34,964 nt of DNA from contig JAHDEM010000025.1 of the NCBI GenBank assembly GCA_020628895.1, positions 1 to 34,964 of the forward strand, read 5' to 3'. Shown here piece by piece: positions 1-34,964 of the stretch. The notes beneath the pieces are model-generated. The model saw only the letters and a program-made list of their open reading frames with translations, did no database searches and was not told the DNA's origin. The translations under genes and the position numbers were made by a program. The DNA comes from Candidatus Endobugula sp. (GTDB taxonomy: Bacteria > Pseudomonadota > Gammaproteobacteria > Pseudomonadales > Cellvibrionaceae). Position 1 is the first letter of the stretch, and every line of letters begins with the position of its first letter.

Positions 1-103
1 ATTATCGCGAAAAATACAACACTTTGCATGGACCTAATTTAAGGGAGGGTTACAAGCTTACTAGGGTTTAGCTGGGCATAATAATAACGAGAGGATAAGC
101 GGC

Positions 104-1252
104 ATGCGGCTGAGTGATTGCCATAATTTCCATGATTTTAGACGTTTGGCAAAAAAGCGATTGCCGGGCCCCATATTCAATTACATCGACGGCGGCTCTG
201 ACGACGAAGTCACTTATCGTAGAAATACATCAGCGTTTGATGATTGTGATCTCTTACCGAGTGTTTTGAAGGGAGTGAAAAATGTTGATCTATCCGTGAC
301 GGTTATGGGGCAAAAACTCGATATGCCCGTTTACTGCTCGCCCACGGCCTTGCAGCGCCTTTTTCACTATCAGGGTGAGAGAGCGGTTGCCGCTGCAGCA
401 GAAAAATATGGAACCATGTTTGGAGTGTCTTCTTTAGGAACGGTGAGCTTGGAAGAGATTGCGCAGCAAATAGATACACCACAGGTTTACCAGTTTTATT
501 TTCATAAGGATAGAGGCTTAAATCGTGCCATGATGTCCAGAGCAAAAGAGGCCGGTATTCAGGTGATGATGTTAACTGTGGACTCTATTACAGGGGGTAA
601 TAGAGAGCGGGACCTACGAACAGGTTTTTCGATTCCATTTAGATTAACCTTCGGTGGCATGTTGCAATTTGCTATGAAACCTATTTGGGGGTTGAATTAT
701 ATTACTCATGAACGATTTAGGTTGCCTCAGTTGGAACAGCATATCGATATGGACGGAGGTGCTAGTTCGATTGGTGATTACTTTACCAATATGCTTGATC
801 CGGCAATGAACTGGGACGATGTGGCCGATATGGTTAAGTTTTGGGATGGTGAGTTTTGCCTAAAAGGCATTATGAGTCGAGAGGATGCTCGTCGAGCTGT
901 TGATATAGGATGCACCGGAGTTATTGTCTCTAACCATGGAGGGCGTCAACTCGATGGTTCCCGAAGCTCATTTGATCAGTTAGCAGAAATTGTTGATGAG
1001 GTCGGTGACGAAATAGATGTGATATTTGATAGCGGGGTCCAGCGGGGTACTCACGTCTTAAAAGCGTTGTCTTTAGGCGCGAAAGCAGTCGGTATTGGTC
1101 GGATGTATCTATACCCGCTAGCGGCTGCCGGACAAAAAGGGGTGGAGCGAGCCTTAGCATTAATGCGGGCAGAGTTAGAACGCGATATGAAATTGATGGG
1201 ATGTACGTCCATAGCACAATTATCTCGTGAAAATTTGCGTTTCCGAAGGTAA
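104..1252 (+). CDS. lldD: FMN-dependent alpha-hydroxy-acid dehydrogenase, probably L-lactate dehydrogenase (LldD family)
   Basis: Oxidises an L-2-hydroxy acid, most likely L-lactate to pyruvate, with FMN, probably feeding electrons to the respiratory chain from the inner face of the membrane. The 382-residue length matches LldD. Visible family residues are Tyr27 in FNYIDGG, Lys254 in LKGI, the catalytic pair His278 and Arg281 in SNHGGRQLDG, and the FMN phosphate loop DSGVQRG followed by GAKAVGIGR (309-333). The ATG has a GAGAGGA ribosome site 7 bases upstream. It is first in a tight plus-strand set with a GntR-type regulator and an AEC permease, which supports a role in uptake and use of a small organic acid. 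Glycolate or mandelate as substrate cannot be excluded from sequence alone. The family call is firm; the substrate is inferred. Confidence 0.9.
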   Translation: MRLSDCHNFHDFRRLAKKRLPGPIFNYIDGGSDDEVTYRRNTSAFDDCDLLPSVLKGVKNVDLSVTVMGQKLDMPVYCSPTALQRLFHYQGERAVAAAAEKYGTMFGVSSLGTVSLEEIAQQIDTPQVYQFYFHKDRGLNRAMMSRAKEAGIQVMMLTVDSITGGNRERDLRTGFSIPFRLTFGGMLQFAMKPIWGLNYITHERFRLPQLEQHIDMDGGASSIGDYFTNMLDPAMNWDDVADMVKFWDGEFCLKGIMSREDARRAVDIGCTGVIVSNHGGRQLDGSRSSFDQLAEIVDEVGDEIDVIFDSGVQRGTHVLKALSLGAKAVGIGRMYLYPLAAAGQKGVERALALMRAELERDMKLMGCTSIAQLSRENLRFRR

Positions 1253-1287
1253 TATGTGGGACTTAACGATATTTGAGGAGTATTTTT

Positions 1288-2064
1288 TTGAACGGTAACG
1301 ACTTGTCCAAACAGACTCGAATTTCCGATATTATTTTAGAGCAGCTAAACAACATGATTTTAGCGGGTACTTATCAGGCAGGTGAAAAATTACCACCTGA
1401 GAGAGTATTGGCTGAACAGCTAAATACATCGCGGCCTTCAGTAAGAGCAGCATTGTCCAAGTTAGAAACTCAGGGCTTGATTGTTCGTGTTCAGGGTGGG
1501 GGTACCTATGTTTCTGATAAAGTAGAATCCTCTTTTTCTGATCCGCTATTAGCACTATTCCAAGAAAACGAAGATTTTAAGTATGATGTTTTAGAGTATC
1601 GTCATGCCTTAGAAGAAGCTTGCTGTTTTTTGGCAGCACAAAAGGCTACTGCAGAAGAGAAAGAGAATATTCAACAAAAATACAACGAGTGGTTGGTATT
1701 ACATGAGGCGCTTAACGACCCAGAAGTAGAAGCAGAAGCCGATTTAGCATTCCATCTAGCTATTGCTGAAGCGACACACAATTACATACTCCCCCACGCA
1801 ATGAAAAGCTCTCTTAAAATGATAGAGCAAAGTGTTTCTGCTAACTTAAAAACCCTTTACCGAGCGCCAGAGAGGCGTAAAAAAATTGTTGAGCAGCACA
1901 GCGCGATGTTGCAAGCTATCTTAGCTAGTGATGGTGAAGCGGCTAGACAATCGGTGCGTGATCATTTGGATTTTGTTCGAACCGAGATCGAAAAAGCCGA
2001 TATACAACGTCAGAGAGAACAGCGTTTAACTAAGAGTAAAACGATTTCCTCGGCTCAACAATAA
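1288..2064 (+). CDS. FadR-subfamily GntR transcriptional regulator (LldR-like)
   Basis: Predicted ligand-responsive repressor of the surrounding operon. The N-terminal winged helix-turn-helix (about residues 10-75) contains the GntR signature, with LPPERVLAEQL, SRPSVRAAL and GLIVRVQGGGTYV. The C-terminal part is an FCD domain with the usual metal or carboxylate ligands Asp152, His156, His204 and His226. I chose TTG at 1288 because GAGGAG (1275-1280) sits 7 bases upstream. The longer in-frame TTG at 1273 overlaps that ribosome site and is unlikely. This gives 258 residues. It starts about 35 bases after the dehydrogenase, and its position between enzyme and permease resembles lld operons. By analogy the ligand would be the hydroxy acid used by the upstream enzyme; no operator could be identified. 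Confidence 0.87.
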   Translation: MNGNDLSKQTRISDIILEQLNNMILAGTYQAGEKLPPERVLAEQLNTSRPSVRAALSKLETQGLIVRVQGGGTYVSDKVESSFSDPLLALFQENEDFKYDVLEYRHALEEACCFLAAQKATAEEKENIQQKYNEWLVLHEALNDPEVEAEADLAFHLAIAEATHNYILPHAMKSSLKMIEQSVSANLKTLYRAPERRKKIVEQHSAMLQAILASDGEAARQSVRDHLDFVRTEIEKADIQRQREQRLTKSKTISSAQQ

Positions 2065-2073
2065 GTTGTTGTT

Positions 2074-2961
2074 ATGGATTTTTTCCCTCTTTCAGAGCGT
2101 ATATTTCTTACCGTTTTCCCTCTTTTGCTCATTGTCTTAATGGGCTATTTTTTTGCTAGAAAAAAATCTGTCAATATGGCATCTGCCAATGCGGCGAATA
2201 TTGATATATTTATTCCTTTGTTATTGTTTTCTGTTTTATCGGCAGAAACCTTTGAGTTTTCTTCGTATGGATATTTAGCGTTAGGGGCCTTTCTGATTGT
2301 TATCGGTTCTGGATTACTACTATGGCCAGTGTGTGCATTCTTAAAAGTTGATGTTAAAACTTTTTTACCTCCCATGATGTTTAATAATAGCGGTAACCTC
2401 GGTTTGCCTTTGGTGTTACTAGCCTTTGGCAAAGAGGCGCTTCCGGCAGGAGTAGTATTATTTATTGTTGAAAATTTTTTGCATTTTACCGTTGGTGTAT
2501 ATATTTTAAATCGTCGAACAAACCCTTTTGATGTGCTGAAAATGCCGATGATTCTAGCAACCTTTGCAGGGTTGGCTTGGGGATATTTTAGCCTTCCTGT
2601 TTACCCTGCGGTTCGTACAGCCATTGATATGTTAGGGCAAATAGCCATTCCTTTAATGTTATTTACTCTTGGTGTTCGTATGACAGAGGTATATTTTTCG
2701 CACTGGAAAATTAGTCTCTGGGGAGCAGCTCTTTGCCCGCTTAGTGGTTTCTTGATCGCTTTGCTGGTTTTGCAGTTTGTGCCGTTACATTCAGCGCATG
2801 TTACCTATTTATTGCTATTTTCTATTTTACCTCCGGCGCTTCTGAATTATATGGTTGCAGAGCGCTTTAACCAAGAACCACATCAAGTGGCTTCTATTGT
2901 ATTAATAGGGAATATGACAAGCTTATTCACTGTTCCATTGTTATTACTATTTGTTCTGTAG
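2074..2961 (+). CDS. AEC-family (auxin efflux carrier-like) membrane transporter
   Basis: Inner-membrane permease of 295 residues with about ten hydrophobic segments from residue 10 to the C-terminus, typical of bacterial AEC transporters such as malonate or malate carriers. The internal NNSGNLGLPL motif (about 105-114) and the C-terminal PPALLNYMVAERF are family hallmarks. It begins 9 bases after the regulator stop codon, so it is almost certainly co-transcribed. The context suggests transport of lactate or another short carboxylate, which is inferred. Lactate operons more often carry an LctP-type permease, so an AEC member here is a small novelty. Substrate and direction of transport cannot be read from the sequence. 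Confidence 0.85.
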   Translation: MDFFPLSERIFLTVFPLLLIVLMGYFFARKKSVNMASANAANIDIFIPLLLFSVLSAETFEFSSYGYLALGAFLIVIGSGLLLWPVCAFLKVDVKTFLPPMMFNNSGNLGLPLVLLAFGKEALPAGVVLFIVENFLHFTVGVYILNRRTNPFDVLKMPMILATFAGLAWGYFSLPVYPAVRTAIDMLGQIAIPLMLFTLGVRMTEVYFSHWKISLWGAALCPLSGFLIALLVLQFVPLHSAHVTYLLLFSILPPALLNYMVAERFNQEPHQVASIVLIGNMTSLFTVPLLLLFVL

Positions 2962-3013
2962 CGATGCTTGAGTGGAGAGGTGGCTAGGAAAGGTAAGGTG
3001 TGTAGTTGAATTT

Positions 3014-3325
3014 TTATTCCCATATTTCTCGTAGAGGCTCGCCAAAATCATCATAAATAACTTTCTTTTTCGGGCGTGGCTCAATGGGCTTTTTCTCTAC
3101 TTGCTTAGATCGTTTGCGCTCATCTAATGCATTGATTTCTTCAGTGAGGAGTGTACGTGTTTGTTTTTCTGAATTTAAAGGAATGGCATTATCGATATTA
3201 GCACCTAGCTCTTTACCGCTAGCACCTTGCTCGATATCTTTGATTTTTCCTCCGCTAGCTAAAAAACGATTAACTTCATCGTCAAGCTCTTGGCGGATTT
3301 CTTTTTTCGTCTTAATCTTAATCAT
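3014..3325 (-). CDS. small charged hypothetical protein downstream of holA, with a SutA-like GGKI motif
   Basis: A 103-residue, highly charged soluble protein I do not recognise as a named family. Near the N-terminus it has FLASGGKIKDIEQG, resembling the FLSRGGKVQEIE stretch of the Pseudomonas RNA-polymerase-binding protein SutA. The middle (about 60-85) is rich in Glu, Lys and Arg, and the end is EPLREIWE. I chose the ATG at 3325, 17 bases after the holA stop. An upstream ATG would give 138 residues but overlaps holA by 88 bases and adds a hydrophobic stretch probably caused by the overlap. No good ribosome site precedes 3325, so translation may be coupled to holA. The SutA link rests on one short motif and is weak. 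Confidence 0.6.
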   Translation of the reverse strand: MIKIKTKKEIRQELDDEVNRFLASGGKIKDIEQGASGKELGANIDNAIPLNSEKQTRTLLTEEINALDERKRSKQVEKKPIEPRPKKKVIYDDFGEPLREIWE

Positions 3326-3342
3326 AAAAATAAATATAGCGT

Positions 3343-4392
3343 TTATGACAGCAAAGACAAGCGCTGATTCGATAAATTTATTGCTTGCGTGCCTGATAGA
3401 TTGAGTACTAATTCCATTAGCTCGTTCCATACATTGGCATCTCTTAGACCTTTAATGGCTTTATCAATACCATTAGCTTGACGTAATAGTACGGCTATTT
3501 TTTTATAGTGCAAACGTTTATAAGCTTGCTCAACCAGTGCTTGCCTTTTGTCCCAAACGCCAGCATTTTTGGCTGCCCAAGTAAAGCTTTGTCCTTGCTG
3601 TGTTGCTTGTGCAATATTCATCAAAATACGGATTTCTCGTGCGAGAGCCCATAAAATAGTAATAGGCTCTGTGCCTTCTGATTTCAAGCCATTGAGATTT
3701 TTAACGGCGCCTCGGGTATCCCCCAATAGGGCTTTGTCGACTAAACCAAAAATATCGTATCGAGCACTATCTGCTACTGTATTGGCAATGAGTTCTGGCG
3801 ATAACCATTCATCCTTGGCTAATAATTTGAGCTTTTCTATTTCCTGATGGGCAGCAAGTAGGTTGCCTTCAATGCGGGTGGCGAGTAATTCTAGTGCTTG
3901 ACTATCTGCTTTAAGGCCTGCCTTTTGTAAACGTTGCCCTAACCATCTAGGCAGTTGTGCAGTATTGATTGGCCAGATAGGGGTCCAGACACCTGTTTTT
4001 TCAATAGTCTTAACCCATTTGGCTCGTTGAGTGCCGCTGTCTAACTTAGGGGTGACGATCAGTAGCACATTATCTTCGCTTGGATTCTCTAAGTATTGGC
4101 AAATAGCCTTGCTTCCTTCTGGACCAGGCTTACCATTATCTATGCGTAACTCGATAATCTTTTTATCACTGAATAACGACATGCTATTTGCAGATGACAA
4201 CAGTTGAGACCAATCAAACTGTTTGTCTACATGGTAGCGTTCTCTCCCTGTAAAACCTACCTGTCGGGCAAACTGCCTGATTTCGTCGCAGGCTTCTTGC
4301 ACGAGTAATGTTTCGTCACCGCTAACAAAATAAACAGGGGAGAGTTTATTTTTAAGATACTGCGCTAATTGGTCGCTACGTATTTTCGGCAT
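3343..4392 (-). CDS. holA: DNA polymerase III delta subunit
   Basis: Clamp-loader delta subunit, which opens the beta sliding clamp during replication. At 349 residues it has the expected length. The N-terminus carries YFVSGDETLLVQEA, matching the HolA family start, followed by a RecA-like fold without a functional Walker A, as is normal for delta. Later motifs ARYDIFGLVDKAL (about 205-217) and ILWALAREIRIL (about 245-256) are characteristic. It lies 5 bases after lptE, and lptE-holA next to leuS is a conserved arrangement in gammaproteobacteria. There is little ribosome-site sequence ahead of its ATG, consistent with coupling to lptE. Confidence 0.95.
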   Translation of the reverse strand: MPKIRSDQLAQYLKNKLSPVYFVSGDETLLVQEACDEIRQFARQVGFTGRERYHVDKQFDWSQLLSSANSMSLFSDKKIIELRIDNGKPGPEGSKAICQYLENPSEDNVLLIVTPKLDSGTQRAKWVKTIEKTGVWTPIWPINTAQLPRWLGQRLQKAGLKADSQALELLATRIEGNLLAAHQEIEKLKLLAKDEWLSPELIANTVADSARYDIFGLVDKALLGDTRGAVKNLNGLKSEGTEPITILWALAREIRILMNIAQATQQGQSFTWAAKNAGVWDKRQALVEQAYKRLHYKKIAVLLRQANGIDKAIKGLRDANVWNELMELVLNLSGTQAINLSNQRLSLLS

Positions 4393-4397
4393 AAATA

Positions 4398-4895
4398 TTA
4401 TGGGTTTGTTTGTTTGCTTAAAAAGATAACGCGTTGCAATATTTGTTGGGTGACTTGCTGGACCATTTCTTTACGTAAAGATTGCTCTTCTTTATCTGCA
4501 CTAGTGACCGCATTTTGGTCGAATGTGAAGTAACGAGTAATTTCGGCTGTACTTACGCTGGTTAGCGGAAGGCTCTGGGTATCCAAAATTTCGTAGTCAA
4601 CTGAGAGTGTCAGCTGGTATTGTGTTGTTTGTGCCTGATTATCTTGCGCTACCGTTCTGCGTTCAAAGCGTTCATCTAGGATAACAAGTTGAATGTCTGC
4701 TTGCGTTAGTGGTTTAAGTAATTCTCTACGCTCTAAGGTGTTGTTTAAAGCAGAGTATACATTTCCTGATTTGCCTTCTAGATAAATAGCTTGTTGGATA
4801 CTTACTGATTCACCGCTTCCTCTTAAATGCCAGCCACATGCAGATAACATCGAGACAGAAAAAATAAGAGTTATAAGGTAAGTGGAGTACTTCAT
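4398..4895 (-). CDS. lptE: LPS-assembly lipoprotein LptE
   Basis: Outer-membrane lipoprotein that plugs the LptD barrel and helps insert lipopolysaccharide into the outer leaflet. From the chosen ATG (165 residues) there is a short charged start, a hydrophobic segment and a lipobox LSAC with Cys20, followed by the family motif CGWHLRG. Ser and Val follow the Cys region rather than an inner-membrane retention Asp at position +2. The remainder matches the single-domain LptE length. An in-frame start 22 codons upstream would bury the signal peptide. The chosen ATG is preceded by AAGGGA at a sensible distance. It is transcribed after leuS and directly before holA. Confidence 0.93.
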   Translation of the reverse strand: MKYSTYLITLIFSVSMLSACGWHLRGSGESVSIQQAIYLEGKSGNVYSALNNTLERRELLKPLTQADIQLVILDERFERRTVAQDNQAQTTQYQLTLSVDYEILDTQSLPLTSVSTAEITRYFTFDQNAVTSADKEEQSLRKEMVQQVTQQILQRVIFLSKQTNP

Positions 4896-4948
4896 TGTGT
4901 CATCCCTTTGGTTGTTAATCAGTATCAATTGTAAAGTAACGATTATTT

Positions 4949-4978
4949 CCACGCTGTCCATGGAGAGTGGCAGCGTGG
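4949..4978 (-). other. imperfect stem-loop between leuS and lptE
   Basis: An 8-base inverted repeat, CCACGCTG (4949-4956) and CAGCGTGG (4971-4978), encloses a 14-base loop that itself contains the palindrome TCCATGGA. No U-rich tract follows on the minus strand, so it is not a convincing terminator. It could lower readthrough from leuS or mark an mRNA processing site. Its function is unproven. Confidence 0.35.
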
Positions 4979-4985
4979 TTTGGTA

Positions 4986-7586
4986 TTAATTGGCAACAAT
5001 GTTAACGAGCTTGTTCGGTATAACAATAACTTTTCGAATTGTCTTGCCGTCGGTAAATTTTTGCACATTCTCATCTTGTTTAGCGATGGTTTCTAACTCT
5101 TCTTTGCTAGTGTTATTGGCAACATCAATTTTAGCGCGTACTTTTCCGTTAACTTGTATCACTATCGTAACATTGGATTTGACTAAAGCAGCTTGATCGA
5201 TAGATGGCCATTGCGCATTAACCACGCTGTCTGTATGTCCTAATGTTTCCCACAATACGTGAGAAATATGAGGGGCAACGGGAGCAAGTAACAAAATAGC
5301 CGCTTCAATCGCTTCGCGTTCAACAGCAAGTGTTTCGCCAGTACTGCGATCAGCATACTTATTCACGTCATTTAAAAGCTCCATAACAGCGGCAACCGCC
5401 GTGTTAAATTGCTGTCTTACACCATAGTCATCGCTGACTTTGGCGATGGTCTCGTGGGTCTTGCGTCGTAAATCTTGCTGTACTTGCGTTAAATTACTCG
5501 TGTTTAAAGTGGCAGGCTCACCGGCAGCTAAATGTCCGTGTACGGTTTTCCATAAGCGGCGTAAGAAACGACTAGCGCCCTCAACGCCTGCGTCATTCCA
5601 TTCTAAGGTCTGCGTTGGCGGAGCAGCAAACATGGTAAATAATCTAACGGTATCTGCACCATATTGACCAACAGCAGTCTGTGGATCAACGCCGTTATTC
5701 TTTGACTTGGACATTTTAGTGGTGCCACCAATTTCTACGATTTCACCGGTAGCAGTAAGCGTTGCTTTGATTGGCTTGCCTTTATCGTCTTTTTCTAATG
5801 TCACATCGCTTGGATTAAACCAATCGGTACTCCCGTCCGCGTTTTTGCGGAAGTAGGTTTCGGCCAACACCATTCCCTGACACAGTAAACTCTTAAAAGG
5901 CTCATCGCATTCAACAAGCCCTTCATCTCGCATGAGTTTGTGGAAGAAACGGGCATACAATAAATGAAGAATAGCGTGTTCAATACCGCCCACATATTGG
6001 TCTACAGGCAACCAATAATTAGCTTTATTTGGATCCAGCATTGCGCTTTCTAAGTCAGCGCTGGTGTACCGTGCGTAGTACCAAGACGATTCCATAAACG
6101 TATCGAAAGTATCGGTTTCGTGTTCAACCGCTTTACCATCGAGTGTGGCTTTACGCCAATCGGCATCGGCTTTAATAGGCGATTGCACACCGTCCATTTC
6201 AACATCTTCAGGGAGTAATACCGGTAGTTTCTCAAAAGGCACGGCAATTTCGCCACCTTCTGGTAGATTGAACATAGGTATTGGCGTACCCCAGTAACGC
6301 TGACGAGAAACCCCCCAATCCCGCAGGCGGAAATTAGTGGTGACTTTACCTTTACCTAAAGCGTTGAGCTTCTGCGCAATGGCATCAAAGGCTTGTTGGA
6401 AGTCTAGACCGTTGAATTCTCCAGAATTAACAAGAATGCCTTTTTCGGTATAAGCCTCTTGGCTGATATCACAGTCATCATCTGGTTTGGTAGGTTTGAT
6501 AACTTGCTTAATATCTAGATTAAATTTCTGTGCAAACTCATAATCTCTTTCATCATGTGCTGGTACGGCCATTACTGCACCAGAGCCATAATCCATTAAT
6601 ACATAATTGGCGACCCATATCGCTACGGGTTCATTGCTTAGTGGATGTACTGCTGTTAGGCCTGTATCGATACCTCGTTTCTCGGCAGCAGACATATCTG
6701 CTTCCGATACAGATTGCTTTTTGCAGTCTTTAATAAATTCACTAAGCTCCGCATTGTCTTTTGCTAATGCCAAGGCGATCGGGTGTTCAGCAGCGATACT
6801 GACATACGTAACACCCATCAATGTATCTGGACGAGTCGTGTATACATCAAAGCCTTTAATCCCCTCAATGGGATTTGAGAGGTCAAAGTTGATCTCAACA
6901 CCTTTAGATTTGCCAATCCAATTTCGTTGCATCGTTTTGACTTGTTCAGGCCAATTGGGAAGCTCGTCTAATGACGATAGTAATTCCTCGGCATAATCTG
7001 TGATCTTAATAAACCACTGTGGAATCTCTTTTCTTTCAACCACTGCGCCAGATCGCCAGCCTTTTCCATCAACCACTTGTTCATTAGCCAATACTGTCTG
7101 GTCTATAGGGTCCCAGTTAACGGTGGCCATCTTTTTATAAACAAGGCCTTTCTCGTATAAGCGGGTAAAAAACCATTGTTCCCATTTGTAATAGCTAGGT
7201 TGACAAGTGGCAAGTTCTCTTTTCCAGTCGAAGCCAAAACCCAATGAATTAAGCTGCTGCTTCATATAGTCAATATTGCTATAAGTCCATTTTGCTGGAG
7301 CAGTATTATTCTGGATAGCAGCATTTTCTGCGGGTAATCCAAAAGCATCCCAACCCATCGGGTGTAAAACATTTTTTCCCAGCATGCGTTGATAACGGGA
7401 GATAACATCCGTAATGGTATAATTACGAACATGTCCCATATGTAATTTTCCGCTGGGATAGGGGAACATAGCTAGGCAGTAGAATTTTTCTTTATCTGGG
7501 TCTTCAGTCACTTCAAAGCAGTGGCTGTCTTTCCAATACTCCTGAGCGATTTTTTCTACGGTTGACGGATGATATTGTTCTTCCAT
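4986..7586 (-). CDS. leuS: leucyl-tRNA synthetase
   Basis: Charges tRNA-Leu with leucine. The 866 residues match bacterial LeuRS. The HIGH signature is HMGH at 49-52 within [15 protein letters not shown]. The CP1 editing domain contains [12 protein letters not shown] (about 250-262), and the ATP-binding KMSKS loop appears as [16 protein letters not shown] near residue 625. An anticodon-binding helical domain and the C-terminal domain ending in [15 protein letters not shown] complete the enzyme. It heads a minus-strand run with lptE and holA and is separated from the divergent elyC-like gene by about 185 bases. No T-box or leader peptide was seen, as expected for a gammaproteobacterium. Confidence 0.98.
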
Positions 7587-7687
7587 TGGTGCTAAATGCC
7601 TTATTTTTGATATTCGTTGGTAATTGCTTGGGTGTTAAAAGTGAATTGGCAATTATAGAGCTTAAGTGATGTTAATGTTAGGGCTAA

Positions 7688-7703
7688 AGCATTATAAAAT
7701 GCT
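7688..7703 (+). promoter_or_regulatory. AT-rich hairpin or possible -10 region upstream of the elyC-like gene
   Basis: The inverted repeat AGCATT/AATGCT encloses ATAA and is flanked by GGG and CCC. The same stretch contains TTATAAAAT, which could act as a -10 element for the plus-strand gene starting at 7771. No convincing -35 was found. This is tentative. Confidence 0.25.
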
Positions 7704-7770
7704 CCCATAGGCCTTTTGTGACGCCTCTAGAGCGAATTTAATAATATTGAAAATATATGGATTGTCTTCG

Positions 7771-8532
7771 ATGATGTTATCAACCCTAATTAAGACACTT
7801 TTACTTCCTCCAGCACTACAGATTATTTGTATTGTTGTTGGTTTATTAATGTGGCGAATGTATCGTCGCCTTGCTATAGCGAGTTTATTAGCTGGCTTGA
7901 TGAGTTTATGGTTGCTATCAACACCTGTGATTGGCTTGTTCTTACATGTTTGGTTAGAAGCGCCTTTTCAAGCTTATACGCCTGATGAGCCCCCTCAAGG
8001 GGTTGAGGCAATTGTCGTATTAGGAGCAGGAAGGCATTATCAAGCAGCTGAATATGGTGATGATACCTTGAGCCATAGTGCACTTTGGCGTCTACGGTAT
8101 GGAGGGTATTTGGCTAAGCGCTGGGATTTACCAGTTATTGTATCCGGTGGCAATGTTCGCGAGTTTGAACGTTTACCCGAAGCGGCCATGGGAGCGGATT
8201 TTCTAAAGAAAGAGTTAGGTGTTACAACGGTATGGCAAGAGGATAGAAGTAGAAATACATGGGAAAATGCTCAATTTACCCGTGATTTATTAATTGAAAA
8301 ATCTATTAATAAAGTTGTATTAGTCACTCATGGTTACCATATGCGGCGTTCTACTTACTCCTTTATGCAAGCGGGAGTTGAGCATATAGCTATGCCCACA
8401 GGGTTAGTTGCCCATCATTCAATGACAGGTTGGTGGGGCAATTGGTTACCTTCTGCGGGTGCTTTAGGTCTTAGTTATCGAGCATTACACGAATATATGG
8501 GATTGCTATTTTATCGTTTGAAGTCGATGTAA
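7771..8532 (+). CDS. YdcF/ElyC-like envelope protein (DUF218)
   Basis: Inner-membrane protein of about 253 residues with two N-terminal hydrophobic helices (about 5-55) followed by a periplasmic DUF218 domain. Family motifs are IVVLGAG, SALWRLRYGGYLA, VIVSGG, the acidic EDRSRNTWENA segment and VLVTHGYHMRRS. Size and membrane topology resemble E. coli ElyC, which influences peptidoglycan precursor and enterobacterial common antigen metabolism; DUF218 activity itself is poorly defined. I start at the ATG at 7771 rather than an in-frame TTG at 7747; a second ATG follows at 7774 and the ribosome site is weak. It is divergent from leuS and lies upstream of two uncharacterised genes before lnt, so an envelope role fits the context. 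Confidence 0.8.
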   Translation: MMLSTLIKTLLLPPALQIICIVVGLLMWRMYRRLAIASLLAGLMSLWLLSTPVIGLFLHVWLEAPFQAYTPDEPPQGVEAIVVLGAGRHYQAAEYGDDTLSHSALWRLRYGGYLAKRWDLPVIVSGGNVREFERLPEAAMGADFLKKELGVTTVWQEDRSRNTWENAQFTRDLLIEKSINKVVLVTHGYHMRRSTYSFMQAGVEHIAMPTGLVAHHSMTGWWGNWLPSAGALGLSYRALHEYMGLLFYRLKSM

Positions 8533-8780
8533 CCTATAGGGCGTATTTTGTGTAGCCAGTTATTTTTGCACCAAAAGATGGCAGGTGGACTGTAGTTGTC
8601 ACAAGCCTATCTCATTGATTTTATATTCTACAGTAAGTGTGAACATCTCTTATATTGCTTTGTCAGAGAGAAAATCGACCTCATCAGGTGTCCACTTAAA
8701 ATATGCATGGGTTTTCAATAAATATTGGTATGAAGATTGTATGTGTAGGGTATTGATATTAGTTAAGTGATTATTTTGAA

Positions 8781-9812
8781 ATGAAAAAAGATGTTCAACA
8801 AGCCGGGGATCGTGTTTATGGCAAGAGCACATTTGTCGGATCTGGTACTGTAATAGATGACCAATATATGGACCAAAAAAACGATGATGATGTTAATGGT
8901 GTTTCTCAAGGGCAATTAGTAATAGCTGAATACAATTTGCGTCTTGTATCGTTGGTGATGATCAAACAGCTAATGCATTTGTGTAGAGATGTTCAGAAAC
9001 ATCGAGGCTTGAGTATGGGACTGTTGGCGGGAAATCAGGAATTTGCGCCACGCTTTCGACTGCTACAAAAACAAATGGCTCGTCGTATTGATACATTACA
9101 TGCATTTTCTAAAAAATCACATAATCCATTAACGATTTTTGACGTAAATAAGATTAATGAGGCATGGGAGACGATTCGTGCAGGTTGGCACGACGATTCT
9201 GTGTTAGAAAATTTTCAGTTTCATAGCCATTTCGTTGAACAATTGTTACAGCTCGTTATGAAGCTATCTGGGTGTTTGCGAACTGTGCCGTCGCCGCATG
9301 ATGTGCATCCATTAAGTACGCAAGGGCTGCTTGCTCAGGCTGGAGCCTCTGGCTCTGAGCCAGATATGGATGCTGATGGACTTTTGACATTTGTCTGTCA
9401 GCAATTACCTAAGATGATTGAATTTTTAGGTATGGTTCGCGCTTTAGCGACACATTCGGCGAGTTTAGGGCATTCGGTTGAAGAGCATGACAAAAAGCTG
9501 AAGTATTATTGTCAGTGTGTGCACACAGAAAAGGTGCAAATTATCGCTATTGCCGAACAGTTGCATCAAAAAGTGGGAGCGAATATCCCTACCTTATTAG
9601 TGTTGCGAACCTATGAATTTAAGGTGGATGCGCTGATTGATAAGGTGGGTCGCGACATTATTGGTAAATCAAAAATAAAGGTGCCCAGTGATGACTTGTT
9701 CACCATGATTACCGATATTATGGATGTTTATTGGCGCGTGGTTGATGATGGCATTGATGTTCTACATCATCAGCAAGATCAAGCATTGGAGTCTTGGTAT
9801 ATCGCAGGTTAA
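8781..9812 (+). CDS. hypothetical helical protein with NIT (nitrate/nitrite-sensing)-like region
   Basis: A 343-residue soluble protein of unknown function. Residues about 48-95 contain VQKHRGLSMGLLAGN followed by a charged helix, recalling the LQKERGxSxGxL signature of NIT sensing domains. Here there is no transmembrane segment and no attached kinase, cyclase or methyl-accepting domain. The rest is predicted helical, with no catalytic motif I recognise. It ends in a His-rich stretch before ALESWYIAG. The ATG lacks a clear ribosome site. It is followed after 53 bases by another unknown gene and then by lnt in the opposite direction. It may be a conserved neighbour of lnt in pseudomonads, but that is memory rather than a search. 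NIT assignment is moderate to low. Confidence 0.7.
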   Translation: MKKDVQQAGDRVYGKSTFVGSGTVIDDQYMDQKNDDDVNGVSQGQLVIAEYNLRLVSLVMIKQLMHLCRDVQKHRGLSMGLLAGNQEFAPRFRLLQKQMARRIDTLHAFSKKSHNPLTIFDVNKINEAWETIRAGWHDDSVLENFQFHSHFVEQLLQLVMKLSGCLRTVPSPHDVHPLSTQGLLAQAGASGSEPDMDADGLLTFVCQQLPKMIEFLGMVRALATHSASLGHSVEEHDKKLKYYCQCVHTEKVQIIAIAEQLHQKVGANIPTLLVLRTYEFKVDALIDKVGRDIIGKSKIKVPSDDLFTMITDIMDVYWRVVDDGIDVLHHQQDQALESWYIAG

Positions 9813-9865
9813 TCCATTTTTCAATTTGTTGTCATAAAAATGTTACGCAAAGGAGTTAACATCTG

Positions 9866-10315
9866 ATGGTAGAAGTCGGTGGTTCATCAGGAATTGTTTT
9901 GGAAGTAAAAGCAGCACACAGCAGGGTTTACCCCTTTGAGACGATCGTATTACTTAATCGTTTAGATATGGAAATCGATGTTGATATTTGTTCAGTTCGT
10001 ATTGATAGCGATTTGGTTATGATTGTTAAAGCGAATGAGCATCATCATCGTTCTACAGTTTCAAAAAATATCGAGCAAATCGCCTTTCAGTTGCGTAAAC
10101 AATACACAAAAGACGATGTAGGCTTTTCCCTTATTGAATACACTGACAGGCACCATAACAAAAAAGACACTCATGAGGAGTGGTGGCAATGGCGTTTTAA
10201 TTGGGTGGGAAGTACGCCACTGGATGGACAGCGTTATTTGTTATCGTCATCAAAAATTGAAAAAATTAAAACTGCTTTGCTGATGAACTCATCTGTATTT
10301 CAGGATGCGGGCTAG
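9866..10315 (+). CDS. hypothetical protein, 149 residues
   Basis: I do not recognise this protein. It is soluble, with an N-terminal beta-rich part (VLEVKAAHSRVYPFETIVLLNRL), a His-rich patch HHHRS near residue 60, a further HH in the centre, and an aromatic WWQWRFNWVG segment near 107-116. An AAGGAG site precedes the ATG by about 11 bases. It follows the NIT-like gene by 53 bases and is probably co-transcribed with it. Its TAG stop overlaps the lnt stop within the tetranucleotide CTAG, so the two convergent genes meet with no spacer. No function is proposed. Confidence 0.65.
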   Translation: MVEVGGSSGIVLEVKAAHSRVYPFETIVLLNRLDMEIDVDICSVRIDSDLVMIVKANEHHHRSTVSKNIEQIAFQLRKQYTKDDVGFSLIEYTDRHHNKKDTHEEWWQWRFNWVGSTPLDGQRYLLSSSKIEKIKTALLMNSSVFQDAG

Positions 10316-11931
10316 TCGTTTTTTCTTGTCTTGGTGTTTGCTTTGAGGTTAACACCAAACACAAAAAGTAATACGAGTATTGCCAGTATTAAATAATTTT
10401 GCCACATCATATAAGGCGTTGTTCCTGTCATAGGGATGACGTGACCTTGGGCTTTTGTCATCACAAATTGCTCGCTGGCAACGGTTATATTCCCCTGTGG
10501 GTCAATGATGGCGCTAATACCGTTGTTGGTGCCTCTAATAATATATCTGCCTACTTCAAGTGCTCTCATGCGCACCATTTGAAAGTGCTGAATGGGTCCA
10601 ATAGATTCCCCAAACCATGCATCATTGCTCACTGTAAGTAATACATTCGCGTCAACAGCTTGTTTGGCCACTAAAGCAGGATAAGCAATTTCGTAGCAAA
10701 TCGCGTTGGCTAAGGTGTATTGTCCTATGCGTAAATTATTTTGTTGGCTGGGTCCAGACGAAATAACTGAAAAAGGAAGATCGAAAAAGTCGATTAATCC
10801 TCTGATCCAATTCTCTAAAGGAACATATTCGCCAAAAGGAACGAGGCGCCTTTTATGGTAAATACCCTCACTATTACCAATACCAATAATACTGTTGTAG
10901 TATTTTGTCCTATTATTTGTCCTATTAGAAGATACTTGAGTTTCCTCGGATAAGCCCGGTTGTTCATCGTACAGAACGCCAGTAATAACAGTCGTATTAT
11001 GTTCTTCTGCTAAGGCTTTAGTTTCGTTAATAAAGTCGGTGGATCGATGGTAAACATTGGGGATGACACCTTCAGGCCATATAATCCAATCGTTTTCCCA
11101 TAATGGTTCACTCAATAATAATAGGCGCTCTTTAATGATGCTCTGGTACTCGGGTGTCCAGCGTAAATCTTGTGGGATATTGGGTTGTACTAAACCAACA
11201 GTAATTGCATTACTTGATGAGTTGTTGCTCGTTATATCTGCAGGTTGTGTCCATGCTATTTGTTGCAAACCGTAGCCACCAAACCATAACAGCATAATAC
11301 CGCTAATTAGTGCTGAAGTTTGTTTTAGAGAATAAGGTGTGTTGATAAACGAGGATAATACGCAGCTTGATAATAGGCTCCACAGGCTCATTAATAATAC
11401 ACCGCCAATAGGAGCCCAGCCAGATAACCATGTATCCGTATGGGTATAACCCATTAATAACCAAGGAAAACCTGTGAAAATCCATGTGCGTATCCATTCG
11501 CTCAGTACCCATATGGCAGGAACCCCAATGAGTAACCGCAGTGATGGTTTAATCCAGATAAGACTGTAAAACGGAAGTGCAAAAACACCAGCAACGAAAA
11601 GGATAAAGATGCCAGTGAGTAAACCTGCCAATAAAAAGTGTGCAGAACCAAAATAGTGGATGCTAATAAAAATCCACGAAACACCAATTCCATAGTAGCC
11701 AATCGCAAATGCCATGGCCGTATAAAAAAATGATTTGCCACTATGGCAAGAAATGATAGCTTTGGCGAAGATAGCTATAGTGACAAGGCTTAATAACCAA
11801 ACATCAAAAGGAGCAAATCCTAGGGGCGATAGGGCACCGCAAATCAGTGCACTCAGCCAAGGCTTGTAAGTAATGACGTTATTGATCTTATCGTGAAGTG
11901 ATAACAAAAATCGGCGCAATAATAACGGCAT
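10312..11931 (-). CDS. lnt: apolipoprotein N-acyltransferase
   Basis: Integral inner-membrane enzyme that N-acylates the lipid-modified Cys of lipoproteins, the last step before Lol sorting. It has 539 residues, with about six N-terminal membrane helices (roughly 20-225), a periplasmic nitrilase-like domain (about 243-505) and a C-terminal helix. The catalytic triad is visible as Glu287 in WPEGVIP, Lys360 in YHKRRLVPFGEYVP and Cys412 in NAICYEIAYP. It sits downstream of corC in the conserved ybeZ-ybeY-corC-lnt order. A low-complexity Asn/Ser stretch (about 234-241) joins the membrane and enzyme parts. Confidence 0.96.
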   Translation of the reverse strand: MPLLLRRFLLSLHDKINNVITYKPWLSALICGALSPLGFAPFDVWLLSLVTIAIFAKAIISCHSGKSFFYTAMAFAIGYYGIGVSWIFISIHYFGSAHFLLAGLLTGIFILFVAGVFALPFYSLIWIKPSLRLLIGVPAIWVLSEWIRTWIFTGFPWLLMGYTHTDTWLSGWAPIGGVLLMSLWSLLSSCVLSSFINTPYSLKQTSALISGIMLLWFGGYGLQQIAWTQPADITSNNSSSNAITVGLVQPNIPQDLRWTPEYQSIIKERLLLLSEPLWENDWIIWPEGVIPNVYHRSTDFINETKALAEEHNTTVITGVLYDEQPGLSEETQVSSNRTNNRTKYYNSIIGIGNSEGIYHKRRLVPFGEYVPLENWIRGLIDFFDLPFSVISSGPSQQNNLRIGQYTLANAICYEIAYPALVAKQAVDANVLLTVSNDAWFGESIGPIQHFQMVRMRALEVGRYIIRGTNNGISAIIDPQGNITVASEQFVMTKAQGHVIPMTGTTPYMMWQNYLILAILVLLFVFGVNLKANTKTRKND

Positions 11932-12004
11932 AAAATTTAGCTCTGTCTAAATGATGATGAAAATTATTGCGAATACGATGTTATGTTTTTAAGGTCATAG
12001 AAGG

Positions 12005-12859
12005 TTAATCACTATCTTTAGATTCGATAATCGATAACCTTAATAAATGCACCTGACGACTATCTGAATAAAGCACACGAAATTTAAAACCGTTAATGGT
12101 GGCTGTTTCGTTACGTTGTGGTAGATGCCCAAAGTCTTTCATTAATAGACCGCCAATCGTATCGAATTCTTCATCTTCTAACTGAGTGTTAAAGGTTTCA
12201 TTAAATTCTTCAATAGGTGTTAAGGCCTTAATAATAAAGTCATTATCGGATACTTTGCGGATAAATGCGTCGTTATTATCATCATCGGTTTCGTCACTAA
12301 TTTCACCAACAATCTCTTCAAGAATGTCCTCGATAGTGATTAAGCCAGAAATACCACCGTATTCGTCTATCACTAATGCCATATGGTAACGATTTTCTCG
12401 GAATTCCCGTAGTAATACATTTAAGCGTTTGCTCTCAGGGATAATGTTAGCCTGACGAATAATAGACTCTAGCTCGAATCCATCGTGACCTTTTAGGACT
12501 AAAGGTAATAGGTCTTTGGCGAGTAAAATACCTCGTATATCATCGACATTTTCGCCAACGACAGGGAATCGCGAGTGTCCGGATTCGATGACTTTGCTTA
12601 AGAATTCTTCGGTGGGATCGTCGATGTTAATGGTGATCATCTGGGTACGTGGAATCATAATTTCCCGTACCTGTTGCCCTGATACTTCTAATGCTCCTTG
12701 GATAATTTCTAGAGCTTCTTGATCCAGCAGTTTGTTATCTGCGGCATCCTTAATAATATCGAGCAGTTCTTCTTGAGATTGGGGTTCGCCCGAGAAAGCG
12801 TGTAATAGTTTGTCTAGCCAGGATTTATCCTGATGACTACTTGGAGGTTCTTCGTTCAT
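12005..12859 (-). CDS. corC: CorC/YbeX family CBS-domain protein
   Basis: Cytosolic protein of 284 residues with tandem CBS domains (about 60-190; motifs VREIMIPRTQM, GHSRFPVVGENVDDIRGIL and MALVIDEYGGISGLITIEDILEE) and a C-terminal CorC_HlyC domain (about 205-280). The family is linked to magnesium/cobalt efflux through CorA and, as YbeX, to ribosome maturation together with YbeY and YbeZ. The order ybeZ-ybeY-corC-lnt is the standard gammaproteobacterial one. It lies 64 bases after ybeY. Its biochemical activity is not settled in the literature, so the name is by family. Confidence 0.93.
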   Translation of the reverse strand: MNEEPPSSHQDKSWLDKLLHAFSGEPQSQEELLDIIKDAADNKLLDQEALEIIQGALEVSGQQVREIMIPRTQMITINIDDPTEEFLSKVIESGHSRFPVVGENVDDIRGILLAKDLLPLVLKGHDGFELESIIRQANIIPESKRLNVLLREFRENRYHMALVIDEYGGISGLITIEDILEEIVGEISDETDDDNNDAFIRKVSDNDFIIKALTPIEEFNETFNTQLEDEEFDTIGGLLMKDFGHLPQRNETATINGFKFRVLYSDSRQVHLLRLSIIESKDSD

Positions 12860-12923
12860 TGAATGTGCTTTTCGTTATTACGGCCGATTATGGTATGAAA
12901 CAAATCCCATAGAGTCAATTTTT

Positions 12924-13379
12924 TTATTCGTAAGGTGCTGGGTAGCCTAAATCGAGTAGAATTTGTGTTTCTAGGGCTTCCATCGCTTCGGCTTCATCGT
13001 CCTCGATATGATCATAGCCCAATAAGTGTAAAGTGCCATGAACCACCATATGGGCCCAGTGGGATGTGAGCGTTTTGTTTTGTTCTATGGCTTCTTTCTC
13101 TACAACGGGAGCGCAGATAATAAGATCGCCAATGAGGGGTGTTTCAATAAAATCGGGAATTTCGGCAGGAAATGATAGGACATTAGTGGGTTTATCTTTA
13201 TGACGATACTCACGATTAAAGCTTTGGCTCTCTTCTTCATCGACGATGCAGATACTCACCTCAGCATCAGGTTTGTGTGTACTAACTGCAGCATTAATCC
13301 ACTCAATGAAAAATCGTTTTTCAGGAATATTCGCTGATGCTGAGTTAATTTCTATATCTGCAGTGGCGGGCATAGGCAA
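12924..13379 (-). CDS. ybeY: endoribonuclease YbeY (16S rRNA maturation)
   Basis: Zinc-dependent single-strand endoribonuclease needed for 3' maturation of 16S rRNA and ribosome quality control. The 151-residue protein carries the metal site [11 protein letters not shown], with His114, His118 and His124, and the upstream [17 protein letters not shown] family block (about 55-71). The start lies 4 bases after the ybeZ stop codon, so translation is likely coupled. Another in-frame ATG lies two codons downstream and cannot be excluded. Confidence 0.96.
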
Positions 13380-13383
13380 TTAG

Positions 13384-14397
13384 TTATTTTGCTGAGTCTT
13401 CATTAAAGGCATCGTAGGCATCAACAATGCGTTGTACTAGCGGGTGTCGCACCACATCTTTGGAAGTAAAGTAAGTGAAGCTAATACCTTTTACCTTCTC
13501 GAGTACTGCGCTGGCGTGCTTGAGACCCGATTGTTGCCCTCTTGGTAAGTCAATTTGGCTGGGGTCGCCGTTAATCACCGCGGTTGAGCCAAAACCGATA
13601 CGCGTTAAGAACATTTTCATTTGTTCGCGCGTGGTATTTTGGCTCTCATCAAGAATAATAAAGGCATTATTCAAAGTGCGCCCGCGCATATAGGCTAATG
13701 GAGCGACCTCGATAATGTTGCGTTCTATGAGTTTATCGACAATTTCAAACCCCATCATTTCATAGAGCGCATCAAATAATGGTCGTAAATAAGGGTCCAC
13801 TTTCTGGGATAAGTCACCGGGTAAAAAGCCGAGCTTTTCCCCAGCCTCCACAGCAGGGCGGACCAGTAATATGCGTTCTACTTCATCGTTGAGCAGCGCT
13901 TGGACCGCACAGGCAACGGCTAGATAGGTTTTACCGGTTCCGGCTGGGCCTACACCGAAGTTAATATCATTGGTCAGCACTGCCCGTACATAAGACTGTT
14001 GATTACGACCACGGGGTTTAATGGACGCTTTTTTGGTCCGAATAGTGGTTAGCTTGTCATCCTCTAAATGAGAATTGGCTGCATGATCGGTGCCTTCTGC
14101 ATCAAAAGGTGAATCGCTTGTATCGCCCACTTGAGCCTGAAACTGTTGTATTGTCAAATGAACGTGATCTGGAGTGATATCAATCCCCGCTCGAATATCG
14201 GTAATCAGGCTATCAATAATACAAGCAGTGGTGCTAATCGCTTCATTTTTACCTTCGATAGAGAATTTTTCACCTCTATGTAACATGCGAACAGATAGGC
14301 GTTGCTCGATCTGCTGTATATGTGAATCAAACTGACCGCACAGAGCGGCAAGTTCTTGAGTTGAGGTGTTTTCTAGAGTGATAGTCTTTTTATTCAT
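13384..14397 (-). CDS. ybeZ: PhoH-like ATPase YbeZ
   Basis: Cytosolic ATPase or RNA helicase of the PhoH family that works with YbeY. From the chosen ATG it has 337 residues. An N-terminal RNA-binding-like part (about 1-90) is followed by an acidic linker and the PhoH ATPase domain, with Walker A GPAGTGKT (150-157), the LLVRPAVEAGEKLGFLPGD block and Walker B IILDESQNTT. The reading frame extends upstream to a TTG at 14505 with an AAGGG before it, but those 36 residues are unlike the family start. Both starts lack an ideal ribosome site. It is the gene directly downstream of miaB. Confidence 0.93.
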   Translation of the reverse strand: MNKKTITLENTSTQELAALCGQFDSHIQQIEQRLSVRMLHRGEKFSIEGKNEAISTTACIIDSLITDIRAGIDITPDHVHLTIQQFQAQVGDTSDSPFDAEGTDHAANSHLEDDKLTTIRTKKASIKPRGRNQQSYVRAVLTNDINFGVGPAGTGKTYLAVACAVQALLNDEVERILLVRPAVEAGEKLGFLPGDLSQKVDPYLRPLFDALYEMMGFEIVDKLIERNIIEVAPLAYMRGRTLNNAFIILDESQNTTREQMKMFLTRIGFGSTAVINGDPSQIDLPRGQQSGLKHASAVLEKVKGISFTYFTSKDVVRHPLVQRIVDAYDAFNEDSAK

Positions 14398-14573
14398 TTT
14401 TACGTGGCTATCACTTTGAGTTTGCTTTGACAGTTGAGAGTTCGACAAAAGGGGTTGTATCTCCGTGTGGATTGTTTGGGCTATTGATATTGCGATAACT
14501 TGCAATAGCCCTTGTATGTTAGATTTGTATTGTGACGCTGCGGCCTTAAAATACAGTGTTTAGGTCAATATAC

Positions 14574-15986
14574 TCAATTAAGAGTACCGTCTAATTCATT
14601 GCCTACCATGGTGCCACGTAGCGAATTGGGTAAAGCTTCTTGAATCTCGATATCGACAAAATGACCGATAAGCTGGGCATTATCGCAACGGAAGTTTACT
14701 ACGCGGTTATTTTCTGTTCGGCCAGACAGCTGTCCAGGATCTTTTTTCGAATAACCACTGACTAATACTCGTTCAACATTACCAACCATTTTTCGGCTGA
14801 TATCAAATGACTGTTGGTTAATGCGATCTTGAAGTATCTTAAGCCGTTGTTTTTTCAAATCTTCTGGCGTATCGTCTTTTAGGTCTGCTGCCGGCGTACC
14901 AGGACGAGCGCTATACACAAAGCTGAATGACATATCAAAATGCATGTCCTGTATCAGGTTCATGGTGTTTTCAAAGTCTTTTTCCGTTTCGCCGGGAAAG
15001 CCGACAATAAAATCAGAAGAAAAACTAATGTTAGGACGGATGCGTTTTAATGCACGCAGCTTTGACTTGTACTCTAATACCGTATGGCCACGTTTCATTG
15101 CCATTAATATACGGTCGGAACCACTTTGCACGGGTAAATGAATATGGCTCACTAACTCTGGAATATCGTTGTAAGCCTGAATAAGACTTTCCGAGAACTC
15201 CACAGGGTGAGAAGTGGTATAGCGAATACGATCTATACCATCAATATTGGCTACATATCCAATCAGTTCAGCAAGGTCGACGATATGACCTTCTTCGTTT
15301 TCACCACGGTAGGCGTTAACGTTTTGTCCGAGTAAATTAATTTCGCGCACACCTTGTTGTGCTAATTGTGCTACCTCGACAAGTACGTCACCAGGTGGGC
15401 GGCTGACTTCCTCGCCTCGAGTGTAAGGTACAACACAAAAGGTGCAGTACTTAGAGCAGCCTTCCATAATTGATACGAAGGCAGATACCCCATCTGCTAC
15501 AGGTTCGGGTAATTTATCGAATTTCTCAATCTCAGGAAAACTGATATCAACCACCACGGCACCGTCTTTGCGGGGTGTTTCGATCATTTCTGGTAGGCGG
15601 TGTAAGGTTTGTGGGCCAAAGACTAAATCAACAAATGGCGCGCGTTTGGCAATAGCGCCGCCCTCTTGACTAGCTACACAACCACCTACGCCAATGACCA
15701 CATCCGGGTTTTGGTCTTTTAAACGTTTCCAACGGCCCAGCTGATGGAATAGCTTTTCCTGTGCCTTTTCACGAATAGAGCAAGTGTTCACTAACAGTAC
15801 GTCTGCTTCATTAGGATCATCTGTTTCAACCATATCGTGGCTTTCACCGAGAAGGTCTTTCATGCGCGACGAGTCATACTCATTCATCTGGCAACCATGA
15901 GTAGTAATGTAGAGCTTTTTCTGCGGTTTTCCCTCAGAATGTTCGGTGTTTTGCGCTGTGGATGGAGCCACTAAATCTTGAGACAT
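14574..15986 (-). CDS. miaB: tRNA-2-methylthio-N6-dimethylallyladenosine synthase
   Basis: Radical-SAM methylthiotransferase that adds the 2-methylthio group to i6A37 of tRNAs reading UNN codons. It has 470 residues. The N-terminal MTTase domain holds Cys32, Cys69 and Cys103 for the auxiliary [4Fe-4S] cluster. The radical-SAM motif CSKYCTFC gives Cys177, Cys181 and Cys184. A C-terminal TRAM domain follows (about 405-465). The first 22 residues before [13 protein letters not shown] are an extra, low-complexity N-terminus. It heads the miaB-ybeZ-ybeY-corC-lnt run. No strong ribosome site precedes the ATG. Confidence 0.97.
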
Positions 15987-16108
15987 ATATTAACAATACT
16001 TTTAGTAAAAATGCTTTTGCGAGAAGATTGATCAAAAAGGAGGCGATTATAGAGCTTATGCTGCTATGGCGCTAGTGTTAGGAGAGCGCCGTTAGATAAT
16101 CTGATGAC

Positions 16109-16363
16109 TTAATGGGGATGTGATCGGATATAGCTTTCTAATACCTGATTGATTCGTGTTTGGTAGCCTTTGCCTGAAGCTTTAAAATAACGCAAAACAG
16201 AGCCTTTAATGCGTAAAGTGACTTGCTCTGTTTTATCGGGTTCTACTAATTCGGCTTTTTGCCAAAATGCATCGTCAAGCTCGGAAATATCGCTAAAATC
16301 AATGTTTTTATCATCTAATTCCGCAAGCTGTTTAGGACTTAGCTCCTTATCATACTTTTTCAT
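16109..16363 (-). CDS. brnA: BrnA-type antitoxin
   Basis: An 84-residue antitoxin of a type II toxin-antitoxin pair. The N-terminal part (DFSDISELDDAFWQKAELVEP) binds the toxin in known BrnA proteins. The C-terminal VTLRIKGSVLRYFKASGKGYQTRIN region is a ribbon-helix-helix-like DNA-binding domain. It overlaps the toxin gene by 14 bases, the usual toxin-first BrnTA order. By family knowledge the BrnA-BrnT complex represses its own promoter; a candidate operator lies upstream of the toxin gene. Confidence 0.9.
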   Translation of the reverse strand: MKKYDKELSPKQLAELDDKNIDFSDISELDDAFWQKAELVEPDKTEQVTLRIKGSVLRYFKASGKGYQTRINQVLESYIRSHPH

Positions 16364-16622
16364 AATAGATCTTCCTCTCTTTTCTTGATGCAGGACGTGC
16401 AGATATTAAACGTATGCTCTCTTCTCGGTAACTATGTACCACCACTATAACAACGTTGTTAGATGCTACTCCGATCGTAATAAAGCGATCTTCATCGTAG
16501 ATATTCCGTGTATCCAGCAAACTAAATATTGGGTGGTTAAATATTGTTAGTGCTGTTTCAAAGCTAATGCCGTGTTTACGTATGTTGCTTCTATTTTTCC
16601 CTTCATCCCATTCAAAATCCAT
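16350..16622 (-). CDS. brnT: BrnT-type ribonuclease toxin
   Basis: A 90-residue toxin with a RelE-like fold that cleaves RNA and stops translation when antitoxin is lost. Family marks are the start FEWDEGKNRSNIRKHGISFE, a central LDTRNIYDEDRFITIG, and the C-terminal RLISARPASRKERKIYYE, which carries the Arg, Glu and Tyr residues expected at the active surface. I chose the ATG at 16622, which has AAAGGAG (16631-16637) upstream. An ATG 8 codons earlier would precede this site and is rejected. The pair sits between an ABC permease gene and miaB, a likely insertion into an otherwise stable region. Confidence 0.92.
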   Translation of the reverse strand: MDFEWDEGKNRSNIRKHGISFETALTIFNHPIFSLLDTRNIYDEDRFITIGVASNNVVIVVVHSYREESIRLISARPASRKERKIYYEKV

Positions 16623-16646
16623 TTGAATATCTCCTTTGTTCCACAT

Positions 16647-16676
16647 AATAACAAATTGTAACTACAATTTGTTATT
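16647..16676 (-). promoter_or_regulatory. palindromic operator candidate for brnTA
   Basis: A perfect 14-base inverted repeat (16647-16660 and 16663-16676) with a 2-base centre lies 10 bases upstream of the brnT ribosome site. BrnA is a dimeric DNA-binding protein that autorepresses, so this is the expected place and form for its operator. It is AT-rich and may also overlap the promoter. It is not followed by a U tract, so a terminator role for the upstream permease gene is unlikely. Confidence 0.6.
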
Positions 16677-16687
16677 ACTTTATTAAA

Positions 16688-17944
16688 TTACTCCTTCACC
16701 GTTAACCCTTGAGCTAGTGACTGTTTGTACACCAGCGTGGCTGGGATTATGGCCAGTATTGCTGAAATGCCGATCACAGCGAATGCGTATAATCCTGTAT
16801 TGGGGGTGAGAATATTGTGGTTGAGGTAGACACCATAGTACTCGCTGATCCAAGGTTGAGCGATGAGTATCGAGCCCCATAGAAAGGAGATTCCAACGAC
16901 GGTTCCAATGGCCGCGATGGTGATAGTTTCTAGCTCAATCAGTGCAACAATAAACCACGCCGATGCCCCCGTTGCTCGCAGAACAGCAAACTCACGTTGT
17001 CGTTGTTTTAGTGTGGCTAATATCATGGTTGTCATGCCAAGTAAGGCAGCGCTTACTACTAATGCGGCTATAAAGGCGAGGGTTTTCTCAACCATATTCA
17101 TGGACTGCCAGAGTTCGCTCAAGGCAATTCCGGGTAGAATGGCTTGTAAAGGCTCACCACGATATTGGTTAATTTGTCTCTGTAGGCGGAACGTTAAGAT
17201 TCTGTTATCTAGACCCAACAAAAATGCGGTAATCGATTTTGGTTGTAAATTCTTGGTTAACGCTGTTTGGGCATCGATGCTTAAGCCTTTAATCGGAGCG
17301 CCATTTCTCCAGTCGATATGAATCGCTTCTATACCTTCTAAGGGAACATGGAGCGAATGGTCAACGGGTGTACCCGTGCGCTTAAGTATGCCAACCACTG
17401 TAAAGGGCTTATCGTCGTGATCATTCAGGCTTGTACTTCCAATACCGTGGGATAAAATAATCTTCTGTCCCAGCTCATATTGTAGCTTTTTGGCCACCTC
17501 AGCCCCTAATACAACATCGTATACCTCTTTAAACACCGTTCCCTGAGATAGCTCAAGTGATTGTTTTTGGCCAAAACCGTAAAAGGTAAAGTAGTCTTGG
17601 TTAGTGCCAACAACACGATAGCCCCTGTGTGAGTCGCCCAGTGAGATAGGGATGGTCCATTTAACGCCTTTTTGCCGAGCGATTTTCTGATAACTTTGCC
17701 AGCTAATATTATTCGTGGCATTACCAATGCGGAAAACGGAGTAAAGCAATAGGTTAATTCTTCCTGCGCGGGCGCCAACTACTAGGTCGGTTCCTGAGAG
17801 CGTATGGGTGAAGCTGTTTTTCATTTCATGACGAATATGTTCAACAGCCAGCACAATACTAACACTAATGGCAATAGAGAAGGCGGTAAGCAGCACAGTG
17901 GTTTTGCGGTTAAGTAGGCTGCTAAGAGCAATGCGTAGTAACAT
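16688..17944 (-). CDS. FtsX/MacB-type ABC transporter permease, zinc-linked (ZrgB-like)
   Basis: Inner-membrane permease of 418 residues with one N-terminal helix (about 15-35), a large periplasmic domain, and three C-terminal helices (about 290-410), the MacB/LolC layout. The cytoplasmic loop motif LKQRQREFAVLRATGASAWFI is diagnostic for this fold and contacts the ATPase. It starts 2 bases after the ATPase stop. Such pairs next to DUF3299 and His-rich DUF2796 genes correspond to the zinc-regulated zrg system of Vibrio. Known members act by mechanotransmission rather than a classical channel, so a zinc role is inferred from context. Confidence 0.85.
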   Translation of the reverse strand: MLLRIALSSLLNRKTTVLLTAFSIAISVSIVLAVEHIRHEMKNSFTHTLSGTDLVVGARAGRINLLLYSVFRIGNATNNISWQSYQKIARQKGVKWTIPISLGDSHRGYRVVGTNQDYFTFYGFGQKQSLELSQGTVFKEVYDVVLGAEVAKKLQYELGQKIILSHGIGSTSLNDHDDKPFTVVGILKRTGTPVDHSLHVPLEGIEAIHIDWRNGAPIKGLSIDAQTALTKNLQPKSITAFLLGLDNRILTFRLQRQINQYRGEPLQAILPGIALSELWQSMNMVEKTLAFIAALVVSAALLGMTTMILATLKQRQREFAVLRATGASAWFIVALIELETITIAAIGTVVGISFLWGSILIAQPWISEYYGVYLNHNILTPNTGLYAFAVIGISAILAIIPATLVYKQSLAQGLTVKE

Positions 17945-17946
17945 GA

Positions 17947-18645
17947 TTACTGGCCTCGGTTAATCTGAGTTAAATCAACATGTTGATCAAAGTGGGAGGC
18001 CAGTGATTTGTCGTGGCTCACAAAAATCACCGTGCTATTGTTGCGTGCACATTGTGTTAACAGTAATTCAATAAACTGATCCCGTGTTTCAGCATCCAAA
18101 GCTGACGAAGGCTCGTCGGCAATAATTAACTGAGGTTGATGATAAAGCGCCCGTGCAACTGCAACGCGTTGTTGTTGTCCTACACTGAGCTGGGTGGCTT
18201 TTTTTAGCAATATATCAACGGGTAAATCGAGCTGTTCTATCAGTTGTAATAGTGCTTCTTGATGGTTAATCTCGCGCTGATATTTCTTGGAAAAATAAGC
18301 ACTTAGCTCTATATTGTCTTGTACCGACAGATAGGGGATTAAGTTAAATTGCTGGAAAATAACGCCCATATGCTGCGCGCGAAATCGGTCTCGTTGCCGT
18401 TGGCTTAAATGGTTAATTTTTTGTCCGGCAATCTCTATAAACCCATTTTGTGGCAGTAAAATGCCTGCTATTATATTAAGAAGGGTGGATTTTCCTGAAC
18501 CTGATCGACCATATAGAAATACGCTCGAACCCGTGTCTATGGTCCAGTGAGGGATATCAACAATAGGGTTTGCTTGTTTTTGACCAGCAGCTCCGCTCCA
18601 CGAGTAGAGTAAGTTGCTTATGGTGATAGTGTTATGATGGTTCAT
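17947..18645 (-). CDS. ABC transporter ATP-binding protein (LolD/MacB family)
   Basis: A 232-residue ATPase that partners the downstream permease. Walker A GRSGSGKST spans 46-54, the Q-loop is FQQFNLIPYLSV near 98-108, the ABC signature is LSVGQQQR (153-160), Walker B is LIIADEPSSALD (174-185), and the switch His lies in IFVSHD. It closely resembles LolD/MacB ATPases. The ATG is 35 bases from the divergent DUF3299 start. Its neighbours place it in a zinc-uptake locus, and LolD proper is unlikely because the permease is unpaired and the genes around are zinc-linked. Confidence 0.9.
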   Translation of the reverse strand: MNHHNTITISNLLYSWSGAAGQKQANPIVDIPHWTIDTGSSVFLYGRSGSGKSTLLNIIAGILLPQNGFIEIAGQKINHLSQRQRDRFRAQHMGVIFQQFNLIPYLSVQDNIELSAYFSKKYQREINHQEALLQLIEQLDLPVDILLKKATQLSVGQQQRVAVARALYHQPQLIIADEPSSALDAETRDQFIELLLTQCARNNSTVIFVSHDKSLASHFDQHVDLTQINRGQ

Positions 18646-18680
18646 AAAATAAATAAGTATCTACTGTGTTAGGAATGATT

Positions 18681-19319
18681 ATGCAACGAAATATAGCCTC
18701 TCGTCGATCAGAGTCTCTTGTAGCCACTCTATTTGGCCTTATATTTTCTTTCTGTTGCCTTTCCTTTAGTTCGTTTGTATCAGCAACGCCGTTCAAGTCT
18801 ATCGATTGGGTGGATTTGATCCCCGAACAGGATTTAGAAGTTTTGCTCAATCCACCGGAGTCTTTACTGGCTATTCCCGATGGTTCAGCTCTCGATTTTA
18901 TTCCTGATGATCCCTTTGCTGATGCCGTGGAGCAGGCGATAGACGCTAGTGTTAAACCCTTAACGCCTGAAGAACAAACTTACTACGCAGCGCTGAAGTC
19001 GACAAAAATTAATGATGAATTAGGCAATCAAAAAATCCGCCTTCCGGGTTTTGTTGTGCCTGTGGAATATGGCGATAATCAGGTTATCACTGAGTTTTTT
19101 CTGGTTCCGTATTTTGGTGCCTGTATCCACGTTCCACCACCACCGCCGAATCAGATTATTTACGTTAAATATCCTCAAGGTCTAACCGTGGATGCGCTCT
19201 ATGACCCTTTTTGGATTGAGGGCGAACTATTAACCGAGCTGGTCGAAAATGACTTAGCGGTGTCTGCTTATTCTATGAATGCCGAGAATATCGAAATCTA
19301 TCAAGAATATGAAAAATAA
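18681..19319 (+). CDS. DUF3299 exported protein (zinc-locus partner)
   Basis: A 212-residue protein with an N-terminal signal peptide (basic start, hydrophobic 12-30, cleavage probably after VSA). The mature part contains the DUF3299 core: IRLPGFVVPVEY, FFLVPYFGACIHVPPPPPNQ and the Asp/Pro/Trp region before the C-terminus. The conserved Cys and His of GACIHVPPPPP could bind metal, which is inference. I chose the ATG at 18681, with AGGA 6 bases upstream; GTG 18666 and ATG 18675 are alternatives. It is divergent from the ABC genes and convergent with the ZrgA-like gene. DUF3299 proteins recur beside this ABC type in zinc-regulated loci, so a periplasmic metal-handling role is plausible. Confidence 0.85.
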   Translation: MQRNIASRRSESLVATLFGLIFSFCCLSFSSFVSATPFKSIDWVDLIPEQDLEVLLNPPESLLAIPDGSALDFIPDDPFADAVEQAIDASVKPLTPEEQTYYAALKSTKINDELGNQKIRLPGFVVPVEYGDNQVITEFFLVPYFGACIHVPPPPPNQIIYVKYPQGLTVDALYDPFWIEGELLTELVENDLAVSAYSMNAENIEIYQEYEK

Positions 19320-19345
19320 CCTTCCCTAGCTATTTCTTCAGAGAG

Positions 19346-20041
19346 CTACTTAAACACCACTTTAGTTTGAGAGCCTGTCGTTTTTTGAGCCCCTTGCTTA
19401 TCAGCAGTTAACCAATTGACCTGTACATTTTCTAAGCGCTTAAATGTCTTAAATGCAGTAATATCAGCGCTACTCATTGCCGTTGTGTTTTCACACTTGA
19501 GTGTGTACTGAGCATGAAAGTCTGAATGCGTCTCTTTGTGCTCACCGTGCTCACTATGATGATCATGATCGTCATGCCCAGCGTGTTTGTCGTGCTCTTC
19601 GTGATCGTGGTGGTCATCGTGCTTCGCATGCTCCTCATGGTGGTCGTGTCCATGTTCTTCATGTTGGTGATGATCATCGTGCCCAGCATGTTCCTCGTGC
19701 CCATGATGATCATGTTCTCCGTGATGCTCATCAAGCTCAAATGGAGAATCTATCTTGGCCTCGACCTGTTGGCATGAACCCGCATTAAAAGTGAGTAGGT
19801 TTTGATAGTTGTTTAGTAATGCTAGGCTGCTTTCTAATGTCTGCTTCTGTGCCTTGGTCGATGGCTCGTGTTCAAACCCTAAAATATTATCTGAAGGTGA
19901 GTCTAACTCAATCACCACATCTTGGCCTTGGATAGCAATAGATAATATTGCATTGCCGTGTACGTGGGGTTTTTCTGCGCTAACAGCTAGTGGTAATGCT
20001 GCTAATAAACTGACCAAAATAGGGGAAGCGAAAGGTTTCAT
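19346..20041 (-). CDS. zrgA: ZrgA-like His-rich periplasmic zinc protein (DUF2796)
   Basis: A 231-residue protein with a signal peptide ending near VSA (residue 22), then a HVHG motif and a DUF2796 domain interrupted by a long His/Asp/Glu segment. I count 30 histidines between residues 106 and 176, arranged in a roughly 20-residue repeat (118-137 and 138-157). Cys90 and Cys183 flank the segment and could form a disulphide. ZrgA of Vibrio is a zinc-induced-by-starvation periplasmic protein working with an ABC transporter. A near-perfect Zur box lies 23 bases upstream of the start, and GGAGA precedes the ATG. Zinc binding is likely, while its exact step in uptake is not established. Confidence 0.9.
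   Translation of the reverse strand: MKPFASPILVSLLAALPLAVSAEKPHVHGNAILSIAIQGQDVVIELDSPSDNILGFEHEPSTKAQKQTLESSLALLNNYQNLLTFNAGSCQQVEAKIDSPFELDEHHGEHDHHGHEEHAGHDDHHQHEEHGHDHHEEHAKHDDHHDHEEHDKHAGHDDHDHHSEHGEHKETHSDFHAQYTLKCENTTAMSSADITAFKTFKRLENVQVNWLTADKQGAQKTTGSQTKVVFK
19538..19735 (-). repeat. internal His/Asp-rich coding repeats in zrgA
   Basis: CAT/CAC/GAT/GAA-rich coding segment producing the 30-His stretch. Two adjacent units of about 60 bases encode residues 118-137 and 138-157 and differ at several positions. Slippage or unequal exchange could change the length of this segment between strains. Confidence 0.7.
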
Positions 20042-20064
20042 AGTGTTCTCCGATTAACAATAAA

Positions 20065-20079
20065 TGTTATGTTATAACA
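20065..20079 (-). promoter_or_regulatory. Zur box upstream of zrgA
   Basis: TGTTATGTTATAACA matches the gammaproteobacterial Zur inverted repeat TGTTATA-N-TATAACA with one mismatch. It lies 23 bases upstream of the ZrgA-like start codon and would block its promoter when zinc is plentiful. The DUF2256/photolyase unit begins about 147 bases away on the other side and may or may not be affected. Confidence 0.75.
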
Positions 20080-20088
20080 TCCGCTATT

Positions 20089-20147
20089 AACGGTCTATGT
20101 TTTTGTGATTTCTTATACTTAGTCCATTCAATTATTGTGAACGGTCT
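20089..20147. repeat. paired AACGGTCT direct repeats in the intergenic region
   Basis: AACGGTCT occurs at 20089-20096 and again at 20140-20147, 51 bases apart, upstream of the DUF2256/photolyase unit. They could be regulator sites for a light- or stress-induced promoter. No known consensus was recognised and chance is possible. Confidence 0.3.
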
Positions 20148-20226
20148 CCAATATTAGAACTGTTGCTCAATCTATAACGTACATAGAGGCAGGTTAATTT
20201 TAGGGCAGTGGTAGGAAACATATAAA

Positions 20227-20376
20227 ATGGTGCATAAGAAATTAACACTTCCCAGTAAAACTTGTCCCGTGTGTCGACGTTCTTTTAACTGGAGAAAAAA
20301 GTGGCAGAAAGATTGGGAAAATGTGAAGTATTGTTCTAAACGTTGCGCAAATCAGAGAAATCATGAATCTAAATAA
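20227..20376 (+). CDS. DUF2256 zinc-ribbon-like small protein
   Basis: A 49-residue basic protein starting [20 protein letters not shown], with two Cys pairs (CPVC at 13-16 and CSKRC at 36-40) and the conserved [17 protein letters not shown] core. This is the DUF2256 family, often found beside photolyase or cryptochrome genes. The Cys spacing suggests a bound zinc ion, which is inference. An AGGA site lies about 10 bases upstream. Its stop codon overlaps the photolyase start by 14 bases, implying translational coupling and a shared function. The molecular role is unknown; binding nucleic acid or helping the photolyase are possibilities only. Confidence 0.88.
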
Positions 20377-21925
20377 AAATTATAAAACCCTACGCTTTAT
20401 TTTTGGTGACCAATTAAATATTCACCACAGCTGGTATCAAAAGGTAGACAAAGATGTACTCTATGTCGTTGCAGAGCTTAAGCAAGAAGTGTCATATGTT
20501 AAACATCATCTACAAAAGTTATGTGCGTTTTTTGCTGCAATGGAGAACTTTGCTAATGAGCTAGAAAATAACGGCCACCACGTTTTGTATCTCACGCTTG
20601 ATGATACTCATCAATTTAATGGGTTAGACAGCCTATTACCCTCATTAATAAAAAGATTTTCAGTGGATGCATTTGAATATCAACGACCTGATGAGTATCG
20701 CTTATTAAAACAACTGGATGAGATGAAACTGCCCAATTGTGCGACAGTAAGCTCAGTAGATACAGAGCACTTTCTCTTGCCTTATCGTGATATTCCCAAT
20801 TATGTAAAACCTAATCAACATAATCGTATGGAAATGTTTTATCGTAAGATGCGTCAGCGTTTTAATGTGCTAATGAATGGGAGTAAACCGGAGGGAGGCC
20901 AATGGAATTATGATGAGCATAATCGCAATAAGTTAAAGCCGGCCGATTTACCTTTTATTCCTCAGCCGTTAGTTTTCGGTAATGATGTTAGTCCATATCT
21001 ACACCGTATCAAAAACCATAATGTTGAACACTTTGGTTTTTGCGAGGATCTTTTGCTCTGGCCTATCTCCCGCACACAATCATTACAATTGCTTGAGCAT
21101 TTTTGTCAAAATTGTTTGCCTCTCTTTGGTGTTTTTCAGGATGCGATGACAGGTAATCATACTCATCAGTGGACGTTATACCATTCCCGTCTTTCGTTCG
21201 CCTTAAATTGTAAAATGCTTCATCCACAAGAGGTGATCGATACCGCCATTAATACTTACAAAGCTTCTTGCGGTGAAATTACATTGCCACAAATCGAAGG
21301 TTTTGTTCGGCAAATACTCGGTTGGAGAGAATATATACGCGGTATTTACTGGATCAATATGCCCAGCTATCGCCAATTAAATACACTCAATGCTGAACGT
21401 GATCTGCCTGAATATTTTTGGGATGCAAATACTAAGATGGCTTGTATGAAGCATGCTATTGGTCAATCGCTGCATTATGCCTATGCACACCATATTCAAC
21501 GTTTGATGATTACGGGTAATTTCTGCTTATTAACAGGCATTGATCCTCAGCAAGTAGATGCATGGTATTTAGGCATTTATATCGATGCCATCGAATGGGT
21601 TGAGATGCCAAATACCCGTGGTATGAGCCAATTTGCTGATGGTGGTTTTGTTGCTACTAAACCATACTGTGCTGGCGGTAACTATATCAATAAAATGAGC
21701 GATTACTGTAAAGGTTGCCATTACAATATCAAGGAAAAAATATCAGAAAATGCTTGCCCTTTTAATAGTCTTTATTGGCATTTTATGAACGAGCATCGGG
21801 AACGATTCGCCAAAAATCCACGGATTGGTATGATTTATCGAAATTGGGATAAGCAAGATGATGATGTTAAACAACAAATACTGGCTCGTGCTCAATGGTG
21901 TTTAGATAATATTCATCACCTTTAA
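20363..21925 (+). CDS. FeS-cluster bacterial cryptochrome/photolyase ((6-4) photolyase type, PhrB/CryB family)
   Basis: Flavoprotein of 520 residues in the FeS-BCP class, whose characterised members repair (6-4) photoproducts using blue light or act as cryptochromes. The N-terminus is a Rossmann antenna domain ([10 protein letters not shown]; about 8-135). The C-terminal FAD domain carries [11 protein letters not shown] and [14 protein letters not shown]. The four [4Fe-4S] ligands are visible as Cys361, Cys449, Cys452 and Cys465, each 11 residues later than the numbers I recall for Agrobacterium PhrB. It is coupled to the DUF2256 gene and meets the DUF3080 gene 10 bases beyond its stop. The repair substrate is inferred from the class. 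Confidence 0.93.
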
Positions 21926-21935
21926 ATAGTCTATT

Positions 21936-23006
21936 TTACGTAGGCAGGCGTCCGCATTGTGAAAGTAATTGTTGCCAATGCTGGGTATGCTCTGTGATGG
22001 CATGTTCGAATCTCTTCCATTCACTATTTTCTGATGTATAAACATGATCCCAAAAAGTAGTAAATTCACTTTTTGCTGGCAGTGCTGCTTGGAGCTTATC
22101 AATTAATAGTAGGGTTTTCTGCGTTTGTTGATATAGCTTTGATAAAATCGGTTGTACCTGCCCAATATAATATTTTTTAAATACCTGCTCCACTATTGCA
22201 AATTGTGAGTTAGGGGTTTGTTGATAGCACAGTGGTTTTTTAGATAATCGTTGTTCAATCAGTTTGTCGGCGTGATTTAATGTTTTAATGGCTGTTGCCA
22301 TAGTTAACCTAAGCTCTCCAATATATTTTCGTTTTGCTAGTGTCTCGTATTGTAATGCGAGAGCAGTTTTGTCCATACTTGGTTTGCTTAACCAGCTGTT
22401 TAAATATTCTAATGCACTAATTAATTCGGTAGGGGCGTTAGATAATGATTCACCATTGAGTGGCTGTGTCCCTAAGGAAAACAAAAAACTCATCTCTTCA
22501 GTGGCAAAAATCGCATTCCAACGTATCTGCCCTTGATAGGTTTCTTTATGCTTTATAGCGGTTTGTAATATTTCTTGTAGGGGAGAGCTGTCCTCTAGGA
22601 TAGCTTGGCAACGTTTCGCGAGGGCTAAAAATTGCTCCTCGTACAATAAGGAATGATAGCCTGTCATCAGTTTTCCTAAGCTGCTGTTTCGTTCACCGAT
22701 TAACCGCTGTAGGTCGCAAGTGGATAGCTGAAAAAACTGCATGATATTAATATCTGCATCAGGAATGTCGTATAACAATATCGATTTATTGGGGTACCAA
22801 TTAAGCGATTTTTCCGGAAGATTTTTAAAGCGATCTACTTCTAAACTATTAGACAAACGATAAAGATAGTTATCGAAGATATCTTCTGTAGTTTCTTCTG
22901 AATAACAACCAGCCAATACGAAAGTGACGCATAACACAATACCTCTCGCCCAAGATAACTTAAGTGATGCTTGTTTAAAAAGTATGACCATATTTAATCT
23001 ATTCAT
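21936..23006 (-). CDS. DUF3080 lipoprotein
   Basis: Predicted outer- or inner-membrane lipoprotein of 356 residues. After a basic N-terminus and hydrophobic stretch there is a lipobox LAGC with Cys34. The mature part has family marks including FDNYLYRLSNSL and the well conserved block STCDLQRLIGERNSSLGKLM, which I recognise as DUF3080. The start at 23006 overlaps the regulator stop in ATGAATAG; an in-frame ATG at 22991 is an alternative, while the longer frame upstream lies within the MerR gene. It is coupled to a MerR regulator and faces a photolyase, an arrangement that hints at light-linked expression. No activity is known. Confidence 0.82.
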   Translation of the reverse strand: MNRLNMVILFKQASLKLSWARGIVLCVTFVLAGCYSEETTEDIFDNYLYRLSNSLEVDRFKNLPEKSLNWYPNKSILLYDIPDADINIMQFFQLSTCDLQRLIGERNSSLGKLMTGYHSLLYEEQFLALAKRCQAILEDSSPLQEILQTAIKHKETYQGQIRWNAIFATEEMSFLFSLGTQPLNGESLSNAPTELISALEYLNSWLSKPSMDKTALALQYETLAKRKYIGELRLTMATAIKTLNHADKLIEQRLSKKPLCYQQTPNSQFAIVEQVFKKYYIGQVQPILSKLYQQTQKTLLLIDKLQAALPAKSEFTTFWDHVYTSENSEWKRFEHAITEHTQHWQQLLSQCGRLPT

Positions 23007-23964
23007 CCAATACCGCTTGTAAGGCTTTTTCCAGTAGGTGTCTGGCTTGGTTCGTGTACGAATAAATACAAGCATGTATGGCGGCTTGCCTCCAATTTTC
23101 TGCTCCACAGGTTTTGCTATAAGCCTCAAAGGCATTGAGTCGTCTAATTAAGTCAGTCAGGTGTGGTGGGCATTCACAATTTAGTGTGGTCGATAAAGCC
23201 TCGGCCTCGATTAATGCTTCTTCACTGAAGTGTTTAGGGCGGCTGGTAGGAAGTGCTACATCAAATGCTTTATTGTCCCTATCGAGATCGGATAAATGCG
23301 TTTGTAGACGAAGTACTTTTTTAATTGTTTCATCCAAGTTAACCGTTTTAATACTCCCTGATAATACGGTGATCCCCTGTTTTTCTAATTCCTCAACTAA
23401 TGTTTTTTGGCAATACCAATATAAAACAATAATATGTATCTTTTGTTGGCTAATATTCAGCAGTGGCTGCATATGTTTTTGGTTTAACGATTCTAGCTGT
23501 ATGATTAATAAATCGGTATTTTCTAGAGCTGGCTGGTGTAACCACTGTTCAATAGCGTTGGTGTCTGAGCACTCGATCGCCAAATACGGGTAGCGTTTAT
23601 GATGCATCATAAAATGATGAGTTAATTCTGTACCAATAACGTGTGTTTTTAGGGTATGAGTAACAGAAGTTTCATGGGGGGTATTATCCCCCATATCTAC
23701 TAACAAACTGCTCAAGGTTTTCGTTGGTAACTTGGCAATATCGCCAATGCGCATTCCATGGTTTATGAGTTTTTTCAGTAACCGTAGATGATCAACATCC
23801 GTCATACTATACTCGCGTTGCCCTCCTTGGCTACGACTAGATGGTCCTAAGCCGTAACGGCGTTCCCACATTCGAAGTGTATTGGCATTTATCCCCGTCA
23901 TCCTCTCTACAGTACCAATGCTCATTAACCCTACAGGTTGACTTTGGTTTTTTTGTACACCCAT
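22999..23964 (-). CDS. MerR-family regulator, LitR/CarH-like layout without a recognisable B12 motif
   Basis: A 321-residue regulator with an N-terminal MerR winged helix (about 12-80): SIGTVERMTGINANTLRMWERRYG, R-SQGGQREYS and a following helix. The middle (about 80-215) looks like a Rossmann-type domain, as in the B12-binding light sensors LitR and CarH, but I see no DxHxxG cobalamin motif. Controlling photolyase genes is the known job of LitR-type proteins, and this gene lies between two photolyase loci. A start at the ATG 13 codons later (23925), with TAGGG before it, is also possible. It faces an intergenic region with two palindromes. It could sense another ligand or light through a partner. 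Confidence 0.85.
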   Translation of the reverse strand: MGVQKNQSQPVGLMSIGTVERMTGINANTLRMWERRYGLGPSSRSQGGQREYSMTDVDHLRLLKKLINHGMRIGDIAKLPTKTLSSLLVDMGDNTPHETSVTHTLKTHVIGTELTHHFMMHHKRYPYLAIECSDTNAIEQWLHQPALENTDLLIIQLESLNQKHMQPLLNISQQKIHIIVLYWYCQKTLVEELEKQGITVLSGSIKTVNLDETIKKVLRLQTHLSDLDRDNKAFDVALPTSRPKHFSEEALIEAEALSTTLNCECPPHLTDLIRRLNAFEAYSKTCGAENWRQAAIHACIYSYTNQARHLLEKALQAVLDE

Positions 23965-24020
23965 CTCTCACATGACCTACTTTATGACTAAGTTCTGTTC
24001 ATATTTTTGTTATACGAAAG

Positions 24021-24039
24021 TAAACCATCAACTGGTTTA
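24021..24039. promoter_or_regulatory. inverted repeat TAAACCA-N5-TGGTTTA in the divergent promoter region
   Basis: A perfect 7-base inverted repeat with a 5-base centre lies 57 bases upstream of the MerR-type start and 108 bases upstream of the divergent small membrane protein. Its size and symmetry fit a MerR-dimer operator. A second, shorter repeat, TGGTA-N3-TACCA, occurs at 24074-24086. Assignment to this regulator is inference. Confidence 0.5.
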
Positions 24040-24114
24040 GGCGTAAATTATCCTGAATGTATAAGTTAGGTGTTGGTATTTTACCAGTGCTTCTTGTCAG
24101 TTATTCATTGAGTA

Positions 24115-24133
24115 AGGCCAGACCGAGGCCAGA
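24115..24133. repeat. tandem AGGCCAGA direct repeat in the 5' leader
   Basis: AGGCCAGA is present at 24115-24122 and again at 24126-24133, an 11-base period, just before the GAGGA ribosome site of the gene at 24148. It could be a protein site on one DNA face or simply a leader duplication. Nothing decides this. Confidence 0.3.
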
Positions 24134-24147
24134 TTGAGGATAGTCCC

Positions 24148-24462
24148 ATGAGATCATTTATTACCAATAGCTGGAATATGATTATGGATAATCGCTTCAA
24201 CCCACTTCGTCATTTAGATATGGCGTCGCAACATTATTTTATGCAGGTGCTCGCTTGGATGTGGAGCATGATTTTTTCCTTATCTTTTTTGTCGATATTT
24301 TACTTTCATATTCTATGGTTAGCCCACGTACTAGTGGTAGCAGGTGTATTTATCACTATTAGTGTATTCAAACATGCTGATAAGCCGAAAGTACACGTAA
24401 AGTGTTCTGATGAATTAAGTCACGGGTCTGTTTGTGTTTGGCAAATGGATAAGGAAGCTTAG
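24148..24462 (+). CDS. small membrane protein of unknown function
   Basis: A 104-residue protein with two hydrophobic segments (about 33-55 and 57-75) after an N-terminal NRFNPLRHLDMASQHYFMQVLAWMWSMIF, and a short polar tail with two Cys. A good GAGGA site lies 7 bases upstream of the ATG. I recall similar NPLRxL...MWS-type membrane proteins but cannot name a family. It is the first gene divergent from the MerR-type regulator and is followed by a small cytochrome c after 44 bases. The pair may form a membrane redox unit, which is speculation. Confidence 0.75.
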   Translation: MRSFITNSWNMIMDNRFNPLRHLDMASQHYFMQVLAWMWSMIFSLSFLSIFYFHILWLAHVLVVAGVFITISVFKHADKPKVHVKCSDELSHGSVCVWQMDKEA

Positions 24463-24506
24463 ATAGTTTGTACAACTTAGATGGTCATATAAATAGAGGT
24501 TTGATA

Positions 24507-24809
24507 ATGAAAATTTTTCCCATTGTGTTTCTAACACTAGTCAGTTCCGGAGCACTTTACGCGCAGGATCAACCCCCTGCAAAAGAAGTGACTTGCCGAG
24601 CTTGTCATGGCGCTGGTGGTGCTGCACCACTAGCTGCTAATTATCCCAAATTAAACGGACAGAATAAGGACTACTTGGTGAGTGCATTAAAAGCGTATCG
24701 TTCTGGTGATAGAAAAGGTGGTTTATCGGCGGTAATGGCTTCACAGGCCACTGCTCTTAGTGATGCCGATATCGACGCGCTAGCGAGCTATTATTCTTCT
24801 CAGCCTTAG
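24507..24809 (+). CDS. small periplasmic class I cytochrome c (c553/c5-like)
   Basis: A 100-residue protein with a signal peptide (hydrophobic 5-18, cleavage near LYAQ) and one haem c motif CRACH (30-34). Met77 in SAVMASQA is the likely second axial ligand. The sequence GGAAPLAANYPKLNGQNKDYLVSALKAYRSG is typical of soluble c553/c5 electron carriers (only key parts given). I chose the ATG at 24507 with AGAGG upstream, because an upstream in-frame ATG would lengthen the signal peptide without a ribosome site. It follows the small membrane protein and meets the DUF3081 gene in a 4-base stop overlap. Its redox partner is not visible here. Confidence 0.88.
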   Translation: MKIFPIVFLTLVSSGALYAQDQPPAKEVTCRACHGAGGAAPLAANYPKLNGQNKDYLVSALKAYRSGDRKGGLSAVMASQATALSDADIDALASYYSSQP

Positions 24810-25066
24810 CTGTGTTTCCTATCCATAAGATCAATTTTTTCTAAAAATAATAGTTTTTCTCTGTTATTTAGATAGTTAAAAACGATCTTATTATGGAACA
24901 AAATACTGAGCTGCACATAGTCATTACAGATGGTCACAGTATAGCCATCGAAGTCTGTGTAAGCTGTAAGCCCATTGAGGAAGTGTTTACCCTCTTTATT
25001 CTTACCTTGAGTAATGATGGTGTTAAACACCCGAAGGGTTTTTTTAATATTCACTTTTTCGCTCAA
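24806..25066 (-). CDS. DUF3081 family protein
   Basis: An 86-residue soluble protein with LRVFNTIITQGKNKEGKHFL, NGLTAYTDFDGYTV and LSILFHNK blocks, which I recognise as DUF3081, a small family of marine gammaproteobacteria with no known function. The start is a TTG at 25066 with AGGT upstream; a GTG 5 codons later is an alternative. It is convergent with the cytochrome c gene, sharing four bases with it, and divergent from the DASH cryptochrome gene about 107 bases away. Confidence 0.72.
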   Translation of the reverse strand: MSEKVNIKKTLRVFNTIITQGKNKEGKHFLNGLTAYTDFDGYTVTICNDYVQLSILFHNKIVFNYLNNREKLLFLEKIDLMDRKHS

Positions 25067-25173
25067 TTCGGGACCTATAAAAATAGTGAATGGTTTTATA
25101 GATATTTACGTATATAAAATAGCAATTAGATGCATAAGTGCATGTGTAAATTGGCTATAGAGAGGAAAGATAA

Positions 25174-26502
25174 GTGTCACAATTACATAATGTCGGTTTA
25201 TATTGGATGACCAATGACCTGCGTATTGATGACAACTTAGCTTTAATACGCGCCTCAGCGCAGGTGAAACAACTCATCTGTGTGTACATCGTTGATCCCG
25301 CTTGGTTTGTCCCTAATCGCTATGGCTTAAAATCCATGGGAGAGCATCGATGCCGTTTTTTATACAACTCCTTAATTGAGTTAGATCAATCTCTTAAGCC
25401 GTTCGGGCAGCGTTTACTTGTAGAGTATCAAACACCAGTAATTGCTATAGAAAATCTGATTAAACAACACCATGTTGGAGCCATTTTTCGTAGTCAGAAT
25501 GCAGGCTACTATGAGAATCAACAGTGGAATGTATTGCAGCAAAAATATCCTGGTCTTCATTTCGAAGAAAGTGCTACTCACACGATTTTTTCCACATCCT
25601 CATTACCCTTTGATTTGCATGATCTACCGGGTAGTTTTTCGGCGTTTAGAAAAATAGTAGAGCCCTTAAAAGGTATAGAGCAGGCTAGTGCCGTGGAAAC
25701 TTTGCCCCCTCCACCAGAAGATGTTAGTTATAACGTTATTGAACATGGGTTAACACCTAATCTAAGTGATATAGCGTTCTCCTTTCCAAAAGGAGGAGCC
25801 TCTTATGCCAAACAACATCTGCACGATTATTTCAATTCAGAATTGCCAAGTACTTATAAGCAAACAAGGAACGCGTCAGATGGGTGGCAGCACTCAACAA
25901 AGTTTTCGTTTTGGTTGGCCAATGGCAATCTATCCGTTATACAAATATTAGTTGCGCTTCAAGAGTATGAAAATACCGTCTTAGCGAATGAATCGACAGG
26001 TTGGATCCGTTTCGAATTGCTCTGGCGAGAATACTTTCAATGGGTGGCCCATGCCTATCAAAAACAATTGTTTCTTTTTGGTGGTATTAAACGTAAAAAA
26101 CCACTCACCAGTTTCTATTCCGAACGTTTCCAACGCTGGTGTAATGGCAATACCCCTTACCCTTTAGTAAACGCATGTATGAAGCAACTTAATGCAACCG
26201 GTTATATGTCGAATCGAGGTCGGCAAATTGTGGCAAGTTGCCTAGTTAACGAATTGAATCTCGATTGGCGTTATGGCGCTGCTTACTTTGAACAACAGCT
26301 GACGGACTATGATGTCGCCTCTAACTGGGGAAATTGGCAATATTTAGCAGGGGTGGGTATGGACCCCAGAGGCAAAAGGCACTTTAACATCGATAAACAA
26401 ACGCAACTATACGATCCGGATAAAACATTTATCAACCAATGGGCAGCGGGAGAACCAAGCCACATGCTCGACAGCGTTGATGCGGCAGACTGGCCGCAAT
26501 GA
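25174..26502 (+). CDS. DASH-type cryptochrome/deoxyribodipyrimidine photolyase
   Basis: Flavin- and folate-dependent blue-light protein of 442 residues. CRY-DASH members repair cyclobutane dimers in single-stranded DNA and may also signal. Marks are the N-terminal photolyase domain (LYWMTNDLRIDDNLAL; VYIVDP), PGSFSAFRKIVEP, and the FAD domain with WIRFELLWREYFQW and YMSNRGRQIVASCLVNEL, YFEQQLTDYDVASNWGNWQYLAGVG and DPRGKRHFNI, the last being strongly DASH-like. The start is GTG at 25174, with AGAGGA 7 bases upstream. It probably shares a transcript with the Cys-rich gene 48 bases downstream. Having both FeS-type and DASH-type enzymes suggests life in sunlit water. Confidence 0.95.
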   Translation: MSQLHNVGLYWMTNDLRIDDNLALIRASAQVKQLICVYIVDPAWFVPNRYGLKSMGEHRCRFLYNSLIELDQSLKPFGQRLLVEYQTPVIAIENLIKQHHVGAIFRSQNAGYYENQQWNVLQQKYPGLHFEESATHTIFSTSSLPFDLHDLPGSFSAFRKIVEPLKGIEQASAVETLPPPPEDVSYNVIEHGLTPNLSDIAFSFPKGGASYAKQHLHDYFNSELPSTYKQTRNASDGWQHSTKFSFWLANGNLSVIQILVALQEYENTVLANESTGWIRFELLWREYFQWVAHAYQKQLFLFGGIKRKKPLTSFYSERFQRWCNGNTPYPLVNACMKQLNATGYMSNRGRQIVASCLVNELNLDWRYGAAYFEQQLTDYDVASNWGNWQYLAGVGMDPRGKRHFNIDKQTQLYDPDKTFINQWAAGEPSHMLDSVDAADWPQ

Positions 26503-26550
26503 TGTGATCAGCTTGATCATAAAACAAGAAATACAATAATGGGGGAAATA

Positions 26551-26748
26551 ATGAGTAACCAAAATAGGTCGACTAACGAACAAGAAGCAGGCAAGCGCTT
26601 ACCTTGCAGAGGGTGTACAAATTCTTGCGAAAACTACAACCATTGCAATGGAAAACTATGGCGTATGTCTTATGTTCCTTCGAATAAGTCGTTGAGTCTA
26701 GAACAGCTAATGCACACGCATAAAGATACCGCTGACCTGTTGGAATAA
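26551..26748 (+). CDS. 65-residue Cys-rich protein
   Basis: A small protein starting MSNQNRSTNEQEAG, with CRGCTNSCENYNHC (residues 19-32): four cysteines spaced C-x2-C-x3-C-x5-C, followed by NGKLWRM. This can hold one zinc ion or an iron-sulphur cluster; which cannot be told. I chose the second ATG, for which the GGGGGA within the first ATG region acts as ribosome site. It lies 48 bases after the DASH gene and directly before a strong terminator. I cannot name the family. The co-location suggests a role with the cryptochrome. Confidence 0.65.
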   Translation: MSNQNRSTNEQEAGKRLPCRGCTNSCENYNHCNGKLWRMSYVPSNKSLSLEQLMHTHKDTADLLE

Positions 26749-26758
26749 TGCCCCTTTA

Positions 26759-26810
26759 CCCCACCATTAAATACTGTAATAATATACAGTATTTAATGGT
26801 GGGGTTTTTT
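26759..26810 (+). terminator. strong intrinsic terminator (20-bp perfect stem, U6)
   Basis: A perfect 20-base stem (arms 26759-26778 and 26785-26804) with a 6-base loop is followed at once by six T residues. The stem ends in a C4/G4 base. It should end transcription of the DASH/Cys-rich unit. The next gene starts two bases after the T run, and its only possible ribosome site lies in the right arm, so the hairpin may also hide that site. Confidence 0.9.
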
Positions 26811-26811
26811 C

Positions 26812-28092
26812 GTGAATTTGCAGAATAAATTAGCCATTTTGGCCGATGCTGCCAAATATGATGCATCCTGTGCGAGTAGTGGATCGATTAAGCGCGATTC
26901 TAGGACAGGCAAGGGTGTGGGGTCCACTTCATCGGGTATGGGCATTTGCCATAGTTATGCGCCAGATGGTCGATGTATCTCTTTATTAAAAATACTACTG
27001 ACTAACTTTTGCATTTACGATTGTAGCTATTGTGTTAACCGTGCCTCTAGCCAGATAGAGCGAGCCCGTTTTACCGTCGATGAAGTCGTAAAACTAACAC
27101 TAGATTTTTATAAAAGAAATTACATCGAAGGCCTATTTTTAAGCTCAGGTATTATCCGTTCTTCAGATTACACCATGGAAAAGCTGGTCGATATTGCACG
27201 TACGCTAAGAGAGGTTCATCATTTTCGGGGGTATATTCACCTTAAAACTATTCCGGATGCGAGTTCCGAGTTATTACATCAGGCAGGCCTATATGCAGAT
27301 CGCCTTAGTATTAATATCGAGCTGCCCTCTAAGCAGTCGTTAGCCTTATACGCACCAGAAAAAAACCCTGTGACGATTCATCGTTCCATGGGAACCCTTA
27401 AAGAGCATATCGACGAATCCAAAGAAAGCCACCAACAACAAAAAAAGGCCAAATCAATCCCCAAGGCCAAAAAAACGCATCAGCAAAAAATAGTTTATTC
27501 ACCTGCCGGACAAAGCACACAGATGATTGTTGGGGCCGATGCTTCTACTGATAATAAAATATTAACACTCGCTAACCATTTATACGGAAAGTATCAAATG
27601 CGGCGAGTCTATTATTCTGCGTTCAGTCCTATTCCCGATTCCAGTCAAACCTTACCATTACAGGCGCCTCCACTATTGCGTGAGCATCGCCTTTATCAGG
27701 CGGATTGGCTGATTCGTTTTTACGGGTTTTCTGTGGATGAAATTAGCAGCCCTAATACACGCCACTCAGGCATGTTAGATTTAGATGTTGATCCCAAATT
27801 AGCTTGGGCACTAGAAAATCGGCATGTATTTCCAGTCGATATTAATCGTGCACCGTTAGAGATGTTATTGCGAGTACCAGGCATTGGTACGATTGGGGCC
27901 AATCGTATTATTCAGTCTCGCCGGTTCAAACGTTTGCGTTACAGTGATTTATCCAAATGTGGATTATCTGTCAAAAAGCTCGCTCTTTTTGTTGAGACTA
28001 TGGACTACTCACCGCCACCCAAGTCTTTGGAAATGGAAAACTTAAAAAACCATTTTATGAAGGGTGATTCCCCACAAATTGCATTGTTTTAA
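26812..28092 (+). CDS. putative DNA modification/repair radical SAM protein (TIGR03916 type)
   Basis: A 426-residue protein with the radical-SAM motif CIYDCSYC (Cys67, Cys71 and Cys74) within LKILLTNFCIYDCSYCVNRA. The barrel continues through LFLSSGI and LKTIP, and a helix-hairpin-helix DNA-binding motif, INRAPLEMLLRVPGIGTIGANRI, sits near residues 345-370. A Lys/Gln-rich insert lies about 195-230. The family occurs with DUF4130 proteins and, in many genomes, a UDG domain, which led to a proposed DNA repair or modification role; its chemistry is unknown. GTG at 26812 matches the family start MNLQNKLAILADAAKYD. Expression must pass, or begin inside, the hairpin immediately upstream. Confidence 0.9.
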   Translation: MNLQNKLAILADAAKYDASCASSGSIKRDSRTGKGVGSTSSGMGICHSYAPDGRCISLLKILLTNFCIYDCSYCVNRASSQIERARFTVDEVVKLTLDFYKRNYIEGLFLSSGIIRSSDYTMEKLVDIARTLREVHHFRGYIHLKTIPDASSELLHQAGLYADRLSINIELPSKQSLALYAPEKNPVTIHRSMGTLKEHIDESKESHQQQKKAKSIPKAKKTHQQKIVYSPAGQSTQMIVGADASTDNKILTLANHLYGKYQMRRVYYSAFSPIPDSSQTLPLQAPPLLREHRLYQADWLIRFYGFSVDEISSPNTRHSGMLDLDVDPKLAWALENRHVFPVDINRAPLEMLLRVPGIGTIGANRIIQSRRFKRLRYSDLSKCGLSVKKLALFVETMDYSPPPKSLEMENLKNHFMKGDSPQIALF

Positions 28093-28131
28093 TTAGAGGT
28101 GTCTAAAACTATACAGTGAGTAATCTATGTT

Positions 28132-29019
28132 ATGGTAGTAATAGAAGTGGATGGTTTTGAGCAATGGCGTAGTCATTCTCGTGAGCTGTTAAAGAGAAAA
28201 ATTTCACCCGAAAAGGTGACATGGTGCCAGCCTAGGTCGCAACAAACATTACTGGTTGGTGATAGTGATCAGCAGCTATTAATGCAGCCTGTTGTTTGCG
28301 AAAACCCTAAAATACCCCGTCAGTTTTTGTCCATTGCACAGCAAGTAGCTTGTTATCGCGACGATACTCGTTGGTCGTTACTCTACAGTATTGCATGGCG
28401 CTTGGTGTTTGAGGATAAATATCTGCTCAACCATAAAGTTGATCCGCAAGTGTCGGCATTATTCACCATGCGAAAATCTATTGGTCGCGATAAACATAAA
28501 ATGGAAGCATTTGTGCGGTTTCGTCAGATCAATATTTTCGACGAAAGCGACCACGATGGAAATGTAGAGTATTACCTATCATGGTTTGAACCGCAGCATT
28601 ATATCTTGCCACTAGTCACGCCATTTTTTGTTAAGCGTTTTTACAATATGCATTGGTCAATTCTTACTCCCGATACCTGTGCTCACTGGGATACGAAAAA
28701 TCTCACTTATACACAGGGTGTGAGTAAACCGTCAGATACAGTCGATAAACTAGAGGAATTATGGAAAGTTTATTATGCCAATATATTTAACCCTGCGCGG
28801 TTAAAACTAAAAGCTATGCAGAGCGAAATGCCTAAAAAATATTGGAAAAATCTACCAGAGGCCCCTTTAATTGCCGAGCTAAGTCGCTCGGCAGGTAAAC
28901 GCACCCATATCATGATAAACGAGCAAGAAACAACGCAAAACAGTAAAATTTCCCAGTCGCGATATGTGCAAAAGAGTCAAAAGATATTAAGAAACAACAG
29001 GGATATCGATAACATTTAA
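28132..29019 (+). CDS. TIGR03915-type putative DNA repair protein (DUF4130)
   Basis: A 295-residue partner of the radical-SAM protein 39 bases upstream. The family core is visible: WSLLYSIAWRLVFEDKYLL, a KSIGRDKHKMEAFVRFRQ block, LSWFEPQHYILPLVTPFFVKRF, WSILTPDTCAHWD, and WKVYYANIFNPARLKLKAMQ before MPKKYWKNLPEA. In many bacteria this domain is fused to a UdgX/uracil-DNA glycosylase-like domain at its C-terminus; here the last about 40 residues are only a polar tail, so no glycosylase is present. Function has been guessed as DNA lesion handling with the radical-SAM enzyme. Confidence 0.88.
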   Translation: MVVIEVDGFEQWRSHSRELLKRKISPEKVTWCQPRSQQTLLVGDSDQQLLMQPVVCENPKIPRQFLSIAQQVACYRDDTRWSLLYSIAWRLVFEDKYLLNHKVDPQVSALFTMRKSIGRDKHKMEAFVRFRQINIFDESDHDGNVEYYLSWFEPQHYILPLVTPFFVKRFYNMHWSILTPDTCAHWDTKNLTYTQGVSKPSDTVDKLEELWKVYYANIFNPARLKLKAMQSEMPKKYWKNLPEAPLIAELSRSAGKRTHIMINEQETTQNSKISQSRYVQKSQKILRNNRDIDNI

Positions 29020-29067
29020 AGACTATTCTTTCTCAATAGTTATTTGAACTTATGCAGTGGTCTATCG

Positions 29068-29883
29068 CTAGGATGAAGGAATCAGTTGTTCCACAATCTC
29101 ATCCATTACCGTTATCAAGGCATTACGTTTAGATTCATTTAATGCATCTGTATGTGGTTGCGACCAGCTACCAATATCGTTATCAAAATATTCTCCGCTT
29201 CTATTGGCAAAGGTATCACTCAGAGCCGCTTCGACGAGCCGCTCTGCACCAATACTTAAGTCTTTGCCTTCTGAGCCGTAGGCCTCTTTCACCATTTTAC
29301 TACCAAGAAATGAGGCAGGGTTGATAGCAATGAATGCCGGTGCATTATGATCCAGTTTTTTTGCAAGTTCGAAGCTCCACTGAGTAATGGCTAACTTACT
29401 TTGTGCATAGGCTTCACCATCCGATAGTGTGTAGTGGCCTTTTAGAGCATCGAGGTTAACCGGTGCCTGTGCTGCAGAAGATAAATTGATAATGCGGCTT
29501 TGTGAATTCATCAGCGGTAATAACCGCAGGCTTAATACATAAGGTGCTATCGTATTTACCATAAAACGTACATCGTAACCTGTACTTGTAATAGGTTCGG
29601 GCGTGACATAAACCCCAGCATTATTGATAAGCACATCGATAGTGTCGTGTTCCTGTTTAACGCTTGCAGCCATAGTGACGACATCTTTAAGATTCGATAA
29701 ATCCGCTCGGTAAGTACTGATGGATGCTGTCGAATTCACTTGAGTCAATGCTTCTTTTGTCTTCGTTAGTTTGTCTTCACTGCGCCCGTGTAGTAATAGG
29801 GTGTGGCCTTGTGAAGCTAATATTTTTGATGTTTCAAAACCAATGCCGTCAGTCGCACCGGTTAATAAAATAATTTTTTTCAT
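29068..29883 (-). CDS. short-chain dehydrogenase/reductase (SDR)
   Basis: A 271-residue NAD(P)-binding oxidoreductase. The Rossmann motif TGATDGIG lies at residues 8-15, NNAG near 88, and the catalytic YAQSK near 155 after LSSAAQ, which supplies the Ser. The sequence resembles retinol-dehydrogenase-like SDRs acting on hydroxyl or carbonyl groups. I chose the ATG at 29883 with TAGGAT upstream over an ATG 8 codons earlier. It is the last gene of a three-gene minus-strand operon with two non-haem iron oxygenase-like genes, so its substrate is probably a product of that pathway. Confidence 0.88.
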   Translation of the reverse strand: MKKIILLTGATDGIGFETSKILASQGHTLLLHGRSEDKLTKTKEALTQVNSTASISTYRADLSNLKDVVTMAASVKQEHDTIDVLINNAGVYVTPEPITSTGYDVRFMVNTIAPYVLSLRLLPLMNSQSRIINLSSAAQAPVNLDALKGHYTLSDGEAYAQSKLAITQWSFELAKKLDHNAPAFIAINPASFLGSKMVKEAYGSEGKDLSIGAERLVEAALSDTFANRSGEYFDNDIGSWSQPHTDALNESKRNALITVMDEIVEQLIPSS

Positions 29884-29928
29884 CGTCTGTATCCTATGGT
29901 TTAACATGGAGTTGGGTCTGGGTAACTA

Positions 29929-30864
29929 CTAAAAAGGCGCAAAAGTGTCATAGGTGGACGTTGGCCTTGTCCAACGTGATTGCGCATCAACCGTATGGCG
30001 ACTGGATCCTGTGAATGGTATCTGCCCACTATCGCCGTATAGCCACAACACCATATTGGTTCGTTCACCACTGGTAATAGCTTGTGCTGCATGTGGTACA
30101 TTGCCACGGTGTAACATGGCCATACCGGGTTTAAATGTTAGCCTATTGGCTTTGTCCGAGTTTGTATCATAAAAGTCGACCTCTGAGCCTGTAAATGTTT
30201 CACCGGGCGTATTAAGGTTAATGTTTAATGTGGCAGCAGACGCATCAGTATGGGGTTGGAGTGATGTATCCATGCCTGGTTGGTACTGAATGGAAAAACC
30301 GAAAGTCTGACTGTCGTACCCCATCACTTCTGGAAATAATAAGCGACTGATCGGTCGCATATAGGTATCCATTAGCTCACGGTAAAACCCTTGAAAACTA
30401 GGTGCAGCAAGAAAACCTTCCGAGCGTTGATCCAGCATAGCGCCCCGACGATTGAGTGCAATACCATAAGGTGCGCGCAGAGGGATTTGAGCATCTGCGA
30501 TGCTATCTAAGTAAGTGCGTAAGTCGGCCAAACGCTGTGGATCAAAAAACTGGCATTGAAAAACGTCAGTAGACACTTCCTCCCACAGATCTTGCACTGC
30601 TAGCTCTTTTGTTGGGTCTTGCCATGCTTGCATAACCGCATCACGCAGTTTGCTATCTAGCAACGAAGCATCGGGTGTCAATAGATTATGCTGCTCTTGT
30701 TCTTCCCACTCTACCCAAGCATCAACAAGTAAATGTCTATTATCATCCCAAAATTGTTGCACCGAAGGGCTTCGGGTAAGCGTTGCTTCTCGCGATGGTA
30801 ATGTTAAAGCGCGTGCGCGCTGTAGTGGACTGAGCTGTTTTTTGAGTGTAGTTGGCTTATTCAT
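29929..30864 (-). CDS. 2-oxoglutarate/Fe(II)-type dioxygenase-like protein
   Basis: A 311-residue protein with a C-terminal double-stranded beta-helix. The iron ligands appear as His205 and Asp207 in QPHTDASAATLNINLN, with a distal His258 (or His252) in FKPGMAMLHRGNVPHAAQ, and Arg268 in GERTNMVLW for 2-oxoglutarate. The N-terminal about 100 residues are helical and not informative. The layout is like prolyl-4-hydroxylase-type dioxygenases that act on proteins or small molecules. It is co-oriented with the SDR gene (45-base gap) and a CmcJ/NvfI-like oxygenase (66-base gap). The substrate is unknown. Confidence 0.82.
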   Translation of the reverse strand: MNKPTTLKKQLSPLQRARALTLPSREATLTRSPSVQQFWDDNRHLLVDAWVEWEEQEQHNLLTPDASLLDSKLRDAVMQAWQDPTKELAVQDLWEEVSTDVFQCQFFDPQRLADLRTYLDSIADAQIPLRAPYGIALNRRGAMLDQRSEGFLAAPSFQGFYRELMDTYMRPISRLLFPEVMGYDSQTFGFSIQYQPGMDTSLQPHTDASAATLNINLNTPGETFTGSEVDFYDTNSDKANRLTFKPGMAMLHRGNVPHAAQAITSGERTNMVLWLYGDSGQIPFTGSSRHTVDAQSRWTRPTSTYDTFAPF

Positions 30865-30930
30865 TGTGCTGGTTGTCCTATTGTCTTTTACTGTTTTTAT
30901 TCATTGCGGTCATTCACTGCTGTTATTCAC

Positions 30931-31713
30931 TTATATGTATCGGACTAATGTACGTGTCTCTATACTTTTTCTGGGTATGGGTGAGTCAGGCTGACCAATA
31001 ATATCCAGTGCGCTATGAGCTAAATGTGGACGCCCTCGATTGTCATAAATATTAAAAATAATCACGTCCTCAGGCTGCATATTGGCTTGGTAAAACCACT
31101 GGTGATTAGGGTTTGCGGCTACACCCAGAATTTGCCCCTCTCTGTCGGGGTAAATTAATTCGATGTTCATCCAGTCATCTGCTTGCATCGAACTAGGCTT
31201 AATAAAGCCCAGAGGTGATGTAATGATAGGATGTTCGACAGGCCGCCAAATATTCACAAAACCAAAGTGGCCTTGCTGAAATTCGCGAGCTTTTTGTGTG
31301 CCCATTAAATCCGCAAGGCGCTGATGTGCACCTTGGGAACTGTAATCGTTATGCACGTTACGCGCGGGTTTACGAGTCGCTTTTGGATCATCGATTCTCA
31401 GAGTGTGGTCAAATACATACACCTCTTGCGCGTGAATACTGTGCTTAAGCAGCTCTGTGATTTCTGTCTCGTAGGCGGTTTGCCAATCGCTTGTATTGCT
31501 AAAATGGCTAACACTCGAGGGGGAGTGGGTAAATAAAATACCATCGTCATTAAAATTAACTGGGTAAGCCCCGTCTCCCAAGTCCTGAACATAGACGGGT
31601 GTTTCCACTAGCTCTGGAGATAGTAAATTACCGGCAATACCATCCACATCGAAGTGAAATGCCTGTGACTGCTGACTTTTTACATGATAATTAACAGTGG
31701 CTTTTATCGTCAT
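30931..31713 (-). CDS. CmcJ/NvfI-family non-haem iron oxygenase
   Basis: A 260-residue protein matching the CmcJ/NvfI/AsaB family known mainly from fungal and actinobacterial natural-product pathways (cephamycin methoxylation, novofumigatonin and aspergillic acid chemistry). Visible blocks are VYVFDHTLRIDD, the RNVHNDYSSQGAHQRL segment with a His-x-Asp pair that should bind iron, FVNIWRPVEHPIITSPLGFI, and WFYQANMQPEDVIIFNIYDNRG, followed by PHLAHSALDI with the second His. I chose the ATG at 31713; the longer start 6 codons upstream has no better ribosome site. It is the first gene of the operon, divergent from a LysR regulator. Confidence 0.85.
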   Translation of the reverse strand: MTIKATVNYHVKSQQSQAFHFDVDGIAGNLLSPELVETPVYVQDLGDGAYPVNFNDDGILFTHSPSSVSHFSNTSDWQTAYETEITELLKHSIHAQEVYVFDHTLRIDDPKATRKPARNVHNDYSSQGAHQRLADLMGTQKAREFQQGHFGFVNIWRPVEHPIITSPLGFIKPSSMQADDWMNIELIYPDREGQILGVAANPNHQWFYQANMQPEDVIIFNIYDNRGRPHLAHSALDIIGQPDSPIPRKSIETRTLVRYI

Positions 31714-31763
31714 AATGAACATCCAAGACAAGGGTTATGACCTATCTGAGTGCCCTTACACAG

Positions 31764-31773
31764 TATTGCAATA
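31764..31773. repeat. 10-bp palindrome TATTGCAATA in the oxygenase/LysR divergent region
   Basis: A perfect 10-base palindrome 50 bases upstream of the CmcJ/NvfI-like gene. It could be part of a LysR activation site on the operon side. No consensus is known for this regulator. Confidence 0.3.
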
Positions 31774-31855
31774 TGAGTGAATGTGAGAGGGTCTTTAACT
31801 CATTCGAACACGTTAGGTCTTAATATTTACTTGGGTAGTATTGTGTACTATATGT

Positions 31856-31911
31856 TATTATTTGATAATAGTGTTTTTAATTGAAATACAATTCGTAAAT
31901 ATTTGATAATA
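31856..31911. promoter_or_regulatory. paired TATTTGATAATA operator candidates for the LysR regulator
   Basis: TATTTGATAATA occurs at 31859-31870 and 31900-31911, start to start 41 bases, close to four helical turns. The first copy is extended into the inverted repeat TATTAT-TTG-ATAATA (31856-31870). The second copy runs into the A of the LysR start codon, so binding there would block its own expression. LysR proteins typically bind two sites and autorepress. AT-richness makes chance similarity possible. Confidence 0.5.
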
Positions 31912-32792
31912 TGGATATCTTATCCCTCCGTTTGTTTCTTAAAGTCGCCCAATACCGTTCTCTAGCTGAGGCGGCACGGCATTTATCTTTGTCGCCTGCT
32001 AGCGCCAGTGCTCGCCTTTCACGTTTGGAAGAGATCATAGGATTTAGTTTATTTAATCGAACCACGCGGGCCATATCACTGACAACAGACGGAGCCGCTT
32101 TTTTACCCTATGCACAACAGACGATCGAAACACTTGATACGGGGTTGGGGGTTGCCGGTGGTGATCAGCAAGTAAAAGGGGTCTTACGGATAACGATGCC
32201 CGGTTCTTTTGGTCGGATGCACATCATCCCAATCTTGCATAAGTTTCAGCAGCGCTATCCCGATGTCAGTTTAGACTTATCATTATCTGATGAGATGCTC
32301 GATATTATCGAGGGTGCTTTTGATCTTGCTATTCGCAATAGCCACTTGGTAGATAGTAATTTTATTGCACGCAAGTTAGCCGACGATCGCCGTGTGGTTG
32401 TTTGTTCACCCGGCTATATAAAAAACTACGGATGTCCCAGCACCCCTAAAAGTTTAGATAAACACCTTTGTATTAATCTACCCAATCGAGACCGGTGGGC
32501 ATTTGCCAATGGAGAACGCATTCATACACCGAAGTCTTGTGTTGCTAATGATGGAGAAGCTGTCCGTATGATGATAGAAAGTGGTATGGGGATTGGCATT
32601 AAATCGCTTTGGAATGCCTACAAAGGTTTACAGACCGGTAGACTGGTGACTATTCTTGAAGACTTCCCTCTGGATACGCAATCTGCTATCTGGGCGTTGT
32701 ACCCGAATTCCCAGGTGGTTGCACCCAAGGTTCGAGCGATGATCAACTTCCTGATAGAAGAGTTTCAGCCGTTGGCTCCCTGGGAATCCTAA
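31911..32792 (+). CDS. LysR-type transcriptional regulator
   Basis: A 293-residue regulator with the N-terminal winged helix-turn-helix (about 1-60; [32 protein letters not shown]) and a periplasmic-binding-like effector domain (about 88-290) of the CrgA-like subgroup. It is divergent from the three-gene oxygenase operon with 197 bases between, the classic LysR arrangement, so it probably controls that operon. There is no clear ribosome site before the ATG. Its stop overlaps the SelO stop in a shared CTAA. Confidence 0.93.
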
Positions 32793-34489
32793 GACGAACA
32801 ACTATAATGCGATACGCCACCGGCATTAAAAAACGCCTTAGGTTTTAGCTGGTAATATTTGTCTTCTATTTCAGGCGATTGCTCATCGTAAGGCGCGCTA
32901 AAGACTTGTTGCAGCTCTTTTATTAAGGTGTAATCCCCTTGCATCGCTTGTTGGTAGGCAGGCACAACTAACCACTCACGCCATGTATATTTGGGATTAA
33001 TTTGTTTCATTCTTGTCGATACTTCTTCGTCATTACCGTCATCAATAACAAGCTTGCGCCAACGCTCTAGCCAAGCCTGCCATTGCTCATCCAATTGTGG
33101 GGAAGTTGTTACATAAAAACTCTTTTTTAAGGGTGAGATATCTGTTGGAAGGTGAGATAGCTCGCGGAAGAGCATGGTGTAATCCACTTCCGAACGCACC
33201 ATTAACTGTATGAGCTCTTTAACTAATGCTGGGTTATATTCTGTTAACCCTAGTTTGGCTGTCCACATATCCTCGATGGCCTGTTGCATGGTTTGGCCAA
33301 AGTCACGGCGTATTTGGTCAAGTTGCTCTAGTGCATCGGCGTCGCCTTCTAGCAGCGGTCTTACTGCTGTCCAAAACATATGGTAATTGGCTTCTGCAGC
33401 CATGGGCTGGTTAAAGAATGAAAAGTGCTCGCCACCGCCAGTCCATGGTTGGAATTGCGGGTCAAAAATTTCACAAAAGCCAAAAGGGCCATAGTCCAGA
33501 GTAAAACCACCCGCAGCGCAGTTGTCGCTATTAAAGTTGCCTTGGCAATAACCCACGCGTATCCAGTTGGCAACTAACGAGGTTAAGCGCTGGCGGAAGA
33601 GTTGTGCTAATACAATTAATTGGTCGGTAAAAGCTAGGTTTTGATTAATCTCGTTTTGGTATTCCCGCTCAATAAGATGCGCTACGATCATACGCAATTC
33701 TTCCAATGCATTGTCATGAGTATCACTACGAGCTCGGCGAGCAAATAATTCTAACTGGCCAACACGTAAGAAAGAGGGCGCAACGCGAGTTGATATGGCT
33801 ACAGGATTTTCCATTAGAATATCTGGATCAGAGGAGTAGGAGTCCTGTGAGTACCAGGGTCGGGTAACGGTTTCAGATTTCGATACATACAGTGTTAGCG
33901 ACCGTGATGATGGCACATCCAGTGCGTGCATATATTCTTGTGCTAAAAACTCGCGCACACTAGAGCGCAGCACCGCACGCCCGTCTGCCCCACGGCAGTA
34001 AGGGGTTGGTCCGCCACCTTTTAATTGCATCTCCCAACGCTGGCCATTAAATACCCCTTCAAACACCGATATGGCTCGACCATCCCCATAACCATTGCCC
34101 GTACCAAAGGGACATTGTTGAATATATTCGGTACCGTAAATCGATAGAGCATAACCCGTTGCCCAGCCAAAAGGATGCATAGGACTTTGTGCAGCCGAGA
34201 TGTTGCCAGAAAACAATTGGCTGAAGCTTTTATCCAACACTAAATCATCACTTAAACCAAGCTCATTAAAAAATGAGCTGCTGTGGGCGATATATTCTGG
34301 CTCTGCTAACGGTGTTGGTTTAACAGGAACATAATGGCCAGAAAAGACCTGACGAGCACGATAATCATCCCCGTCTGCTGTAGCATCTGGATCTGGATTT
34401 AGAGTATTCATTAACGAATAGTCCGCTAAGTGCACAAACTCATCAAAGGTAGTGACAGTGGGTGTGGTGGGAGAGGTAGATAAATTCAT
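32789..34489 (-). CDS. selO: SelO pseudokinase protein adenylyltransferase (YdiU)
   Basis: A 566-residue protein of the SelO family, which transfers AMP rather than phosphate to protein hydroxyls and takes part in redox stress responses. Marks are [20 protein letters not shown] with Lys157, Glu180, and NFNSDN with Asp322 and Asn323, ten residues before Asp332 in DYGP, matching the flipped-nucleotide active site of bacterial SelO. The C-terminus reads SCSS, with Cys at the place occupied by selenocysteine in vertebrate homologues and encoded by TGT. It is convergent with the LysR gene. No ribosome site stands out. Confidence 0.95.
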
Positions 34490-34658
34490 TGGCGACTATT
34501 AACAATAACTGATTTATGGATTTGTTGCGTAGTATACGAGTTTTCTTCTAAATAGGGTTACGCGATTGTATTTTAATATTGTCAGTTTTAACGCTTACAT
34601 AATTGTTGAGCGGTGACTTTTTGGTTATGCAGTATATTTGAGAGGGGTAGGTTTTAGA

Positions 34659-34964
34659 TCATACACTGCTAATATGTTCCCTTTGTAACAGTTCTACCTT
34701 ACCTCGGTACGTAGCTACCAAACCTTGTTGCTCCAATTGTGATAACTTGCGTGAGATAACCTCGCGAGCGGTACCCAGTTCTTTGGCAATGACATCCTGC
34801 GTCATATGGATAAAACCGTCTGCATCTGATTGTTGGAGCAGCAGTTTCACTAATTCAAAATGAATATCTTTAGACGCTACTTTATCGAGCAGGCTAATTA
34901 GCGATGACATACGTTTTGAGTAGCCTTGTAAAACGTATTGTGCAAATTGGCTAGATAGGTCGAG
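34659..34964 (-). CDS. Crp/Fnr-family regulator, C-terminal part (cut by window edge)
   Basis: The last 101 codons of a regulator that continues beyond the window. The frame is open from the right edge to 34911, encoding LDLSSQFAQYVLQGYSKR, then reaches MSSLISLLDKVASKDIHFEL and the helix-turn-helix MTQDVIAKELGTAREVISRKLSQLEQQGLV. These match the dimerisation helix and winged helix of Crp/Fnr proteins. The ATG at 34910 is therefore internal, not the true start. The sensor domain, and hence any FeS-cluster or nucleotide site, is outside the window. Confidence 0.85.
   Translation of the reverse strand, partial: LDLSSQFAQYVLQGYSKRMSSLISLLDKVASKDIHFELVKLLLQQSDADGFIHMTQDVIAKELGTAREVISRKLSQLEQQGLVATYRGKVELLQREHISSV

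Follow-up and report, generated by a model that had tools for sequence, protein, structure and literature searches.

The radical-SAM gene and its partner in the window (the whole analysed stretch of DNA, 34,964 bases in length), a TIGR03916-TIGR03915 pair, are likely, judging from the nucleotide sequence, to be expressed from a LexA-controlled operator-promoter that lies within a hairpin, the hairpin shielding the pair from upstream transcription. The operator, the hairpin, the predicted occlusion of the ribosome site and the recurrence and co-variation of the structure in relatives were all computed. From these we infer the binding of LexA, the start point of the transcript, genuine termination of upstream transcription and a genuine block of translation.

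Gene neighbourhood and the start codon

The protein encoded by the radical-SAM gene (Table 1) scores over the curated cut-off of TIGR03916 and is thus a member of that family; it additionally shows a weak match to HHH_3. The GTG at 26812 is the first possible start, the stretch from the in-frame TAA at 26794 onwards offering no earlier start codon, and it is a credible one because the matches of relatives begin at residues 1-5 of the radical-SAM protein, the exceptions being a truncated match that begins at residue 42 and a broken match in genome G332. The latter (C1:2737913-2739045, minus strand) consists of two pieces whose open frames differ (84 and 399 aa), which a frameshift or the use of another start may explain.

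A co-directional DASH-family cryptochrome gene and a small Cys-rich ORF lie upstream. The ORF, whose stop codon is 9 nt 5' of the hairpin stem, has no match in Pfam or NCBIfam, and its relatives are seen in 23 of the 144 genomes of the family, its own genome counted. In one further locus (L371, genome G047) the relative of this ORF also adjoins a DASH cryptochrome gene, and the two products may work together. Near the cryptochrome gene, at 22999-23964 on the minus strand, is a MerR-type regulator (PF13411) that could be light-related; its CarH match reaches only 49.5 bits against a cut-off of 400. In relatives, DPRP photolyase-related genes are found upstream of the radical-SAM gene in three loci (L012, L014 and L021) and DASH cryptochrome matches in two (L018 and L020), and this repair-gene neighbourhood, combining photolyase-related genes with the radical-SAM gene, is a recurrent one.

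Table 1. Features of the radical-SAM gene pair and the region upstream of it
Feature	Position	Strand	Details and basis
DASH-family cryptochrome, upstream, co-directional	25174..26502	+	TIGR02765, 498.9 bits vs cut-off 317
Small Cys-rich ORF	26539..26748	+	69 aa, or 65 aa from ATG 26551; ORF call
-35-like hexamer TTTACC, weak	26755..26760	+	17 nt before -10-like site; consensus match only
Hairpin	26758..26805	+	arms 26758-26778 and 26785-26805, loop 26779-26784 (six nt); 21 perfect Watson-Crick pairs
LexA operator TACTGTAATAATATACAGTA, tip of hairpin	26772..26791	.	core CTGT 26774-26777 and ACAG 26786-26789; 21.7 bits
-10-like AATAAT after TGT (extended -10), inside operator	26778..26783	+	consensus match only
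Putative start of the SOS transcript	26789..26791	+	predicted from position of -10-like site
SD-like GGTGGGG, right arm	26798..26804	+	7 nt before GTG; sequence and opening-cost computation
T6 run, terminator-like structure	26805..26810	+	followed by C26811 and GTG 26812-26814
Radical-SAM gene, GTG start	26812..28092	+	TIGR03916 (rSAM_link_UDG), 574 bits vs cut-off 343.5
Partner gene	28132..29019	+	TIGR03915 / DUF4130, 210.4 bits vs cut-off 112.25; PF13566

The hairpin and its LexA operator

A reading of the letters alone (hereafter the sequence-only reading) had proposed a perfect 20-bp stem with a U6 end at 26810 before the GTG at 26812. The hairpin is real, and its stem is one pair longer, since A26758 pairs with the T that opens the T-run; the GGTGGGG that the same reading had picked out as the only purine-rich upstream bases is the only SD-like sequence and is located inside the right arm, as it had stated. 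A 21-bp stem followed by T6 on the plus strand, 9 nt after the upstream stop codon, has the make-up of an intrinsic terminator. The minimum free energy of the RNA from 26749 to 26850 is -38.8 kcal/mol versus -18.45 (sd 2.83) in 200 dinucleotide shuffles, none of which (0/200) folds as well. No other perfect stem in the window with a loop of 3-10 nt is as long, the next having 14 bp (16646-16677, loop of 4). The only strong matches of the hairpin in its own genome (89% complete) are itself and its own reverse complement, with the other nine of the 11 matches having E-values of 0.8-2.8; being single copy there, it is ruled out as a repeat or mobile element. No known RNA family is recognised, all 12 Rfam matches up to an E-value of 1 in 26400-27000 falling far under the gathering scores.

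The sequence-only reading had overlooked that the core of this hairpin, 26772-26791, is by its sequence a LexA (SOS) operator. When scored with a matrix derived from 59 distinct lexA, recN and recA operators only, collected from 30 searched genomes, TACTGTAATAATATACAGTA lies within the range of the training sites (13.4-22.8 bits, 5th-95th percentile), while the second-best site of the window reaches 7.9 bits. The bare pattern CTGT-N8-ACAG matches twice in the window against 0.44 expected. LexA itself is encoded in the same genome (G000:C9:122496-123098; 250 bits versus a cut-off of 110.95), in which the exact pattern TACTGT-N8-ACAG gives seven rows, two of them being the site in the window on its two strands, against four for a reversed control pattern.

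The operator encloses an extended -10-like site, with a weak -35-like hexamer further upstream; promoter-like matches are not enriched in this region relative to shuffles (36 against 39.6 expected). The sequence-only reading had offered three routes to expression of the radical-SAM gene, namely antitermination, a promoter within the hairpin giving an almost leaderless mRNA, or opening of the hairpin by a factor. Of these, a promoter in the hairpin is the favoured one, given that a LexA operator forms the core of the structure and overlaps the extended -10-like site, and nothing that we found requires antitermination or a hairpin-opening factor. The mRNA, though, is not expected to be almost leaderless: its predicted leader of about 21-23 nt includes the SD-like bases (opening cost 4.6-5.1 kcal/mol).

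Conservation of the operator upstream of the radical-SAM gene

An operator was called when at least seven of the eight core letters matched in the 160 nt preceding the gene. Among the 150 loci examined (L031, a match without the N-terminus, and L032, the second piece of the G050 match, were left out), 64 have an operator, or 63 distinct ones after collapsing L033 with L123, and 86 do not, the latter comprising 17 from genome searches and 69 of the 80 loci on named contigs. In the family of the window it is present in 25 of 28 loci (the misses being L016, L119 and L120), among the loci found by genome searches in 53 of 70, and among those on named contigs in 11 of 80. Most of the other named-contig loci belong to Alphaproteobacteria, Xanthomonadaceae and the like, the LexA motifs of which differ; at least one Burkholderiales locus (L047) also lacks the operator. 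Eleven of the 17 misses among the 70 loci are from family f35, with LexA scoring over the family cut-off in none of the 11 f35 genomes; the remaining six (L016, L119, L120, L145, L146 and L148) are from genomes with LexA.

We also analysed a second genus, which is probably Pseudomonas. Here the gene is present in 179 of 249 genomes, and 113 of these 179 along with three further genomes provided 116 upstream regions, every one of which (116/116) has the operator, at -32 to -38. The 116 regions were reduced to 115 distinct ones and to 84 after thinning, with L266 left out for insufficient flank.

Complementarity of the arms outside the operator

Whole-segment folding recovers a significant hairpin (p<=0.05) in 31 of 63 relatives, about half lacking one. 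As recA operators also scored on folding (12/25 at p<=0.05, with a mean z of -1.61), possibly because of tandem operators, we replaced this measure by the pairing of the arms. With ten positions considered on each side (K=10), the flanks outside the 20-bp operator form 4.19 Watson-Crick pairs versus 2.84 when right arms are exchanged between species (z 7.9, N=63), and runs of at least seven pairs, G-U allowed, are seen in 11 of the 63 sequences against 0.43 expected. Sliding the arms by 1-3 positions abolishes the signal (2.2-3.1 pairs versus 4.62 unslid, N=45). Restricting the set to one sequence per genus (27 genera) gives a mean z of 6.1, the lowest being 4.9. The result is replicated in the second genus, with 4.79 versus 3.41 pairs in 75 new thinned sequences (z 8.4). 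Thus the co-variation of the stem in relatives, which the sequence-only reading had proposed as a check, is borne out in both sets, though the nearest relative with the gene (L015), which is of the same genus as the window, carries the operator at -118 and lacks a hairpin of this kind. The arms of the window (L009) and of L017, L012, L323 and L365 differ in their letters, yet each pairs; L012 and L017 belong to one genus, and the folds of L009, L017 and L012 were computed.

Operators close to the start (-46 to -17; z 7.9, N=46) show strong flank pairing, which is absent from those farther from the start of the same gene (z 1.2, N=17); the limit of -46 was set after viewing the operator positions, and the second genus required no limit. 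At other operators of the same genomes it is likewise not seen (lexA, z -0.6, N=28; recN, z -1.2, N=21; recA, z 0.9, N=25), ruling out a general preference of LexA for dyad flanks. On the strength of these sequence comparisons, the extended dyad around the operator is probably selected. Two loci from Verrucomicrobiales and Sphingomonadales MAGs (L069 and L101), whose operators are probably chance matches, are included in the arm-pairing and whole-segment folding sets, in the first of the G-U/A-C counts given below and in the automatic orientation test; they are excluded from the arm-sliding and per-genus sets, from the orientation comparison with hand-assigned loci, and from the in-stem mismatch and opening-cost sets.

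A hairpin that protects against outside transcription is expected to be stronger beside a co-directional upstream gene. For near-start operators the mean folding z is -3.16 with co-directional neighbours (n=29) and -1.28 with divergent ones (n=16; p=0.001); the difference persists with genus means (22 and 10; p=0.005) and on removal of the window (p=0.0015). Orientation was assigned automatically for 49 loci, three of which were changed (L122, L135 and L136), and manually for 13 loci, on the basis of Pfam hits or long ORFs and with their hairpins known; the assignment for L013 is doubtful. The automatic orientations alone give p=0.004 with folding z and p 0.18 with simple pair counts, and omission of the window, L013 and the changed loci leaves 26 and 15 loci (p 0.0012). 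The co-directional neighbours include cryptochrome, DPRP photolyase-like, RecQ, carbonic anhydrase, LysR and glutamate-cysteine ligase genes.

RNA accommodates G-U pairs but DNA does not. The first set has 55 G-U and 50 A-C oppositions, and the second genus averages 1.19 and 1.11 per sequence, matching expectation; inside stems the counts are 43 and 29, for which swapped arms predict 18.1 and 16.6. These counts lean towards selection on RNA, short of proof; the argument for RNA draws on two observations, namely that other LexA operators show no pairing of their flanks and that the hairpin coincides with the ribosome site.

Predicted occlusion of the ribosome site

In the window, the computed cost of opening GGTGGGG is 18.7-21.4 kcal/mol for three assumed 5' ends of a read-through RNA, as against 4.6-5.1 for two assumed SOS RNAs. 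The suggestion of the sequence-only reading that transcripts from upstream would either stop or have the site sealed is in agreement with these predicted costs and with the terminator shape of the stem and T6. Across the sets we calculated the energy needed to open positions -14 to -4, comparing the native left flank with 40 shuffled versions. The values are 11.7 versus 5.9 kcal/mol shuffled in the close set (operators at -46 to -27, 28 loci; 20/28 at p<=0.05) and 10.1 versus 5.8 in the second genus (44/84 at p<=0.05); an RNA starting at the end of the operator costs 4.3 and 4.1 kcal/mol to open, respectively. For the seven operators nearer than 27 nt the difference is small (7.9 versus 6.2; 2/7, p 0.11). 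The controls, which exclude recA and operators nearer than 27 nt, show weak sequestration at close lexA operators (5.7 versus 4.4; 4/16, p 0.037) and at distant operators (6.3 versus 5.3; 5/16, p 0.017), and none at close recN operators (5.8 versus 5.5; 3/13, p 0.55). Among nine other examples chosen by eye the long RNA costs more to open in eight; in L129 the strong hairpin does not lock the ribosome site, because the long RNA costs less (1.0 versus 4.3).

Few relatives share the T-run. The sequence before the start is T-rich in only three of 115 regions of the second genus (L329, L342 and L343, the last with T6), and in the first set L114, identified by eye, is the only locus besides the window with such a run. 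Thus, termination looks like a local addition, and the hiding of the ribosome site like the shared function.

Proposed mechanism and alternative explanations

In the undamaged cell, LexA on 26772-26791 would keep the internal promoter off. An RNA made by polymerase that enters from the cryptochrome and small-ORF genes would contain both arms, and it would fold into the 21-bp stem and bring transcription to a stop at T6; in any RNA that reads through, GGTGGGG would be kept closed in the stem. Upon DNA damage, LexA would be cleaved and transcription would start in or just past the right half of the operator. The resulting SOS RNA, without the left arm, would form no hairpin and would offer its SD-like bases 7 nt before the GTG. 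On balance, we incline to the view that this is a recurrent two-level SOS element, in which the flanks are kept self-complementary with their letters being free to change, the DNA supplies the repressor site and the read-through RNA the translation lock, so that expression of the pair would be strictly confined to the SOS response.

The hairpin might instead be only the terminator of the cryptochrome/small-ORF operon, abutting a LexA promoter, with the hiding of the site as a by-product of tight spacing. A stem that is followed by T6 and has a stop codon 9 nt upstream is indeed typical of terminators; however, relatives keep paired arms without the T-run (as evident from the 3/115 in the second genus and from L114 in the first set), and the occlusion of the ribosome site by the left flank recurs in them, for which reasons we regard this explanation as unlikely. 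We consider it distinctly improbable that the dyad is an unselected product of mutational bias, having grown by template switching seeded by the operator. Such bias at palindromes is known in general, and the operator is itself strongly palindromic, but the operators of lexA, recN and recA and the far operators of the same gene show no flank pairing, and the hairpin is associated with co-directional genes upstream. The lexA/recN part of this control is weakened as those operators are less perfectly palindromic.

We attach very little probability to the extended dyad being a DNA site, either for a second dimeric protein or for a wider contact of LexA: the nearly symmetrical G-U and A-C mismatches would suit it, but the arms co-vary without a shared sequence, unlike a protein site, and other LexA operators are without dyad flanks. 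Even less credence is given to an antitermination or hairpin-opening factor by which the gene would be expressed from upstream transcription, perhaps under light control. The DASH cryptochrome upstream in the window and the DPRP genes upstream in L012, L014 and L021 would be in keeping with such control; yet the factor is unnecessary given a LexA promoter inside the hairpin, and the upstream genes vary widely while the operator stays.

Relationship to known systems

The LexA operator-promoter nested in the hairpin resembles other CTGT-N8-ACAG operator-promoters in its operator letters, its position just 5' of a repair gene and the -10-like site inside it. In contrast, the operators of this type at lexA, recN and recA in the 30 genomes have no extended complementary arms. 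In the read-through protection of the IS10 and IS50 transposases, a transcript that originates outside folds in such a way that its ribosome site is hidden, and the shorter transcript of the gene itself does not. The same arrangement is predicted in the window, with the site closed in the long RNA and open in the gene's own shorter RNA. However, in these elements the inverted repeat is supplied by the end of the mobile element, whereas the stem in the window has no such origin and precedes a chromosomal repair gene, with a LexA operator at its centre. Being single copy and having this operator, the element would work like IS10/IS50 protection without being a member of that class. The tisB/istR system is another SOS gene with an extra RNA-level lock, and shares with the window LexA control combined with a second lock in RNA; there, the SOS transcript itself is held, whereas the element in the window would hold only transcripts from elsewhere. 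For IS50, a putative LexA site is mentioned in PMC4265352. Among the titles and abstract openings of open-licence PubMed Central papers, we found none on a LexA operator forming a ribosome-site hairpin. By analogy, the operator-centred insulating hairpin may represent a new form of IS10/IS50-like read-through protection.

We take TIGR03916 to be equal to COG4277, for which the weak HHH_3 match offers some support, and the COG1573-COG4277 operon (UDG and a predicted helix-hairpin-helix protein) is very probably of the same gene family as the TIGR03916 pair. The accessible portion of PMC8565304 describes this operon as SOS-controlled in Bacteroidetes, and cites reports of its SOS control in Verrucomicrobia and Alphaproteobacteria. 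Thus, SOS regulation of the gene pair itself is not new, as it has been reported in other phyla. The operon described there would then share with the window a gene family under LexA, and differs in its LexA motifs and in that no hairpin is named in that portion of the text.

The proposed arrangement would account for an odd hairpin by placing operator, promoter, terminator and ribosome-site lock within about 55 bp, and would mean that the radical-SAM/DUF4130 pair, which is poorly understood, belongs to the SOS response in many Gammaproteobacteria and some Betaproteobacteria. If it is true, stray expression of TIGR03916-TIGR03915 would be harmful; bacteria apparently pay to keep the pair silent in the absence of DNA damage, which suggests that its activity is mutagenic or toxic. 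Arm complementarity outside the operator is a signature that could be sought at other repressor sites. Another kind of overlap is seen in the upstream regions of three recA genes (L241, L242 and L249), where the LexA operator lies directly before T-runs (ACAGTATTTTT) and may be a further instance of an operator doubling as a terminator.
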